This document shows, in pieces, positions 1 to 62,694 of a stretch of 62,694 nucleotides of DNA. How positions within the stretch are numbered: the stretch's first letter is position 1; the number at the start of each line of letters is the position of its first letter. Position numbers and translations under genes: made by a program. The DNA is taken from contig JAIPDI010000033.1 of NCBI GenBank assembly GCA_021737785.1, positions 1 to 62,694 on the forward strand. Reading direction: 5' to 3'. Below the pieces are notes generated by a model. That model saw nothing but the letters and a program-made list of their open reading frames with translations, did not search any database and was not told the DNA's origin. This DNA comes from Deltaproteobacteria bacterium (lineage in GTDB: Bacteria > Desulfobacterota > DSM-4660 > Desulfatiglandales > Desulfatiglandaceae).

Positions 1-6
1 GAATAC

Positions 7-103
7 TGGAATAATGGAAGGTTGGGAAAGGAACCTGGATCACCCAGAAAAGGTTTTTTTCCTTAAACCCATTATTCCATCATTCCATACTTCCATTATT
101 CCA
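7..103. repeat. Inverted and short tandem ATTCCAT repeats
   Basis: Positions 7-20 (TGGAATAATGGAAG) are the exact reverse complement of 90-103, and 71-103 is a run of ATTCCAT-type units (ATTATTCCAT, CATTCCATAC, TTCCATTATT). The transcript could fold into a long hairpin. It lies downstream of the kinase gene that ends at 172 on the minus strand, so it might act as a 3' structure. No function can be assigned. Confidence 0.6.
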
Positions 104-171
104 AATTAAAGACGTCACCCTCTCACAATCATCTTCTTGCTTTTCGCGACAGAAAACCTGGCGATAAGGTA

Positions 172-2520
172 TTAACCTCTATCCAGGATCTCTCGAAGTG
201 TACGGGAAAGTTTATAGATGTTAAAGGGTTTCTGTATAAAGCCGTCGCATCCCCGCCTCAATATCTCCCTGGCCTGACCGTTGATGCTGTATCCGCTGGA
301 GAGGAGGACCTTCAGACCAGGGTCGATCGCCTTGAGCTGATCAAATGTCTCGCCCCCTCCCATTTCCGGCATGATCATGTCGAGGATGACCAGGTCAGGG
401 ATCAGGGCCCCTGTGTTTTCCAACATCTCCACTGCCGCCTTTCCGCTATTGGCGAGGATCACCGTGTATCCCAGTTTCTTCAGAAGCTCCGCCCCGATTT
501 TAAGGATCGTATCCTCGTCATCCACCAGCAGCACCGTCTCGGTTCCCCTCAGCATCTCATCCCGGTCATGGTCCTGGGCCGAACGGGTGGCGATCTCTTC
601 CTCACCGACCGGCAGAAAGATGGTAAAGGACGCCCCGGTCCCCAGTTCGCTGTAGGCCTTGATGAAACCGCCATGATTTTTTACAATACCGTAGGCCGAC
701 GCAAGGCCCAGACCTGTGCCCCTCCGCATCCCCTTTGTCGTAAAGAAGGGTTCGAATATTCGCCGGAGCGTTTTCTGATCCATCCCCACCCCCGTATCCG
801 TAACCGTCATCTTTACATACCGGCCCGGAACCGGGGCAAGCGCATTGACATCGTTCTGGTCCAGGACAACATTTTCCGTTTCAAGATAAAGGTCCCCGCC
901 TCCGGGCATAGCCTGCCAGGCATTGATAAAGAGATTTATCAGGACCTGCTCGATCTGTCCCTGGTCCACCGCCACCGGCCAGAGGTCCTCCTGGTATTTC
1001 GTATGGATGGAGATCTCCTTCTTTGTTCGGCCCAGCATCTTTGCACTCTTGTCCATGAGCTCGTTCAGGTTGGTGGACTTCACCACATATTGCCCCCTCC
1101 GTGCAAAGCCCAGCAGCTGCCTGGTGAGATCGGCCGCATCCCGTATGTACTGTTCCATATTTTTCAGTCTGTCGTGATCGGGATGATCCGGATCTTTGTC
1201 CAGGAGCATCAGGGAAGTATTCCCCTGCAAGCCCATCAGGAGATTGTTGAAATCATGGGCGATCCCGCCCGCAAGGGTGCCGATGGCCTCCATCCTCTGG
1301 GCCTGATGAAATTGAGCTTCCAGTCGCTTTCTTTCCCGTTCGGCATTCTTTCGTTCCATGATGTCCCGGATAATGCCTCGAAAGCCTATTGGATTCCCTC
1401 CATGATCCTTTAAAAGGGATGCGGACACCTCCACATACAAATGCGTTCCGTCATCCCGTAAAATCTCGTACTCCGCCCCCTTGTCCGGCCTCCCTGTCGC
1501 ATACACTTCATGGAATACGCGATACAGACTCTTGGCAAACTCCTCACCCGTGTTTTCCTGATAATTCATGTCCTTCAATATATTCTCCGGGATGCCGAAG
1601 ATCCTGCACAACGACGCGTTAAAAAAAGTAAAGTCGCCGGCCAGATTGGTCTCATAATATCCCTCTTCAATACTTTCAAGGATCGTCCGGTATTTCTCCT
1701 CGCTCTCCTTCAAGGCCTTTTCGGCCTCATGTTGCCCGGTAATATCCCGTGCAAAGATGGCAATCTTCGATACCTCTCCGTTTTCGTCGGTAATCGGGAA
1801 AAAATGGCTGTCAAAATACATGTTGTCCCGACTTTCAAAGAACCTGACTGGTTTTCCGGTCTTCCTCACCTTCTCCAGGTTGGCAGTTCTGATTCCGGCG
1901 ATCTCAGGGGAAAAGAGGTCAGGGAGATGCCTTCCAATAAGTTCATCCGGGCGGTATCCGATCCTTTTCGCAGCAGCGTCGTTGACCGCAAGAATCCTGT
2001 AGGCGGGGTCCAACAGAAAGGCCGGATCCGTAGCCGCATTCAGGAGGGCCCGGAAGGCCTGTTCGGTTTCCGTCAAGGCTTTTTCCGCCGCCTTTAGCGC
2101 CGTCATATCCTCATACAGGCCGTAAGTGCCCACCACTTCTCCGTCGACGGTTACCGGCACGCCATTGAATCTGACTTCGATAAATGCACCGTCTTTCCGT
2201 CTGCGCCGTCCCGTCCCCTGAACAGGCTTGCCGGTCAGGGTCGTAGTGGTATAGGAGACGGCCTCTTCAGGGTGATTCTGATCCGCCATAAGATCATCCA
2301 ACAGCACGCCTTTCATCTCATCCAGTTCGTACAGAAAGAGCCGTTCAAATGCCTCATTGCATTCAACGATCCGCATATCTTTATCAAGAACGACAATACC
2401 CATCTGGCTGTTATCGATCAGTGAGGTCAACTGCTTGTTTCTGAAGGCCAGATTTTTATTGGATTCCTCAAGCGCTTTGATGCGATGCTGCAAGGCTTCA
2501 TGGGCCACATTTTTTACCAT
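172..2520 (-). CDS. Multi-PAS hybrid sensor histidine kinase with C-terminal receiver
   Basis: A 782-residue soluble hybrid kinase with no membrane segment. A short N-terminal coiled coil (residues about 5-35) precedes three PAS domains: one from about 35 (NSQMGIVVLDKDMRIVECN), one from about 155 (AATDPAFLLDPAYRILAVN) and one from about 280. Then come a HisKA domain with H box GGIAHDFNNLL, a HATPase_c domain with N box NLFINAWQAMP, G1 DTGVGMD, F box FEPFFTTK and G2 GTGLGLA, and a receiver domain (VDDED acidic pocket, phosphoacceptor Asp in LVILDMIMP, Lys in IQKPF). The family autophosphorylates on His and passes the phosphate to the receiver Asp; it often feeds a separate phosphotransfer protein or regulator, none of which is adjacent. 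The cytoplasmic PAS domains suggest sensing of an internal signal such as redox state or a small ligand (inference). The gene stands alone on its strand. Confidence 0.93.
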   Translation of the reverse strand: MVKNVAHEALQHRIKALEESNKNLAFRNKQLTSLIDNSQMGIVVLDKDMRIVECNEAFERLFLYELDEMKGVLLDDLMADQNHPEEAVSYTTTTLTGKPVQGTGRRRRKDGAFIEVRFNGVPVTVDGEVVGTYGLYEDMTALKAAEKALTETEQAFRALLNAATDPAFLLDPAYRILAVNDAAAKRIGYRPDELIGRHLPDLFSPEIAGIRTANLEKVRKTGKPVRFFESRDNMYFDSHFFPITDENGEVSKIAIFARDITGQHEAEKALKESEEKYRTILESIEEGYYETNLAGDFTFFNASLCRIFGIPENILKDMNYQENTGEEFAKSLYRVFHEVYATGRPDKGAEYEILRDDGTHLYVEVSASLLKDHGGNPIGFRGIIRDIMERKNAERERKRLEAQFHQAQRMEAIGTLAGGIAHDFNNLLMGLQGNTSLMLLDKDPDHPDHDRLKNMEQYIRDAADLTRQLLGFARRGQYVVKSTNLNELMDKSAKMLGRTKKEISIHTKYQEDLWPVAVDQGQIEQVLINLFINAWQAMPGGGDLYLETENVVLDQNDVNALAPVPGRYVKMTVTDTGVGMDQKTLRRIFEPFFTTKGMRRGTGLGLASAYGIVKNHGGFIKAYSELGTGASFTIFLPVGEEEIATRSAQDHDRDEMLRGTETVLLVDDEDTILKIGAELLKKLGYTVILANSGKAAVEMLENTGALIPDLVILDMIMPEMGGGETFDQLKAIDPGLKVLLSSGYSINGQAREILRRGCDGFIQKPFNIYKLSRTLREILDRG

Positions 2521-2736
2521 CTGACAATCCCTTTACGCATGATGTCGGCATCCGCGGCCACGCTTCTCGTGGGTGAGCGGGAAACCGGATTCAGATCGAT
2601 TGATGTCACTGCGCCATTTTAGGTCCATGTCCAGGCCGGAAAGGCAATACGATTCCGGGTCAGTTTCTCCAGGATGACGGGCTTCGCCCCCCGGCAGCCT
2701 TCACGCTTCTGAAACACGGCAAAAGGTGGGACAATG

Positions 2737-3282
2737 CTAAAGTGATGCCATTTTTTTGTCCCTTTTCCTTTGACCCAGATAAAATCTTATCAGGATCACC
2801 AGGATCGGGCACAGGACAAATACGATGTCATCGCCGGGTCCGGGCGCGAGATCCGGCATGAAATAATAGACAATGCCCCCGAATAACAGGCTGACCCTGA
2901 GAGCCCTCCCATATCCCATAAACGTAAAAACCCTTAGAAAAGTCAGGACACAAAGGCTCCAGAAAAAGAAGAGCAACACATTTCCCAGATGCCTGTAACG
3001 GGCAGGGATCTGGTCGGAAACCGTGCCGAGCAATCTCTCAAAAAGTCCACCGGTCCTTTTCACCTTCATTTTGAGCACGTCGCCGATAGTGGCCTTCTCG
3101 TCCACGTAGACGCCACCGGGAATCATAAAATCGAGGGTAAACGGCGCCTCTTCCCGGTGGAGGACATCATTAGAAGCCCGGAACGGAAGTTGAAGCACAT
3201 ACTTTCCAAACAGAACTCCCCCGGTACAGAGGCAAGCCAATGACAAGAGGAGAATGAGTTGGAATATGCCCTTTTTCATCAT
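2737..3282 (-). CDS. Small membrane protein of unknown function
   Basis: About 181 residues from the ATGATG at 3282. A longer reading frame opens upstream, but its first 56 residues have no membrane-protein character, whereas the Met-Met-Lys-Lys start gives a typical signal anchor (residues about 5-24, IFQLILLLSLACLC). A loop of about 75 residues follows (VDEKATIGDVLKMKV..), then two or three hydrophobic segments (VLLFFFWSLCVLTFL, ALRVSLLFGGIVYYF, DIVFVLCPILVILI), and a basic tail. The topology suggests an inner-membrane protein with one periplasmic domain. I do not recognise a family. Confidence 0.55.
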   Translation of the reverse strand: MMKKGIFQLILLLSLACLCTGGVLFGKYVLQLPFRASNDVLHREEAPFTLDFMIPGGVYVDEKATIGDVLKMKVKRTGGLFERLLGTVSDQIPARYRHLGNVLLFFFWSLCVLTFLRVFTFMGYGRALRVSLLFGGIVYYFMPDLAPGPGDDIVFVLCPILVILIRFYLGQRKRDKKMASL

Positions 3283-3537
3283 CCTGTTGTTCCTGATGAC
3301 AGCCGGCACCCGTAGAATGGGTGATATCGCTCTTCCCATTGAATTTACGAATGGGGCTGGAAAACCGTGTTTCCCTCCCCTGCTGCCTGACCCGGGAAGG
3401 ATGTGACACATAACGAGAAGATTGTCAATGACAAGAACCGTTCTCCACATGAAGACCGGGAGTCAAATTTTCCTTCCGGAACCCCTCTTCTTTGAAGCGG
3501 CCGGAGGCATAAGGGAGTTACTCCTGCATCTCACGCG

Positions 3538-4416
3538 TCACAGAAGCCTCTCTTCCTCCAAGAACCTGAATACGGCCTCCACTGTTTGGTCGGGTCGCTC
3601 CATTGGCACGAAATGGCTGGTGTTGTCCAAACACCGGATCACCGCGTGCGGCGCCTTTTTGTGGAATCGCTTCACCGCCGGGGCCAGAAAGGTGTCTGAT
3701 GCGGCGCCGTAAATAAGTAGAATGGGCTGATGGATATGAGGGATATGTCGCCAGATAGTGTGGGGGCAGACCGAAAAACAGCGAGATTCCCATGCAGGAT
3801 CGCAGGACAGGCGGATAGCCCCATCCTCCGTCTCCGCTGTTCCCCCCCGAATGTAGCCTTCAAGAAAACCCTTTTTCCAGGAACTGAACGGATGCTTTGC
3901 CTTATAGGTATTGAAGAGGGTGTCCCTGTCGGGCCAAAACGGATTCCTTCGGGCTGCCCGGGCCGCAATGGGGACAAACCGGGCCAGGCCGGTCTTTTTG
4001 GCCAGAAACCACCACCACATCCATGAAAAGGGAAGAATCGTGGGATCCATGAGAATAAGGGCACGGATCATGTCCGGCCGCTTCAACGCCAGAAGAAGGC
4101 CGGCTACGGCCCCCCGCGAGTGACCGATGGCAATCACCGGCGCTTTTAAATGGCTCAAGAATCGTTCCAGATCATCTGCAAAGACATTCCAGTCTTTCAG
4201 ATCTTGAGGATGCGCGGCTGCGGGTGTTCTTCCATGCCCTCGATCATCCATGCCCACGACTCTGAGCCGCTGGCACAATTTCTCTGCAATGGGAGTATAG
4301 GTTTCCGCGCAAAACCCGGTCGCATGGGAGAAGTGGGCCAGGGGTCCCGAACCTCCCCAGTCGATGTAACTGAACTCGCCGTTCGGACCTTTAAAGGTGT
4401 GATAGTCCTGGCTCAC
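3538..4416 (-). CDS. Alpha/beta hydrolase (serine nucleophile)
   Basis: A 292-residue alpha/beta-hydrolase fold protein, apparently with a GTG start. Visible elements are the oxyanion-hole region FSHATGFCAET, the nucleophile elbow GHSRGA, the Asp in LIYGAASDTFLAP and the His in NTSHFVPMERP, which together form a Ser-Asp-His triad. The family covers esterases, lipases, haloperoxidase-like and C-C bond hydrolases, so the substrate cannot be read from sequence. A basic, Trp-rich lid (SWMWWWFLAKKTGLARF) follows strand 6 and suggests a hydrophobic substrate. It is followed at 4498 by a DUF169 gene on the same strand and by a second hydrolase at 5556, so the three could be co-transcribed. Confidence 0.85.
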   Translation of the reverse strand: MSQDYHTFKGPNGEFSYIDWGGSGPLAHFSHATGFCAETYTPIAEKLCQRLRVVGMDDRGHGRTPAAAHPQDLKDWNVFADDLERFLSHLKAPVIAIGHSRGAVAGLLLALKRPDMIRALILMDPTILPFSWMWWWFLAKKTGLARFVPIAARAARRNPFWPDRDTLFNTYKAKHPFSSWKKGFLEGYIRGGTAETEDGAIRLSCDPAWESRCFSVCPHTIWRHIPHIHQPILLIYGAASDTFLAPAVKRFHKKAPHAVIRCLDNTSHFVPMERPDQTVEAVFRFLEEERLL

Positions 4417-4497
4417 GTTCCGTTCCGCATTCTGTTTCCAGGTGAAAGAGAGTAGACGGTCCGTCCCATCCCGGTGATGGCCGATCGAACACCCGGG

Positions 4498-5286
4498 CTA
4501 TACCCCGTACTTTTCGCCCAATGCCCGGTAATGGGCTGGAAACTCCGGCTGGAAATTCTGATAATAGGGGATGGGATAGCGGGCGCCCGCCTTTTTTCCT
4601 GATTCCCGAAGGCCCAACATAAACCTGTCCAGGAAAGAAAAGGGCATGGCGAAAATCATCTCATCATCACCGGTCATGGAGAATATGCGGTCCCCCGGTC
4701 CCGGGATGACGATCCTCGGGTTCCCTGATTTCAGGGGCCGGATCAGGTATTCCGGGCATTCCACCTTGCCCCCGAAAAGACCTTGGATCTTTTCTTCCCT
4801 GTCAAAGGTGGCTGCCTGCAATATTCGTGACATCTGGGCAGGGTTGCCATAAAGGACAATCGTATCCGGGACCATGCTGATTTTCCGAAGGGGGGCGAGG
4901 AGGAGTGCCTGATATTCGTTCCTGTCAAGAAAACACATCTGATCCACCTCCTTGACGGTCTTTTCCATATCGCTTTTATACATGGATTCAAAGAAGGATT
5001 CGGCCATCTCCTTTCGCGGATCCTTCGCGGAGGTAAATCCGAAGGCCAGTGAGGCCAGGATGCAGACGACGTCTTCGCCGGTAATCCCCATCTGCCAGCC
5101 GTATAGTCTCGCCATGGTCATCGCCTGACAGATCGTAATCTTCTTTTTTAAAAACAGCGCGGGGCGTCGGGCCTTTTCGGGCAAGTCCGCCTGATGCTTT
5201 AAAAACTTTACCCCGACCGGAAGTGTCTTCAGTCTCAATTGGTTATAGACGAATTCCGCTTTGTCCACGAGTTCTGATGTGTCCAT
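4498..5286 (-). CDS. DUF169 family protein
   Basis: A 262-residue cytosolic protein that matches the DUF169 (COG2043) pattern: an N-terminal LRLKTLPVGVKFLK, a conserved Cys in ITICQAMTMARLYGW, and the C-terminal GDRIFSMTGDDEMIFAMP. The family is common in anaerobes, archaea and Desulfobacterota, and its reaction is not established. The conserved Cys and the absence of other metal ligands leave open a ligand-binding or thiol-based role. The ATG at 5286 is preceded by GAAGGGGAGA, a suitable ribosome binding site. It is flanked on the same strand by two alpha/beta hydrolases. Confidence 0.8.
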   Translation of the reverse strand: MDTSELVDKAEFVYNQLRLKTLPVGVKFLKHQADLPEKARRPALFLKKKITICQAMTMARLYGWQMGITGEDVVCILASLAFGFTSAKDPRKEMAESFFESMYKSDMEKTVKEVDQMCFLDRNEYQALLLAPLRKISMVPDTIVLYGNPAQMSRILQAATFDREEKIQGLFGGKVECPEYLIRPLKSGNPRIVIPGPGDRIFSMTGDDEMIFAMPFSFLDRFMLGLRESGKKAGARYPIPYYQNFQPEFPAHYRALGEKYGV

Positions 5287-5311
5287 GGTTGTCTCCCCTT
5301 CTCGTGTGAAA

Positions 5312-5367
5312 CTGGATTCTGGATACTTGATTCTGGATACTGGATACTAACTTATTGGACGTTGGAC
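5312..5367. repeat. Degenerate tandem GGATTCTGGATACT repeat
   Basis: Upstream of the DUF169 gene the sequence TGGATTCTGGATACT is repeated in degenerate form (5312-5348) and is followed by TTGGACGTTGGACATT. A related run of CCGCGTTCCGAGTTCCGCG lies at about 5520-5542. These belong to the short degenerate repeats scattered through the intergenic spaces of this window. No coding potential is seen between 5287 and 5555. Confidence 0.5.
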
Positions 5368-5555
5368 ATTCCATGTTCGTTCCCTGTGCCTGATCCGACC
5401 GCCTTGTTGCCAGCCATACGCAACGCTCCCATGGAATTTCGCAAGCCATCTCAGGGGAGCCTTTCAGGGCCTTTTTTGATTCCAGGGCGTTCGGTCTGGA
5501 CCCTTCACCATTCCCCGCTCCGCGTTCCGAGTTCCGCGTTCAGATTCGCACACCT

Positions 5556-6404
5556 TCAATTCCCCGAAGGTGTCTTCACTGCCAGGCACGACATGCCGGC
5601 CATTTCAAAGGGAGGCTTTTTGCCTTGGGCATCATGCCTGTCAAAAAAATCGAGGGTGATACGGACATAGTCTTCAGGGCGGTATTGATAGGTATTGTGA
5701 CCGCAGCGCGGGAGTACGGATAATTCTCCTTTGGGCAGACTGCGATACATGGCCACCCCCTGTTCCACCTCAAAAATGGAACTGCGATCCGGATACAGCA
5801 CCAGGGTCGGGCATTCGATTGAAGACAAAACAGGCCTCAAATCAAAGATATCCCGTCCATAGGCCCCTCCGAATCGACGGAACTGATCGAAGAGCGGCGC
5901 CGCCTTGTCGCCGTGCCATTCTTTCACCTTCGCCTGAAGTTCCGATTCCAACTCACTGAAGGGCTTAGGGAAATCCAACGCGTTTTTCTGCGTCATCGGG
6001 ACGGTGCTAAAGCACTGGGTGCTCGAAATGACCATGCTCTTGACCTGTTCCGGGTGCATTAATGCATAATCCGCAGCCACCACGCCGCCCTCGCACTGAC
6101 CAATGACATGAAACCGCTCCATGCCGACGGCAGAGACCAGGGCCCTCATTTCCGCGACGCTCTCGCTCCGGAAACGATCGCTCACATAAAAATCCATGAA
6201 ACCGGGACCTTCTTCTGATCGCCCGTACCCCCTCCGGTCGTACATAAGGATCCGATAGCCGCTGTCCGCAAGAGCGGGGTAGATTTCCTTCCAGATCTTG
6301 GTGCAACCGAAGCCGTGGTGAAGAAGCACGATCGCATCTTGATTTTTATTGTCACCGTGACATTCATAGTAGATGTCTATTCCGTTTATGACCTCAACTG
6401 GCAT
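5556..6404 (-). CDS. Alpha/beta hydrolase with a cysteine nucleophile elbow
   Basis: A 282-residue alpha/beta-hydrolase fold protein. The oxyanion region is LLHHGFGCT, the acid is probably the Asp in LVLYPDRSS and the base the His in PRCGHNTYQY. The elbow reads GQCEGG, so the usual nucleophilic Ser is replaced by Cys, as in dienelactone hydrolase; the codon is TGC. This is either a Cys-triad hydrolase or a non-hydrolytic family member. The DYRRGYGRS-like strand (MYDRRGYGRSEEG) is typical of the epoxide hydrolase/haloperoxidase branch. It lies upstream of the DUF169 gene on the same strand, separated by a 269-base repeat-containing spacer. Confidence 0.85.
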   Translation of the reverse strand: MPVEVINGIDIYYECHGDNKNQDAIVLLHHGFGCTKIWKEIYPALADSGYRILMYDRRGYGRSEEGPGFMDFYVSDRFRSESVAEMRALVSAVGMERFHVIGQCEGGVVAADYALMHPEQVKSMVISSTQCFSTVPMTQKNALDFPKPFSELESELQAKVKEWHGDKAAPLFDQFRRFGGAYGRDIFDLRPVLSSIECPTLVLYPDRSSIFEVEQGVAMYRSLPKGELSVLPRCGHNTYQYRPEDYVRITLDFFDRHDAQGKKPPFEMAGMSCLAVKTPSGN

Positions 6405-6609
6405 GAATTCCTCCCCTGCAGTCCGTCGGCCCCATCCATCAGCAACATCCCTGCGCCCCTTTTCATGGGTCTGACGGTCGAAAACAGGAAACCCTTACGG
6501 CCCGGCGTTCTGCACTTTGTGCTTGACCTGAAAGAATATCCTGTTATATGATTTTAATCGAACATCCAAGAGCACTGTTGCACTATCCATCGTGCTCCCG
6601 ATGACAAGT

Positions 6610-8055
6610 TCACCCCTTGATGACACCCACAGGTCTCACCCGGGCGACTTTTGTAGCCAGGTTGGCGCCCTCAACCACGTCAACCACCTGTGATATTTCC
6701 TTGTAGGCCTCCGGCATTTCTTCTTTAAGTGTTCGTATGCCTCTGGATTGAACAATAATGCCTCTATCTTCCAACTCGCGGTGAATGGCGCGCCCTTTTG
6801 CCTGTTTCACGGCCTGAGTCCGGCTCAGCACCCGGCCGGCCCCATGGCAACTGGAGCCAAAACTGCGCTCCATTGCCCCCGGCGCCCCAGCCATGACATA
6901 GGAATGGGTCCCCATGTCTCCGGGTATGAGTACCGGCTGGCCCGTAGCCCTGTAGATTTCGGGGAGGAGAGGATGGCCGGGCGGGAGGGACCGGGTAGCA
7001 CCCTTCCGATGCACGCAGACCCTGGTCGCCTCTCCGGACACCAGATGAACCTCTTCCTTGGCAATATTGTGGCAGACATCATAGAGAAGGTTCATACCCA
7101 GCTCCTCAGGGCGAAGGGAGAGTGTCTTCAGAATTGTCTCCATGGTCCAGTGCATCAGGATCTGGCGGTTGGCCCAGGCGTAATTGGCCGCACATGCCAT
7201 GGCCGCCAGGTAGCGCCGGCCGATGTCCGATGTCAAGGGGGCGCAGGCCAACTGTCGGTCCGGAAGCTGGAAAGACGCGCGTCCTCCATGAGCGCTCTTA
7301 CTCATCTCCTTCAAGAAGTCGTCGCATATCTGGTGCCCGAATCCGCGTGAACCGGTATGGATGAAAACCGTCACCTGGCCTTCAAAAAGATGATATTGCC
7401 GGGCCTTTTCCCGGTCAAAGATCTGATCGACTACTTGAATCTCGAGAAAATGATTCCCGGCCCCCAGGGTCCCCAGCTGATCGGCTCCCCTTTTGACGGC
7501 CCGATCGCTCAGGACCGATGGATCCGCCCCCTCCAGGGTGCCATGGTCTTCGGTCCTCTCCAGGTCTTCCGGTGTGCCCAGGCCCCTCTTAACGGCCCAG
7601 CCAGCCCCGGTTACAGCGACCTGGTTTTCTTCCGATCTGGAGAGGTGTATGGGGCTCCTCGATCCGACGCCGCTTGGAATATTCCTGAACAGGGCAGAGA
7701 CGAGGTCTTTCATCAGGGGATGGATGTCATGGCCGTGGAGCAGGGTGGTCATGAGCCTGCACCCGCAATTGATATCATACCCGACGCCCCCGGGTGAAAC
7801 AATGCCTTCGTCCAGGTCAAAGGCCGCGACCCCGCCGATGGGAAAGCCATATCCCCAGTGAATGTCCGGCATTGCCAGTGAATGGCCCACAATGCCGGGC
7901 AACATGGCCACGTTTGCCACCTGTGTAAGACTTTGATCCTCCTGGATCGACCGTATCAATTCGCTGTTCGCGAAGACGAGCCCCGGGACGCGCATGGCCC
8001 CGGTCTGTGGGATCAGCCAACGGTAATCGTCTATTTTTTCAAGTGTGATTTTCAT
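6610..8055 (-). CDS. rtcB: RNA-splicing ligase RtcB
   Basis: A 481-residue RtcB, the usual full length. RtcB joins RNA 2',3'-cyclic phosphate or 3'-phosphate ends to 5'-OH ends using GTP and Mn2+. Visible hallmarks are the metal-binding VGYDINCGCRLM, the GAGNHFLEIQ and IHTGSRGFGHQICDD segments, and the GSSCHGAGRVLSR motif that carries the histidine guanylylated during catalysis. Archease lies immediately upstream in the same direction (gap 56 bases), which is the common bacterial pairing for multiple-turnover ligation and RNA repair. No RtcR regulator or RtcA cyclase is seen nearby. Confidence 0.96.
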   Translation of the reverse strand: MKITLEKIDDYRWLIPQTGAMRVPGLVFANSELIRSIQEDQSLTQVANVAMLPGIVGHSLAMPDIHWGYGFPIGGVAAFDLDEGIVSPGGVGYDINCGCRLMTTLLHGHDIHPLMKDLVSALFRNIPSGVGSRSPIHLSRSEENQVAVTGAGWAVKRGLGTPEDLERTEDHGTLEGADPSVLSDRAVKRGADQLGTLGAGNHFLEIQVVDQIFDREKARQYHLFEGQVTVFIHTGSRGFGHQICDDFLKEMSKSAHGGRASFQLPDRQLACAPLTSDIGRRYLAAMACAANYAWANRQILMHWTMETILKTLSLRPEELGMNLLYDVCHNIAKEEVHLVSGEATRVCVHRKGATRSLPPGHPLLPEIYRATGQPVLIPGDMGTHSYVMAGAPGAMERSFGSSCHGAGRVLSRTQAVKQAKGRAIHRELEDRGIIVQSRGIRTLKEEMPEAYKEISQVVDVVEGANLATKVARVRPVGVIKG

Positions 8056-8111
8056 GACGCCGTAAGTGGATTATTGGGTGTTGGCCCCATCCGCCTGCAG
8101 AGGCCACGGGG

Positions 8112-8540
8112 TTACAGGTCAAAAATGACAGTTGCCTGCCAGCTGTTTCCCCTGCGGGCGACCTCGATCTGATGATAGGTAACCGCCTTGATTTCGGTTA
8201 CGACCTCGTGCTGCTCCGGGTTGAAGGAAACAACATGCAGCGTGGCTTCAACCCGGGTTTCCGTGATGGAATCGATATCGATATCCATGACCACCGTGTT
8301 GTCGCCCTCTAGGAGATAATGGATTTCGCCCAGCCATCGCACCATCAGATCGGAGAGGTCTTCTCCGCTGACTGAAAGCCTGAGAACAGATGTGTTTGCA
8401 GCCGGCCTCTCTTTGATCATTATCTGCATCAGTGATTGGGCCGCATTCTCGAACAGGTGGCTGAGGGTCGGGCCTGTCACCCTTATCCCCATATCGGCGG
8501 TATGGTCCAGCAAGGTGAAGCGTGCCTTGTTTAAAGTCAT
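8112..8540 (-). CDS. Archease, RtcB activator
   Basis: A 142-residue archease. The diagnostic LLDHTADMGIRVTG at the N terminus contains the metal-binding His-Asp pair, and the C terminus has EIKAVTYHQIEV followed by the ATVIFDL end that is typical of the family. Archease speeds RtcB guanylylation and lets it turn over. It is the first gene of the archease-rtcB pair, and the reading frames are in the same direction with a short spacer. It is divergent from the zinc-ribbon gene at 8698. Confidence 0.95.
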   Translation of the reverse strand: MTLNKARFTLLDHTADMGIRVTGPTLSHLFENAAQSLMQIMIKERPAANTSVLRLSVSGEDLSDLMVRWLGEIHYLLEGDNTVVMDIDIDSITETRVEATLHVVSFNPEQHEVVTEIKAVTYHQIEVARRGNSWQATVIFDL

Positions 8541-8697
8541 CTGAAACGGCTGTCTCTACGCTGACGGGGTGCTCTGACGGCCCCTGTAAAATTAAAAGTC
8601 CTTTTGGTATACGCATCCATATTAGTTTTTAACGGTTGAATTGTCAAAATCTTGTCCGGTCGTTTTGTTCGGACACCCAAGAATGGAGGGAAGAACC

Positions 8698-8976
8698 ATG
8701 CAATGCGCCTTTTGTGGACATAAAGTGACTGTTGAGGACAAGGTGATGAGGAGGGACATCTGTCCTCACTGTTCGAGAGATCTCAGGTGTTGCAGGCAGT
8801 GCAACTTCTATGACCATCACGCCTACAACGAGTGCAAAGAGGTGATGGCCGAACGGGTCATCGATAAGGAACGGGCCAACTTCTGCAACTATTTTGTACC
8901 CAGAGGCTCTTCCCTTTCCATCCCGGACAGGGCAGCGGATGCCAGAGAAGCACTCGAAGCGCTTTTCAGAAAATAG
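8698..8976 (+). CDS. Small cysteine-rich zinc-ribbon protein
   Basis: A 92-residue protein. I chose the ATG at 8698 because it is preceded by GGAGGGAAGAACC, an excellent ribosome binding site; an upstream in-frame ATG at 8641 has none. Cysteine pairs CAFC, CPHC, CCRQC, the later NEC and NFC give a zinc-ribbon-like head and a second metal site with the two His of YDHHAYNEC. The segment ERANFCNYF resembles a motif seen in small uncharacterised Desulfobacterota proteins (from memory). No function is known to me. It is divergently placed from archease. Confidence 0.75.
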   Translation: MQCAFCGHKVTVEDKVMRRDICPHCSRDLRCCRQCNFYDHHAYNECKEVMAERVIDKERANFCNYFVPRGSSLSIPDRAADAREALEALFRK

Positions 8977-9012
8977 TGGCATCTGTTTGGGGCCTTTATG
9001 TGTAAGCCATAT

Positions 9013-10281
9013 TCAACGCTGACGAGCGACCGTTTTTTTTACGCAATCCAGCATGGCATTCATTTTGTCGTGGGGCCGGTTGAAAAATATGACGAAATAG
9101 TAATACTCGCCCAGACCATCGTCTACGTACCCCACCCTGGTGCGGATTCCCCTGAGTGAACCGGTCTTATAGTAAACCTGATCCTTCTCCGTGAGGAGAC
9201 GTCTGTAGGGCTTGAATCGCTTCAAGACAGCCAGCATGTCTAGGGCGGAGAGGCGGTTCTGCCTCGAAATCCCTGATCCCTCCACGATCTTCATGTTCTG
9301 CAGTCCGATCTTTGTTCCGGCAAAATCCGTGACCGCCTCAATCCCCTTGGTCAAGCTCGCCGGCGGCCCGTATGTTGCAGCGCCCAGGACCAGAAAGAGT
9401 TCATTGGCCATGAAATTGCTCGATGATTTCAGCATCTTCTGAACAACCGTTTCCAAGGGGAAGACCGACTCGTAGGTATACACCAGCAAATCGTCAGGCC
9501 CCACCCTCCCAGAACGGACGGAACCGTCGCACGCAACTCCCTTCTCTCTCAAAAAATGAAGGAGCAATTCCCCTGCATAACAGGCCGCACTTTGGGAATC
9601 GTACAAAAACGTGTGGCGACCCGGCTTCAGGCCCAGAGACCGTATCCGATCCCTGGCAAAGGGAATCAGTGGCGTCTGTTTTTCTGAAGAGACAATCTTT
9701 CCATTTCTGTCCCGTTGAAATCCGACGGTATTGAAATTTGCACAGATGGCCCCGACCGGGGCATCATAGGGGTTGGTTGTCCCGTTGCAGCCCGGTATGG
9801 CGATTTCCGTGGAAAAATAGCTCCCATCCAGAATCACCGATCGACATCTGTGAATTTTCGACGAAAGGACATGGGCCAGTTCCTCTAAGACCTCCGAGAC
9901 CAGGAGGGGATCGCCGTATCCTTTCACTTTGAGGTTGTGAAAAACGTCCGTATAGAATTCCGTTCGGAACCTGTAGGACGGCCCGAGCTGTTCGAGGGCT
10001 GCGAGGGCGGTCAACACCTTGAGGGTCGATGCCGGAATGAACTTCTTCTTTTCGTTCTTCCGGTGGAGAATCCTTCCACGCGGGTCTGCAATCAGGAAGG
10101 CATCTGTTGCGGTGATGTTTGCCAGGCAGGGGAGGCTCTGTTTACTGCCGGCAAAAGGGGGCTGAACAAGGAAGACCCCTGTGAGCGCCATCCCCAGTCC
10201 GATCGCCCGCAGGGTTTTCCTTCCATAGCGGGCAAAGGCACAGCCGATTTTGGAGGGGGGTTTCAACAGGGGGCCTGACAT
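9013..10281 (-). CDS. dacB: D-alanyl-D-alanine carboxypeptidase/endopeptidase (PBP4, peptidase S13)
   Basis: A 422-residue low-molecular-mass penicillin-binding protein of the S13/PBP4 type, exported to the periplasm (hydrophobic segment IGLGMALTGVFLVQPPFAG after a basic N terminus). The three active-site motifs are visible: SxxK in PASTLKVL, SxN in SSNFMAN and KTG in YYKTGSLRG. The family removes the terminal D-Ala from peptidoglycan stem peptides or cleaves cross-links. A large insertion between SxxK and SxN is a family feature. It sits five bases after a lytic transglycosylase gene, so two murein-remodelling enzymes appear co-transcribed. Confidence 0.9.
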   Translation of the reverse strand: MSGPLLKPPSKIGCAFARYGRKTLRAIGLGMALTGVFLVQPPFAGSKQSLPCLANITATDAFLIADPRGRILHRKNEKKKFIPASTLKVLTALAALEQLGPSYRFRTEFYTDVFHNLKVKGYGDPLLVSEVLEELAHVLSSKIHRCRSVILDGSYFSTEIAIPGCNGTTNPYDAPVGAICANFNTVGFQRDRNGKIVSSEKQTPLIPFARDRIRSLGLKPGRHTFLYDSQSAACYAGELLLHFLREKGVACDGSVRSGRVGPDDLLVYTYESVFPLETVVQKMLKSSSNFMANELFLVLGAATYGPPASLTKGIEAVTDFAGTKIGLQNMKIVEGSGISRQNRLSALDMLAVLKRFKPYRRLLTEKDQVYYKTGSLRGIRTRVGYVDDGLGEYYYFVIFFNRPHDKMNAMLDCVKKTVARQR

Positions 10282-10286
10282 GGAAT

Positions 10287-10877
10287 TTATCGGGTCTTTG
10301 CCTGGTAGGTTTCATAATACCGCATCACCCGCTTTATAAATTCCCGGGTCTCGGGAAACGGGGGGACCCCCTTATGAGATTCCACGCAATTCGGCCCTGC
10401 ATTGTAGGCAGCCAGGGTCAGGATCTTGTCATCATTAAATCGCTTCAGGAGGAGGCTGAGATACCGCACGCCGCCAAATATATTGTCTTCCGGGTCAAAG
10501 GGGTCCGACACCTCCATATCCCCGGCTGTGCCGGGCATCAGCTGCATGAGTCCCTGGGCCCCCTTGGAAGAAACCGCCTGATGATCGAACCCCGATTCGG
10601 CCCTGATAATGGCCTGGATGAAGTGCGGCTCAATTCCGAACTGCGTGGAGGCCTGATGAATAATTCCCCGATAATCATCAAGATATTTGCCAAGGGCCTT
10701 TCGGGACCTCGGGACAAAGATGCGGTAGCGGCTGTCGGTCTTAATGTTGGTAAAATGCCATACCCCGTTCTTGTCCACATATCGGTAGATCTCCCCCTGG
10801 GCGGGTACAGCCATAGAGAGCGACGCCGCAAGGGCCAGGGCGACGGCCAGGCATATCTGTGAAGAAAATGATTTCAC
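10287..10877 (-). CDS. Lytic transglycosylase with SLT domain
   Basis: A 196-residue secreted protein: signal peptide (residues 1-28, ending AQGE), a DUF4124-like [15 protein letters not shown] segment, then an SLT goose-lysozyme domain. The catalytic Glu lies in [25 protein letters not shown]-type context (key blocks [14 protein letters not shown], and LAAYNAGP). The family cleaves murein glycans to 1,6-anhydromuramic ends. Its ATG overlaps the stop of the aldolase gene by 4 bases, and dacB follows after 5 bases. Confidence 0.92.
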
Positions 10878-11515
10878 CCTAGTTTCTTCCAGTCTGCAAG
10901 GAACTTTTCCAGTCCGATCTCTGTCAACGGGTGCCGGACCAACTGCTGAATCACCTTGAAGGGAATGGTGGCGATGTCGGCGCCCATGAGGGCCGCATCC
11001 AACACGTGGATCGGATTGCGAATGCTGGCAACGATCACCTCCGTATCAAATCCGTAGTTTTCATAGATCGTCAGGATCTGCTCAACCAGATCCATTCCCA
11101 CGTGGCTGATGTCATCCAGCCTCCCGACAAAAGGGCTGATGTAAGCGGCCCCGGCCTTGGCGGCCATCAACGCCTGGATTGGTGAAAAACAGAGGGTCAC
11201 ATTGGTCTTGATCCCTTCCCGCGCCAATACGGCAACGGCCTTCAGACCTTCTTCAATCAAAGGGATTTTTACCACTATATTTTCGGCGATCCCGGCCAGG
11301 TCCCGGGCCTCCTTCACCATCCCTTCCGCATCAAGGCCCACCACCTCTGCGCTCACCGGGCCTTCAACCATGTCACATATTTCCCTGATGAGTCCGTTGA
11401 ATTCTCTTCCCTCTTTGGCCACCAGACTCGGATTGGTGGTCACGCCGTCCACCATGCCCAATGCACTGGCCTGTCTGATCTCTTCGATATTTGCCGTATC
11501 TATAAAAAATTTCAT
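10874..11515 (-). CDS. fsa: Transaldolase / fructose-6-phosphate aldolase family
   Basis: A 213-residue small transaldolase (TalC/FSA type). The N terminus [15 protein letters not shown], the [14 protein letters not shown] block, the Schiff-base Lys in NIVVKIPL and the [10 protein letters not shown] block are all present. It is a cytosolic TIM barrel that either moves a dihydroxyacetone unit between sugar phosphates or acts as a fructose-6-phosphate aldolase; members with [11 protein letters not shown] in place of other variants are usually annotated as transaldolase, and I cannot separate the two activities by eye. It is in a run of same-strand genes from dapL to dacB. Confidence 0.9.
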
Positions 11516-11568
11516 ATATCCCCCTGTTTTAATATTCCAAATCCTTCAATTCCCACATTCTCAATTTA

Positions 11569-11841
11569 TCAATTTTCGCTATGCGCTTCCGCCTCTATTT
11601 CAAACCGGTCCGCGCACGCCTCGCTGCAAAAAAAATATTCCCTGCCGGCCACGACCCGTCTGACCGCGGTTCGCTTTGGAATATAGGTCTTACAATACGG
11701 GTCCTGGACCATTTCGTCGATCAATCCGCCTTCAGGAGACGGTTCAGTATGTTGATCCGGCGGGTGTTGAACCGGGCCCAGAAATCTTCTAACCAGGCGA
11801 TATGCCACATAGGCCAGAAGTATGAGAATCAGAAATCGCAT
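11569..11841 (-). CDS. Small membrane protein with YHS/TRASH-like cysteine motif
   Basis: A 90-residue protein with one N-terminal membrane segment (FLILILLAYVAYRLV) and a cytosolic or periplasmic tail containing DPYCKTYIP and YFFCSEACADRF, a pattern that resembles a YHS or TRASH-type metal-binding module. Similar short proteins occur widely in Proteobacteria as PP0621-like proteins. Its ATG overlaps the folK stop by one base (TGATG), so it is translationally coupled. The function is unknown; binding of a metal such as copper or zinc is a plausible inference. Confidence 0.7.
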   Translation of the reverse strand: MRFLILILLAYVAYRLVRRFLGPVQHPPDQHTEPSPEGGLIDEMVQDPYCKTYIPKRTAVRRVVAGREYFFCSEACADRFEIEAEAHSEN

Positions 11842-12359
11842 CAGTTGTCGCTCAACAGGATAACGGTCTGCCCTGCCACGCTCAGATCGTCCATCAGTTC
11901 AGACATGCTCCTCCCCTCTACCGGATGGATCAATCCCGGATTCAATTGAGCCATGGGCATGAGGACGAACCTTCTTTGATGCATCAACGGGTGCGGTATC
12001 CTCAGGTTACTCTCCTCTATTATCTTGTCCCCATAGAGAAGAATATCCAGATCGATGACTCGGGGTTCCCATTTCTGTCGTCGGATCCTCCCCATGGCGG
12101 ACTCAATGGATAGCAGGGATTTCAGCAGTTCATGGGGGCCGAGAATTGTTTCAATCCGGATAACGCCATTGACATACCAGTCCTGCGATGTTGCACCCAC
12201 CGGCTCCGTCCGATAAAAGGCGGACCTGCCCGTCACCGTACATCCATTGATTTGATGAATCAATTCAATTGCTTTACGGCAGTTGTTCAATGTGTCTCCC
12301 ACATTCGAGCCGATCCCGATATAGGCCGTCTCAATCGCGAATGAAGGGTCTTGGATCAC
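11841..12359 (-). CDS. folK: 6-hydroxymethyl-7,8-dihydropterin pyrophosphokinase
   Basis: A 172-residue HPPK, the usual size. It transfers pyrophosphate from ATP to 6-hydroxymethyl-dihydropterin in folate synthesis. Signature blocks are YIGIGSNVGD at the N terminus, FYRTEPVGATSQDWYVNGV and the PRVIDLDILLYGD box, which contains the two Mg2+-binding Asp residues, followed by IPHPLMHQRRFVLMPM. It starts on the base after the dapL stop codon and couples to the small YHS-like gene downstream. Confidence 0.95.
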   Translation of the reverse strand: MIQDPSFAIETAYIGIGSNVGDTLNNCRKAIELIHQINGCTVTGRSAFYRTEPVGATSQDWYVNGVIRIETILGPHELLKSLLSIESAMGRIRRQKWEPRVIDLDILLYGDKIIEESNLRIPHPLMHQRRFVLMPMAQLNPGLIHPVEGRSMSELMDDLSVAGQTVILLSDN

Positions 12360-13538
12360 TTAAAACCTCATTCCCTTCACCCGGCCCAGGGCCTCTGACA
12401 GTCTCTCCTTCTTCTGGGTCAGTGCGATCCGGAAATATCCCTCTCCGGGGTCACCAAACCCATTGCCCGGGGTCACCACAACCCCTGCCTCTTCCAATAA
12501 CCGGGTCGCCAACTGCGTAGAGGTGTACCCCTGCGGCACGTTTACCCACAGATAGAAGGTCGCCCTGGGAGACATCACCTCGAATCCCGCATCTCTTAGG
12601 CCCTGAACCATAATGTCCCGACGCCCCTGGTAAACCTGTGTCATCTCCCTCACACAGGTATCACCCCCCTTTAGGGCCGCTATCCCGGCCCGTTGAACCG
12701 CCTGAAACACACCCGAATCGATGTTGCTCTTGATTGCCCCCAGACCCTCCATCCCTTCCCGGTTCCCCACAGCAAACCCGATGCGCCATCCGGTCATATT
12801 ATAGGTCTTGGATAGGGAATGAAACTCCATGCCCACCTCTTTGGCCCCCTCTGCCTGTAAGAAACTGGGGGGTCGGTGATCATCAAAGGCCATTTCCGTG
12901 TAGGCCGCGTCATGGCAGACCATGATATTGTACTTCCGCGCAAAGGCCACCACCGCTTCAAAGAATGACATGTCCGCGACAGCGGAAGTCGGGTTATTGG
13001 GATAGTTGATGAACAGGATCCGAGCACGCTCTGCAATAGATTCTGGGATGGCCGTTAAATCGGGGAGATAGTTATTCTTGTGCAACAGCGGCATAAAAAA
13101 AGAGTCTCCCCCGGCAAAGAGCGTGGCAATATGGTACACCGGATAGGCGGGGGTGGGAACCAGGGCGACATCGCCGGGATCGATAAAGGCCAAGGGAAGA
13201 TGGGCCAACCCCTCTTTGCTTCCGATAGCCGAGACCACCTCTTTTTCCGGATCCAGATTCACGCCAAACCGCTCCCGGTACCACCCGGCGACCGCATCCT
13301 TGAAATCGTTCATGCCCGAATAGGACGGATACCTGTGGTTTGCCGGGTCATCTATGGCATGCTTCATCTCCTCAATAATGTGCTGAGGGGTAGGCAGATC
13401 AGGATCTCCCACCCCCAGATCGATAATGTCAACCCCTTTAGCCTTGACCTCGGCCTTTTTCCGGTCAATCTCCTTAAACAGATAGGGTGGGAGTTGTTTT
13501 AATCGTTGGGCCTTCTCAAACAGTTTCATATTATTCAT
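12360..13538 (-). CDS. dapL: LL-diaminopimelate aminotransferase (class I/II aminotransferase)
   Basis: A 392-residue PLP-dependent aminotransferase. The block DLGVGDPDLPTPQHII, the Asp of INYPNNPTSA, the Tyr/His loop and the PLP Lys in FHSLSKTYNMTGWR are typical of the DapL2/LL-DAP aminotransferase branch that converts tetrahydrodipicolinate directly to LL-diaminopimelate, by-passing the succinylase steps. dapB, which makes the substrate, lies just upstream on the same strand (13893), which supports this assignment over alanine or aspartate aminotransferase. It heads the folK-containing run. Confidence 0.85.
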   Translation of the reverse strand: MNNMKLFEKAQRLKQLPPYLFKEIDRKKAEVKAKGVDIIDLGVGDPDLPTPQHIIEEMKHAIDDPANHRYPSYSGMNDFKDAVAGWYRERFGVNLDPEKEVVSAIGSKEGLAHLPLAFIDPGDVALVPTPAYPVYHIATLFAGGDSFFMPLLHKNNYLPDLTAIPESIAERARILFINYPNNPTSAVADMSFFEAVVAFARKYNIMVCHDAAYTEMAFDDHRPPSFLQAEGAKEVGMEFHSLSKTYNMTGWRIGFAVGNREGMEGLGAIKSNIDSGVFQAVQRAGIAALKGGDTCVREMTQVYQGRRDIMVQGLRDAGFEVMSPRATFYLWVNVPQGYTSTQLATRLLEEAGVVVTPGNGFGDPGEGYFRIALTQKKERLSEALGRVKGMRF

Positions 13539-13892
13539 TCCCTAATTTGCGCAACTTTAGTACCTTATCGCCAATTTTTCTGGCACAAAAAACAAGAAAA
13601 TCTGTTTGTATCTCAGTACGCCTTATTCTATAGACTCACACCCCGGTGAAACAAGAGCAAAAAATGGTTTCACAGGGCAGGCGGAGCCACCCCGAGTGAA
13701 ACAACACAGAAAAGGTTTCACGGGGCAGGCAAAGAACACAGAGAAAAGGGCATGTTCCCGTTTATTTTCAAAAAAATCCTTTGTGTGCTTTGTGTCTTTG
13801 TTTACCCCGTAGCTTCGGAAAATGGTACTGGGGTGTGAGTCCCGCTTGGGCGGGATTGGCGGCGGTTATCCGCGTGAGTCACTTAACATTTG
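13539..13892. other. Intergenic spacer dapB-dapL, no gene
   Basis: No convincing reading frame is seen. Besides the two hairpin repeats at 13641-13730, the sequence AAAGAACACAGAGAAAAG (about 13731) faces the partly complementary CTTTGTGTGCTTTGTGTC (about 13783), so the RNA could form further hairpins. Confidence 0.5.
13641..13730. repeat. Two tandem hairpin repeats, GTGAAAC..GTTTCAC core
   Basis: Copy 1 (13641-13682) and copy 2 (13690-13730) each begin with CCCCG, continue with GTGAAACAA, and end with GGTTTCAC and GGGCAGGC. Within each copy CCC..GTGAAAC pairs with GTTTCAC..GGG, which makes a hairpin. The A-rich loops differ (AGAGCAAAAAAT against CACAGAAAA). Confidence 0.6.
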
Positions 13893-14696
13893 TCACTTCA
13901 ACCCTAACACATCCTGCATGTCATAAAGGCCCCGGGGTTGCCGGACCACCCATAGGGCCGCCCTTACCGCCCCCCTGGCGAAATTATCCCGGTTATGGGC
14001 CCTGTGGGTCAGTTCCAGTCTCTCACCGATCCCGCCGAACATCACTGTGTGCTCTCCGGTAATATCTCCGGCCCGCCAGGTCTGAATGCCGATTTCCTCA
14101 TCGGTCCGTTCACCGATCATCCCTTTACGTTCGTACACCCCCACCTTTTCCAGGTCCCTGTGGGAGGCATCGGCCAATATCCGGGCCAGCCGCATGGCCG
14201 TTCCGCTCGGCGCATCCTTTTTCAGCCGGTGATGCACCTCCAGAATCTCCATGTCATAATCTGATCCCAGGATCCGGGCCATCTCCCCGGCAATCTTGAA
14301 CATGACATTGACGCCCACGCTCATGTTGGGGGCCAGGACACATCGGAGTGTTCCGGCAAGGGCCTCCACCTCCTTCAACAGGTCTCCGGTGATACCGGTG
14401 GTCCCGACCACCATGGCCAGATCATTATCGGCGGCAACCCTCATATTATCGAGGGTCGCCTGGGGCGCGGTGAAATCGATCAGCACATCCGCCTTCCCGA
14501 TCGATTTCTGCATCGCATCTCCTATGGTGATGCCCAGTTTTCCAGCACCGGCCACCAGGCCCGCATCCTGGCCGACACACGGGTGCCCGGCATGTTCAAA
14601 TGCGCCGCTCAGGGTTGTTTCCGGATTCTGGTGAATCATATGAATGATTCGTTGCCCCATCCGGCCGGCAGCACCGGCAACCGTAACTTGGATCAT
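13893..14696 (-). CDS. dapB: 4-hydroxy-tetrahydrodipicolinate reductase
   Basis: A 267-residue DapB of normal length. It reduces HTPA to tetrahydrodipicolinate with NAD(P)H in lysine and diaminopimelate synthesis. Visible features are the N-terminal Rossmann motif VTVAGAAGRMGQR, the VLIDFTAP and VVGTTGI segments, the catalytic His/Lys block EVHHRLKKDAPSGTA and the C-terminal FARGAVRAALWV. The next enzyme in this route, the aminotransferase DapL, is encoded downstream on the same strand. Confidence 0.96.
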   Translation of the reverse strand: MIQVTVAGAAGRMGQRIIHMIHQNPETTLSGAFEHAGHPCVGQDAGLVAGAGKLGITIGDAMQKSIGKADVLIDFTAPQATLDNMRVAADNDLAMVVGTTGITGDLLKEVEALAGTLRCVLAPNMSVGVNVMFKIAGEMARILGSDYDMEILEVHHRLKKDAPSGTAMRLARILADASHRDLEKVGVYERKGMIGERTDEEIGIQTWRAGDITGEHTVMFGGIGERLELTHRAHNRDNFARGAVRAALWVVRQPRGLYDMQDVLGLK

Positions 14697-14719
14697 GTCC
14701 CCCCCCCGTGGAATAATTA

Positions 14720-14801
14720 GTACCCGAACGGAAACCCGGGAAATCAGAAACAGTGAAATATGAGAAGAGGTTCTGTTAATGTAAATTTTGTTCCATCAAT
14801 T
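14720..14801 (-). repeat. MITE-like element, partial copy (type B)
   Basis: The sequence from GTACCCGAACGGAAA (14720) to GTTCCATCAATT (14801) matches the reverse complement of the right half of the element at 56335-56479, including the block AATGTAAATTTTGTTCC and its complement. The hairpin-bearing end is absent, so the copy is truncated. It lies between dapB and serB. Confidence 0.75.
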
Positions 14802-14942
14802 AGGGTCCGCTCCACACGCTTTGGGCGGCATCGGACAATCCAACCCCTGGCCCCCATACCGCCATAAGAGCTCCTGCATGTCCTTGTACCGAAAATCACC
14901 ATCATTTTCAACGAAATTAAGTAAAATTTCAATACATGCCGA

Positions 14943-16145
14943 TTACGGCCGGCAGCTTAAGGCCTCTGTGACGTCCTCCTCGGTGATCCCCAGGAAGTGA
15001 AGGATGTTTTTCATTCGTGATTTTCCGATCGATGCCCCGGCCGACTGCTCAAGACCTTTCTTGGCGTTGTAGGCGATGCTGAGTCCGGCCTGACCCAGCA
15101 TCAGGGCGTCATTGGCCCCGTCTCCCACTACCACGGTCTGGTCCAGAAGAATCTTTTCGTCGCAGGCGGTCTGATTGACGATCCTGGCCTTCCATGCCGA
15201 ATCAATGACCTCGCCTGCAACTGCTCCGGTCAGGACCCCGTCCTTGATCTCAAGGCGGTTGGAATAACAAAAATGAAATCCCAATTGCTCCTTGAGAGGG
15301 TCTGCAAAAAAATCAAATCCCCCGGTAACCACGCCCAGCTTGTAACCCAGCCACTTCAAGGTAGCGACCAGTTCCTCCACACCATCTGATAAAGGGATGT
15401 GGCTCTTCATTTCGTTGAGAGCTTCAACCTTTAATCCCTTCAGCAGCGCCACACGCTGCCTCAGCGATTCCTCAAAGTCAAATTCTCCCCTCATGGCCTT
15501 TTCAGTAATCCGACTTACCTCATTATACACCCCTGCCCTGCGGGCCATTTCATCAATAATTTCCATGTCTACCAGGGTGCTATCCATATCAAAAAACACG
15601 AGCCGCTTGTTTTTCCGGTACGCCTCCATCTTCTGAAGGGCAAGGTCAATTCCCAAATCCCGGCTCGTAAGCATGATCCTTTCTTTGAGACGGCTCAGGT
15701 TCGGGGCTTCGTTTACATTGATGACCATCTCCATGGATGTTTCACCATGGTGGGTGACCGTGGATATGGTTTGGATATTGACCCTTTCCTCACCCAGTAT
15801 ACTGGAGAGCGCGTAGAGCCCCCGGGTGCCGCCGAAGTGCGTCAGGACAAACAGATTGCGCTCATTGACGGCCCGGACTTCAGCCTCTGAAAACAGCCGG
15901 AAATTCAGTGTCAGCTGAAGCTTGTTTGCCTCGAAAAGAAGATCCTTGATGACGCTGTCCTCGCCGATTTCAACGCGACTCAGGTCAAGGAGGAAGTAGA
16001 GTCCCAGATGGCTCTGCAGCGATGCCTGTTCTATATCCACCACTTCAGCTCCGTGCCTTACCAGGACACCTGTCAAGGTCGCGGTGATTCCGGGCCGGTC
16101 AGGTCCGGCCGCGGTCACCATCAGCAGTCTCTTCATCTCTTCCAT
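14943..16145 (-). CDS. serB: Phosphoserine phosphatase with N-terminal ACT domains
   Basis: About 400 residues from the ATG at 16145, which has AGGAG upstream; a frame opening at 16202 adds 19 residues without a better start. It completes serine synthesis by hydrolysing phosphoserine. Two ACT-type regions occupy about residues 5-165 (VTAAGPDRPGITATLTG, then VLTHFGGTRGLYALSSIL). The HAD phosphatase domain follows: motif I VFFDMDSTLVD (nucleophile Asp), motif II with VVTGGFDFF, and motif III/IV with VVGDGANDALML. The ACT domains probably sense serine. It is upstream of dapB on the same strand, with a MITE-like fragment between. Confidence 0.94.
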   Translation of the reverse strand: MEEMKRLLMVTAAGPDRPGITATLTGVLVRHGAEVVDIEQASLQSHLGLYFLLDLSRVEIGEDSVIKDLLFEANKLQLTLNFRLFSEAEVRAVNERNLFVLTHFGGTRGLYALSSILGEERVNIQTISTVTHHGETSMEMVINVNEAPNLSRLKERIMLTSRDLGIDLALQKMEAYRKNKRLVFFDMDSTLVDMEIIDEMARRAGVYNEVSRITEKAMRGEFDFEESLRQRVALLKGLKVEALNEMKSHIPLSDGVEELVATLKWLGYKLGVVTGGFDFFADPLKEQLGFHFCYSNRLEIKDGVLTGAVAGEVIDSAWKARIVNQTACDEKILLDQTVVVGDGANDALMLGQAGLSIAYNAKKGLEQSAGASIGKSRMKNILHFLGITEEDVTEALSCRP

Positions 16146-16605
16146 CTTCAAGTGCTCCTTATGGGTTGGGTTGGAAAGGAACAGGGTCCGGCGGATTGAC
16201 AATAGCCGATAGTACCCCAGTTTGACTTTCCCGAAAACAAAAAAGGTGCATCTCGATCGATTCTCTAAAACAACTGTGAAAGGCCAATACGCTCTTCACC
16301 ATGATTGACGCCATCCCGCGCAGGGGTCGTTATCAGCTGAATCCAATTGCGTTTGGAAGAGATTAGGCCCTTTGAAAATAATCCCCCACAACCTGCCGAG
16401 AAGTTGGTGCCCTATGGGTAAGTGCCTGTAAAACTTCCGGGAGTTGCGCCATTGCCTTTTTGATTGCGGCTGTGGGCCCCTTTCGGTTAAGGTGGCGTAA
16501 AGGCAAAGATATCCCTCGGCAGCGGGATTCAAGGTGTGAGACACTGAGGATGTTGAAGCCTGTAAACACTGGACTTCTGCAGTTGATGCTGTCCCCGGAC
16601 AGCAG
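16146..16605. other. 460-base stretch with no recognised gene
   Basis: Divergent space between serB and the cysteine-rich gene. A minus-strand frame at 16363-16569 has protein-like composition (LNRKGPTAAIKKAMAQLPEV) but I can place it in no family, it shows no good start, and it may be the remnant of a decayed gene. No promoter stands out to me. Confidence 0.3.
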
Positions 16606-17136
16606 GTGGGGTCGTTAACCCGGATGGTGGTAATCCAGAAAAAGGATGAAAATATCGTCTGTCGTCGCATGGACGAGGCTTTTGGCCTCTATCAGGAACA
16701 TGGAGAGGCTGTTCTCGCCATGTCCGGGATGCAGCGGCTCCTGGACCGCTATAATTCCGCCATAGAACATAGCCAGGAGACGGTGCGACAGACCGGAGTG
16801 GCTGCCGCCTGCAGTCTCTGCGCCGGAAAAACGGGGAGTTGCTGTTTTGAGGAGGTGGAGACATGGTACGATCCGATGCTCCTTCTCACCAATCTCCTGC
16901 TGACCGCCGATCTCCCCCGATCCCGGGAGCTGCCGGGTCAGTGTTTCTTCCTGGGAAAAGAAGGATGTCGATTGCGGGCCCGCTATTCGTTCTGCCTCAA
17001 CTATTTCTGCCCCACGCTTAAGATACGACTCGGGTCCGGCGTGATGAACCTCACGCTCGCTGCCGTTGGACAAGAGCTTGCGGCCGGATGGGAATTGGAG
17101 CAGGCCCTCTATCGATGGTTCAAGGGTAAGCCCTGA
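16606..17136 (+). CDS. Cysteine-rich protein of unknown function
   Basis: At most 176 residues. The start is uncertain: 16606 or the in-frame ATG at 16624, neither with a clear ribosome binding site. The middle and C-terminal parts hold eight cysteines in CSLCAGKTGSCCFEE and GQCFFLGKEGCRLRARYSFC plus NYFCP. This spacing (a CxxC with a CC pair, then C..C..C..C) resembles metal-binding or Fe-S oxidoreductase-like YkgJ proteins, but I cannot confirm that. The N-terminal half is helical (RRMDEAFGLYQEHGEAVLAM). The gene stands alone between two long non-coding spaces. Confidence 0.6.
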   Translation: MGSLTRMVVIQKKDENIVCRRMDEAFGLYQEHGEAVLAMSGMQRLLDRYNSAIEHSQETVRQTGVAAACSLCAGKTGSCCFEEVETWYDPMLLLTNLLLTADLPRSRELPGQCFFLGKEGCRLRARYSFCLNYFCPTLKIRLGSGVMNLTLAAVGQELAAGWELEQALYRWFKGKP

Positions 17137-17571
17137 AAGGCCCCCTGTGACCACTTACGACGGCCCTCTTCCGTTTCCTCGAATTGTGCATACGGGCTTC
17201 TCTCCAAACAATCCCTCCTCAGGCAAGAAAGCGGCCTGTTTCCTGACGCCCGCGTCTTCTGGAAATGATCCTGAACCGATGGTTAGCATGTCTTTATTTC
17301 AATTTTACACTTCGTAAAAATTTTCGACAGGGGAGACCGCGACCCTCTCCGCTGAAAACGTATCTCCGGTTAAAACTTCTTAAGATATCTCGATAGGTTA
17401 AAACATCAAAACATCCTATCTTCTTCTTGGGTCCATTCTATGCATTTGCAAGGTAGATGGGAGTGAACGCAGATTCGCAGAGGATATTCACCTATCAGGG
17501 GCCAGAGAACGGGTTGGGTTGAACGCCAATGATTTATCGATGCGCTTGAGCGTGCTCCACGGGAGGGTGAG
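17137..17571. other. 435-base intergenic stretch
   Basis: No reading frame of interest. The A/T-rich part at about 17290-17430 contains two GGTTAAAAC copies (about 17361 and 17397) that could bear regulatory sites or a promoter for the receiver gene at 17572, but I cannot identify one with confidence. Confidence 0.3.
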
Positions 17572-17988
17572 GTGAACAGGATTCTTGTTGTCGACGACGA
17601 TGACGTCGCTATCCGGCTGCTCTATACAGATGAACTCGCCGAGGAAGGATACGATGTGAGAACGAGGCAGGGCGGACCGGGACTTCTGGAACTGATTGAA
17701 ACAAAGAGACCTGATCTCGTGGTGGTGGATATCACTCCCCGAAAAAACGACGGGAGTGATCTCTTCCAGGACATCCGGAACCTTTGCGATGATCTGCCGG
17801 TTATTCTGTCCACACTCTATTCGAACGGTCAGCCCGATCGGGGGTTGACGGTTAATGATTGTCTTCTGGAAAAATGTTCCAACCTCAGGGAACTGAAAAG
17901 AACCATCGGAAAGACTTTTGGAAGCAATGAGCACTTCCCGCTCCAAGATATGTCCGATTGCCCGTATGGAGAGATGCGTCCTCTGTAA
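17572..17988 (+). CDS. Single-domain response regulator (receiver only)
   Basis: A 138-residue receiver with a GTG start, preceded by GGGAGGGTGAG. The acidic pocket is Asp8-Asp11 (LVVDDDD), the phosphoacceptor is Asp53 in LVVVDITP, a Ser/Thr is in VILSTLYS and the Lys is in LLEKCS. The loop after the phosphoacceptor (DITPRKNDG) is degenerate compared with the usual hydrophobic-Met-Pro. There is no output domain; the 20-residue tail is not recognised. No kinase is adjacent on this side. The protein may act by phosphorylation-dependent binding, as CheY does. Confidence 0.85.
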   Translation: MNRILVVDDDDVAIRLLYTDELAEEGYDVRTRQGGPGLLELIETKRPDLVVVDITPRKNDGSDLFQDIRNLCDDLPVILSTLYSNGQPDRGLTVNDCLLEKCSNLRELKRTIGKTFGSNEHFPLQDMSDCPYGEMRPL

Positions 17989-18055
17989 GGTCTCGTTCGA
18001 ATCGTTTTGACCCTTTTATTCAGCCATGGAGGTCAAAAATTTTTCACACTTCCTC

Positions 18056-18084
18056 TTGACAGTTTCGAATTTCGAATTACTTAT
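18056..18084 (+). promoter_or_regulatory. Possible promoter for the small heat-shock gene cluster
   Basis: TTGACA at 18056-18061 is followed after 17 bases by ACTTAT (18079-18084), a weak -10. The spacer contains the repeat TTTCGAATTTCGAA. It lies about 117 bases upstream of the first ATG. No CIRCE element (TTAGCACTC-N9-GAGTGCTAA) is visible. Confidence 0.35.
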
Positions 18085-18200
18085 TTTGTAACATTCATGG
18101 ATCGGTGCAGCTTCGGAAGAGTCTTGAAGACGATGCTGTTTTTGGGGCTTTTCACCATCAACCAAACTAACCAATTGTAAGATGAAAGGAGGGATGATCC

Positions 18201-18668
18201 ATGTTATTGAGAAGAACAGCGAGTTGGCCTACATGGGATTGGACGAGTCCATTTGAAGAGATGGAACGGCTGAGAAGGCAGATGGAACTGCTTTCCGGTG
18301 GGCGCGCAGGCGAACGGTTGTGGAGCACGCCTGCAGCCGGTGTCTTTCCTCTCATGAACATCACCGAGGATAAAGACAATTACTATGTCCGCGCCGAGCT
18401 TCCCGGTCTCAACGCAGATGACTTGGAACTCTCTGTGACAGGGGATACCCTTTCTGTCTCCGGTGAGAGGAAGATCCCTGCTGAAGATGAAAAGGCACAG
18501 TATCATCGAAGAGAGAGGGATGCCGGAAAATTCAGCCGGATCGTCAGCCTCCCTGCCCAACTGGATACGGGTAAGGTGGAGGCGAGCTGTAAGGACGGCG
18601 TCCTCACGGTAACCCTGCCGAAAGCGGAAGAGGCAAAACCGAGGCAGATCGCCGTAAAGGCATCCTGA
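18201..18668 (+). CDS. Small heat-shock protein Hsp20/alpha-crystallin, 1 of 3
   Basis: A 155-residue sHSP. The ATG at 18201 follows GGAGG. The N terminus is aromatic and Trp-rich (TASWPTWDWTSPFEEMERL) and is followed by the alpha-crystallin domain (residues about 45-140): VFPLMNITEDKDNYYVRAELPG, GDTLSVSGERK, YHRRERDAGKFSR, CKDGVLTVTLPKAEEAKP. The C-terminal Ile-X-Val (QIAVKAS) allows oligomer assembly. It is an ATP-independent holdase for unfolded proteins. The second sHSP follows after 21 bases. Confidence 0.95.
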   Translation: MLLRRTASWPTWDWTSPFEEMERLRRQMELLSGGRAGERLWSTPAAGVFPLMNITEDKDNYYVRAELPGLNADDLELSVTGDTLSVSGERKIPAEDEKAQYHRRERDAGKFSRIVSLPAQLDTGKVEASCKDGVLTVTLPKAEEAKPRQIAVKAS

Positions 18669-18689
18669 CATAGAAAGGAGGGATACGAC

Positions 18690-19097
18690 ATGACGGATAC
18701 GGAGAGCAAATCGATTCAGGTAAAGGAAAAATCAGAACTGACCACGCCTGCCGAGCAAACGCGGCCGGGGTTGGTTTTCACGCCTGCGGTGGATATCTTT
18801 GAAACCGAAAAGGAGATCACCCTCCTGGCCGATATGCCCGGCGTGAAATCTGCAGACCTGGACATTGACCTTCGGGACAACATGCTGACCCTGGATGGCG
18901 ACGTCAAGCCCCCTGAAGGGACGGACGAGGTTGATGTGATTCGGGAGTACCGGACCGGGAAATATTACCGGCAATTCACCCTGTCGCAGCTCATTGATCA
19001 GGCAAAGATTGCTGCTGAACTCAAGGACGGGGTCCTTCGGTTGCAGCTTCCCAAGGTCGAGGCGGCAACGCCCCGCAGGATCGCGGTTAAGAGTTGA
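18690..19097 (+). CDS. Small heat-shock protein Hsp20, 2 of 3
   Basis: A 135-residue sHSP with GGAGGG upstream of the ATG. The N-terminal extension is short and rich in charged residues (TDTESKSIQVKEKSELTTPAEQ), much less aromatic than its neighbour. The alpha-crystallin domain is complete: TPAVDIFETEKEITLLADMPG, LRDNMLTLDGDV, EYRTGKYYRQFTL, LKDGVLRLQLPK and RIAVKS. It probably forms mixed or separate oligomers with the first gene product, which lies 21 bases upstream. Confidence 0.94.
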   Translation: MTDTESKSIQVKEKSELTTPAEQTRPGLVFTPAVDIFETEKEITLLADMPGVKSADLDIDLRDNMLTLDGDVKPPEGTDEVDVIREYRTGKYYRQFTLSQLIDQAKIAAELKDGVLRLQLPKVEAATPRRIAVKS

Positions 19098-19240
19098 TGA
19101 ACCCGGCAATTCCTCAGAGCGGCGACTTAATGCATCACATTCGTGTCATGCCTTATGCGATCGCCGCTCTAGGGATAAGCCGCTCACATGAAAAAACGTC
19201 TCCTTTAACGCTTATATACTGTCGAAAGGAGGTGAGTGTA

Positions 19241-19981
19241 ATGGCTGTATCTGAAAAGGCAAAGGAAAGGCTGGACGAGGCGGGCAAAGAGATCCGGGAA
19301 GCCGTTGACAGCCTCAGAAAGGAAGTCACCGAACTCACCCATAAGGTCAGGGATAAACTCAAGGGCAGCGGGGAGGAGGTGCGCGATTCTGCCCAGGAAC
19401 TCCTTCAGGAGTTCAAACATCTCTCGGAGCGGGTCAAGGATATCATTCCAAAGGGTAGGAGAAGGCGTTCTTCCCTCCCTGTGCGCGTTGACAGGTATCC
19501 GGAATATCCGCCGGATGAATGGGAGCGGCCGTTCCTGGAACTCCGTAACGCCACGGATCGCCTCTTCGAAGACTTCTTCAGAAGTTACCCAATGCCTTTC
19601 ACCGGAGGCAAAGGTGCGTGGGACCCGGCAATGGGTGTTTCGGGGATGAACTGGCCTCGTGTGGATATGGATGAAACCGATGAGGCCCTTCGACTCACAG
19701 CGGAATTGCCCGGTGTGGATAAGGACGACCTCGATGTCTCCCTGACGGATGACAGGATCACCATCCGGGGAGAAAAAAAGATGCAACAAGAGCAGAAGAA
19801 GGGAGACTATTATACGTCTGAACGCTTTTATGGGTCTTTTAAACGAAGTTTTTATCTCCCCTGCGAGGTGGAACCCGACGGTGCGGAGGCTTCTTTCAAG
19901 GACGGTGTCTTGTCTATAACATTGCCCAAGTCGCCCGCTGCCCGCGAAAGCATCAAGAAGATAACGGTCCATGCCGGATGA
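19241..19981 (+). CDS. Small heat-shock protein with coiled-coil N-terminal extension, 3 of 3
   Basis: A 246-residue protein, long for this family. The ATG at 19241 follows AAAGGAGGTGAGTG, an excellent ribosome binding site; the frame stays open from 19094 without comparable signals. Residues 1-75 form a charged heptad-like helix (KAKERLDEAGKEIREAVDSL.., then KLKGSGEEVRDSAQELL), followed by a basic RRRR patch, a Pro/Tyr-rich linker, and an alpha-crystallin domain (VDMDETDEALRLTAELPG, RITIRGEKK, SFKDGVLSITLPK). The extension may tether or oligomerise the protein differently from its two neighbours. Confidence 0.93.
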   Translation: MAVSEKAKERLDEAGKEIREAVDSLRKEVTELTHKVRDKLKGSGEEVRDSAQELLQEFKHLSERVKDIIPKGRRRRSSLPVRVDRYPEYPPDEWERPFLELRNATDRLFEDFFRSYPMPFTGGKGAWDPAMGVSGMNWPRVDMDETDEALRLTAELPGVDKDDLDVSLTDDRITIRGEKKMQQEQKKGDYYTSERFYGSFKRSFYLPCEVEPDGAEASFKDGVLSITLPKSPAARESIKKITVHAG

Positions 19982-20430
19982 ACATGGAGGGGATCACCTC
20001 TGTATGGTCTCAATGCCCCTGAAGATCTTTCGGGGAATAGGGAGACATATGCCAGGGTCCTGCGCTCCCTCACCGCTGAATGAGCGGATCAGGAGACCTT
20101 TTTCCCTTGCCTGTGTATCATACCGCACTCCTGCCATACATCCGGAAAGACCATAATTCCTCCCTCCAGGTTCTCACACGCCACCATCGATCTTCCTTGA
20201 AAATTCAGGAAGATGCACCAACAGATCTTCATCCCAGCCGCACGCGGAGGGCATATCCCTCTCTCCTCCGTCCTTTCGCGTCCTCTGGATATATGGGGCG
20301 ACCTCCCCACAGGAATGGATTTGCACTTTCAAACCTATCAGGCTTGTGGTATGTTACCCCCCGCTGATGGGGCCGCCCGGGCGGTAACCAGGGTGGTACT
20401 GATTTTCGTGGACCTGAGAGAAAAACCCCT
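19982..20430. other. 449-base stretch, no gene recognised
   Basis: It lies between the third sHSP gene and the receiver gene. The segment CCCCTGAAGATCTTTCGGGG at about 20013 could form a weak hairpin. A phrase CCAGGGTGGTACTG at about 20390 recalls a T-box motif but is not supported (see rejected items). Otherwise nothing is seen. Confidence 0.3.
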
Positions 20431-20895
20431 ATGTCAAAGAAAATATTTATCATTGACGATGATCCCGATTCAATCAGCTTTCTCCGGTGCATTCTGAAAG
20501 CACATGACTATGACACCATCTGGTCCTTGTCCAGCGCCACCGCCATTGCCATGGCCCGGTCCGAAAAACCGGACCTTATTCTCCTGGACCTTCTTATGCC
20601 GGAAAAGAGCGGAATCCGTCTGTTCAAGGAACTCCGGAAGGACCCTGAGCTGCAGCACATCCCGGTGGTCATTGTGAGCAATATGCCACAGGTTGCATCC
20701 GATCTCAGCACCCTCATCGGCAGGCACTCGGATCCCTCGCTGAACAGCGTCGGTCCTCGCCCAAACTCACCGGAAGGCCTGATGGAAAAGCCGATTGAAC
20801 CTGATTTATTGACCAGGACAATCCAGAAAATCTTGAATGAAGGAGATATGTGGAAAAATGAAAATAGGAAAACACGCACGGAATCGGTTCGTTAA
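20431..20895 (+). CDS. Lone response regulator receiver
   Basis: A 154-residue receiver protein. The acidic pocket is Asp9-Asp11 (FIIDDDP), the phosphoacceptor is Asp53 in LILLDLLMPEKSG, the Ser is in VVIVSNMP and the Lys is in LMEKPIEP. A Pro/Ser-rich stretch (residues about 97-117) is inserted before the conserved Lys. A 20-residue charged tail replaces an output domain. The 3' end overlaps the next gene, a PAS/HisKA protein lacking an ATPase domain, so the pair probably works together. Confidence 0.88.
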   Translation: MSKKIFIIDDDPDSISFLRCILKAHDYDTIWSLSSATAIAMARSEKPDLILLDLLMPEKSGIRLFKELRKDPELQHIPVVIVSNMPQVASDLSTLIGRHSDPSLNSVGPRPNSPEGLMEKPIEPDLLTRTIQKILNEGDMWKNENRKTRTESVR

Positions 20896-21958
20896 ATCCG
20901 AGAACGATTGCGAACAAGGCCCTGACTTTTATGCCAGCCTATTCATCAACTCACCTATCGGCATCTATATTGTTCAAGATGGGAAGTTTAGATTTCTGAA
21001 TCCGGAATTCTTGAGAATTTCCGGCTATGAAGAGCATGAATTGCTGGGGACGGACTCATTAGGCATCGTGCATCCTGAGGAGAGGGATTTTGTAAGAGAA
21101 AAATCCATCCAGATGTTGAAAAAAAAGAGCATGGGCACCTATGATCACCGGGTGATCACCAAGAATGGGGAGATCCGCTGGATCATCGAGACAGTTACCT
21201 CCATTACCTATGGCGGCCGCAGGGCGGCCCTGGGCTATTTTATGGATAACACCCAGAACGTACTCACTAAAGAGGCGCTGCTCATTTCCGAGGACAAGTT
21301 CAAAAAGGTCTTTCGTTCGAGCCCGGACTGGTTTGTCATCAGCACCCTTGAGGATGGGTTTTATGTCGACGTAAACGAGGCCTTTTTGCGAACCACCGGT
21401 TATGAACGGCATGAGGTAATCGGCAAGAGCTCAGTGGAATTAGGCATCTGGGCCCAGCGCGAGAAGAGATCGCAGATGCTCGAAACCCTCAAGAAAGAAG
21501 GCGCCGTCAGGAACATGGAGGTTGACTTTCGCATGAAATCCGGGGAGATTCGCAATGTGCTCTGGTCTGCGGAAGTGATCGACTATGGAGAAGAGAAATG
21601 CCTTATTGCGGTCACCCGCGATGTTACCGCCCGCCATCGCGCCCAGATGGAGCAACTCAAGCGGGAGAAGCTTCAGGGGATCTTGGAAATCGCAGGCGCC
21701 ACATGCCACGAAGTCAACCAACCTCTCCAGTATATGTGCCTGCTTCTCGATGAGGTCTTGAAGGACGATCCGGAAAACGAAAACCTGAAGGAAATCAAAA
21801 AACAGTGCGACCGGATCACATCAATTACCCAGAAAATCGAGGGGATCACTCTTTGTGAAAGCATGGATTACATCCAGGGGAAAAAGATCATAGACATCAT
21901 CGAGGCGTCAAAAGAAAAGGTAAAAAAAGACTCAGAAATTATACGGCCGGCTGTCTGA
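20837..21958 (+). CDS. PAS-PAS-HisKA sensor protein lacking an ATPase domain
   Basis: At most 373 residues; the start is 20837 or 20858, because the gene overlaps the preceding receiver gene. Two PAS domains occupy about residues 25-150 (SPIGIYIVQDGKFRFLNPEFL) and 155-275 (SSPDWFVISTLEDGFYVDV). A HisKA-like helix follows with H box AGATCHEVNQPLQYM, and the protein ends about 90 residues later at ETIRPAV-like tail residues. No N, G1, F or G2 box of HATPase_c is seen, and the stop codon is followed by a convergent gene. It may be phosphorylated by another kinase or act as a phosphotransfer or dimeric sensor with the adjacent receiver (inference). Confidence 0.82.
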   Translation: MKEICGKMKIGKHARNRFVKSENDCEQGPDFYASLFINSPIGIYIVQDGKFRFLNPEFLRISGYEEHELLGTDSLGIVHPEERDFVREKSIQMLKKKSMGTYDHRVITKNGEIRWIIETVTSITYGGRRAALGYFMDNTQNVLTKEALLISEDKFKKVFRSSPDWFVISTLEDGFYVDVNEAFLRTTGYERHEVIGKSSVELGIWAQREKRSQMLETLKKEGAVRNMEVDFRMKSGEIRNVLWSAEVIDYGEEKCLIAVTRDVTARHRAQMEQLKREKLQGILEIAGATCHEVNQPLQYMCLLLDEVLKDDPENENLKEIKKQCDRITSITQKIEGITLCESMDYIQGKKIIDIIEASKEKVKKDSEIIRPAV

Positions 21959-22204
21959 CTGGCACCTGTAAAAGCCGGTTATCTCGTCTCCGAGTGATTC
22001 AAGAAACTCCTCCAGTTCGTGTTCCTCGTCGAATCTCATGACGCCCACGTGGCCGGTGGCATGTTCAACAGGACAACCCGCCGCTGAATCGGCGCACGCC
22101 CTGGAAAAGGCTTCCGGGTCGCCATGGTATTTTTCCCCCAATTCCAACTCGCTGATAACCGCTGTTGCATGCCCGTAACTATCGAAATAGATATAATATA
22201 TCAT
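21932..22204 (-). CDS. Small protein of unknown function
   Basis: A 90-residue protein. I use the ATG at 22204, preceded by GGAGGAAGCCTA, an excellent ribosome binding site; the frame extends upstream without a start signal. The sequence begins MIYYIYFDSYGHATAV, contains GCPVEHATGHVGVMRFDEEHELEEFLES and ends in basic RPYNF-like residues. I do not recognise a family. It converges on and overlaps the end of the PAS/HisKA gene by 27 bases. Confidence 0.6.
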   Translation of the reverse strand: MIYYIYFDSYGHATAVISELELGEKYHGDPEAFSRACADSAAGCPVEHATGHVGVMRFDEEHELEEFLESLGDEITGFYRCQSDSRPYNF

Positions 22205-22505
22205 TAGGCTTCCTCCTGATGGATCCCGAATTGACAGGCGTTTTGGGGTTCGCTCTTCAGAATGTATCAGCATATCAGCAGTTCGTCGCCCACACCAGGG
22301 AATTCCGCCATTTCTTTGCTTGCCCACAAGCCTAATCCCATCGGCATCCATGGGTTTGTGGTTGAAACAGGAGTATGGGTGTGTTAAAGGTTTTGACAGG
22401 AAATTCACGAGGAGCCCTTCCAGTGGGAGACAGGCAAGAACAAAGAAAGGAATAAAAGGGTGACATCGGGAAGATTCTTCCAGGGGCAGTGCCAAAATAA
22501 TCCCG
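22205..22505. other. 301-base stretch without a gene
   Basis: It separates two small minus-strand genes. I see no reading frame, repeat, or clear promoter in it. Confidence 0.3.
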
Positions 22506-22838
22506 TTATGTGCGGATGTTCAGTTGATCGATGATCCCGTCGGCAAACCTGAATATGAAGTCCCGCTGGCTGGGCGTGCAGTAGGACGGGCAGTCGCATC
22601 GCATGCTTTTCAGGGTGCGCACAAACAGTTCCAGCTTGATCCAGTCCTGGCCCAGTTCCACGGCAAACACATGGGGTTGGCACTGCGTGTGCAGATATTG
22701 GGTTTCATTGAGGAGATCATCGGGTATCCGGACCCAGAAGATCTGCTCGAGACTGGAGCTGATGGCGTGTTTTTTAAGAAATCCTCGAATCAGCGCCATC
22801 CCCTGGACAGGAATCTCATCAATCAGGTATGCCCTCAT
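22506..22838 (-). CDS. Small protein with CDCPSYC cysteine motif
   Basis: A 110-residue protein that begins MRAYLIDEIPVQGMALIRGFL. It has a Cys in HTQCQPHVF, a closely spaced CDCPSYC at about residues 80-86, and a helix (RDFIFRFADGIIDQLN) at the end. The cysteines could bind a metal. I do not recognise a family. Its ATG overlaps the end of the 115-residue membrane gene by 4 bases, so the two are coupled. Confidence 0.65.
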   Translation of the reverse strand: MRAYLIDEIPVQGMALIRGFLKKHAISSSLEQIFWVRIPDDLLNETQYLHTQCQPHVFAVELGQDWIKLELFVRTLKSMRCDCPSYCTPSQRDFIFRFADGIIDQLNIRT

Positions 22839-23182
22839 GACGGGAGATCCCTCTCTTCCATCTCATCGATTCTCCTGCCTCCCATGTAAGCATCCACCAC
22901 GGAATAGACCCAGAGGAGGATGAACAGCCCCGCCATGGCCCACAGGAGGGTCAGATTTTCCGCCCTGAGCCTGGCCATTAACATTTCAGGATCTGAGATG
23001 TCCATATTTGCTGATCCGAAGATAGAATGGACGAGGTGTGCCAGTTTGATGATTCCCGCGATAAAAAGGAGGAAAACCCCGCCCAAGAGCAGGCCCCCTT
23101 TTTTCAGATCCTGATTTATAATCTGTCCCAACCCCGGAATAACGAGACCGGAACAGAGGGGTGACATGAGTGCCTTTTTCAT
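22835..23182 (-). CDS. Small two-membrane-segment protein (TM2/DUF5683-like)
   Basis: A 115-residue protein. The Pro-Gly-rich start GLVIPGLGQIINQDLKKGG and the following hydrophobic segment (LLLGGVFLLFIAGII) recall TM2 or DUF5683-type proteins, with a second segment at about residues 80-100 (LLWAMAGLFILLWVYSVVDAY) and an acidic C terminus. The function is unknown. The gene precedes and overlaps the CDCPSYC gene and is divergent from the TIM-barrel gene. Confidence 0.65.
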   Translation of the reverse strand: MKKALMSPLCSGLVIPGLGQIINQDLKKGGLLLGGVFLLFIAGIIKLAHLVHSIFGSANMDISDPEMLMARLRAENLTLLWAMAGLFILLWVYSVVDAYMGGRRIDEMEERDLPS

Positions 23183-23278
23183 CAGCTAAAACCCGTAAAA
23201 ATTGGATTGTCAAGATTTCGATGCAATCCCCTTATATCCAAATACACCCGCAGTGTCAATGCGGCTTGAGGACGTTGT

Positions 23279-24070
23279 ATGATGCACCCGCTGACTGACC
23301 TTCTCCAGATCAATATCCCCTTCACCATGCTTTCTGAATCCTACCTGGATCGGTTCGTTGCGAACCGGCTCAATCCCGAAATCGGGTTTGACGCCCAGGC
23401 CCTGGACGCATTCCCCCTTTCCCATATGGAGGCGGCGGCAGAACGACTTCAGGAGGCAGGCCTTGCCATCACGTTTCATGCGCCTTTCATGGATCTCTCT
23501 CCCGGCTCACCGGACCCCAAAATCAGGGACCTTACCCGAAAGCGACTGGAGCAGGTCACCCGGTTGATTCCCCTTTTCAGACCAAAGACCGTGGTCTGCC
23601 ACACCGGATATGATCACAGGCGATACTGGCACATCCGGGATCGTTGGCTCAAGAACAGCCTTGGCATATGGTCCGAAATTGCTGGGCACATACGGTCTGA
23701 GGGCGCTGCAATGATGCTGGAAAATGTCTATGAGCAATCCCCGGACGACATGATCGATTTATTGGAGAATCTGAGGGATGATGGGGTCGGTTTTTGTCTG
23801 GATACCGGGCACCAGGCGGTTTTCGGCAAAGCTCCCATGGATGAATGGATCGCCTCTCTGGGACCTTATCTGGGACAATTGCACCTGCACGACAACTCCG
23901 GCAAGCAGGACGAACACCTGGCTCTGGGACAGGGGCGTATCGATTTCGACCATTTATTCAAACTTCTTACGGCGGTCTCCCCCATCCGTCCGGTGGTCAC
24001 CCTCGAACCCCACAGAGAAGAGGAATTGTGGCCCAGTTTGAAATACCTTGACAAAATATGGCCATGGTAA
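23279..24070 (+). CDS. Sugar phosphate isomerase/epimerase-type TIM barrel
   Basis: A 263-residue protein of the xylose isomerase-like / AP endonuclease family 2 barrel. Metal-ligand motifs are visible: His in LAITFHAPFMDLS, His in VVCHTGYDH, Glu in MMLENVYE, His in LDTGHQAV, His in QLHLHDNSG, and Glu in VTLEPHREE. The family includes sugar epimerases, deoxyribonuclease IV and IolE-type enzymes; the absence of a C-terminal extension points to a sugar or inositol-type isomerase. The substrate cannot be assigned. No sugar transporter or kinase lies nearby. Confidence 0.85.
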   Translation: MMHPLTDLLQINIPFTMLSESYLDRFVANRLNPEIGFDAQALDAFPLSHMEAAAERLQEAGLAITFHAPFMDLSPGSPDPKIRDLTRKRLEQVTRLIPLFRPKTVVCHTGYDHRRYWHIRDRWLKNSLGIWSEIAGHIRSEGAAMMLENVYEQSPDDMIDLLENLRDDGVGFCLDTGHQAVFGKAPMDEWIASLGPYLGQLHLHDNSGKQDEHLALGQGRIDFDHLFKLLTAVSPIRPVVTLEPHREEELWPSLKYLDKIWPW

Positions 24071-24128
24071 CCGCGGGGGCTTCCCGGTTTTTTATTGAAT
24101 TTTAAGGATATTTGCGGTAGCCTTTTAA

Positions 24129-24210
24129 GGTATAAGGCGCAAGGCGTAGGGAGCGTAAAAGGCAGAAAAGCAGTGGGCGGCGTAAGGCTGGAAGCAGAAA
24201 GCTCAAAGCG
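24129..24210. repeat. Degenerate GGCGCAAGGC repeat
   Basis: The phrases AAGGCGCAAGGCGTAGGG and GCAGAAAGCTCAAAGC resemble those at 33177-33235, 36013-36050, 43974-44050 and (inverted) 44107-44141. The segments lie in spacers or at gene ends. No known element family is recognised. Confidence 0.45.
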
Positions 24211-24283
24211 ACCAGGATAACCGATACCCTGTTTTATGCGCTTGCAGGCGCTCAGGATGCCTCAATTCCTGAATTCCTAAATT

Positions 24284-24433
24284 GTGGCTGAACGAAAACC
24301 CGGAAATCCAAAAAGGTGGAATCGAAAACTTGATTTTATTAATTTCAACTCTATTCCATCAATTCGGAATTCGCAATTCCTCAATTCGCAATTGTGCCTG
24401 AATCACGCCAAGGCGTGATTTTCGTTCAGGCAC
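24284..24433. repeat. MITE-like element, full copy (type A)
   Basis: A 150-base element with imperfect 15-base terminal inverted repeats: left GTGGCTGAACGAAAA, right TTTTCGTTCAGGCAC. Near the right end lies a nested palindrome of GTGCCTGAATCACGCC and GGCGTGAT. The copy at 28847-28997 is nearly identical. It does not encode a protein. A degenerate extra fragment of the same family may lie just upstream (24262-24290). Confidence 0.85.
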
Positions 24434-24457
24434 CAAATACGAGATTATCATAACGTT

Positions 24458-25483
24458 ATGGATCGTCCGTTCCCCAAATCGGTTACCTCCGCAGAGAAAT
24501 GCAAGCGTCTGATGGAGATCTTGTCTCCGGACGAGACATGGGGCATCATCATGAACGCTGATCCAGATGCCATTGCCAGCGCCCTCGCTCTCAAGCGCCT
24601 CTTTTGGCGGAAGGTGAGAAAGGTAACGCTTTTCCATATCAATCCCATTGAACGGGCCGACAATCTGGCCTTGATCAGCTGCCTCAAAATCAATATGCAG
24701 CGGATCCGGTCCATGAGAGGGAGAAAAATTCATCGATGGGCCATTGTAGACTCCCAGCCGCACCATCATAAACGGTTTATGAGCCATCCCTTTGACATCA
24801 TTATCGATCATCACCCGCTGGGCCCTCCATCGGAGGCGGCCTTTATCGACATAAAAGAGGACTACGGCGCCAATTCCACGATTCTGACCGAGTACCTCAG
24901 GGCGTCCAAGATCACCCCTTCCCCGCGTCTGGCCACCGCCCTCTTCTATGGCATCAAGACGGATACCGACAACTTTGTCAGGGAATCAGCGCCCAATGAT
25001 ATGAATGCATTCCGGTATCTCTACCCCCTCGCCAACATGAATACCATAAAGAAGATCGAATCTTCGGAGATGAGTACGGAAACGCTGAATGACTTCCGGT
25101 TTGCGATGGAACACGTGATCTTTATAAAGGATATTGCCTATATCAACATGGAAGAAATAACCCGCCCGGATGTCCTGGTCATGATTGCCGATTTTTTCAT
25201 GAAACTGGCCGAAGCCGAATGGAGCATCGCGGCCGGCACATATGAAGACAGATTTATCGCCATTCTGAGAAATGCAGGATTCAGGGGCGATGCAGGCAAG
25301 ATGGTCCAGCGCCTCTTTAAACCCTGGGGGGGATCTGCCGGCGGTCATAAGAGTGCCAGCCGGGCTGAAATCCCTTTGAAGAATATGATAGGAGAGACAA
25401 ATGACCGGTCCCTGCCGAACCGACTGGTCTTAAAGGAATTAAAGCGATTGAAACATGTCGCAACCGAGGGAGATCAATCTTGA
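24458..25483 (+). CDS. DHH-family phosphoesterase (NrnA/RecJ-like)
   Basis: A 341-residue DHH/DHHA1 protein. The metal-binding block MNADPDAIASALAL corresponds to the first conserved Asp pair, the hallmark DHH is in IIIDHHPLG, and the C-terminal DHHA1 motif is GGSAGGHKSASRAEIP. The family acts on oligoribonucleotides, pAp or cyclic dinucleotide products; an NrnA-like nanoRNase or 3'-phosphoadenosine phosphatase is the best guess. The mgtE ATG-equivalent TTG overlaps its stop codon, so the two genes are translationally coupled. Confidence 0.88.
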   Translation: MDRPFPKSVTSAEKCKRLMEILSPDETWGIIMNADPDAIASALALKRLFWRKVRKVTLFHINPIERADNLALISCLKINMQRIRSMRGRKIHRWAIVDSQPHHHKRFMSHPFDIIIDHHPLGPPSEAAFIDIKEDYGANSTILTEYLRASKITPSPRLATALFYGIKTDTDNFVRESAPNDMNAFRYLYPLANMNTIKKIESSEMSTETLNDFRFAMEHVIFIKDIAYINMEEITRPDVLVMIADFFMKLAEAEWSIAAGTYEDRFIAILRNAGFRGDAGKMVQRLFKPWGGSAGGHKSASRAEIPLKNMIGETNDRSLPNRLVLKELKRLKHVATEGDQS

Positions 25484-26847
25484 CCGTTTTTGAAGCAAGG
25501 CCCGTCGACGGCAGACTGCTTGAGGAAGTCAAGCGACTCGTTGATCAGCAGGACAGCCTGACGCTGAAAACGCTCCTCGATCAGATGAGGCCCGCTGACG
25601 TCGCCGATGTTATCGAGCATTCAGGCAGGGAGGAAGGGCTGCTCATATTCCGTCTCCTGGAGCCCGAAGGGGCCGGCGAGGTCCTCATGGAAATCGAGGC
25701 ACCTGTTCGGGAACGTATCCTGAAGGATCTTGACAGCAAGGCCATATCCCAAATTGTCGAGGTGCTCAACTCTGACGATGCAGCCGACGTGGTGGGAAAT
25801 CTCCCGGCGGATCGGGCAAGAGAGGTCATTGAAGCGGTCGGAGATCAGGTCACCGAGGAGCTTAAGAAACTCCTCACCTATCCTGAGGACACGGCCGGCG
25901 GCATCATGGCCCTGGAATTTGTGGCTGTCAAGGCCAGCGCCACGGTAAGGGATGCCATTGAATCCATCAGGGAAAAACGGGAGGAGGTGGAAAATCTTTA
26001 TTATATCTGGGTGACGGACACCTATCAAAAACTGGTGGGGCTCATTTCGCTGAAAGACCTGGTGCTGGAACCCCCTGACAGGCAGATCAGCGAGATCATG
26101 AATCCGGAGGTGATATCCGTTAATGTCAGGGCCGATCAGGAGGAGGTGATTCACCTGGTCAGGCGATATGACCTTGTCAATATACCGGTGGTGGACGATT
26201 CTTATCGCCTGGTGGGCCGGATTACCTATGACGATATCATCGAAGCGATCGAAGATGAGGTGAATGAGGATATCTCACTCATGGCCGGGGTCATCGATCA
26301 GGAAATTACAGAGGCCTCCACCCTGAAAATATCCAGGGCACGGCTGCCCTGGCTGGTGGCGGCCCTTTTCGGAGGCGTGTTTGCCGCGTTGGTCATCGAC
26401 CAGTTCCAATCCTCTCTGGAAAAGCTGATCGCCCTCTCCTTTTTCTTCCCGGTCATCATGGCCATGGGAGGCAATACGGGCACCCAGGCGGCCACGGTGG
26501 TGGTCAGGGGGCTTGCCACGGGCGACATCGGTCTCGTGAATGTGGGAAAGCGGCTCTTTATGGAAATGCGGGTCGCCCTCATCAACGGCGTCATATGCGG
26601 GCTGATTCTTGGAGTGATTGTGGGACTCTGGCTCAAGAATTTCCGGCTCGCTTTGATCGTAACCATCGCCCTTATCGCCATTATCCTCCTTTCAGGTCTG
26701 ATCGGTTCTGCAATCCCCTTATTACTCAAGAAGATGAATATCGATCCGGCCCTGGCCTCAGGACCGTTTGTCACCACCACAAACGATATCTTCAGCCTCC
26801 TGATCTACCTGGGCCTGGTGACCCTCTTTCTGCGCGCTCCGGTTTAA
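25480..26847 (+). CDS. mgtE: Magnesium transporter MgtE
   Basis: A 455-residue MgtE with a TTG start that overlaps the DHH stop (TTGA). GAGGGAGA lies 7 bases upstream. The cytosolic N domain (residues about 20-125, LPADRAREVIEAVG) senses Mg2+, two CBS domains follow (about 130-255, including VVDDSYRLVGRITYDD), and a C-terminal five-helix channel contains the family MAMGGNTGTQAATVVVRG block. The pairing with a DHH phosphoesterase is unexplained but could reflect a Mg2+-dependent nuclease or simply operon packing. Confidence 0.95.
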   Translation: MTVFEARPVDGRLLEEVKRLVDQQDSLTLKTLLDQMRPADVADVIEHSGREEGLLIFRLLEPEGAGEVLMEIEAPVRERILKDLDSKAISQIVEVLNSDDAADVVGNLPADRAREVIEAVGDQVTEELKKLLTYPEDTAGGIMALEFVAVKASATVRDAIESIREKREEVENLYYIWVTDTYQKLVGLISLKDLVLEPPDRQISEIMNPEVISVNVRADQEEVIHLVRRYDLVNIPVVDDSYRLVGRITYDDIIEAIEDEVNEDISLMAGVIDQEITEASTLKISRARLPWLVAALFGGVFAALVIDQFQSSLEKLIALSFFFPVIMAMGGNTGTQAATVVVRGLATGDIGLVNVGKRLFMEMRVALINGVICGLILGVIVGLWLKNFRLALIVTIALIAIILLSGLIGSAIPLLLKKMNIDPALASGPFVTTTNDIFSLLIYLGLVTLFLRAPV

Positions 26848-26939
26848 CGGCGACGGTCATTTTCTGATCAATGACCTGGACGTATTCCCTCAATAATGGG
26901 GGCGAAACAGTCTTTGTGTCGCATCTCTTTTCCATCCAC

Positions 26940-28808
26940 TCAGTCGCTGTGAAAATGCAAGAATACGGCCTCTGCCAGGCCCCGGCTGATCCCCGGTGCC
27001 TGCGCCAGATCCTCTATTGTGGCATCAGCGATAGCGTTGATCCCCTTGAAATACCGGAGTAACCGGGCCTTTCTCTCCTTACCGATGCCGGGAATTTGAT
27101 CCAGTTCAGACTGTGTCATATGTGTTTTCCTCAACTTCCGGTGGTAGGTGACCGCCCGCCGGTGTGCCTCATCCCGGATCCGCATCATCAGCAGCAACAC
27201 CGGATGCCCGGCCTTCAGCATGAGGGGATTTTTTCTTCCGGGGAGATAAATCTTGTCCCGCGGGTCGCGGGCAGGGTCGTCCGGCTTGGCAATGGATATG
27301 ACTTCGGGCATTGGAAAATCGCCGCGCATTTTCTTGGAACCTTCCGTCTTAGCACGAACATAGGCCTGTTCCTCCAAGACACGCCGGATCGTGGCAAGAT
27401 GTCCTCTACCCCCGTCCACCAGAAAGAGGTCCGGCAATGGACCTTTAGCGATTCTTCTTTTCATCACCTCGGCCATCATGCCGTAATCGTCGATGATCCC
27501 GGCCTGCCTGATCCTGAAGTTCCGATATCCGGCCCGGTGGGGTGCCCCCTCTACAAAAGAGACAATGGTCCCAACCGCCAACCCCCCCTGAAAATTGGAG
27601 ATGTCGAGCCCCTCGATCCGCCTCGGGGGGTGTGCAAGTCCCAGAACGGATTCGGCGGCGGCCAGGAGGTCCTGTGTTTGAGCTGCTGCATGGCCGACAA
27701 GGAGATTTTCGGCATTCGTGACGGCCATCCCGGTAAGCTTTCGCTTTTCGCCCCTCAGCGGTCTCTGGATGACCACCCGCTTTCCGATCAGTCCGGAGAG
27801 CCAGGCCCTAATGGGGACGAGATCCTCGATGGGCTCGGAAATGAGAATCCTTTTTGGAATGAAGGTCTCCCTTCCGTAGTATTGTTTCAGAAAGGCCTCC
27901 ATGACCTCAGGAGAAAGCGCATTCGCTTCTTTGATGAGAAAGTCTCGGGTTCCTGTCAGATAGCCACTTCGGATAAAGAGGACCACCACCTGGCACATCC
28001 CGTCTTTTTGCGCCAGCCCGATCACATCCTGGTCCTCCAGTTGGTGGGACACGACATACTGGCGTTCCACGGTCTTTCTTATCGACCGGATCTGATCCCG
28101 TATACCGGCGGCCTTTTCAAAATCCAGGTTCCTGGCCGCCTCAGCCATGTCTCCTTCGAGGGCCGCAATGAGTTCTTGACTGCGGCCTTCCAGAAAAAGC
28201 CGGACCCGTTGAACGATCTCTTTATATTCCTCTAAAGGGATTTCGTAGGTGCATGGCGCAAGACATTGATTCATTTGAAAATTAAGGCATGGCCGGTTCC
28301 GTTTGCGCAGGACCTGGTTCTTGCACTTGCGCAGCTTGAACACCCTGTCGATCAGCTTTTTGGTGCTCCGCACCGAATTGGCTGAGGAAAAGGGTCCAAA
28401 ATAGAGGGCCCCGTCTTTCTTGATCTTCCTGACAATGGCCAGTCGCGGAAAAGGCGTTTTCACATCCAGACAGAGGCAGGGATACTGTTTGTCGTCCCGC
28501 AGGATGATGTTGTAGCGGGGCATGTGTTTCTTGATGAGATGACCCTCGAGAATGAAGGCCTCCTGTTCGGTATCGGTGAGGATGACGTCCAGGGCACTGG
28601 CCCGCTTCATCATCCTGGCGGTCTTTGCCGAGGCGTCACCGTTGGTCCTGAAATAGGAGAGGACCCGTTTGCGGAGGCTTTTGGCCTTGCCCACATAGAT
28701 GGCCCTCCCCTCATGGTTGATGAAAAGATAAACCCCCGGCGCATCCGGTAATGTGTTGCGCAGCACCTTGGGGTCCAGTTCATATTGGGCGTGATCCGTG
28801 GATTTCAT
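26940..28808 (-). CDS. uvrC: Excinuclease ABC subunit C
   Basis: About 622 residues from the ATG at 28808; the frame extends to a TTG at 28874 inside a MITE-like element and is unlikely to be used. The protein makes both incisions in nucleotide-excision repair with UvrAB. It has the GIY-YIG nuclease (PGVYLFINHEGRAIYVGKA..), a cysteine region, the UVR domain (about 210-245), the RNase H-like C-terminal nuclease (FLVDGGRGHLATI), and C-terminal helix-hairpin-helix motifs (LDQIPGIGKERKARLL). The element immediately upstream may lie in or next to its promoter. Confidence 0.96.
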   Translation of the reverse strand: MKSTDHAQYELDPKVLRNTLPDAPGVYLFINHEGRAIYVGKAKSLRKRVLSYFRTNGDASAKTARMMKRASALDVILTDTEQEAFILEGHLIKKHMPRYNIILRDDKQYPCLCLDVKTPFPRLAIVRKIKKDGALYFGPFSSANSVRSTKKLIDRVFKLRKCKNQVLRKRNRPCLNFQMNQCLAPCTYEIPLEEYKEIVQRVRLFLEGRSQELIAALEGDMAEAARNLDFEKAAGIRDQIRSIRKTVERQYVVSHQLEDQDVIGLAQKDGMCQVVVLFIRSGYLTGTRDFLIKEANALSPEVMEAFLKQYYGRETFIPKRILISEPIEDLVPIRAWLSGLIGKRVVIQRPLRGEKRKLTGMAVTNAENLLVGHAAAQTQDLLAAAESVLGLAHPPRRIEGLDISNFQGGLAVGTIVSFVEGAPHRAGYRNFRIRQAGIIDDYGMMAEVMKRRIAKGPLPDLFLVDGGRGHLATIRRVLEEQAYVRAKTEGSKKMRGDFPMPEVISIAKPDDPARDPRDKIYLPGRKNPLMLKAGHPVLLLMMRIRDEAHRRAVTYHRKLRKTHMTQSELDQIPGIGKERKARLLRYFKGINAIADATIEDLAQAPGISRGLAEAVFLHFHSD

Positions 28809-28846
28809 ATTGAGGCGTGCCTGAAATGAACTCAAGTACTTAAATA

Positions 28847-28997
28847 GTGTCTGAACGAAAACCCGGAAATCCAAAAAGGGTGGAATCGAAAACTTGGTTT
28901 TATGAATTTCAACTCTATTCCATCAATTCGGAATTCGCAATTCCTCAATTCGCAGTTGTGCCTGAATCACGCCAAGGCGTGATTTTCGTTCAGGCAC
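28847..28997. repeat. MITE-like element, full copy (type A)
   Basis: A 151-base near-duplicate of 24284-24433, with terminal repeats GTGTCTGAACGAAAA on the left and TTTTCGTTCAGGCAC on the right. It differs by only a few bases from the first copy, so the two moved or were copied recently. It lies upstream of uvrC and of the ChaN-like gene. Confidence 0.85.
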
Positions 28998-29147
28998 TGC
29001 GAATGGATCTCATATTCCTCTGTTTCTGATCGCGCAAGCCGTCACCTTTCGCGCTTCACCTGTAACGGGTTGCAATTTTTAAGGGTAAATGATACCTATA
29101 TCTTCAGTCAACATCATTGTCATTTCCCTACACCGGTGTGTTCAAAT

Positions 29148-30137
29148 ATGAAATCTCTTCCGATCCCCTTCTTCTTTATCGCCTTTTCCCTCATCATGGG
29201 CGGGTGTTCCGTAATGGGACCCAAAATGCCGCCCCTGGCCTCCGTTGAAGGCGTTCCAGGGCATTTCGCCGAAGGCCGCATCATCGACCTCAACAGGGGG
29301 AATTCCATATCCTTTGAAGCGCTTATGGACAATTTACAGGAAATCGATCTGATCTTTGTCGGCGAGGTGCATGACAACCCCGAGCACCACCTGATAGAGG
29401 TCCAGATTCTTCAGGCCCTCACGAGCCGTTACGGTCCGCTGACCGTGGCCATGGAGTTTTTCGACACCACGCAGCAACCGGCATTGGACCGGTATATTAA
29501 TAAAGATAGCAATGAGCCCGAATTCCTCAACGAGGTGGGGTGGGCCAAGGGATGGTCCTTCCCCTATCATTTTTACCGGCCCCTCGTGGTCCCGGCCCGA
29601 GAAAGGGGAAACCGTCTCATCGGGATCAACCTTCCCCACAGGGTCGTCCGAAAGGTGGCCAGGTCAGGTCTCGAGAGTCTCACTCCGGAAGAACGCGGCC
29701 ACGCGGCAGAGGAGATCGATCTCAATAATGAGGCCCATCGTCAGTACCTGAGCGAGGTATTCACCCACCATTCCCATGGTGAATTGGAAAATTTCGACTT
29801 TTTTTATCAGGCCCAGTGCCTGTGGGAAGACACCATGGCCCGAAACATTGCCCGACACCTGAAAGAAAATCCCGGTAAGATGGTGGTGTTTACCGGAAAC
29901 GGCCACATCATCCACAGATTCGGGATCCCGGACCGAGTCCTGGGCCGCATGCCGGCAAAAATGGCGACCATCCTGTTATATCCCTTGACAGAACGATTGA
30001 TCCTCAATAATAACATGGCGGACTACGCCTGGTTGACAAGTGGATGTTCCGCCGGGAGGCACGGCCACCTAACCATGAAATTACGAAACCTGGGAGAAAA
30101 AGACAAAAATGAAAATAGCACCGGAAAAGATAGATGA
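29148..30137 (+). CDS. ChaN-like haem-binding lipoprotein
   Basis: A 329-residue lipoprotein. I use the ATG at 29148 because it gives a signal peptide with lipobox LIMGGCS; the frame opens earlier at 29070 without such features. The ChaN/DUF399 fold is indicated by IFVGEVHDNPEHHLIEVQIL, AMEFFDTTQQPALD and NGHIIHRFGIPD. ChaN of Campylobacter binds haem in an outer membrane setting, so haem or iron handling is a fair but untested inference. It overlaps hisD by 29 bases. Confidence 0.85.
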   Translation: MKSLPIPFFFIAFSLIMGGCSVMGPKMPPLASVEGVPGHFAEGRIIDLNRGNSISFEALMDNLQEIDLIFVGEVHDNPEHHLIEVQILQALTSRYGPLTVAMEFFDTTQQPALDRYINKDSNEPEFLNEVGWAKGWSFPYHFYRPLVVPARERGNRLIGINLPHRVVRKVARSGLESLTPEERGHAAEEIDLNNEAHRQYLSEVFTHHSHGELENFDFFYQAQCLWEDTMARNIARHLKENPGKMVVFTGNGHIIHRFGIPDRVLGRMPAKMATILLYPLTERLILNNNMADYAWLTSGCSAGRHGHLTMKLRNLGEKDKNENSTGKDR

Positions 30138-31401
30138 CTTAAGCCCTGAAAGACGAAAATCGGTCATGGAGCGATCCATGGAGGATATCTCGTCCATATT
30201 TGAAGATGTGCGCACCATCGTGAATGATGTAAAAAAACATGGCAACGCGGTCGCCCTGGCCCATTACCGGAAACATAAGTCGGATATCGCCATTGCGGAC
30301 CTGGAGGTCTCCCCGGCTGAAATAAGGGAGGCCTATGACAGTGTGGATTCGAGGGTTGTTGACTCGCTTAAAACCGCTGCACAAAATATTACCCGATTCC
30401 ACACCGCCCAACTGGAGCGAGAGATGTGGGCGATTGAGGTGTCGGAGGGTATTTTAGCGGGCCGGGTCAGCAGGGCCATGGATATCGTCGGTTGTTATAT
30501 CCCGGGGGGTACGGCAGCATATCCCAGTTCCATCCTCATGACCGTTCTTCCGGCCAAGGTGGCGGGCGTCGCCAGGATCGTGGCCGTCACCCCGCCAGGT
30601 AAAGGGATGACCGCCAATCCCGCCACCCTGGTAGCCGCTGATATTGCCGGCTGCGATCAGATCTTCAAGGTCGGGGGGCCCTGGGGGGTCGCAGGCCTGG
30701 CATTCGGGACCGAGACCATGCCGAGGGTCCACAAGATCGTCGGCCCGGGAAACAAATATGTCACGGCGGCAAAGATGCTGGTTTACGGACAGGTGGACAT
30801 TGACTCGCCTGCCGGACCCAGCGAGGCCCTCATCCTGGCGGACGATACAGCCGATGCCGAATGGATCGCGGTTGACTTTCTCTCCCAGATAGAACACGAT
30901 CCCGACTCTGCGGCCGTGCTGGTGACCCCATCCGAAGCACTGGCCTCGGCCGTCTGCGAGATCATCGAACGGGAATATGAGGCCCTCCCCCGCAAGGAGA
31001 TCTTCGAGTCCTCTCTTTCCAGGCATTCCTATGTGCTGATTGCCAGGGATATGGAGCAGGCCGTCGAGTTTACCAATGAGTATGCCGCAGAGCACCTTCA
31101 GATCCTGACCCAGGATCCGTTTATCACCCTCAACCGGATCAGACATGCAGGATCCATCTTCATGGGGCCCTACGCACCGGTCCCGGTGGGCGACTATGCT
31201 TCCGGAACCAACCATGTCCTCCCCACCGGCCAATGCGCCCGCATGTTTTCGGGTCTTTCGGTGGATGACTTTATCAAGAAGCCCACCTTCCAGTATCTGA
31301 GCAAAGAAGGGCTCGCCAGTCTCAAAGACACGGTCGTAACCCTGGCCGAGGCCGAAGGACTTCCGATTCATGCCCGGGCGGTCAAGGCCCGATTTGAATA
31401 G
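30109..31401 (+). CDS. hisD: Histidinol dehydrogenase
   Basis: A 430-residue HisD that oxidises histidinol to histidine with two NAD+ and a zinc ion. Visible blocks are CYIPGGTAAYPSSILM, FKVGGPWGVAGLAFGTETM, IVGPGNKYVTAAK, the zinc-site QIEHDPDS and the catalytic/substrate block SGTNHVLPTG. It has full length. No other his genes lie next to it, so the histidine pathway is split. It starts within the end of the ChaN-like gene. Confidence 0.96.
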   Translation: MKIAPEKIDDLSPERRKSVMERSMEDISSIFEDVRTIVNDVKKHGNAVALAHYRKHKSDIAIADLEVSPAEIREAYDSVDSRVVDSLKTAAQNITRFHTAQLEREMWAIEVSEGILAGRVSRAMDIVGCYIPGGTAAYPSSILMTVLPAKVAGVARIVAVTPPGKGMTANPATLVAADIAGCDQIFKVGGPWGVAGLAFGTETMPRVHKIVGPGNKYVTAAKMLVYGQVDIDSPAGPSEALILADDTADAEWIAVDFLSQIEHDPDSAAVLVTPSEALASAVCEIIEREYEALPRKEIFESSLSRHSYVLIARDMEQAVEFTNEYAAEHLQILTQDPFITLNRIRHAGSIFMGPYAPVPVGDYASGTNHVLPTGQCARMFSGLSVDDFIKKPTFQYLSKEGLASLKDTVVTLAEAEGLPIHARAVKARFE

Positions 31402-31495
31402 AAACCCAGCATGTATCAGACGCTCTGGTGCAATCTGAAACATATAGGCTTTTATTTTGGAACAATTATTTTAATCACTGAGGGAGGTGTTAAAA

Positions 31496-31951
31496 ATGGC
31501 TGAAATCAAGGGATACAACATGCCGGACGAGCTGTACTATCATGAGGAACACAGTTGGGCCAGGGTGGAGGGCACCAAGGTGACGGTCGGGATGACCGAC
31601 ATGTTCCAGAAAGAGGCCGGGGATATTGTCTTTGTGGATCTCCCCGAAGAGGAAGATGACGTCAGCCAGGGCGAGACCTGCGGAAAAATCCAGTCCAGGA
31701 AATGGATCGGCAAATTAGTGGCCCCTGTTTCCGGTGAAATTGCGGAAATCAATGAGGACCTGGAGGAAGACACCAGTCTGATCAATTCGGATCCCTACGG
31801 GGAGGGGTGGATCCTGGTGATCAACGCAGAGGATGAAGACGATCTTCAGGCAGAGCTTAAAAACCTGATCCACGGCGATGCGGTTTCAGACTTTGTGGAC
31901 CGGGAAATCGCCAGAACAGAGGAAGAACGGGCCAAGGCCGAGCAGGGATGA
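31496..31951 (+). CDS. gcvH: GcvH-like lipoyl carrier protein
   Basis: A 151-residue lipoyl-domain protein. The ATG at 31496 follows GGGAGGTGTTAAA, so the ATG at 31487 is less likely. The blocks HEEHSWARVEG, VGMTDMFQKEAGDI, CGKIQSRKWIGKLVAPVSGE and NSDPYGEGWILVI match GcvH; the attachment Lys is residue 69 in QSRKW. The usual Glu-Ser-Val-Lys-Ala reads Gln-Ser-Arg-Lys-Trp. No gcvT or gcvP is adjacent. It is followed by a lipoate ligase and a radical SAM protein, which suggests it is the protein they modify. A C-terminal extension (residues about 125-151) is acidic and coiled-coil-like. Confidence 0.88.
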   Translation: MAEIKGYNMPDELYYHEEHSWARVEGTKVTVGMTDMFQKEAGDIVFVDLPEEEDDVSQGETCGKIQSRKWIGKLVAPVSGEIAEINEDLEEDTSLINSDPYGEGWILVINAEDEDDLQAELKNLIHGDAVSDFVDREIARTEEERAKAEQG

Positions 31952-32108
31952 TCATTGCGTATTGAATATGGAAAAATGAATAGTGATGATCTCGTAAAGC
32001 GTCAAAATCCACCGGTATGCTGTTGCAGCCATGGGAACTGCAGGCTTTCGACGCTCCTTTCTGTGCATCGTGCGTCTTTTCGCCATGCAGTGGATATCGG
32101 ATAAGACC

Positions 32109-33176
32109 ATGTCCCGAGAGTGGCGGCTTTTCAGAAATCTCGAGAGGTCGGTCTCCACTGCCGAAGGTCTGGCAGTGGATGACACCCTCCCCCAGTCTGT
32201 TGCGCAGCACGGTTCGCCCCCGATCCTCCATCTGTACACCTTTGTCCCCTCCGGTATTGTGGGAAAATACCAGGATATCGAGGCGGCCCTCAAGATAGAT
32301 CGGTGCAGGGCCCGGAAAATCCAATATAATCGAAGGAGCACGGGCGGCGGGACCGTCATCATGGGGCCGGAGATCGTGGCCCTGGGCCTGGGGATTAACG
32401 TGGATTATCCGGGGCTCAAAAAGGGTGTCGGGGGTGTATTTGAATCTCTCAGCCGGGTTCTCATAGGCGCACTGGACCATGTGGGCATCCAGGCCCGTTT
32501 TCAGCCCAAAAATGATCTGGAGGTAAACGGTAAAAAGATTGCGGGGTTGTCCGCCGCGTCCGAGGCAGACACCTGTCTCTTGTTTCATACCAGCCTCCTG
32601 GTGGATTTTGATATCGGCCTGATGACCGACATTATGAATACCCCGGTCATCAAACTGGAAGACAAGGGCTATAACTGCTTCAGCCAGCGCATGACCACGG
32701 TTCGCGATGAACTGGGCCGCGGCCTCCCGGTCGCAGAAATGATGGAGGCGATCAAGACCGCCTTTGAAGAGGGATTCGGCATCGCCTTCCGGGAAGACAG
32801 CCCGGATGAATGGGAACAGGATTCCATCCGCCGACTGATTGAAGAAAGGTACACCCAGGACGAATGGATATTTTCCCACCGGCATCCCAGGGCGAGGATG
32901 GGCGTCGGAAAGCTCAAGACCCGGGCCGGTCTTCTGGAGATCTATCTCTCCCTCTCTGGCGCTTCCATTGAACACGTCCTTATTACAGGGGATTTTTTTT
33001 CCACCAGTGAAGACCTGCATCGCATCGAAAACGCCCTCAAGTGGACATCGGCCCGCAGGGAGAGCATCGAATCCAACATCGCCGCTGTGTGGCACGACGA
33101 TATGATCTATGGACTGGATGTATCAACGCTCACCGAAGCCATCCTGTTGGCCAAACAGAATCAGGTGAGACTGTGA
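32109..33176 (+). CDS. lplA: Lipoate-protein ligase (LplA-like with C-terminal domain)
   Basis: About 356 residues from 32109; earlier in-frame ATGs at 32031 and 32085 exist without a clear ribosome binding site. The catalytic domain carries the BirA/LplA hallmark YNRRSTGGGTVIMG, the adenylate block LEVNGKKIAGLSAASEAD and FHTSLLVDFD. The C-terminal LplB-like accessory domain (about 250-356, from WIFSHRHPRARM) is present, so it is a full-length ligase. It transfers lipoate or an octanoyl precursor to the Lys of lipoyl domains. It lies between gcvH and the radical SAM gene. Confidence 0.87.
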   Translation: MSREWRLFRNLERSVSTAEGLAVDDTLPQSVAQHGSPPILHLYTFVPSGIVGKYQDIEAALKIDRCRARKIQYNRRSTGGGTVIMGPEIVALGLGINVDYPGLKKGVGGVFESLSRVLIGALDHVGIQARFQPKNDLEVNGKKIAGLSAASEADTCLLFHTSLLVDFDIGLMTDIMNTPVIKLEDKGYNCFSQRMTTVRDELGRGLPVAEMMEAIKTAFEEGFGIAFREDSPDEWEQDSIRRLIEERYTQDEWIFSHRHPRARMGVGKLKTRAGLLEIYLSLSGASIEHVLITGDFFSTSEDLHRIENALKWTSARRESIESNIAAVWHDDMIYGLDVSTLTEAILLAKQNQVRL

Positions 33177-33345
33177 CAAGGCGCAAGGCATCAGACACAA
33201 GACGTGAGGGGCTGAAGGCTGAAAGCCCAACAGGAAAAGGCGGAATCGGTTATCAGTTATCGGTTATCTGAAGAGACAACACCATGGAGTCAGCGAATTT
33301 GCCCGACAAACTCAACTAACTCAATAAACCCAAAGAACCCGCAAC
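33177..33345. repeat. Degenerate repeats GGCGCAAGGC and CGGTTATC
   Basis: The phrase AAGGCGCAAGGCATCAGACACAAGA matches the family seen at 36013 and 43974, and GGTTATCAGTTATCGGTTATC (33250-33270) is a small tandem repeat. CTCAATAAACCCAA near 33320 is the complement of the GGGTTTATTGGGT repeat upstream of lexA. No coding function is visible. Confidence 0.45.
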
Positions 33346-33374
33346 CAGTAATGCGCAACGAGCAACCAGTACCC

Positions 33375-34415
33375 ATGCCTAAAGAACAAAGCCCTGATTA
33401 TGCCAAGATGAGCCATGCCAGCGCCCTCTCCCTCGGTCTGATGAGGGGACGGATGTACCGGGGCGCGGTCAACCGGTGCGTCAACCTCCTGGTCCATTAT
33501 CCCGAAGGATGCTCGGCCAACTGCGCCTACTGCGGGCTCGCCAAGAAACGGCCCGGGACCTATGCGGAGAAGAGCTTCATCCATGTGGAATGGCCCCTCT
33601 ACTCGATGGAAACGATTATCGACGCCATCAACAAGGCCCCGGCTTACGTGACGCGGACCTGCATCTCCATGATCACCAATGGCAAATGCAGGGCCCACAC
33701 CCTGCAAATGACCCGCCGCCTCACGCAAGAGACGGCGATCCCCGTCTCCATCCTCATCAGCCCCACCCTCCTGGAGAAACAGGACCTGACAGAAATGAAG
33801 GACTGCGGGGCGGATAAGATCGGGGTAGCCATAGACCTCGCTACCCCGGAGCTCTTTGACAAATTCAGGGGAAAAGGGGTTTCAGGCCCCCATAAATGGA
33901 AAAAATATTGGGCAATTGCCGAGGCAGGGCTGGAGGTCTTCGGAGCCGGCCACGTGGGCGCCCACCTCATGGTGGGCATGGGAGAGACCGAGCAGGAGAT
34001 GACATCGCTCATGGACCGGCTGTGGCGAATGGGGATCGTCAGTCATCTCTTCTCTTTCTTTGCCGAGGAGGGCTCCAGTCTGGCCCACATGTCCCACCCC
34101 CCCTGGTCCGCCTATCTGAGGATACAGTTGGCCCGTTACCTGATTGAAGAGGGCGTGATAAATTTCAACGACATCGATTTTGATGCGGCAGGACAAATCC
34201 TTGACTTCGGGCTTTCCCCCGGCAGAATCGATGAGATCGTGGCATCGGGCACACCCTTCATGACCACCGGATGCCTGGGCCCGGACGGCAAAGTGGCCTG
34301 CAACCGTCCGTTCGGCAATTGCCTCCCGGACGTTAGGCAATGGAACTATCCCTATCTTCCCAATCAGGAAGAGACGGATCTGATCCGCCTGAATATTTTC
34401 AGGACAACCGTCTGA
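33375..34415 (+). CDS. Radical SAM protein, lipoyl synthase-like (LipS candidate)
   Basis: About 346 residues from the ATG at 33375; 33351 is possible, and neither has a clear ribosome binding site. The N terminus ASALSLGLMRGRMYRG leads into the radical SAM cluster C46-X3-C50-X2-C53 (CSANCAYC). GHVGAHLMVGMGETEQE is the SAM-binding region. Three further cysteines near the C terminus (C300, C309, C316; C-X8-C-X6-C) could hold an auxiliary Fe-S cluster of the kind that donates sulfur. Biotin synthase and LipS1/LipS2 are its nearest family ideas; gene context with a GcvH-like carrier and a lipoate ligase makes sulfur insertion into octanoyl-GcvH the best inference. Only one such gene is present here. 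Confidence 0.8.
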   Translation: MPKEQSPDYAKMSHASALSLGLMRGRMYRGAVNRCVNLLVHYPEGCSANCAYCGLAKKRPGTYAEKSFIHVEWPLYSMETIIDAINKAPAYVTRTCISMITNGKCRAHTLQMTRRLTQETAIPVSILISPTLLEKQDLTEMKDCGADKIGVAIDLATPELFDKFRGKGVSGPHKWKKYWAIAEAGLEVFGAGHVGAHLMVGMGETEQEMTSLMDRLWRMGIVSHLFSFFAEEGSSLAHMSHPPWSAYLRIQLARYLIEEGVINFNDIDFDAAGQILDFGLSPGRIDEIVASGTPFMTTGCLGPDGKVACNRPFGNCLPDVRQWNYPYLPNQEETDLIRLNIFRTTV

Positions 34416-34431
34416 TTTCCTGAAAAACACT

Positions 34432-34460
34432 TTGACAGAAAGATCCGGAGGTATTAAGGT
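34432..34460 (+). promoter_or_regulatory. Likely promoter of tRNA-Lys
   Basis: TTGACA at 34432-34437 is followed after 17 bases by TAAGGT (34455-34460), a weak -10 element, and the tRNA starts 15 bases further on. Confidence 0.5.
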
Positions 34461-34474
34461 AAGGGTTTGTGATC

Positions 34475-34551
34475 GGGCCGTTAGCTCAGTTTGGTAGAGC
34501 AGCGGACTTTTAATCCGTTGGTCGCGCGTTCGACTCGCGCACGGCCCACCA
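34475..34551 (+). tRNA. tRNA-Lys(TTT)
   Basis: A complete 77-base tRNA. The acceptor stem GGGCCGT pairs with ACGGCCC; the D arm contains TAGCTCAGTTTGGTAGAGC. The anticodon stem GCGGA/TCCGT closes the loop CTTTTAA with anticodon TTT at 34509-34511. The T arm GCGCG-TTCGACT-CGCGC follows, and CCA is encoded at the 3' end after discriminator A. Confidence 0.96.
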
Positions 34552-34558
34552 GCAATAC

Positions 34559-34597
34559 AAAGGACTTAGGTGATAAAACCTGGGTCCTTTTTTCTTT
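34559..34597 (+). terminator. Intrinsic terminator after tRNA-Lys
   Basis: AAAGGACTTAGGT and ACCTGGGTCCTTT form a 12-13 base-pair stem around the loop GATAAA, followed by a T tract (TTTTTTCTTTTTT). Confidence 0.88.
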
Positions 34598-34846
34598 TTT
34601 GGGCCAAATGCTGCCCAAAATAGAAAGCCGCAGGGTAGCAGTTTTGAACCCTGTGAAACCCTGGAAACTCGAATGAACGTAGTAAGCTCAAGGTGGCCGG
34701 CACCGACGAGATCCGCTTCTGGATCGTGACATGGGGGTCAAAGGCTGAGGTTCTGGAACCCGAGCTATCAGGGAGGAAATCAGGACAGAGCCGGAAAGCA
34801 TGGCGAGGCTGTATGAAGAGCCTATCATGGTCTCGGTTAAAGGCCT

Positions 34847-35782
34847 TCAAGGAGTCGTCCCGTTGGGACGTGCCCTGATGAGGGCGGGGGCCAGCGCATC
34901 CCGCTCCTGCCTCACCTGCAGCATGACAATGGCGCCCACCACCATGGCCCCTCCGACCATCTGAAGCGGCGCCAGCCCTTCCCCCAGAAAAAGATAGGCA
35001 AAGAGTCCGGCGGAGATCGGCTCCAGCGTTGCCGTGATGCTGGCGCGGGTGGACCGGATCAGATTGATCCCCATAAAGAAGAGGGCAAAGGGAAGGACGG
35101 TCCCCATGACCGAAACATAGAGCATCCATGCCCACTGACCCAGGGTGTATCCTGCATGAAGATAGTGAAAGGGGGGGTAGAAGATGTGCCAGGAAAGGGC
35201 TGCAAAGAGGAATGCATAAAAGAGCACGGTCCAGGGGGTGTACCGGTGCATCCCCTTCTCACCCAAAAGGGTATAGGCGGCAAAGCAAACCGCCGAGGCC
35301 AGGGCCGAAACAATCCCCAACCAGTTCATCCTGAGCAGATCAAGATTATATCCCCCCACCACGAGGCAGCACCCCATCAGGGAAAAAAGAAGAGCCACGA
35401 ATTTGGTCGGGGTCAGGCGTTCACTCCAGAAGCAGACCGCGTAAAAAGCCACCAGGATCGGTGCCAGATACTGGAGAAGGATGGCCGCAGCCACCTGTAT
35501 CTTGCTGACTGCGTAAAAATAGGTGATCTGGACCAGGGCCATGGCGACCCCGCCCAATAAAAGGAAATAGAAAAGGTCTCTGCCGCGAATTCTGAACAGT
35601 GTCCTGTCTGAAAAGAAGAACCCCACGGCCAACAGGACCGTCGATACCGTTACCCGGATCTGCACCAGTTCAAAAGGGGTGATGCCCCCGGAGAAGAGGG
35701 ACTTTCCGGCCACCCCTGACGAGGCCCAGAGGACCGCGGCCCCGACGACATAAAGATATCCTTTAACAGGGTTTGGCGGCAT
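34847..35782 (-). CDS. EamA/DMT-family transporter
   Basis: About 311 residues with ten membrane segments arranged as two EamA repeats. I use the ATG at 35782, after CGGGAAAATGTC; the frame opens at 35842 as a non-hydrophobic stretch. The first repeat has GYLYVVGAAVLWASSGVAG and PFELVQIRVTVS; the second begins NWLGIVSALASAVCFAAYT and ends LGEGLAPLQMVGGAMVVG. The family exports amino acids, nucleosides or metabolites, with the substrate not predictable by eye. It is divergent from the Nudix gene across a repeat-rich spacer. Confidence 0.9.
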   Translation of the reverse strand: MPPNPVKGYLYVVGAAVLWASSGVAGKSLFSGGITPFELVQIRVTVSTVLLAVGFFFSDRTLFRIRGRDLFYFLLLGGVAMALVQITYFYAVSKIQVAAAILLQYLAPILVAFYAVCFWSERLTPTKFVALLFSLMGCCLVVGGYNLDLLRMNWLGIVSALASAVCFAAYTLLGEKGMHRYTPWTVLFYAFLFAALSWHIFYPPFHYLHAGYTLGQWAWMLYVSVMGTVLPFALFFMGINLIRSTRASITATLEPISAGLFAYLFLGEGLAPLQMVGGAMVVGAIVMLQVRQERDALAPALIRARPNGTTP

Positions 35783-36163
35783 GACATTTTCCCGATAGTT
35801 GAAACAGCCTGGCGGATCCGTGCGAAAGCACCGCAACGGCAATTCTCATTGTGTTATGGAAAGATTACCCTGCAAGAGAGGCTTCCCAGCCGCCAAACAT
35901 CGTGGCAAGATGCCGCTCACACAGGATTGGCGCTCCAAGGCTGCTTTATAATGAGAATTGCCGGCATCCCGGATGCCCTCTTGCAAACAGGGGCCAAAGG
36001 TTGTTATGGTAGTGTAGGCGCAAGGCATGAGGCACAAGGGCTTAGGTCCATCGGCCGTCAGCCAGAGCTATGAACCATTCGCCATTCACCAGCAATCGGC
36101 AACTCGATGTCAATCATCAATCGTCAATAGAGAATCCAAAGTCTCTGCCAGGGGTCATAAGAG
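35783..36163. other. 381-base spacer with repeats, no gene
   Basis: It contains the 13-base inverted repeat at 35838-35962, the degenerate repeat AGGCGCAAGGCATGAGGCACAAGG at 36016-36039 and a run of ATCAATCGTCAAT. No coding frame or clear promoter is seen. Confidence 0.4.
35838..35962. repeat. Element with 13-base terminal inverted repeats
   Basis: GGCAATTCTCATT at 35838-35850 is the exact reverse complement of AATGAGAATTGCC at 35950-35962. The 125-base span between and including them has no ORF. It could be a small MITE, an integration scar or a structured RNA. Confidence 0.5.
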
Positions 36164-37018
36164 ATGCCTCATCTGCGGGGAAATGCTTCGTCCCTGCGCG
36201 CACACATATTGCGCGTGCTTCAGGAGAAAAACAGCGATGCGCCCCTTTTTCCCGATGGGGTCTCCGCGTCCCCGGCCGCCTCTGCCGTCCTGCTCCTGTT
36301 AGGCAGGGAACCCGTCCGGCCGGGGGTGACTCCCGAACCCTGTCTCATTTTGAACAAACGATCCATAGAGGTGAAGCAGCCGGGAGATCTCTGCTTCCCC
36401 GGCGGCCGGATGGCCCCGGGTTTGGACATCTATCTGGCCAGGATACTCCGCCTTCCCCTCTTTCCCCTGGCCCGCTGGCCTTACTGGCAGCACTGGAAGG
36501 GCCTCCGGCCCACAGAGGCCCGAAGACTCTCCTTCCTTCTTGCGGCCAGCCTCCGTGAAGGGATCGAGGAGATGCGCCTAAACCCCCTGAGAGTGACCTT
36601 CCTCGGCCCCCTCCCCCGCCAGAAGCTCGAGATGTTCGATCGGGTCATCTACCCCATGGCGGGCTGGACAGATCAAAAACGCTTCTTCCCCAACTGGGAG
36701 GTGAAAAAAATTATCTATATCCCGTTCCGGGATCTGTTGAACCCGGATGGCTATGGCTGTTATCGTCTGCAGATGGGGCCCGGACCGCAGATCGGGGGCA
36801 ATCAGGGATCACCGCGGGTCACCCGGGACTTCCCCTGTTTTGTGCATCAACTGCCCGACGAACGGGAAGTCCTCTGGGGCGCCACCTATCGGATCACCAT
36901 GCTCTTCCTGGAACTTGTTTTCAGCTTCACTCCGCCCCCGCTAAAGACGCGGCCCATCATTGAAGGGGCACTGGATGACACATATATTACCGGGGCCGGG
37001 AGATCGCAGACCGCGTAA
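36164..37018 (+). CDS. Nudix hydrolase (CoA pyrophosphatase-like) with enlarged Nudix box
   Basis: A 284-residue Nudix protein of the NUDT7/8-type. KRSIEVKQPGDLCFPGGRM is the LSFPGG-type start of the Nudix box, and AASLREGIEEMRLNP is its REx2EE end. The normal distance between these blocks is about 12 residues, here it is about 50, with a Trp/Pro-rich insertion (LARILRLPLFPLARWPYWQHW). Catalytic glutamates are retained. The family hydrolyses CoA, acyl-CoA or other nucleoside diphosphates. The neighbouring DUF6125-like gene converges on its 3' end. Confidence 0.85.
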   Translation: MPHLRGNASSLRAHILRVLQEKNSDAPLFPDGVSASPAASAVLLLLGREPVRPGVTPEPCLILNKRSIEVKQPGDLCFPGGRMAPGLDIYLARILRLPLFPLARWPYWQHWKGLRPTEARRLSFLLAASLREGIEEMRLNPLRVTFLGPLPRQKLEMFDRVIYPMAGWTDQKRFFPNWEVKKIIYIPFRDLLNPDGYGCYRLQMGPGPQIGGNQGSPRVTRDFPCFVHQLPDEREVLWGATYRITMLFLELVFSFTPPPLKTRPIIEGALDDTYITGAGRSQTA

Positions 37019-37021
37019 CCC

Positions 37022-37549
37022 TTATTGGTTTTTTCCCTCTTCTTTCAGGAAGAACCGCCACTTGCAGAACATGTCTTCAGGATGGGGATCCGGGGGCGCA
37101 AACAGACATTCGACCTGAATCCGATCGTCGACTGCACGGGCGAACCCTTCAAACTCCCCCCGGTGCATCTCTTTGCACACGTACTCCTCCAATCCCCTCT
37201 TGAGCCGCGCCTCCTGGGTGGGGCAGGTTTTAACGGATATAATCACCTCTTTTTCCAACGTTTCGATGTCATACCCCACCAGGATGCACCAGGGGAACAG
37301 CCTTAGCGCCTTTACAAACCCTTCCAGCCCCTTTTCCTGGATATCAAATCTGGGCACAAGGTCCTTTGCCGCCATGCCGGCCACCCGACTCCAGACCTGT
37401 TCATTGAGGCGTTCAGCAGTCGGCTGGTCAAAGTGTTGGGCCACATAAATAAACCAAAAGGCATCGGTCACCCGGTAGTGCCACAGGAGAAACTCAATAT
37501 ATTTTCTGAGCTCAGGGGCCTCCATCTCATCAAAGATCTCAAGGTCCAT
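37022..37549 (-). CDS. Small protein, L-ATC hydrolase/DUF6125-like
   Basis: 175 residues from the ATG at 37549, preceded by GGAGGGGAT; a longer frame adds 81 residues with no start signal. The N terminus [26 protein letters not shown] and the block [10 protein letters not shown] recall proteins annotated as L-2-amino-thiazoline-4-carboxylic acid hydrolase-like / DUF6125. A C-terminal Cys pair ([10 protein letters not shown] and [15 protein letters not shown]) is present. I am not sure of the family and do not assign a reaction. It converges with the Nudix gene. Confidence 0.6.
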
Positions 37550-37694
37550 ATCCCCTCCGAATAGGATTTGTGATGGTCGATGTGTGGTTGTCGATTGAAT
37601 AACAGTTTGGAAAAAGGCTGACCCCAAAAATATCTGCTTCAAGTACGCAAATGGGTTAAGGCGGTTGTCGCTTCGTTTCGGTTCCAGTGCCCAT

Positions 37695-38477
37695 TTACAG
37701 GTCGAGCATGCCGGTCGGGGCAAGCAAGGACGGCAGGATGCCCCTGATCGCCAGGTGCCATGCCCGTCCCACACCTTCCAGGGCAGCATCAAAATCCCGT
37801 TTGGTTCGAACCAGCTCGGACATAAGGACCCGCTTCAGCAACAGCATTTTCAAAAGATGGAAAGGGCGTACACGCGCGTTCTGATCGATGCAGTCGAAGA
37901 GATCGTGGGGAATCGAACAAGCGGCCGGATCACTCACGGCCCGAAAGGCAAAAAAGGGGAGACCCGCGTTCCCCGCGGCCGCGGCTACGGCCGCACTCTC
38001 CATGTCCACGGCCAGTGCCCGGGTCTTTGTGAAGAGCGCCTGTTTCTCCCCTGTCGAAAGGACAGGCCTTTGAACGGTAATGATGGGGCCGCGATATACA
38101 GGGAATCTTCTGTCCGTGAGCGCCCCATACGCCTTGTCCACACCTGCAAAACTCACTTCCCGCGTCTCATTTATCGGATTGCCATCGTCTTGAATCACCG
38201 AGTCGGCAAGAACCAGGTCTCCGGGCGCAAGGTCCGGACAGAGCCCCCCTGAGACCCCTGAAACGGCCAATCCCGACACCCCTTCGCCGATCAGCCACTT
38301 CGAGGCCGTTGAGGCGTTTTTCGACCCCATGCCTGAGCGCACAACAATGAGATGGGTGCTGTCGGTGAGGCGGGAACGCCGGAAGAGACACCCTCCGGCC
38401 TGCTGCCACCGGCCGTGCCCGATCAGGGCCCTTGCCTCGGCATTCAACGCAACGACCAGGCCTACGGCCGGATTCAT
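37695..38477 (-). CDS. hpnG: Hopanoid-associated phosphorylase/nucleosidase (HpnG)
   Basis: A 260-residue protein of the purine/uridine phosphorylase and MTA/SAH nucleosidase fold. The N terminus is [14 protein letters not shown], with [10 protein letters not shown] and [20 protein letters not shown] blocks, and [13 protein letters not shown] contains the Glu that binds ribose. It is coupled to the squalene-hopene cyclase gene by an ATGA overlap (38474-38477). HpnG removes adenine from adenosylhopane in the hopanoid side-chain pathway, and this context is the main ground for the name. Confidence 0.87.
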
Positions 38478-40567
38478 GATCTGATTTTTAATGCAGGGAA
38501 GGACCAACCGGCCGGCGATGCAAGGCTTACCTCTTCCTGCCGGGTGGATCTCCCGGCACGAAGTCTCCGGTATTCGCCCAGGGCCCAGAGAGGGAAAAAC
38601 TGAGCATAGCCGTGATAGCGCAGATAAAAGACATTGGGGAAACCGGTACCGGTGAAGATCTGTTCGTCCCACCTCCCATCACTGTCCTGATGGGTGAGAA
38701 GGTAATGGATCCCGCGCTGAACCGCCGAACTCTCCACTTCGCCAACGGCCATGAGCCCCAGCAAGGCCCACGCGGTCTGGGATGGCGTACTCTCCCCTTT
38801 GCCGGCCAGGGAGGGATCTTTGTAGCTGTAGCAGGTTTCTCCCCACCCGTTGTCGGGATTCTGGCACGATTTCAACCAGTCCACCGCCTTTTGAATATAC
38901 GGTTGGGATACATCCTCGCCCAGACGGCCGAGGCCTTTGAGCACAGACCAGGTGCCGTAGATGTAGTTGACGCCCCACCGGCCGAACCAGCCCCCGAATG
39001 TCTCCTGTTCTCTGCGGAGAAACTCGAGCCCCCTGGCAACCGGCGGGAAATCACGACCATATCCGAGCATGGCCAACATCTCGATGCAGCGCCCTGTCAG
39101 ATCGGATGTGCTCGGATCCAGGAGCGCCCCATGATCGGCAAAGGGGATGTTGTTCAGGTACAGGTAGTTGTTGTCGATATCAAAGGCCCCCCATCCCCCG
39201 TCAGAACTCTGCATGCCGATCACCCAGTTGACCGCCTTTCTGATGTTTTCCCGATGGGCACCCTGATTCAAGGCCCCTGCCCGAAGCAGCGCCATAAGGA
39301 CCATCGGCGTGTCGTCGACATCCGGGTAAAGGGTGTTTTCAAACTGAAAGGCCCAGCCTGCCGGTTCCAGATCAGGGGCCCGATAGCTCCAGTCCCCGGG
39401 GACCCGTATAAGGTTCTCAAAGAGCCAGTCTATGGCCTTTTGGACCGCCTCATCTTCAGGGGCCGTGCCGGCCTCGAGCATCGCCGATAGACTCAGGCAC
39501 GTATCCCATACGGGAGAGACGCACGGCTGGCAACAGGCCTCCTCTCCGTGATCCACCAGAAGATCGTCGATGGCCTTCAGCCCCCGGACAACATCGGGGT
39601 GATGATCCGGATACCCCAGCACCCTGAGGGCCATCACCGCATTGGCCATGGCCGGAAAGATGGCGCCGATGCCCCCCACGCCCTGCATCCGCTCCACGGT
39701 CCAGCGTTCGGCAAGCCGGATGGCCCTTTCCCGTGAGGGCCTGGCGATCAGGGGATCGGCCATTTTGAGGATGCGGTCCAGAAAGATAAACAGGTTTTTG
39801 ATCAGATGGCGGGGGATCAGGTGATCCAGGTGACGGAGGTCCTGGGGCGATTCCACGAACAACTCGGATACGCCTTCCTCCGGCCGCAGCTCACAGACCG
39901 GGTGCTTGGCATTGAGGATCAGAAGAGGGACGATCACGGTCCGGGACCAATACGAGACTTTCCGAAGATGAAAAAAGAACCACTTCGGCAGGAGCATGAT
40001 CTCCACCGGCATGGCAGGGGTCGTCCGCCAGAGGACCTGACCGAACAGGGCCAGGGTGATCCGGGTGAAGACGTTTACCCTGGCGGCGCCCCCCAGGCCC
40101 AGAATAAACTCCCGCGCCCTGACCATATGGGGGGCGTCCGGCGAGTCTCCCAACTGTTTCAAGGCAAAATAGGCCTTGACCGAGGCGCTGATATCGCCCG
40201 CGCCCCCATAGTAGAGGGGCCAGCCGCCGTCTTCGAGCTGTCTGTGGCGCAGATACCGGCCGATCTTTGCTCTGAGTTCAGGGGTGGTCTTGCGGCCCAG
40301 AAATCGCTGAAGCAGGATGTATTCCGACGGGATAGTCGTGTCTGCCTCCACGTCGAAAACCCAGTATCCTCTGGCGTTCTGGATAGACAGAAACCGTTCC
40401 CTTGCCCTCTCGATGACCTCATCCAGTCGTTTGACTGCGAACAAAGAGGTTGTGGGCGCCGCCGCTTTTGCAGCGGCCTCCGGGACAGGGGCAGATTCGT
40501 GGGTGGGACGCGGAGCTCTTTTTGAGGTGGTAAAGGCCTTGAGCGCTGTACGAATACTCTGTTTCAT
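38474..40567 (-). CDS. shc: Squalene-hopene cyclase
   Basis: A 697-residue class II triterpene cyclase, slightly longer than usual because of an N-terminal Ala/Pro-rich segment (about 40 residues). The protonating DxDD motif is DVDD in TLYPDVDDTPMVLM, about residue 415. Several QW repeats are visible (QLEDGGWPLYYGGAGD, QSSDGGWGAFDID, QNPDNGWGETCYSY, QDSDGRWDEQIF). It cyclises squalene to hopene or diplopterol at the inner membrane. The following hpnG gene makes a two-gene hopanoid unit; other hpn genes are not in this window. Confidence 0.97.
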   Translation of the reverse strand: MKQSIRTALKAFTTSKRAPRPTHESAPVPEAAAKAAAPTTSLFAVKRLDEVIERARERFLSIQNARGYWVFDVEADTTIPSEYILLQRFLGRKTTPELRAKIGRYLRHRQLEDGGWPLYYGGAGDISASVKAYFALKQLGDSPDAPHMVRAREFILGLGGAARVNVFTRITLALFGQVLWRTTPAMPVEIMLLPKWFFFHLRKVSYWSRTVIVPLLILNAKHPVCELRPEEGVSELFVESPQDLRHLDHLIPRHLIKNLFIFLDRILKMADPLIARPSRERAIRLAERWTVERMQGVGGIGAIFPAMANAVMALRVLGYPDHHPDVVRGLKAIDDLLVDHGEEACCQPCVSPVWDTCLSLSAMLEAGTAPEDEAVQKAIDWLFENLIRVPGDWSYRAPDLEPAGWAFQFENTLYPDVDDTPMVLMALLRAGALNQGAHRENIRKAVNWVIGMQSSDGGWGAFDIDNNYLYLNNIPFADHGALLDPSTSDLTGRCIEMLAMLGYGRDFPPVARGLEFLRREQETFGGWFGRWGVNYIYGTWSVLKGLGRLGEDVSQPYIQKAVDWLKSCQNPDNGWGETCYSYKDPSLAGKGESTPSQTAWALLGLMAVGEVESSAVQRGIHYLLTHQDSDGRWDEQIFTGTGFPNVFYLRYHGYAQFFPLWALGEYRRLRAGRSTRQEEVSLASPAGWSFPALKIRS

Positions 40568-40909
40568 TCACTCGCCTCAACTGCTTCATTAAGAAATAGC
40601 GCCGTCACCATCTGATCACCCCTCGAGCTATTAAAAGAAAGACCCATTCGGACAATCTTTCCGTTTCGTTCGAATTTACATCTCAAAATGCTGTCCCTCT
40701 TCCTGTGATGCGTCCTGCTGAAGCTGGTGCAACAGGGTATACACTCGGCTTCTGAGCCCCGGCCAGGCAACAACTACCCTAACAGAGACCCAGAAAAACA
40801 CAGTTATAAAAAATCCCGCATAATAGAGCACTACACCTGGAGCGGGGTGCAGATTTCTGCAACATGTTACGACCCATATATATGAAAATTTTTAAAAATT
40901 CAAGTAAAA
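40568..40909. other. 342-base spacer upstream of shc
   Basis: Minus-strand genes lie on both sides. A 69-codon frame (40564-40773) overlaps the shc ATG as ATGA but begins with TTG and lacks a ribosome binding site, so I do not call it a gene. The A/T-rich stretch at 40790-40900 may hold the end of the shc promoter region or structure downstream of dnaE2; nothing definite is seen. Confidence 0.35.
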
Positions 40910-43900
40910 TTAGCAGGGCGGACGCGTTTTGTTCTGTCCCCTGTTCAGCAACCCAACCGCGCTCACCGTTATGGTTACGGTATTGAATGTTTCTTCCACC
41001 TTCCCTTTGAGGATATAAGGACGTGCCGCGTTCAACATATGGCAATATCTGTGGTACACCTTGGGGAAAAATACGGCCTCATAAGGGGCGGTAAGGTCCT
41101 CAAAGGTCATAAATTTCATCGGTTCCCCCTTTTGCGTATGCACCGTCTTTCCGGTGACAGGCCATCCGATGAGGGTGACCTCCCTGCCGATCCGGGAAGA
41201 AAGGTCCCGGGCCCGGACATAATCGAGGCTGTTCAGGATATCCCCATAAAGGGCAAGGGGGTGGACCGAAAGGACAAAGCCGAAGACCTCGGCCTCATGC
41301 TGCAGCATGACCTGCCTGGGATATGGCGCCCGGGATCCGGCGGCGCCGGGCCCCGGGGCAGGGGCCTGCAAATGGCGAAACAGACTGTCCGAGTGTTTTC
41401 CCGTTTCCCGGGCAAAAAACCGGAGCGCCTCCCACATGAGTCCGGGTCTGGAGGTATCCCGGGCAACGCCGTCAAAACAGCCCCCCTTGATGAGGGCCTT
41501 GACGTCCTGAAGATGGAGATGGGGTGTGGTTCGATAGAGAAAACTGTCAAGGGAGACAAAGGGTCCCCGCTTCATCCGTTCATGGACAACGGCTTCCCTG
41601 GTCTCCTGAGAAAGGCCCTTCAACTGCATCAGACCGACCCGGATCTGCCGGTCTCTGCCGATATAGGGAATCTCGCTGCGGTTGATATCCGGGGGGAGGA
41701 CCTGTATCCCCATACGCCTCGCCTCGGATATATAGCTGAGGGTGGTGTAGTAGCCCCCCTGGTTGGAGATGACCGCTGCCATGAATTCGGCCGGGTAATG
41801 GGCCCTGAGCCAGGCCGACTTATAGGCCACCAGGGTGTAGCTGGCGGAATGGGGTTTGCAGAAGCTGTACCCGTCAAAGCCGATCATCATCTGCCAGACC
41901 GCCTCAATGACCCCCCGGTCCACCCCCCGGTCAGAGGCCCCCTGGACAAACCGGGCATAAAAATCCCTCAGCCGTTTTTCCTTATGCTTCTTGCTGACCG
42001 TCTTTCTGAGGGTATCGGCCTCGCCGGGGTCGAATCCGGCCAGGTGAACCGCAGCCTGGCTCAGTTGTTCCTGAAACACCATCACCCCCAGGGTCTCTTT
42101 CAGGACCGGCCCCAGCAGGGGGTGGGGCGGGGACCAGGGTTCCCCGTGAAGTCTGGATATCCAGGTGTGGATGCTCTGATTGGCGCCGGGTCGGATAATG
42201 GAGGTGACGATCACATTGAGAAGAAAGTGGTCCAGGGCCATATACCGGTCAAAGGTAAACCCGGATCTGAGCTTGCTCAGGACCTGCCGGGTGGCAGGGC
42301 TTTCAAAATAAAAAACCCCGAACGTATCCCCTTCATAAAAGATCCGTATGGTCTTTGGGTCGCTGAGGGGGTTCAGGGAGGCATAATCGATGCGCTGGCC
42401 GTAATTTCGCTCCACCAGGCCGAGGGCGTCCCGAATGACCGACAGACTCCGGTTTCCCAGGATGTCGATCTTGACGAGGCCTGCCTCCTCCACCGAATCC
42501 TTTTCCCACTGGAGGACCTGCCGGCCGTTATGGGCAATCTCCACCGGACAGTGCCTCCGGATCTCATCCGGAACGATCACCACCCCGCCGCAGTGCGTGG
42601 CAAGGTGATTGAAATGTCCCTGCAACTGAAAGGCCGCGGTCAGGATCTCGTCCCACGGTTTGCCAAAGGCCACCCCTCTCATCTTGGGATGACGGGCCAG
42701 TTCCTCCCATGCCCCGCTCAGATGCCATCCAAACCCGACCTGACGGGTCACCCGACCGATCTCCGCATCGGTCAGGCCAAAGACCCTGGCCACCTCCCGG
42801 ATAGCTGATCGGGGGCCGAGGGTATTGTGATTCGCCACCATGGCCGTGCAGCGGTTGCCGTATCGGGCAAAGACCGTGTCAAACACCTGATCCCGCTCAT
42901 CCCAGGGTACATCCACATCGATATCCGGGGGGTCCATCCGGCCGGGATTCAGGAACCGCTCGAAGAAAAGATGGTGTTGGATCGGGTCCACATGGGTGAT
43001 CCCCAATGCATAGGAGACAATGGAGGCCGCGGCGCTCCCCCGGCCGCAGGACCGACCCGCCATTTTTGTGATGTTCTCAACCACCAGAAAATACGAGGCG
43101 AATTCCTTTTCCCGGATGATTCGCATCTCATGCGCCAGTCGCGCCGTCACCTCAGGGGTCATGCTGCCGTATCGCCGCCGGCACCCGTCCATGGCAGCCC
43201 CATAGAGTCGATGATACGCCTCGTCCGGGTCTAGGCCGTCAAAGGCCGGAAAGATGATCCGGTCCATATCCCAGTCCACAAGGGCCGACTCCGCCGCCTT
43301 CACGGTGTTGGCGATGGCCGCAGGGGCGTGGGGATACTGGTCGATCATGTCCTGGGGGGCGTTTAAAAAGCTGTGTTCCCGGCAGGTGTCTTCAGTCGAA
43401 AGTCTGGAGAGCTTGGTGTTCAGGAAGACGGACCTCAGGATCCGGTGGAGCCGGAACTGGTCTTTTCTGAGCATATAGACCCGGTTGGTAGCCAGGGGAG
43501 GGATGCCGGTCTGGCGGGAAAAGGCATGGCAGCGGGCCATCTGCCAGCCAGGGGACATCTCCACAAAGAGATCCCGGAGGGCATCCCGTTTAAGGGCCTT
43601 GAGCAGGCTGAAATCGTCGGAAAAGACAATGAGCCCCCGACGTCGTTCCCTGAGGGACCGAACCAGGTCAAAATCGTCATGGCAGTGAAGGGCCGAGAGG
43701 AGGTGGCACAGGTTGGCATACCCCTCCCGGTCCTTGACGATCGCCACCGCCCGTCGACCATCGTGCAGGAGTTCGCTCCCCACGATCGGCGCAATGCCCG
43801 CCTCTTTGGCCATCCTCACAAAAAAGACCGTTCCGTAGATGCCGTTGGTATCGGTCAGGGCAAGCCGTTTTATGCCCAGGCCCTGGGCCGCTCCACAGAG

Positions 43901-43969
43901 TTCCTCGATGGTGGCGAGCCCCCAGCCCCTGGAATAATCGGAATGAACATTCAGATGGATGAAGGACAT
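40910..43969 (-). CDS. dnaE2: Error-prone DNA polymerase III alpha subunit (DnaE2/ImuC)
   Basis: About 1018 residues from the ATG at 43969; a GTG six codons earlier lies in the repeat. It is shorter than replicative DnaE (about 1160) and ends with an OB-fold and no beta-binding tail of the long form. The N-terminal PHP domain (FIHLNVHSDYSRGWGLATIEEL) is followed by the polymerase palm with PPDIDVDVPWDERDQV, carrying the catalytic Asp pair, then thumb, fingers and the helix-hairpin-helix KCLSQETREAVVHER-type region. The DnaE2 type performs mutagenic lesion bypass with ImuB. It follows imuB and lexA on the same strand. Confidence 0.93.
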   Translation of the reverse strand: MSFIHLNVHSDYSRGWGLATIEELCGAAQGLGIKRLALTDTNGIYGTVFFVRMAKEAGIAPIVGSELLHDGRRAVAIVKDREGYANLCHLLSALHCHDDFDLVRSLRERRRGLIVFSDDFSLLKALKRDALRDLFVEMSPGWQMARCHAFSRQTGIPPLATNRVYMLRKDQFRLHRILRSVFLNTKLSRLSTEDTCREHSFLNAPQDMIDQYPHAPAAIANTVKAAESALVDWDMDRIIFPAFDGLDPDEAYHRLYGAAMDGCRRRYGSMTPEVTARLAHEMRIIREKEFASYFLVVENITKMAGRSCGRGSAAASIVSYALGITHVDPIQHHLFFERFLNPGRMDPPDIDVDVPWDERDQVFDTVFARYGNRCTAMVANHNTLGPRSAIREVARVFGLTDAEIGRVTRQVGFGWHLSGAWEELARHPKMRGVAFGKPWDEILTAAFQLQGHFNHLATHCGGVVIVPDEIRRHCPVEIAHNGRQVLQWEKDSVEEAGLVKIDILGNRSLSVIRDALGLVERNYGQRIDYASLNPLSDPKTIRIFYEGDTFGVFYFESPATRQVLSKLRSGFTFDRYMALDHFLLNVIVTSIIRPGANQSIHTWISRLHGEPWSPPHPLLGPVLKETLGVMVFQEQLSQAAVHLAGFDPGEADTLRKTVSKKHKEKRLRDFYARFVQGASDRGVDRGVIEAVWQMMIGFDGYSFCKPHSASYTLVAYKSAWLRAHYPAEFMAAVISNQGGYYTTLSYISEARRMGIQVLPPDINRSEIPYIGRDRQIRVGLMQLKGLSQETREAVVHERMKRGPFVSLDSFLYRTTPHLHLQDVKALIKGGCFDGVARDTSRPGLMWEALRFFARETGKHSDSLFRHLQAPAPGPGAAGSRAPYPRQVMLQHEAEVFGFVLSVHPLALYGDILNSLDYVRARDLSSRIGREVTLIGWPVTGKTVHTQKGEPMKFMTFEDLTAPYEAVFFPKVYHRYCHMLNAARPYILKGKVEETFNTVTITVSAVGLLNRGQNKTRPPC

Positions 43970-43973
43970 GATG

Positions 43974-44141
43974 TAGGCGTTAGGCACAAGGCATTAGGCG
44001 TTAGGCGCAGGGCGTTAGGCGTGAGGAAGAAGCCAAAAGCTCAAAGCATCCACCAAAGAAGTGGCCGGACGCGTCTCTGATCGTTGTTGGCAGTGTGGCC
44101 GTCGGGGCTGCCCTTGCGCCTTGTGCCTCACGCCTTGCTTT
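43974..44141. repeat. GGCGTTAGGC repeats, inverted pair at the imuB-dnaE2 junction
   Basis: Positions 43974-44050 contain repeated GGCGTTAGGC and GGCACAAGGC units ending in GCTCAAAGC; 44107-44141 carries TTGCGCCTTGTGCCTCACGCC, the same phrase inverted. A transcript could fold these together. The last codons of imuB and the upstream GTG of dnaE2 lie in them, so the repeats may have eroded both gene ends. Confidence 0.55.
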
Positions 44142-45294
44142 TTCCATACATAATACCATTTTCTCCATACCGGTCCCGAATGCGGTCCAGGGTCCGGGTG
44201 AGCACGGATCGTCTTTCTTCATCCGGAGACGGGGCGTCAAAGAGGGTCAGTTGCGGGTCGGGCCGGGAAAATTCCCAGAACCATGCCTTGATGAATCCCA
44301 CCCGGACCCGCCGGGTGCATTGCTTAAAAAATAATGCTTCCAACGGGGCGTAGAGATCATGATCCTGGAAACCGGGCCGGGGCAGTTTCAACCGCCCTCC
44401 TGTTTCCACATGGTCGGCATACCGGATGCGCAATCCGGCCTTCCGGGGGATCAGCCCCTGTTTTCGCATCCGCCGGCCGCATGTCTCCACCAGCCGATAG
44501 AGATATCCCAAGAGCCTTGGATCATCGACCTCTTCCTGGGGGAGGGTGATCACTTCGGCGATCACCGGCACCCTGGACAAGGGATACACCGGCGTGGGAT
44601 CGATCCCCAAGGCCCTCTCATGGATCATATAGGCCTGCCGGCCAAAGATGAGTGCCAGACGGTTCAGATCCAGGGCCGCCAACTGTCGAATGCGGACGAT
44701 GTTCAGCTCCTCTGCGAGGAGTTTCCGGCGTACAGGGCCGATGCCGGGCATCAGTCCGACCTTCAGGGGGGCCATGAAACCGGCCTCCCGGCCATGATCC
44801 ACGTTCAGCACCCCCTCGGAGGGAACGGTCCGGGACGCGATGCTGGAGACCATTTTATTGCCGGCAACCCCGGCAGTCCCCATGAGACCCAAGCGCTCCC
44901 GGATCTCGTTCCTGAGACGACATGCCGCGTCTCTGGCCTTTCCCCAGAGCCGCTCTGTACCGGTAAGATCCAGATACATGTGCCCCGGCCCGCAGGGTTC
45001 ATATCGGGGCGTGTATCGGGCCGCGACCCGGGCAAGCTCCCGGCAGGCCTGTTCCGCGGCCCGCGGATCCGGGGAAAGGATTGTCAGGCCCGGACAGCAT
45101 GTCCGGGCCTTTTGAAGCGACATCCCCTTGAACACCCCCTCGCTACGGGCCTCCCGGGAAACAGACAGGACCAGGGAGCGCCCTGACCGGCCCGCGGCCA
45201 TGGCCACGGGCCGGTATCTCAACTCCGGCCGGGAGATCCGGGCCACGGCAATGGGGAGGGCGGGTACATGAAAATGGATGATGTGGCGGGGCAT
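44128..45294 (-). CDS. imuB: ImuB-like inactive Y-family polymerase
   Basis: A 388-residue Y-family protein. The catalytic acidic residues of DinB are missing: the usual IHVDMDAFFASVE reads IIHFHVPALPIAVAR, and the Ser-Asp-Glu motif before YLDLTG reads CGPGHMYLDLTG. The rest of the fold is recognisable (VAGNKMVSSIASRTVP, GIGPVRRKLLAEELNI, VITLPQEEVDDPRLLGYLYRLVE). This is the pattern of ImuB, a scaffold that links DnaE2 to the clamp and other SOS proteins. ImuA is not seen. The C terminus is shorter than usual, ending in the repeat segment. Confidence 0.88.
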   Translation of the reverse strand: MPRHIIHFHVPALPIAVARISRPELRYRPVAMAAGRSGRSLVLSVSREARSEGVFKGMSLQKARTCCPGLTILSPDPRAAEQACRELARVAARYTPRYEPCGPGHMYLDLTGTERLWGKARDAACRLRNEIRERLGLMGTAGVAGNKMVSSIASRTVPSEGVLNVDHGREAGFMAPLKVGLMPGIGPVRRKLLAEELNIVRIRQLAALDLNRLALIFGRQAYMIHERALGIDPTPVYPLSRVPVIAEVITLPQEEVDDPRLLGYLYRLVETCGRRMRKQGLIPRKAGLRIRYADHVETGGRLKLPRPGFQDHDLYAPLEALFFKQCTRRVRVGFIKAWFWEFSRPDPQLTLFDAPSPDEERRSVLTRTLDRIRDRYGENGIMYGKSKA

Positions 45295-45297
45295 CGG

Positions 45298-45377
45298 TTT
45301 GTTGGGTTTATTGGGTTGTTGCGTTTGTTGGGTTGTTGGGTTGTTGGTGTGAGTTCTTCAATCTTCAATCTTCAATC
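45298..45377. repeat. TTGTTGGGT and TTCAATC tandem repeats
   Basis: 45298-45349 is a degenerate TTGTTGGGT tandem array and 45355-45377 is TTCAATC repeated three times. Together they fill the 90-base space between lexA and imuB. The first array is similar in reverse to the sequence near 33310. Confidence 0.6.
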
Positions 45378-45384
45378 GACAATC

Positions 45385-45987
45385 CTACAGATACCTCATC
45401 ACCCCCACCACCTTTCCCTCGATGCAAAGATCCCCCCTGTTGACCCGTATGGATTCCATCCCTGCATGGGCAGGCCGGAGTTCGATGTGACCCTTTCCCC
45501 GGTAATACCTTTTGACCGTTGCTTCGTTATTGATGAGCGCCACCACAATATCTCCGTTCTGTGCCACGGGTTGTCGTCTCACCACCACGAAATCCCCGTC
45601 CAGGATCCCATCCTCTTCCATGGAATCCCCTGCCACCTGGAGCACAAAACACTCTCCGCTGTCGGCCATGGAGGGCGGGACCTCCACCACGCTTCGGTCT
45701 TCGATGGCCTCGATCGGCCGCCCCGCCGCCACCCGTCCCAACAGGGGGAATTCGAACCGCCTGTTCTCCACCGGGCTGATGATCTCCATGGCCCGTTTCC
45801 GGTTTTTTTCCTTCGGCAGCCGGATATAGCCCTTCCGCTCCAGGATCTTGAGATAGGTGGTGACCGTGTTATATGAGGCAAAACCGAAATGGGCGCAGAT
45901 CTCGTCAAAGGAAGGGGCCGTTCCCCACGATTCCACATACCTGGAGATATAATCCAGAAAGTCCTTTTGTTTATCCGTCAATTTCAT
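45385..45987 (-). CDS. lexA: LexA repressor
   Basis: A 200-residue LexA of normal length. The N-terminal winged helix contains FDEICAHFGFASYNTVTTYLKILERKGYI. The cleavage site is Ala-Gly in LLGRVAAGRPIEA; the catalytic Ser is in QVAGDSMEEDGI and the Lys in NEATVKRYY. RecA-stimulated self-cleavage relieves repression of the SOS genes. It is the first gene of the lexA-imuB-dnaE2 set, so it probably represses itself and the mutasome from the promoter at 46076. Confidence 0.95.
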   Translation of the reverse strand: MKLTDKQKDFLDYISRYVESWGTAPSFDEICAHFGFASYNTVTTYLKILERKGYIRLPKEKNRKRAMEIISPVENRRFEFPLLGRVAAGRPIEAIEDRSVVEVPPSMADSGECFVLQVAGDSMEEDGILDGDFVVVRRQPVAQNGDIVVALINNEATVKRYYRGKGHIELRPAHAGMESIRVNRGDLCIEGKVVGVMRYL

Positions 45988-46075
45988 CGGCTCCTCCTCA
46001 CCCTAGAAGCGGGAGCGGCGGTTGGATAACGGGCCGCATTCCCACCGCAACTCTCCTTGATCCTGGTATGGATGG

Positions 46076-46104
46076 AGAATACTGTAAATTAAACTGAAAG
46101 TCAA
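46076..46104 (-). promoter_or_regulatory. lexA promoter with candidate operator
   Basis: On the minus strand TTGACT (46104-46099) is followed after 17 bases by TATTCT (46081-46076). Within the spacer a direct repeat ACTG-N8-ACTG (46081-46096, plus strand reading) could be a LexA operator. This site is not a canonical Escherichia coli box (CTGT-N8-ACAG). It lies about 90 bases upstream of the lexA ATG. Confidence 0.5.
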
Positions 46105-46210
46105 CAGGAAAAAATGAGCGGCTGTCTGTATCTGTAAAGGAGGGATACACCGCAAATGGATGGAAGGAAGATATTATGACACCGCAAAGGGTAATGGCGT
46201 CTGCAGGAGG

Positions 46211-47170
46211 CTATCGACCGTCGACTGAATCCAAAATGTCGCCCCTGGAAAGGGCGCTGACAACCGCTTCTCTTATCCGTTCGTATGTTGCATCGGGCCT
46301 TTTCTCATCTGCTATAGAACCGCTTATGCTGTCAACAGTCGATAAATAGCCGTCCGCATTGCGGTCAACAAGAATAAAAAACGGCTTCTGAACATCGTCT
46401 TTATACCCCATGACCTTCATGGACCTGCCGTAGTCTTTTCCTTCCTTGATGATTATGATCATTCGGCCCCAAGAGACAGGGACCTCGACCTGGTAGGTGC
46501 AGATACCGTCCGGGCAGATCGGCACCCCGTTCTCGTCCATATCCTTTATATGGGTAAACGGTCTGATGATGCCGCAAAGATTTCTGCGACTGTTGAATAT
46601 GATGACGGGGTCTCCGGGCCTGCAGAGATTGAATAGCTTTTCCATGGCCGGATTGTCCAATGCGATGCAGCCCTCGGTCCAGTCGGTCTCTTTGTTCTTG
46701 CCGAAATATCTGAAAACCCCTCCGCCATGGATCCCGATGCCGCAGCCCAGGCCGGTACCGCAGGGTGTATGGCCTGACTTCCGAATGTCTTGATATATTT
46801 TTTTATATTCCTTGAGAGATATCACACCTTGGGCCAAACCCCTGGCCGCGTCGGCAAGATTGGGGTAAGAGATGCCCAGGAACCGGTGGAATTCGCTTTT
46901 GTATTTCTTATAAGTGATGACATAAAGGCCTTCAGGGGTCGCGCCGTCAAATGACTTGTATTTGTCTGAATCAGGGTCTATGCCGAATGCGGCCGGAAAT
47001 TCGGCGGCCTGTTCCCCATCCGCAACCACGACCAATTTCTTCCTGGCCTTGTCTATAATTATGATTCGTCCGGTGTTGAGTGGCGGGGTTTCCGATCGGG
47101 CATTTACGGTTGAAAAAATCAGAACCAGAAATATTATGAATTGATTTTTCAACGCAAAATTTGATAACAT
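46211..47170 (-). CDS. L,D-transpeptidase (YkuD) 1
   Basis: 319 residues from the ATG at 47170; an upstream in-frame start at 47221 adds 17 residues. A signal peptide (residues 1-26, LKNQFIIFLVLIFSTVNARSE) is followed by the YkuD domain: IIIIDKARKKLVVVADGEQAAEF, ATPEGLYVITYKK, then GIGIHGGGVFRYFG and the active-site block DWTEGCIALDN with the catalytic Cys. The C-terminal 90 residues (from VPICPDGICTYQV) are an unrecognised extension. It is divergent from the Lpp-like lipoprotein (39-base space). Confidence 0.9.
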   Translation of the reverse strand: MLSNFALKNQFIIFLVLIFSTVNARSETPPLNTGRIIIIDKARKKLVVVADGEQAAEFPAAFGIDPDSDKYKSFDGATPEGLYVITYKKYKSEFHRFLGISYPNLADAARGLAQGVISLKEYKKIYQDIRKSGHTPCGTGLGCGIGIHGGGVFRYFGKNKETDWTEGCIALDNPAMEKLFNLCRPGDPVIIFNSRRNLCGIIRPFTHIKDMDENGVPICPDGICTYQVEVPVSWGRMIIIIKEGKDYGRSMKVMGYKDDVQKPFFILVDRNADGYLSTVDSISGSIADEKRPDATYERIREAVVSALSRGDILDSVDGR

Positions 47171-47209
47171 AAGCGTGTCGAACCATATACCCGGAAAGGA
47201 GGATAGAAG

Positions 47210-47578
47210 ATGTTGATGCAAAGAATGAACAGGATGTTTTCCAAAACGATTGCCTTTGGCGGTCTCTTATGCCTCTTGGGCTTTGGGGGCTGTGCCACCC
47301 TCACCAAAGAAGACAGGGCCTTTTTGGAGGGGACCAAGCAATCGGCCGAAGAGGCCAGGGCTGCGGCCGCCAAAGCCGAGGCCGCCGCGGCCAGGGCCGA
47401 GGCCGTCAACAAAAAACTTGAAGACATGGTCGCACGCCTCGAAAAGGCCGCTTTCAGTGCTGAGCAGACTGCAAACAGGGCCGACATGGCCGCCACCAAG
47501 GCGATGGATGCCGCAGAGCGTGCAGAGGCCGTAGCCAAAAAGACAGAACGCATCTTCGAAAAATCCCTTAAGAAGTAG
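47210..47578 (+). CDS. Alanine-rich Lpp-like lipoprotein
   Basis: A 122-residue lipoprotein. AAAGGAGGATAGAAG lies immediately before the ATG. The signal peptide ends in lipobox LLGFGGCATL. The mature part is an alanine-rich amphipathic helix with heptad-like repeats (AAAAKAEAAAARAEAVNKKL, then AEQTANRADMAATKAMDAA) and the last two residues are Lys-Lys. This size and plan resembles Lpp/OprI, which uses a C-terminal Lys for covalent attachment to peptidoglycan by L,D-transpeptidases. Two such enzymes flank the gene. Covalent attachment is an inference. Confidence 0.85.
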   Translation: MLMQRMNRMFSKTIAFGGLLCLLGFGGCATLTKEDRAFLEGTKQSAEEARAAAAKAEAAAARAEAVNKKLEDMVARLEKAAFSAEQTANRADMAATKAMDAAERAEAVAKKTERIFEKSLKK

Positions 47579-47587
47579 CCGCCCTGG

Positions 47588-48514
47588 TTAAGGTTTTTTG
47601 GGGCGCGCAACAGCCGCAGGCACCCCGGTTTTGTCCTTCAACGCCCTGTCCAGGGTCTCGACATCGACGTCAAGGGGGCCTACGGCTGTTTCCCAGCGAG
47701 AGAGTTCGCCCATCGCCTTTGAACGCAGATCGTCGATCCGGTTATCAAAATCGTCAAATACCTGTATCCAGCACTTCCCACCTCCCCATCCCACATTGAT
47801 CGGTTCATAGACGACATGGACGATCGTCCCCACGGATATGAGCGGATAGAGTATGCTTACGTCTTCAGGGTACATGCGGATACAGCCGTGGCTTACTCTC
47901 CGCCCGATTCCCCATGGCTGATTTGTACCATGTATTGCATATTGCCTTTGGGAAAGACGAAAAACATAGTCGCCCAGCGGGTTCTCCGGCCCCGGCGGCA
48001 CCTCGGCCGGGAGATCCGGTTCCATTTCCTTGATTGACTCCGGCACCACCCAGGTTGGGTTAGCGGTCTTGCTTTGTACTGTATAGACACCCAATTCGGT
48101 GAGAAAGCCTTCTGTGCCGATGCCAATGGGGGCAGTGAGAAAGTATTGGTTGCCGCCGTCCGAAAAGAAGTAGTAAAGGCGCATCTCCGCCAGATTTACA
48201 ACGATACCCGAGCTTATACGCTCTCGAGGGAGTATAACGGCCGACGGGACAAGCACAAGACCCTCCTTGGGCGGCACCCAGGGATCAACCCCCGGGTTCG
48301 CAGCAATGATCTGATTGTATCCAAGGTCAAAGTCACGTGCGATATCCAGGAGCGTGTCCTTTTCATTCGCTTTTACCCAGCGCGCGGCGCCATATAAGGT
48401 CCTGTCAGGGGACAGTACGAAGGCTCTCAAGGCCCATGCGGAATGGGCACAGAACAATACCCAAATAATGGCTGCCGCTCCGAAAATAAAAGGCCTTGTT
48501 CGCCACATCACCAT
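47588..48514 (-). CDS. L,D-transpeptidase (YkuD) 2 with LysM-like N-terminal region
   Basis: About 308 residues. The start is uncertain: a TTG at 48520 lies 9 bases after AGGAGG, and an ATG at 48514 lies 15 bases after it; I use 48514. A signal peptide (RPFIFGAAAIIWVLFCAHSAWA) is followed by a LysM-like segment (DTLLDIARDFDLGYNQIIAANPG) and the YkuD domain with IHGTNQPWGIGRRVSHGCIRM, which has the His and Cys of the active site. This pattern belongs to the ErfK/YbiS/YcfS type that links lipoproteins to murein. It converges on the lipoprotein gene, 9 bases away. Confidence 0.92.
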   Translation of the reverse strand: MVMWRTRPFIFGAAAIIWVLFCAHSAWALRAFVLSPDRTLYGAARWVKANEKDTLLDIARDFDLGYNQIIAANPGVDPWVPPKEGLVLVPSAVILPRERISSGIVVNLAEMRLYYFFSDGGNQYFLTAPIGIGTEGFLTELGVYTVQSKTANPTWVVPESIKEMEPDLPAEVPPGPENPLGDYVFRLSQRQYAIHGTNQPWGIGRRVSHGCIRMYPEDVSILYPLISVGTIVHVVYEPINVGWGGGKCWIQVFDDFDNRIDDLRSKAMGELSRWETAVGPLDVDVETLDRALKDKTGVPAAVARPKKP

Positions 48515-48727
48515 TTTCAAAAACGCTTCCCTCCTTGGATCCAAATAATGACCTCAGCTCGCGATTACCTGATTCATCTTTATCGTTAATGCCTCCAAAA
48601 GTCAATAACCGGGATCGTCGACCGCTGACCCTCCCCGACTGTCCACACAATACGCAACAAGGTCGAGGAAACAGGGCCAGGGAGTGCTCGATGAACACCC
48701 CTGATTTTCATGGAGGGATTGCCGGAG

Positions 48728-49630
48728 TCAGGGATTGCCCGAACAGACCTTGCCCAGATGGGCCAATATGGGCTGGTGAAGGTTCACACCGAAGAAATTG
48801 CAGTACGGCGTGCATTTGGAGAGGAGCATGAAGGTGATCTTGTCTCTTACCGCCCCCTTTTCCTCTTCCAGGGCGTCGAAGTTGCCCCCGCCCTTGGAGA
48901 TGACCATGTCGGCCCGGTGGATCAATTCCGTCACCTCTTGAGAACATCTGCAAAGGACCGTCCCCGGGCACGGCCCGTCAATTCCATTTTCCACGATGGT
49001 TGAGATCTCGTGGATTCCCACCGACCGCGCCTCATCCATGGTGGCATCATTGAGCGCGGGCACGCTCCTCACGATAAAGACGATATCCATATCCCGCAGC
49101 CCCCTGATGGTTTCCATGAGGAGTCTGTCAAAGACAATCTCACCGGCATTGTCTCCCAGATAGACCAGAAAACGACACTTGTCCAGCCGCCTTCGGAATT
49201 TCTGATACTCTATATCGGAGACAGGCTCTCTCAGCCTCTCGGCAATAGAGTTTTCAATGTCGGTGGGCCGGTTTCCCATCATAAGATCGATGGTATTTCC
49301 CAGAATGGCCAGTTTTACGGCCGTATGAAGCGGATCAGAGGCCGCTTTCAGCATGCTTTTCAGAAACGGGACGATCCCCATGATCCGCCTGTTCTGAAGG
49401 GTCTTGACCTCTTGAAAGGGATCCCTTCTCCCGGTCGCATCCATCATCACATGCATGACCCTCTCAAGGACTTCAGGGCTGGTGATATCCCACGACCGGC
49501 CCCTCAACCACGGGATGTCCAAGATATTGCCATACAGTTCTTTTTCTGCGTCACCCTGGAGTCCCAGTTCCCTCATGGCGGTGATGGACATGGTCAAGAT
49601 ACAGGGAATGCATTCCGGTTGAATCCGCAT
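48728..49630 (-). CDS. DUF89/ARMT1-like phosphatase family protein
   Basis: A 300-residue protein. The N-terminal PECIPCILTM carries two Cys; the middle GDNAGEIVFDRLL contains the metal-binding Asp/Asn of DUF89; ISKGGGNFDAL is the conserved distal block. DUF89 includes damage-control phosphatases that dephosphorylate reactive sugar or cofactor phosphates. The Cys-rich N terminus is typical of the archaeal and delta-proteobacterial branch and could bind metal. It lies on the same strand as the beta-helix and lptD genes, 21 bases after the former. Confidence 0.88.
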   Translation of the reverse strand: MRIQPECIPCILTMSITAMRELGLQGDAEKELYGNILDIPWLRGRSWDITSPEVLERVMHVMMDATGRRDPFQEVKTLQNRRIMGIVPFLKSMLKAASDPLHTAVKLAILGNTIDLMMGNRPTDIENSIAERLREPVSDIEYQKFRRRLDKCRFLVYLGDNAGEIVFDRLLMETIRGLRDMDIVFIVRSVPALNDATMDEARSVGIHEISTIVENGIDGPCPGTVLCRCSQEVTELIHRADMVISKGGGNFDALEEEKGAVRDKITFMLLSKCTPYCNFFGVNLHQPILAHLGKVCSGNP

Positions 49631-49651
49631 CTTCTCTCTCTTTTGCCTCTT

Positions 49652-51661
49652 TTATTTTACATCCACCTGCACGCTGTCATAGGTCAACCGGTCAAAATCG
49701 ATTGAACCGTTCACCGCCATGTCAATCCCGAAATAGAACACATAGGTCCCGGGGATGCTTTGCGGCAGGCTCAATATGGCCGTTCCCGGGATGCTGAATA
49801 ATGGACCCTGGTAGGTGACGGAAAGGCCGGGGACCCAGGTCCAGGCCCCCCCCGTGACATCATAATGGAACCAGCCGAAGGGGCTTGAGGCGGCCACCCA
49901 CCAGTCTGCAGGGTCACCTCCATGTATTCCGGGATCAAGGGCCACCCTTACGGAAAGGGCCTGGGACGAGGAAAGGGTTAGGGGCCCATCCGAGCCGTTT
50001 GCCTTGATGTCGGGAACCGGGTCCTGAGTCGGCTGACCCCCATGTTCATAGGCCCCCCGATCCACGCCCGGACCCCCGGGCCGCGGATTGTTTTCCAGGT
50101 CATGGTCAGGCACGAGACCGCCCAAACTTCCCACTGCCAGGCCGCTGTCCATGGCCGGGCTGCCCACTTGAAGGTGCCCATCGAAGGCATCCAGGTTTGA
50201 ATTGACAAAGAGTGGGTTCTGTTCCAGGTCATGGGCCGAAAGCCCCACATTCCCCATCTTGGCGTTAAAAACCACATTGTAATCCGTATTGACCGAGCCG
50301 AAAACGGCCGGCTCGAACCAGATGTAACAGGCATTGTCCGAAGGATCATGGAATTCAGGGTAGCCCATGAAGATGTTGTTCTGCAAAATAATGGTTTCGG
50401 AGCCGTCACAGTCCCCGCTGTCGCATTCAATGAGGCACAGGCAATCCCCCTGGCCGACAATGGTGGAATTGACCACCGAGACCTGGCTGCCTCTCCTCGC
50501 GTTGAGGGCCAGTGCGCTCCCTCCGGCGCGACAGTTGTCTACGTGATAGGTGAAGGGCTTTCCCTCAAAAAAGCCACAGCTGCTTGCCATGAGGGTGTTT
50601 TCGATGCGGGTCGGCCCATTGACCTTGATCTGATCTCCTGCATTTCCATAGGACCGGGTTCTCCTGATCTGGATGTTGGAAGGAGGGAGCCGCACGTACA
50701 GCATGTCCAGGCCGTCCGATGTGTTGTACCGAAAGATCGCGTCTTCAAAGACCCAGTTCCCGCCCGTGGCGCCCAGACCCACGCCGTCGCCGTAGCCGCC
50801 GGCCGTCTGTCCCCAGCAGCCGTTTGGCTCCCCTTGCGGGTAGGTCTCTCCACATCCGTTCCATTCAACCGTGAGACTGCGAAAGATCAAATTCCCGGCG
50901 CTGGTGCTCTCCCCCACATCTCCGTCCCATCCGACCCCGCCATTGGCCGCGATCCTCACGTTCTCCACGGTCCAGTCCGAGATGCGCCCGGCATGCACCC
51001 CGGCCCATGCCAGGCCGTGGATATTGAGGTGGGACAGGACCACCTGTGAAGAATCTGCCGCGTATATCCCAACAGGCGCCCAATCGCCGAAAGGATCGGT
51101 ATCCCTCTCACACCTCATGGCCGGATCCGGATGGCCTTCCACGCAGCCGGAATGGTCCGTGATTTCAAGACACCCGATAACTGCGTGGGACGTACCATCC
51201 AGGCTCAGGATCTGCCATGGCCTCTCCGCCCCCCACAACTCCGGGGGGTTGGTGCATCCCTGTTCCCAGCCGACCCCCAGGATGCGCGTCGGGTGTGACG
51301 TGTCCTGCCCTGAAGGGAGCGGGGGCAGGTGGCATTCATAGGCCCCCGATGCATCACACCATCCTGTATTGGGGGCGCCGAAACCCATCCGATAGCTCCC
51401 CGAATGGATCAGGACCGTATCCCCCCCCTGGATCTTCCAGTTGCCGGATGCATCCAGCGCCCAGAAAGGGTGGGACCAGGCACAGGCCTGGTTCTCGCCC
51501 GATCCCGGGTAGGGGGCATCGGACAGTCCCGTACACTGGCCCGCCGTACCCCCGTCAGTCCGCACATAATAGGTCTCGGCCGGGCACCAGGACGCCCACA
51601 TCAGGATATTGACGAATAGAAGTCCCCAAAAAAGAGCAGACCTCATTTGATTGTTTTTCAT
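49652..51661 (-). CDS. Secreted right-handed beta-helix repeat protein
   Basis: A 669-residue exported protein; AGGAGGGAGTAGGG lies before the ATG. After a signal peptide (ALFWGLLFVNILMWASWCPA) an opening block TYYVRTDGGTAGQC recalls polysaccharide lyase/pectate-lyase-like helices. A long beta-helix follows, with Asn/Gly-rich repeats and conserved-type turns (RYNTSDGLDMLYVRLP, QNPLFVNSNLDAFDGHLQVG). The C-terminal 120 residues (LTLSSSQALSVRVALDPG) form a separate beta-sandwich-like domain. It could bind or cleave a polysaccharide, but no catalytic set is recognised. It lies 51 bases after lptD. Confidence 0.82.
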   Translation of the reverse strand: MKNNQMRSALFWGLLFVNILMWASWCPAETYYVRTDGGTAGQCTGLSDAPYPGSGENQACAWSHPFWALDASGNWKIQGGDTVLIHSGSYRMGFGAPNTGWCDASGAYECHLPPLPSGQDTSHPTRILGVGWEQGCTNPPELWGAERPWQILSLDGTSHAVIGCLEITDHSGCVEGHPDPAMRCERDTDPFGDWAPVGIYAADSSQVVLSHLNIHGLAWAGVHAGRISDWTVENVRIAANGGVGWDGDVGESTSAGNLIFRSLTVEWNGCGETYPQGEPNGCWGQTAGGYGDGVGLGATGGNWVFEDAIFRYNTSDGLDMLYVRLPPSNIQIRRTRSYGNAGDQIKVNGPTRIENTLMASSCGFFEGKPFTYHVDNCRAGGSALALNARRGSQVSVVNSTIVGQGDCLCLIECDSGDCDGSETIILQNNIFMGYPEFHDPSDNACYIWFEPAVFGSVNTDYNVVFNAKMGNVGLSAHDLEQNPLFVNSNLDAFDGHLQVGSPAMDSGLAVGSLGGLVPDHDLENNPRPGGPGVDRGAYEHGGQPTQDPVPDIKANGSDGPLTLSSSQALSVRVALDPGIHGGDPADWWVAASSPFGWFHYDVTGGAWTWVPGLSVTYQGPLFSIPGTAILSLPQSIPGTYVFYFGIDMAVNGSIDFDRLTYDSVQVDVK

Positions 51662-51712
51662 CCCTACTCCCTCCTTTCTGGAACATCATCCTGAACAAAA
51701 TGTCTGAAACGC

Positions 51713-53974
51713 CTACCAACGCCCTGTGTCTCCCAGCCCGACCAGGCGTATGAGAACCATAACATTGGTGTCGCCGTCCTCTTTTGCAGCACCCAATTTC
51801 AGGCCCCAGCACTGACTCTGGTATCCTATCCACCCGGCACTCGAGATGGTCTGCCCCGCCTCCATATCCCTTTGAAAGGAGCCTCCCACGGAAAACCCAT
51901 GGAAAAGGTTCACGTCGGCACGGAAGTTGATGTTTGTCTGGCCGTCTTGAGCATCTTTAAAATACTGATAGTTCACCTCGTAGGTATCCGTTCTCCCCCC
52001 GGCCCGGCTGAAAGAGAGACTCCCTGAGAGGGTGGAACGGGAAAACGTATTGTCGTAGTGATCCCACCCTGCGCTCCCCCGCAGGTCCAGAGACGAGAAA
52101 GGTCTCACGATCAGTTCTGCCAAAAGGGGGGTGAAAGGTCTACCTTCATCGCCCTGGCGCGCGGTATCAATATCATAGCCCTGGTACAGTTTAAAGGTAC
52201 CCCATTGACTGTAAGTGACTCTTCCCTTCTTGTCTTTAAAACGGGCATCCAGGAAATTTTCGAGGGCAAAGGCGATACGGTTTCTGCTCTTATCCTCATC
52301 GTCCTCCTGGTGGATGGAATCAAACCACGGACTTTCATATCCGCCCCTGTCAATAGGAGAAAACCATGGGATATTATCTCCATTTGTTCGGTATCCCCTG
52401 TACAGGTAGGTGAGCACCGGAGAGATCTTGTGCCGCACTCTATCGGCATTGAACCATTGAAGATCGTAAACCCGCTCCACATTGGTGGCCAGCCTTGTGC
52501 TTGCCTCATAGACCGTCTGGTATTGGTTCTCCCTCTTCCCCTCATTGTCTTCGGCCCATAGGCCGTTATATGTATAACTGAAGGACGGCTCAAACTGGAC
52601 ATAGGGTCCGATCCACAACGGAAAGTTTACCTGGGGAGAAATAGAGATGCTGTGGCCCTTATTCGCCTCATCGCTCCATACGTAATCATAATTGGATTCA
52701 AGATTGAAAAATACGGGCAAGCTTCTGATCTGCTCGGGGAGGAGCATGAAATTGAGACCTCCCACAGGTTCCTGCATCATATTTTTGTCGGCAGGATCTT
52801 CCGATGGCTGATAATAACTCCCAATGCCCTGAAGGCTGTAGGATTCGCCGTCACGACTGAGCCTGAGAGCGGACCTCCGAGTGGGCGATCGCTTTTCCTG
52901 AAACGGACGATTGGATTTCTCATCCATATTCGTCCTGGAGGAAAACCCGAAAAGTTTCTCTTCAAATTCCCTCAGATAGTCCTGATCGCTCACATAATCC
53001 GCGTCGAGCCGCGCCGACACATCGAACGGGAGCGCCTGGTCAGCCCAGCCCCTCAGCCAGTACCGCGTGCTGTTGGTGCGGGCAAACGGGCTGATCTCCA
53101 AGGCATCCTTATCCGTCATGTTCTTGGTTTTTTCCATATCCGAAAGGATATCGAACTCCAAAACGCCCTCTGAATCCTCATCTTCAATATAACGGAATTC
53201 CACCCCCTGCATATATCCCCTGCTGCTCATGAAGCGGCCATAAAAGGTGGCATCGGTCTGGTCTGAAATCGCCCAATAAAAGGGGATCTCCAGTTCACCG
53301 CCGTTGAGGGTGGAGTAGCCCACACGGGGAGGGAGCAACCCGGACTGGCGTTTGGTTTTGGCGGGAAAAATCATGTAAGGGACATAAATAATCGGCAGGC
53401 CTTTCACACGGAATGCAGAATGCTTGACCGCACCGTAGCCCTCGATGGTTACCTTGACCTCGGAACCGGTGATGGTCCAGTCGGGATTGGCGCCGTCGCA
53501 GGTGGTCAGGCTGCATTCCTGGACCACATAGGTATCCTCCCCCACCTTCTCCATGTGACTCCCCCGGATGTAATAATGATTGGCCCTCAGGAAAAGTGAG
53601 GCGTCCACGATTTCTCCGGTCCGGGTATTGAGATTGAAAGTCCCTTCCCTACCCGTCACCACGTCCCCCTCTGTCTCCAACCGCAAGCCGCCGGAGACCC
53701 TGGCGATCCCCGTCTTCACATTGAACTCGGCATGCTCTGTAAAGAGGGTCTGCCCCGCCTTGGTAATCACCACATCCCCTTCCGCAAGGTAAGTGCCTTC
53801 CTTTTCATTATAGGTCAGGGAGTTGGCAGTGATATTCCAGGGAATCGCATCATCGTCCAGCAGCCCCCTTTTTGTTTGCAGGTTCTGTGCAAAGAGGTTG
53901 CCCGCACTCAAGAGCAGACACAGGACTACGATCGCGCATAAGGCAGCGGGTCTTAGAGGGTATCGGGGCCGAAT
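51713..53974 (-). CDS. lptD: LPS-assembly outer membrane protein LptD, apparently ATT start
   Basis: About 753 residues if the ATT at 53974 is the start. The N-terminal OstA/LptA-like jellyroll (ITANSLTYNEKEGTYLAEGDVVITKAG) is followed by the LptD barrel (VPYMIFPAKTKRQSGLLPPRVGYS and many antiparallel strands up to the C-terminal RLVGLGDTGRW). LptD inserts LPS in the outer leaflet with LptE. In the frame the only ATG-like starts are non-canonical; the ATT at 53974 lies 9 bases after AAGGAGG and begins a complete signal peptide (RPRYPLRPAALCAIVVLCLL.. ending SAGNLFA). Other possible starts (CTG 53923, TTG 53911) would remove that signal. Confidence 0.88.
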   Translation of the reverse strand: MRPRYPLRPAALCAIVVLCLLLSAGNLFAQNLQTKRGLLDDDAIPWNITANSLTYNEKEGTYLAEGDVVITKAGQTLFTEHAEFNVKTGIARVSGGLRLETEGDVVTGREGTFNLNTRTGEIVDASLFLRANHYYIRGSHMEKVGEDTYVVQECSLTTCDGANPDWTITGSEVKVTIEGYGAVKHSAFRVKGLPIIYVPYMIFPAKTKRQSGLLPPRVGYSTLNGGELEIPFYWAISDQTDATFYGRFMSSRGYMQGVEFRYIEDEDSEGVLEFDILSDMEKTKNMTDKDALEISPFARTNSTRYWLRGWADQALPFDVSARLDADYVSDQDYLREFEEKLFGFSSRTNMDEKSNRPFQEKRSPTRRSALRLSRDGESYSLQGIGSYYQPSEDPADKNMMQEPVGGLNFMLLPEQIRSLPVFFNLESNYDYVWSDEANKGHSISISPQVNFPLWIGPYVQFEPSFSYTYNGLWAEDNEGKRENQYQTVYEASTRLATNVERVYDLQWFNADRVRHKISPVLTYLYRGYRTNGDNIPWFSPIDRGGYESPWFDSIHQEDDEDKSRNRIAFALENFLDARFKDKKGRVTYSQWGTFKLYQGYDIDTARQGDEGRPFTPLLAELIVRPFSSLDLRGSAGWDHYDNTFSRSTLSGSLSFSRAGGRTDTYEVNYQYFKDAQDGQTNINFRADVNLFHGFSVGGSFQRDMEAGQTISSAGWIGYQSQCWGLKLGAAKEDGDTNVMVLIRLVGLGDTGRW

Positions 53975-53983
53975 GGTAAGGGT

Positions 53984-53990
53984 CCTCCTT
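53984..53990 (-). promoter_or_regulatory. lptD: Ribosome binding site that decides the lptD start
   Basis: AAGGAGG on the minus strand lies 9 bases before the ATT codon at 53974. A stop codon (TGA at 53992-53990) precedes it in frame, and no ATG, GTG or TTG occurs between it and 53911. Confidence 0.6.
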
Positions 53991-54431
53991 CACTTCACGC
54001 TAAACCGACCACCCGTCCATTACCACAACAACAAAATTATGACAACTCATATGAAACATCGACTGATTGCCGGTCGAAGCGTTCGTGTTCAGCAGGATCA
54101 TCTAGCGCTCCGAAGAGCAATCATGGTTTCGACGGGCCGGGAAAAGGGCCCCTCCCGACCCCTTGGCTTCAGACCACCCATCTCCGGCTTCTCATGTCGT
54201 CAGCCGGCCCATTTCACCGCTTTGATTGGTTGCTGGACATCCCCCGCCGCGAGGGCAATTCAATATTCGTCCGTCGGAAAGGTTTCGCCCGGGCTGACCG
54301 TCCTTTTTCCGGCCAGAGGTGATCTTCCAGGAAAGGTCCAAGGATTCAGAAGGTTCAAGGGTTACGAATCACCGCCATGGTCCCTGCAAAGGCGATCCCG
54401 CAGCCGAAGGGACAGCACCTATAAGGGTGCC
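53991..54431. other. 441-base spacer, no gene recognised
   Basis: It separates lptD from the M48 protease gene. I see no convincing reading frame, repeat or promoter. The lptD promoter probably lies here. Confidence 0.3.
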
Positions 54432-55247
54432 CTACCCGTCTGCTTTTCGATAATATTTCATAGCCTCCGGGAGCCGAGCCGTGATGTTCTGTATCCGGGT
54501 CTCATCGGCCGGGTGGGTGCTCAGAAATTCGGGCGGAGCGCCCCCCTTTTTCTCTTGGGACATCCGTTTCCAGAACTCCACCGCCACGCGGGGATCATAT
54601 CCAGCCATGGCCATGAATATCAGTCCCAGGCGATCCGCCTCATTCTCGTGCAGGCGACTGTAGGGAAGCATCACCCCTACAGAAGCACCCAGACCGAAGG
54701 CGGCCATCCATAGCTGGCGGGTGGTTTCCGGTTTGGTGGCCAGGGCTGTGGAGAGGGCCAGTCCGCCGGTCTGGACAAGGAGGCCCTGGCTCATTCGCTC
54801 ATCCCCATGCCGCGCCACTGCATGGGCGATCTCGTGACCCATCACCACGGCCAATCCGGCCTCGTCTTGGGTAATGGGAAGGATTCCCGAATAGATGACC
54901 ACCTTGCCGCCGGGCATGCACCAGGCATTGACTTCCGAACTCTCCACCAGGTTGAATTCCCAATGGTAGTTCTTGAGGGCATCGGAACGGTTGTTGTCGG
55001 CCATATACTGTTCCACGGCCTTCTGAATATTGTGGCCCACCCGCTTGACCATTCGGGTCTGTTCCTGATTCGTACTGAGTTTATTTTCTTCCAGGAACGC
55101 ATCATACTGCTGGAAACTCATGGAAAGCATGGTCGAACTGGGAATCAGGGCCAGCTGTTTCCTCCCGGTCACAGGGACCGTACTGCATGACGCCAACAGG
55201 AAGATCATAAACACGAGCAGATGGATGTGGTATGGGATGGATTTCAT
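54432..55247 (-). CDS. M48-family metalloprotease lipoprotein (BepA/LoiP-like)
   Basis: 271 residues from the ATG at 55247, which follows AAGGAGGGTGAAAAT. The signal peptide ends in lipobox FLLASCSTV. The zinc motif HEIAH is in VVMGHEIAHAVARHG, and the third ligand Glu is in ENEADRLGLIFMAMAGYDP. BepA of Escherichia coli assists LptD maturation and degrades stalled forms; this gene is next to lptD on the same strand, so a similar outer-membrane quality control role is a reasonable inference. No TPR domain of BepA is present. Confidence 0.9.
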   Translation of the reverse strand: MKSIPYHIHLLVFMIFLLASCSTVPVTGRKQLALIPSSTMLSMSFQQYDAFLEENKLSTNQEQTRMVKRVGHNIQKAVEQYMADNNRSDALKNYHWEFNLVESSEVNAWCMPGGKVVIYSGILPITQDEAGLAVVMGHEIAHAVARHGDERMSQGLLVQTGGLALSTALATKPETTRQLWMAAFGLGASVGVMLPYSRLHENEADRLGLIFMAMAGYDPRVAVEFWKRMSQEKKGGAPPEFLSTHPADETRIQNITARLPEAMKYYRKADG

Positions 55248-55441
55248 ATTTTCACCCTCCTTGCTTAATAACAATATCCATCATTTTAGTCCGATAGAGG
55301 TAAGGAGGCAAGATATTATTTCCGTGCGAGTTCCCTGTTTCCGCTGGTCTCCGGGCATGTCCGGCTCCCCACATGGCGCTCAAGACAACCCCCGATCAAG
55401 ATCAGATCCATATCCCACGGGCCGCCCTTTTGTCGATCTCC

Positions 55442-55470
55442 TTGACATCAGGGGGCAATATCACTACAAA
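55442..55470 (+). promoter_or_regulatory. Likely promoter of the DUF4197 gene
   Basis: TTGACA at 55442-55447 is followed after 17 bases by TACAAA (55465-55470). It lies about 90 bases upstream of the ATG at 55559. The rest of the 55248-55558 spacer shows no gene. Confidence 0.5.
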
Positions 55471-55558
55471 ATGGTATACAGATTCACGCAGTCTTCCGGA
55501 ACATTCAGACACTCCGTCAAATTTTGGTGCTCGCCATATTTGAGGGGAGGTCAGGTTG

Positions 55559-56332
55559 ATGAAAAAAAAGCCCTTGAGAACTTCTGTTTATTTTTCTTTG
55601 ATGGCGTGGGCCATCTGTTCTGCCGCAATTTTTTTGAGCTCGGACCTGACTCACGCCGGGAATAACTGGTGGGATAAAGGAAAAGGATTACTGAATAATT
55701 ACAGTAAGGGCGCCGGGCATTCCAGTTTGAGCGTTGAAGAAATCGGCGGGGGCCTCAAAGATGCATTGCGCGTGGGTACCGAAAATGTGGTGAGCCGATT
55801 GGGACGTGTGGATGGGTTTAATAGCGATCCGGTCATTCATATCCCGTTGCCGAAACAGCTGGAGGCCGTAAAGTCGATAATGGGTAAAATCGGCATGTCC
55901 GCTCAGCTTGAAGATCTCGAGCTGAAACTCAACAGGGCAGCGGAAGCGGCAACCCCAAAGGCAAAGGAGCTGTTTATCCAGGCCATCACGGAAATGCGCT
56001 TTGATGATGTGAAGACCATTTATAACGGCCCCAAGGATGCGGCCACCCAATATTTCAGAAGCAAGATGTCTCCAACCCTGGCAAGAGAGATGGAACCCAT
56101 TGTTGAAAACAGCCTCCAACAAGTGGAGGCTGTTCAGGCGTACGACAGCCTGATGAATAAATATCGCTCTGTTCCGTTTGTGCCGGACGTGAAGGCGGAC
56201 TTGACGGATTATGTTGTGGAAAAAGGGATGGATGGAATCTTTTATTACGTTGCCGAGGAAGAGGCGGCGATCCGAACAAACCCCGCCAAACGCACCACGG
56301 ACCTGTTAAGACGGGTATTCGGCGATACTTAG
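55559..56332 (+). CDS. DUF4197 family exported protein
   Basis: A 257-residue protein. The ATG at 55559 follows GGAGGTCAGGTTG. The signal peptide (SVYFSLMAWAICSAAIFLSS) is followed by DUF4197 blocks: SVEEIGGGLKDALRVGTENVVSRLG, VHIPLPKQLE-like IHIPLPKQLEAVKSIMGKIG, KAKELFIQAITEMRFDDVKTI, and GIFYYVAEEEAAIRTNPAKRTTDLL. The family is widespread in Gram-negative bacteria and has no known function. A MITE-like element begins two bases after its stop codon. Confidence 0.9.
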   Translation: MKKKPLRTSVYFSLMAWAICSAAIFLSSDLTHAGNNWWDKGKGLLNNYSKGAGHSSLSVEEIGGGLKDALRVGTENVVSRLGRVDGFNSDPVIHIPLPKQLEAVKSIMGKIGMSAQLEDLELKLNRAAEAATPKAKELFIQAITEMRFDDVKTIYNGPKDAATQYFRSKMSPTLAREMEPIVENSLQQVEAVQAYDSLMNKYRSVPFVPDVKADLTDYVVEKGMDGIFYYVAEEEAAIRTNPAKRTTDLLRRVFGDT

Positions 56333-56334
56333 CA

Positions 56335-56479
56335 GTGCCTGAACGAAAATCACGCCTTGGCGTGATTCAGGCACAATTGAATATTCAAGAATTGAAAATT
56401 GATGGAACAAAATTTACATTAACAGAACCTCTTCTCATATTTCACTGTTTCTTGATTTTCCGGGTTTCCGTTCGGGTAC
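56335..56479. repeat. MITE-like element, full copy (type B)
   Basis: A 145-base element with end GTGCCTGAACGAAAA on the left and a diverged inverted end (TTTCCGTTCGGGTAC) on the right. The left 40 bases form a nearly perfect hairpin, GTGCCTGA-ACGAAA-ATCACGCC-TT-GGCGTGATTCAGGCAC, in which ACGAAA is an unpaired bulge. The middle half differs from the type A copies but is nearly the same as 14720-14801 in reverse. Confidence 0.85.
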
Positions 56480-56615
56480 TACTTAACCCCCGGAGGCCCG
56501 CCGAACCTCACAGCCGACAGGCCTTTTCTTGCACGGCTGTAGGAGTACTTTTTTATTTTATTGATCATCTTTGGATAGACCAATCCCGCACCTCACGTGC
56601 CGAATGGAGGAGATT

Positions 56616-56960
56616 ATGATCATCAAAAAACTTGCTGACATCCCTTTTGCAGACATGACAGGCTTCGATAATATTACCAAGCAGATCGTCATCGGCCCGG
56701 ACGATAATTCCGAAGAAATTGTTCTGCGCTATTTTAAGGTGGCCCCGGGAGGATCCAGCCCGCATCATCACCACGATTTTCCTCATCTGGTCAGGGTGGA
56801 ATCCGGAAAGGGGATCGTCATTGATCCCCAAGGCAAGGAACATCCGTTAGAACCGGGGGATTACGTGTATATTCACGACGACCAGCCCCACTGCTTCAAA
56901 AACCGGGGCAATGAATCCTTCGAGTTCATATGCGTTGTGCCGGGAAGAGGGGAAGGATAG
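56616..56960 (+). CDS. Cupin-domain protein
   Basis: A 114-residue single-domain cupin; the ATG at 56616 follows GGAGGAGATT, so the 15 upstream codons are excluded. Metal ligands are visible in SPHHHHDFPHLVRVE and in the second motif PHCFKNRGNESFEFIC. Small cupins bind metals or small ligands and can be isomerases, dioxygenases or sensors, so no reaction is assigned. A promoter-like sequence for the vor operon lies just downstream. Confidence 0.88.
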   Translation: MIIKKLADIPFADMTGFDNITKQIVIGPDDNSEEIVLRYFKVAPGGSSPHHHHDFPHLVRVESGKGIVIDPQGKEHPLEPGDYVYIHDDQPHCFKNRGNESFEFICVVPGRGEG

Positions 56961-57028
56961 GCGCCTTTTAAGGGGACAGACAGCTTTGTCCGGTGAGAGA
57001 GAAGCGCTTGAAGAATACAAAAAAAATC

Positions 57029-57057
57029 TTGACAGAAAATAGAAGCATGGATATTAT
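57029..57057 (+). promoter_or_regulatory. Strong sigma70-type promoter of the vor operon
   Basis: TTGACA (57029-57034), 17-base spacer, TATTAT (57052-57057), a nearly consensus pair. Transcription would start near 57064, leaving a leader of about 300 bases before the first gene at 57361. The 56961-57360 spacer otherwise has no gene. Confidence 0.65.
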
Positions 57058-57360
57058 CTTTAGTTTTTCAGGCATTCGTTTCGGACTCCCCCGTTTCACG
57101 CAGGGCGCATGAATCCTTAACAACACGGTATCGAGACGCTCAGAGAAGATTACAATTCATTCCATCGAATGAAGGGGAATTTCTCAAGGGCCCTCTAAGT
57201 TCCGCGGCCGAAGGTCACCATGCTCCCTTGTGAAGGTCAGGTTTTCATATGATTTCACGGGGGTCTCAATTTGCAATTCCCGGATTTCGCATATCCCTTC
57301 CGTTTGAGACGGCGGGGTCATCCGAATGGGGAAAATCAACGGGGAAACGGTACAAAGAAC

Positions 57361-57603
57361 ATGGCCAAGAATACAAAAAAGGGAAAAATAGTTATCGACA
57401 GGGAGCGGTGCAAAGGGTGTCATCTGTGCATCGACGTCTGTCCCAGCAAACGAATCGAAGTCGATGCGTCGCTCAATAAGAAGGGTTACTCTCCGGCCCG
57501 ATTCAAGGAAACCGTCAATGAGGGCGAGAAGGGCTGCACTGGGTGTGCCCAGTGCGCAACGGTCTGCCCTGATGTAGCTATCGAGGTGTATCGTGCCAAG
57601 TGA
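57361..57603 (+). CDS. 2-oxoacid:ferredoxin oxidoreductase, ferredoxin subunit
   Basis: An 80-residue protein with two 4Fe-4S motifs: CKGCHLCIDVCP and CTGCAQCATVCP. The ATG at 57361 is used because upstream residues are not ferredoxin-like. This delta-type subunit transfers electrons from the thiamine site to free ferredoxin. It is the first gene of a four-gene operon and overlaps the alpha subunit by 11 bases. Confidence 0.9.
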   Translation: MAKNTKKGKIVIDRERCKGCHLCIDVCPSKRIEVDASLNKKGYSPARFKETVNEGEKGCTGCAQCATVCPDVAIEVYRAK

Positions 57604-58687
57604 AAAGATGTTAATGAACGGCTCCCAAACAGTGGGAGAAGCGGCGGTTCGCGCCGGATGCCGTTACTATTTCGGCTATCCCATCACCCCGCAAAATGAA
57701 CTTCCGGAATACTTATCCGCCCGGATGTTGGACGTCGGCGGTACATTTATCCAGGGCGAGAGCGAGGTGGCATCTATCAATATGGTTCTCGGCGCCTCGG
57801 TCGCCGGCGGAAGGGCCATGACATCCTCGTCCTCCCCGGGGATCTCCCTCAAACAGGAGGGGATCTCATACATGGCGGGCATGGAACTTCCCGCGGTCAT
57901 CATCAACATGATGCGCGGCGGGCCCGGCCTTGGAAATATCGCACCCTCGGCGGCCGATTATTTTCAGGCCACCCGGGGCGGCGGACACGGCGACTACCGG
58001 ACGCCTGTACTGGCGCCGGCCGGCGGTCAGGAACTGGTCGACCTCACATTTGCGGCCTTTGATCTGGCCGACAAATACCGCAACCCGGTCATGATCCTGG
58101 GAGACGGTCTGATGGGACAGGTAATGGAACCGGTGATCTTCCCCGATTTCATCGAACTGGCGGACTTGCCAAAAAAGGACTGGATCCTGGACGGCTGCAA
58201 AGGCCGTGAACCGAGGGCCATCTATTCCATGCTCCTGGGTCAGCAGGGCGAACTCTATAAGCACAACCTCCATCTTCAGGAAAAATACGACCGTATAACG
58301 GCCGAAGAGCTGCGATGGGAGACAAAAGGGACAGAAGACGCAGAGGTGGTTGTGGTGGCCTATGGCACGGCAGCGCGTATCGCCGAGAGCGCGATTGAAG
58401 AACTTGAGGCCGAGGGGATCCGTGCGGGCCTGTTCAGACCGATCACCCTGTGGCCCTTCCCCCTCCCTCCCCTCAGGGAGTTGTCCAAGAAGGTTCCCAG
58501 GATAGCGGTCTTTGAACTGAGCATGGGCCAGATGGTGGAAGATGTGATCCTCTCGGTCGGCGAAAGGGCCGAGATCTATTTCCATGGCCTTCCAGGAGGA
58601 ATTATCCCCACCCCGGCCCAGGTGGCCGGATTCATCCGATCGGCCGTCAAGGGCGACGGAACCGTGGGCCGGAGGATTGACGTATGA
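57593..58687 (+). CDS. vorB: 2-oxoacid:ferredoxin oxidoreductase alpha subunit (VorB-like)
   Basis: A 364-residue alpha chain with a GTG start overlapping the ferredoxin gene. The blocks FYFGYPITPQNELPE-like YYFGYPITPQNELPEYL, SSSSPGISLKQEGISYMAG and NMMRGGPGLGNIAPSAADYFQATRGGGHGDY (given here in short blocks, key residues GGPGLG and GGGHGD) are typical of the branched-chain 2-oxoacid (VorB) group. The enzyme makes acyl-CoA and reduced ferredoxin from a 2-oxoacid and CoA. The beta gene follows with a 4-base overlap. Confidence 0.9.
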   Translation: MPSEKMLMNGSQTVGEAAVRAGCRYYFGYPITPQNELPEYLSARMLDVGGTFIQGESEVASINMVLGASVAGGRAMTSSSSPGISLKQEGISYMAGMELPAVIINMMRGGPGLGNIAPSAADYFQATRGGGHGDYRTPVLAPAGGQELVDLTFAAFDLADKYRNPVMILGDGLMGQVMEPVIFPDFIELADLPKKDWILDGCKGREPRAIYSMLLGQQGELYKHNLHLQEKYDRITAEELRWETKGTEDAEVVVVAYGTAARIAESAIEELEAEGIRAGLFRPITLWPFPLPPLRELSKKVPRIAVFELSMGQMVEDVILSVGERAEIYFHGLPGGIIPTPAQVAGFIRSAVKGDGTVGRRIDV

Positions 58688-59457
58688 GCGAACAAATTGA
58701 GTACACGAAAATATTCGGCAGGCCCGAATCCTTGAAGGAGACGCCGACCCATTACTGCCCCGGATGCGGCCACTCCGTGGCCCACAGGCTGGTGGCCGAA
58801 TGTCTGGATGAATTGGGACTTCGCGAAAAGACCATCGGGGTCCCGCCCGTAGGCTGTGCAGTTCTTGCTTACAACTACTTTAATTTCGATATGGTTGAAG
58901 CCCCCCATGGACGGGCCCTGGCAGTCGCCACTGGCATCAAGCGGGTCCATCCGGACAAGTTCGTCCTCACCTACCAGGGTGACGGGGACCTGGCCGCCAT
59001 CGGAACAGCCGAGACCATTCATGCAGCCAACCGGGGAGAAAGGATATCGACAATCTTTATCAATAACGCCATCTACGGCATGACCGGCGGTCAGATGGCC
59101 CCTACGACCATCTTAGGCCAGAACGCAACCACGGCCCCCGGCGGTCGGGACCCCCGTCTCCACGGCAGTCCGATAGACATCTCCCGCATGTTGGCGGTCA
59201 GCAACGGCGTGGTATTTGTGGAACGTTGCGCCTTGGACTCGGTTAAAGAAATTCGCAAGGCCAAGAAGGCCATCAAGAAGGCCTTCCAGTGCCAGCTGGA
59301 TGACCTGGGCTTCGCCCTGGTGGAACTTCTCTCCCCATGCCCCACTAACTGGAAGATGACCCCTAAGGCCGCATGGGACTGGGTGGCCGAGGAGATGGTA
59401 AAGACCTACCCCTTGGGCGTCATCAAAGATATTACCGGATACGAGGACAAAAAATGA
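58684..59457 (+). CDS. vorA: 2-oxoacid:ferredoxin oxidoreductase beta subunit
   Basis: A 257-residue thiamine-diphosphate-binding chain. The cluster Cys pair is in HYCPGCGHS, and the TPP/Mg2+ motif GDGDLAAIG is followed by NNAIYGMTGGQMAPTT, as in other beta subunits. It overlaps alpha (ATGA) and gamma (ATGA) by 4 bases each, so the subunits are translationally coupled. Branched-chain substrate use is inferred from VorB. Confidence 0.92.
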   Translation: MSEQIEYTKIFGRPESLKETPTHYCPGCGHSVAHRLVAECLDELGLREKTIGVPPVGCAVLAYNYFNFDMVEAPHGRALAVATGIKRVHPDKFVLTYQGDGDLAAIGTAETIHAANRGERISTIFINNAIYGMTGGQMAPTTILGQNATTAPGGRDPRLHGSPIDISRMLAVSNGVVFVERCALDSVKEIRKAKKAIKKAFQCQLDDLGFALVELLSPCPTNWKMTPKAAWDWVAEEMVKTYPLGVIKDITGYEDKK

Positions 59458-59996
59458 TTACCAGAACAACGTTTGCAGGCTTCGGAGGCCAGGGCGTCCT
59501 CCTTATGGGGTATGTGCTGAGCCACGGGGCCATGCATAAAGGACTCAATGTAACCTATTTTCCTTCCTACGGCGCTGAGATGCGGGGCGGAACAGCCAAC
59601 TGCACGGTGACCCTGTCCGACAAGAAAATCGCCTCGCCGGTGGCGTCCAACCCGGATATTGTCGTGGCCATGAACTTCCCCTCACTTCAGAAGTTTGAGC
59701 CCACCGTGGTTCAGGGGGGGACTGTTTTTCTGAACGCCTCCCTGTTTGAGGAAAAGCCCTCTCGCAAGGATATCGAGGTCGTCTCAGTGCCCACGCTGGA
59801 ATTGGCCCGCGAGGCCGGATCGGAACGGGGAGGGAATATGGTCATGATAGGAACGGTCTGCGCCAAAACAGGGATGCTGTCCCTGGACGACACGATTAAG
59901 GGGATGCAGGCTGCACTCAAGGGAAAGGAAAAGTTTTTTGGACAGAATCAGAAGGCTATTGAAAGGGGATTCGCCTTTATCAGCGACGGAAAATAG
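59454..59996 (+). CDS. vorC: 2-oxoacid:ferredoxin oxidoreductase gamma subunit
   Basis: A 180-residue gamma chain; the ATG at 59454 forms ATGA with the beta stop. FAGFGGQGVLLMGYVLSHGA is the conserved start, and YGAEMRGGTANCTV is the second family block. It completes the delta-alpha-beta-gamma complex. A small palindrome (CGATAAT..ATTATCG, 60016-60033) follows downstream, not GC-rich and without a T tract, so not a clear terminator. Confidence 0.93.
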   Translation: MITRTTFAGFGGQGVLLMGYVLSHGAMHKGLNVTYFPSYGAEMRGGTANCTVTLSDKKIASPVASNPDIVVAMNFPSLQKFEPTVVQGGTVFLNASLFEEKPSRKDIEVVSVPTLELAREAGSERGGNMVMIGTVCAKTGMLSLDDTIKGMQAALKGKEKFFGQNQKAIERGFAFISDGK

Positions 59997-60146
59997 CCTG
60001 CAGCTCTGAATTAGCCGATAATAATAATTATCGAATTCGGTGCTGAGATGACCGCGTGTTATCCACAATGCCACGCCGCAACCACCAGCACCGGGGCTGA
60101 TAATGTCCATTTCCCAAATCGGACGACCCCTCGCTCACCTTAGTTA

Positions 60147-60593
60147 TCAGTTGCCGAGCACAATCCGCACAAATACCCCCGAAGCTATGTCGAACTCTCC
60201 GACCGCTTGGACAGTCCCTGGGCGTCTCTCGTCGTAGACATTGATATGAACATGTTTGGGATCATCTGGTGGATGGTCTATAAGCCACGCACCAGGGGGA
60301 ACCTGAGACCGCAACTCCCGACACTTTCCAGGAGGAGGCTGCTGACCAGCGGGACGATCGGGATACCAGATACGACATTCACCGGGAGGAGGATAATGCC
60401 CCTTTGGAATATCCAGTTTGGTATAACCATGCTGGTGAAAGTAGGAGTTTTGGTCACCGCCCTGTTGATATTGGCCGGATGGGGAATGCTTTTTCCCCTT
60501 TCCTGACTCGTTCTTTCCTTCATCAGCCGAAGACACGGAAGCCATTAGACAGCAAACGCCAAAGGCAGCAAATAGCAGTTTTAAGGCTCTCAT
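60147..60593 (-). CDS. Exported protein with PPPGxCR repeats
   Basis: A 148-residue secreted protein. The signal peptide ends ASVSSADEG, followed by a Gly/His/Gln-rich stretch and two related motifs, PPPGECRIWYPDRPAG and PPPGKCRELRSQVPPG. The end of the protein (NVYDERRPGTVQAVGEFDI) is beta-rich. Short proteins with the PPPGxCR pattern are common in Desulfobacterota and other Proteobacteria from memory, with no known function. It converges with the vor operon. Confidence 0.75.
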   Translation of the reverse strand: MRALKLLFAAFGVCCLMASVSSADEGKNESGKGKKHSPSGQYQQGGDQNSYFHQHGYTKLDIPKGHYPPPGECRIWYPDRPAGQQPPPGKCRELRSQVPPGAWLIDHPPDDPKHVHINVYDERRPGTVQAVGEFDIASGVFVRIVLGN

Positions 60594-60657
60594 CTTTTCC
60601 TCCTTTGAGAAGTAGGCAGGTTTTGCAGATGTTTTTCTAAAGCCCCGGGTCCTCAGC

Positions 60658-60690
60658 CGGGCAGATCTGCCCGATTGAGAAAAATTCTCA
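60658..60690. other. Two nearby palindromes in the 5' region of the cyclase
   Basis: CGGGCAGATCTGCCCG (60658-60673) is a perfect 16-base palindrome. TGAGAA-AAA-TTCTCA (about 60676-60690) is a second dyad. They may be operators or hairpins. The surrounding 60594-60967 region has no protein gene. Confidence 0.5.
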
Positions 60691-60967
60691 GCAGATCTTC
60701 AGGGGGTGCTCCATGACATGACCTCCCGGGAAGAGGTTATTGGGTAGGAGTGTTTGGCTTATGAAACGACAACTTGCCAGGCAAGTCAACAGATTTGTGT
60801 CCGTGATTGCATGGCTTTTAAGATCTTAAGCCGCCGTTTGGGTACGGTGGCTATATGTCAAATTGATAAAGTGATGAGATATCTGATACATACGTCACAT
60901 TATAAGACACAGCAAACAACCCTCTGCCAATTCCGCAATCCCCTGCATATTCGAGCCTCAATTCGCC

Positions 60968-60996
60968 TTGACATCTGCCCCTCTTTGGGCTTTAAT
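60968..60996 (+). promoter_or_regulatory. Strong sigma70-type promoter of the cyclase
   Basis: TTGACA (60968-60973), 17-base spacer, TTTAAT (60991-60996). Transcription would start near 61003, giving a leader of about 160 bases before the cyclase ATG. Confidence 0.65.
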
Positions 60997-61070
60997 GAAA
61001 TTGAATACTATTCATTCCGGGTAACCTAAGGCAACCCAACAGCATAACCCCGACCTTCTGGGAGGAAATC

Positions 61071-61106
61071 ATGGTTCCGCGTCTCCAGAGGGTGGTGAGA
61101 TTTTAG
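61071..61106 (+). CDS. Putative leader peptide MVPRLQRVVRF
   Basis: An 11-codon reading frame with GGGAGG 5 bases before the ATG (61060-61065), ending at TAG 61104-61106, which is the first bases of the terminator stem. It is not a known leader. Three of its 11 residues are Arg. Its position between a promoter and a terminator is the reason for calling it. Confidence 0.55.
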   Translation: MVPRLQRVVRF

Positions 61107-61150
61107 CCTCCAGTGGATATCCATATCCGCTCGGGGGCTTTTTGTTTTTT
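61105..61150 (+). terminator. Intrinsic terminator/attenuator upstream of the cyclase
   Basis: AGCCTCC pairs with GGGGGCT (one U-G), and GGATAT with ATATCC, giving a long stem (61105-61139) with a short loop, followed by TTTTTTGTTTTTT (61139-61150). It lies upstream of, not after, the gene, so it would stop transcription before the cyclase unless read-through is allowed. Confidence 0.8.
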
Positions 61151-61166
61151 AGGGAGGTGATCCCAC

Positions 61167-62694
61167 ATGAACACTGAGGTTCTTACCCGTAGACTTTCCG
61201 CCATCCTGAGCGCTGATGTGGAGGGTTACAGCCGGCTTATGCGGGAGGATGAAGAAGCCACGGTTCGCACCATCACCACCCATCGAGCGGCCATGACCCA
61301 TATGATCGAGCAGTACCGTGGCCGGGTGGTGGATTCACCCGGGGACAATATCCTGGCGGAATTCACAAGTGTGGTGGACGCGGTCAACTGCGGTGTTGAA
61401 ATTCAGCGGGAACTGGCCGAGCGAAATGCCGAACTGCCGGAGAACCGCCGAATGCGGTTTCGTATCGGGATCAATCTGGGAGATGTACTGGAAGAAGGAG
61501 ATAGAATCTACGGAGATGGTGTCAATATCGCCGCCCGAATGGAGAGCCTGGCAGAGGCAGGAGGGATTTGCATTTCCGGTACTGTTTATGATGCCATAGA
61601 AAATAAAATCGGCCTGGAGTACGAGTACCTTGGGGAGCATGAGGTCAAAAATATTGACAAGCCGATTAGGGCGTACAAGGTCCTGTCTTTTCCGGGCGCC
61701 GCGGCCCATCGGGTGGTCAAGGCGAAAATAGCAGTGGGTAGGACCTGGAGAAATGCCCTGATTGCCATGGCCGCCGTCTTGATTCTCGGCGCGGCTGCCG
61801 GTGTCTGGCATTTCCACCTCCGCCCCCCGTCGATGGACCCGGCCTCCGTGGAGAAGATGGCGTTTCCCCTTCCGGATAAACCTTCCATTGCGGTGCTTCC
61901 TTTTGTAAATATAAGCAAGAAATCCGATCATGAATATCTTTGTGATGGCATTACAGAGGATATCATCACGGCCCTTTCAAAGATACCGAGATTGATGGTT
62001 ATTGCTCGAACGTCAAGTTATGCCTATAAGGAGAAGCCGGTAACGATCGCGCGGGTAAGCGAGGATCTTGGTGTGCAATATGTCTTGGAGGGGAGTCTTC
62101 GCAGGTCGGGCGATCAAATAAGAATAACCGCCCAGTTGATTGATGCGATTAAAGGGCATCATATATGGGCCGAGACTTATGACCATGATGTATCGAACTT
62201 TTTTGAAGTGGAAGAGGAATTAATATTAAATATTCTCACCGCTTTGCAGGTACATTTGACAGAGGGCGATCAAGCACGCTTATGGAGGAAAGAGGCAAAG
62301 AATATCAAGGCATATTTGAAAAATCAGGAGGCACTTGAAAATTTCAGAAAATTTACAAAGGGGGGTACATTTCGATCCAGAGAATTGGCAAGAGAAGCTA
62401 TAGAGATTGACCCGGATTACGTCAGCGCCTATAGAATGCTTGCCTGGACGTATTGGATGGGTGCAAGATACAGGTTTGATGAATCTCCTTCCGATTCAAT
62501 AGAACGGGCTGTCTCTCTGACTCAGAAGGTTCTCTCAATGGATGAGGATGATCCCTTGAGTTATTATCTATTAGCAGGAATACATCTAGCTCAGAGAAAG
62601 CATGATAAGTCGATAGAAGCCATTCAGAAAGCCCACCGGTTATCTCCTAACAACGCCGATATTCTTGGCTATAAAGCTCTCGTATTTAATTATT
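61167..62694 (+). CDS. Adenylate/guanylate cyclase with TPR region (partial, runs off window)
   Basis: At least 509 residues, no stop before the window end. GGGAGGTGA lies 6 bases before the ATG at 61167. The class III cyclase domain (residues about 1-175) includes LSAILSADVEGYSRLM, VDSPGDNILAEF, and GDGVNIAARMESLAE, with the metal-binding Asp residues. A membrane segment follows at about 194-213 (ALIAMAAVLILGAAAGVW). The remainder includes IAVLPFVNISKKSDHEYLCDGI and a region of TPR-like helices near the end. The protein makes a cyclic nucleotide in response to an unknown input. Its leader is structured. Confidence 0.93.
   Translation, partial: MNTEVLTRRLSAILSADVEGYSRLMREDEEATVRTITTHRAAMTHMIEQYRGRVVDSPGDNILAEFTSVVDAVNCGVEIQRELAERNAELPENRRMRFRIGINLGDVLEEGDRIYGDGVNIAARMESLAEAGGICISGTVYDAIENKIGLEYEYLGEHEVKNIDKPIRAYKVLSFPGAAAHRVVKAKIAVGRTWRNALIAMAAVLILGAAAGVWHFHLRPPSMDPASVEKMAFPLPDKPSIAVLPFVNISKKSDHEYLCDGITEDIITALSKIPRLMVIARTSSYAYKEKPVTIARVSEDLGVQYVLEGSLRRSGDQIRITAQLIDAIKGHHIWAETYDHDVSNFFEVEEELILNILTALQVHLTEGDQARLWRKEAKNIKAYLKNQEALENFRKFTKGGTFRSRELAREAIEIDPDYVSAYRMLAWTYWMGARYRFDESPSDSIERAVSLTQKVLSMDEDDPLSYYLLAGIHLAQRKHDKSIEAIQKAHRLSPNNADILGYKALVFNY

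Follow-up and report, generated by a model that had tools for sequence, protein, structure and literature searches.

A short gene for an alanine-rich lipoprotein lies between two YkuD genes in the 62,694-nt stretch of DNA analysed here (the window). The question is whether these three genes form a unit tying the outer membrane to murein, and whether both enzymes do the same work in it. An earlier note on this DNA described a 122-residue alanine-rich lipoprotein with a Lys-Lys end between a divergent and a convergent YkuD gene, and this arrangement is confirmed by the open reading frames and the YkuD matches (Table 1). The start of the divergent gene (LDT1) is separated from that of the lipoprotein gene by 39 nt, and the stop of the convergent gene (LDT2) is 9 nt from the lipoprotein stop. 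A promoter scan gave a single sigma-70-like match, barely above chance, at 47110–47137.

Table 1. Features of the lipoprotein locus in the window
Feature	Position	Strand	Basis
LDT1, 319 aa, DpaA/Csd6/Pgp2-side YkuD enzyme, predicted hydrolase	46211–47170	-	ATG at 47170; YkuD E = 4e-20
EF-hand/dockerin-like loop DRNADGY, LDT1 C-terminal domain	46347–46366	-	sequence
LDT1 catalytic Cys codon (TEGCIA)	46667–46669	-	C169 invariant in 24-member LDT1 alignment
Shine-Dalgarno-like GGAAAGGAGG ahead of lipoprotein ATG	47193–47202	+	sequence
Lipoprotein gene, 122 aa, 95 mature residues; Lpp/OprI-like alanine zipper	47210–47578	+	ATG start; ORF and Shine-Dalgarno
Lipobox Cys codon (GFGG/C)	47291–47293	+	sequence
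Terminal Lys codon, predicted acyl acceptor for meso-DAP	47573–47575	+	conserved in homologues
LDT2, 308 aa, ErfK/YbiS/YcfS/YnhG-type L,D-transpeptidase	47588–48514	-	ATG at 48514; YkuD E = 1e-25

Genomic setting and conserved linkage

The genome contains a third YkuD gene and no further one. It encodes a 644-aa YcbB/LdtD-like protein, which can be considered a separate candidate maker of 3-3 cross-links. The genes dapL (12360–13538, minus strand) and dapB (13893–14696, minus strand) are confirmed by NCBIfam, and their presence supports a predicted meso-DAP wall. They had been placed beside the module, but they are about 32 kb away from it.

On the minus strand at 40910–45987 are lexA, a Y-family DNA polymerase gene (impB/mucB/samB), and a gene for a 1025-aa DnaE-like polymerase. 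This set corresponds to an SOS mutagenesis-type cassette and is kept across the family; among the lexA loci read, it stands next to the tether module in this genome only. Other envelope genes are close by (37695–40567 and 51713–53911, minus strand), for a squalene-hopene cyclase, an HpnG-like phosphorylase, and an LptD-like protein. An ARMT1-like damage-control phosphatase gene (48728–49630, minus strand) adjoins LDT2.

When GTDB representative genomes were scanned with LDT2, Desulfobacterota, Nitrospirota, and a few other groups contributed 39 loci. In 32 of the 39, a short alanine-rich lipoprotein gene is convergent and directly 3′ of LDT2 (this and the following linkage counts take in related genomes and are not counts of independent events). 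Among 394 Desulfobacterota genomes, 21 of the best 23 LDT2 matches (E ≤ 1e-85, the window's own counted; the next is at 2e-74) have a convergent lipoprotein gene within 200 nt. In the remaining two genomes, G440 and G425, the lipoprotein gene is found elsewhere, beside LDT1. There, the lipoprotein gene and LDT1 stay paired (G440:C2, G425:C24/C26), with LDT2 34 kb off in G440 or on another contig in G425. The best 11 LDT1 matches in the same 394 genomes (E ≤ 1e-52, the window's own counted) all adjoin a divergent lipoprotein gene, while none of the next 11 (E ≥ 1e-40) does. The co-occurrence of the trio, which was proposed as a check on the module, is borne out by these counts. Some weaker LDT2-like genes (in G092, G142, G206, G353, and others) have a lipoprotein gene downstream on the same strand, not convergent.

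LDT2-like matches are also seen in 64 of 197 Nitrospirota genomes. At the 30 best loci, 28 have a convergent lipoprotein gene, and every one of these lipoproteins ends in Lys. The 30 best NF040598 loci of 187 Gammaproteobacterial genomes have a YkuD neighbour in 29 cases: it is of R-type at 22 loci and of A-type (LDT1-like) at 13, with both types at 6 and neither at 1. Since other families and phyla have it as well, in dozens of their genomes, the arrangement is far beyond chance.

The lipoprotein and its predicted rod

The lipobox of the window lipoprotein reads GFGG/CAT. The residue at +2 is Ala, and thus there is no Asp+2 retention signal. The lipobox Cys is invariant across 28 aligned lipoproteins, and so is the terminal Lys (K117) in the lipoprotein alignment. 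The C-terminus of the window protein is IFEKSLKK. In the Desulfobacterota set, all convergent Lpp-like lipoproteins finish with Lys, preceded by K, R, T, M, or L; across homologues, V and Y occur at this position as well. Lys-Lys as the conserved feature, which the earlier note suggested checking, is ruled out: the last Lys alone is kept, almost invariantly. It is present in 29 of the 32 convergent lipoproteins at the loci from the GTDB-representative scan, and the three exceptions (L046, L048, and L049) are from Nitrospirota. A tally of terminal residues that demanded a K/R end was excluded as evidence for the conserved Lys; the counts used here made no such demand. The three exceptions belong to one Nitrospirota group, with a K/E-rich tail after the SLEK position that ends in Glu (TE or AE). 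The tails of L046 and L048 are also His-rich.

The window lipoprotein scores 23.7 bits against NF040598, below the cut-off of 43, and 22.6 bits against PF11839, just below the cut-off of 23.1. NF040598 is matched by 26 of the 28 homologous lipoproteins (best E 2.9e-15), and when homologues are scanned singly, the relative L028 clears the cut-off with 51.1 bits. An F-x5-K pattern at the C-terminus is common to the window lipoprotein and the Gammaproteobacterial set. The profile search of PDB with the lipoprotein was uninformative, with designed coiled coils and E. coli Lpp at E = 0.15 as its matches. In its function the window lipoprotein probably resembles Lpp/OprI, and homology to them is probable, without formal membership by the curated cut-offs.

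AlphaFold predicts one single helix, residues 28–116, for the 117-aa form of the lipoprotein. Ala and hydrophobic residues recur with a 3.5-residue period. Mature lengths are 64–80 residues in the Gammaproteobacterial set, 66–95 in the Desulfobacterota set, and 77–157 in the Nitrospirota set. Among the Nitrospirota lengths, 33 of 38 are multiples of 7, and the Desulfobacterota pairs 81/95 and 80/94 also differ by heptad steps. Such stepped lengths and the period of 3.5 residues are as predicted for a coiled-coil rod whose length can be adjusted. By arithmetic, 95 residues at 0.15 nm each correspond to a rod of about 14 nm, and E. coli Lpp comes to about 8.6 nm. At L051:5800-6495 (minus strand), a long lipoprotein-like ORF adjoins LDT2, with many tandem EEAA-xRAE repeats and a Lys end. 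Its product is possibly a much longer rod.

Two YkuD enzymes of different type

Both enzymes had been called L,D-transpeptidases. This holds for LDT2, in which SHGCIR is the transpeptidase motif with its Arg retained, but not for LDT1, in which TEGCIA is of the DpaA/L,D-carboxypeptidase type, with Ala at Cys+2 and the transpeptidase Arg absent. Ala occupies this position in all 24 members of the LDT1 alignment, and the motif of the relatives is T-x-G-C-[IV]-A. The loss of Arg is the mark of DpaA and the L,D-carboxypeptidases, i.e., hydrolases (PMC8263019; PMC10653827). In the tree of YkuD domains, LDT2 groups with E. coli LdtA, LdtB, LdtC, and LdtE, and a 100/100 branch parts them from LDT1 and E. 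coli DpaA; the latter is a long branch whose exact place is unsure. Motif and tree rule out two transpeptidases of equal function. Judged from these, LDT1 is more likely a YkuD hydrolase that undoes or limits the attachment than a transpeptidase.

Such a hydrolase could release the lipoprotein, or it could be an L,D-carboxypeptidase like Csd6, Pgp2, and Bd1075, trimming the tetrapeptide D-Ala and limiting the acyl donors of LDT2 with no release of lipoprotein. The structure model of LDT1 has a pLDDT of 89.5. Foldseek alone ranked mainly transpeptidases for it, and VIA-align changed the order. Csd6 (Z 16.4) and Pgp2 (15.8) outscore DpaA (13.3) there, Bd1075 has 13.9, and generic YkuD enzymes have 12–14, while the alignment with DpaA is the longest (149 residues; about 131–133 for Csd6 and Pgp2). 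With the profile of 24 LDT1 relatives, the match to Bd1075 has 43 bits, that to DpaA 41, that to Csd6 29, and that to Pgp2 28. These best fold and profile matches, from Helicobacter (Csd6), Campylobacter (Pgp2), and Bdellovibrio (Bd1075), also have no transpeptidase Arg in the alignments, and none of them is known to be linked to a lipoprotein gene. Enzymes of the Csd6/Pgp2 type combine a YkuD fold, with its L1/L3 pocket, and an NTF2-like C-terminal domain. LDT1 has an extra C-terminal domain absent from E. coli DpaA, which likewise speaks for the carboxypeptidase.

The essential Lys83 of DpaA aligns with K71 of LDT1, which is invariant in the LDT1 alignment; it is equivalent to Lys107 of Csd6 and therefore does not separate an amidase from a carboxypeptidase. 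At the position of DpaA Tyr109 (0.7% activity when replaced by Ala), LDT1 has Phe and its relatives have Tyr or Phe. Tyr131 of DpaA (4% activity when replaced by Ala) is not kept and is Gly in LDT1, where the loop alignment is uncertain. Against NF040599, with a cut-off of 365 bits, LDT1 scores 12.9 bits, and 22 of the 24 relatives are weak matches (best E 5e-8). In the C-terminal domain, DRNADGYLSTVD fits the pattern DxNxDGxxxxxD of an EF-hand/dockerin-type calcium loop, with D, N, and G almost unchanged among the relatives.

Against the carboxypeptidase stands the linkage. The closest homologues of LDT1 are all linked to the lipoprotein gene with no exception, and a YkuD gene of the same signature adjoins Gammaproteobacterial Lpp/OprI genes. 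The strict linkage favours lipoprotein release over tetrapeptide trimming; trimming is a real possibility for LDT1, although probably not its function.

LDT2 matches the ErfK/YbiS/YcfS/YnhG family in NCBIfam (E about 1e-44). A Sec signal peptide can be read from its sequence, a LysM match is sub-threshold, and G-C-h-R is almost always present in its relatives. LDT2 is predicted to be the L,D-transpeptidase of the attaching side, and we infer its role toward the lipoprotein from the linkage and the conserved Lys. It could instead make 3-3 cross-links or exchange D-amino acids, with the lipoprotein merely as its non-covalent spacer or regulator. Enzymes of the LDT2 type do include 3-3 cross-linkers, which counts against a tether: E. 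coli LdtE, encoded convergent to lpp at a distance of 63 nt, is one (PMC8263019). In addition, LDT2 is outside the LdtA/LdtB/LdtC clade proper, not nested in it. This alternative is nevertheless unlikely, considering that the preceding residue drifts and the terminal Lys does not, as expected of an acceptor, and that the genome has the separate LdtD-like enzyme. A chance position of the lipoprotein gene between two cell-wall genes, with an unrelated alanine-rich coiled coil as its product, is very improbable: the family scores of the lipoprotein are sub-threshold, its sequence is of low complexity, and alanine-rich helices readily draw chance matches, but the linkage across three phyla largely refutes this, together with the common F-x5-K end and the invariant Cys and Lys.

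A probable attach/detach cassette, its history and its range

We consider it quite likely that the locus is a compact attach/detach cassette for a tether of the Braun-lipoprotein type, similar to OprI, LdtPae2, and LdtPae3 of Pseudomonas. After export and lipidation at the Cys, which has Ala at +2, the lipoprotein would be sorted to the outer membrane and build a long, oligomeric alanine-zipper coiled-coil rod there. LDT2 would take a tetrapeptide stem as the acyl donor and form a bond between the meso-DAP carboxyl at the L-centre and the amine in the side chain of the terminal Lys; the outer membrane would thereby be stapled to the murein. LDT1 would most likely cut the Lys–meso-DAP bond, in the manner of DpaA and, by inference, of LdtPae3.

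In P. aeruginosa, LdtPae2 anchors OprI, and LdtPae3 (SXGChA) is tentatively assigned to release (PMC10434034). Both sets consist of a Lys-ending alanine zipper, a transpeptidase of the LdtB/E lineage, and an SXGChA YkuD enzyme, and both genomes have three YkuD genes. The set here, with predicted activities, differs in its longer rod, the extra C-terminal domain of LDT1, and the phylum. The LDT1-like gene is on the strand of the lipoprotein gene in the Gammaproteobacterial loci read, and divergent in the window. E. coli Lpp shares the terminal Lys, the heptad coiled coil, and the convergent YkuD neighbour, but its mature rod has 58 residues instead of 95 and its C-terminus is KYRK instead of SLKK. 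The genes for attaching and detaching are dispersed in E. coli (LdtA, LdtB, LdtC, DpaA) and together here. Dickeya Lpp has a Lys-Lys end as its attachment site (PMC12729407). The YkuD-made link between outer-membrane beta-barrels and meso-DAP in Alphaproteobacteria and Coxiella, as cited in PMC8263019, is of the kind proposed here, but the barrels are joined by N-terminal residues and not by the C-terminal Lys of a lipoprotein.

Matches to LDT2 and the lipoprotein are absent from the sampled genomes of the same genus, although lexA (at 95% and 88% identity) and the Y-family polymerase gene, both neighbours of the module here, are present in them. The module is also absent from the flanks of 29 lexA loci of the family, where the flanks are short on some contigs. 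The nearest relatives of LDT2, 71–74% identical, come from other families. Since the same-genus genomes kept lexA without the cassette, the cassette was probably gained horizontally as a unit, although repeated loss in relatives may be the case instead. The tetranucleotide composition of window pieces has a correlation of 0.98 with that of 20 stretches from elsewhere in the genome. This match, with the lexA, Y-family polymerase, and DnaE neighbours kept in the same genus, rules out mis-binning of the contig.

The earlier note proposed a self-contained outer membrane–murein module of Desulfobacterota. The conserved linkage and the terminal Lys support the module itself, and neither of the two grounds named against it, homologues lacking a terminal Lys and an absence of conserved linkage, refuted it. 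It is not special to Desulfobacterota: the lipoprotein–enzyme pair occurs in Nitrospirota, and the pair or the trio in Gammaproteobacteria. A survey confines Lpp to a subset of Gammaproteobacteria, about 3% of genomes (PMC8263019), and the statement in PMC10260701 citing Witwinowski 2022 agrees. In the relevant statements of these two papers, DpaA-like enzymes of other diderms therefore act on other substrates. In the literature searched, no paper reporting a range of Lpp beyond Gammaproteobacteria was found. Geobacter GSU0182 is annotated as a murein lipoprotein (PMC7962754), and the NCBI Lpp/OprI model already picks up some Nitrospirota; a wider range is thus hinted at by annotation. The mechanism is already known. 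The phylum range, the conserved linkage of attaching and detaching genes, and the heptad-stepped lengths are new.

Desulfobacterota, at least, gain a candidate substrate encoded next to a DpaA-like enzyme. The spread of covalent outer-membrane tethering now becomes testable, as does the question of whether rod length sets the natural width of the periplasm. It can be speculated, with considerable doubt, that Lpp-type tethering is an old, horizontally mobile cassette of Desulfobacterota, Nitrospirota, and Gammaproteobacteria whose lipoprotein, attaching enzyme, and detaching enzyme can travel together, that the heptad-stepped rod sets the periplasm width, and that calcium at the loop of LDT1 may control release. 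If so, Lpp-type covalent tethering would not have been invented by Gammaproteobacteria.
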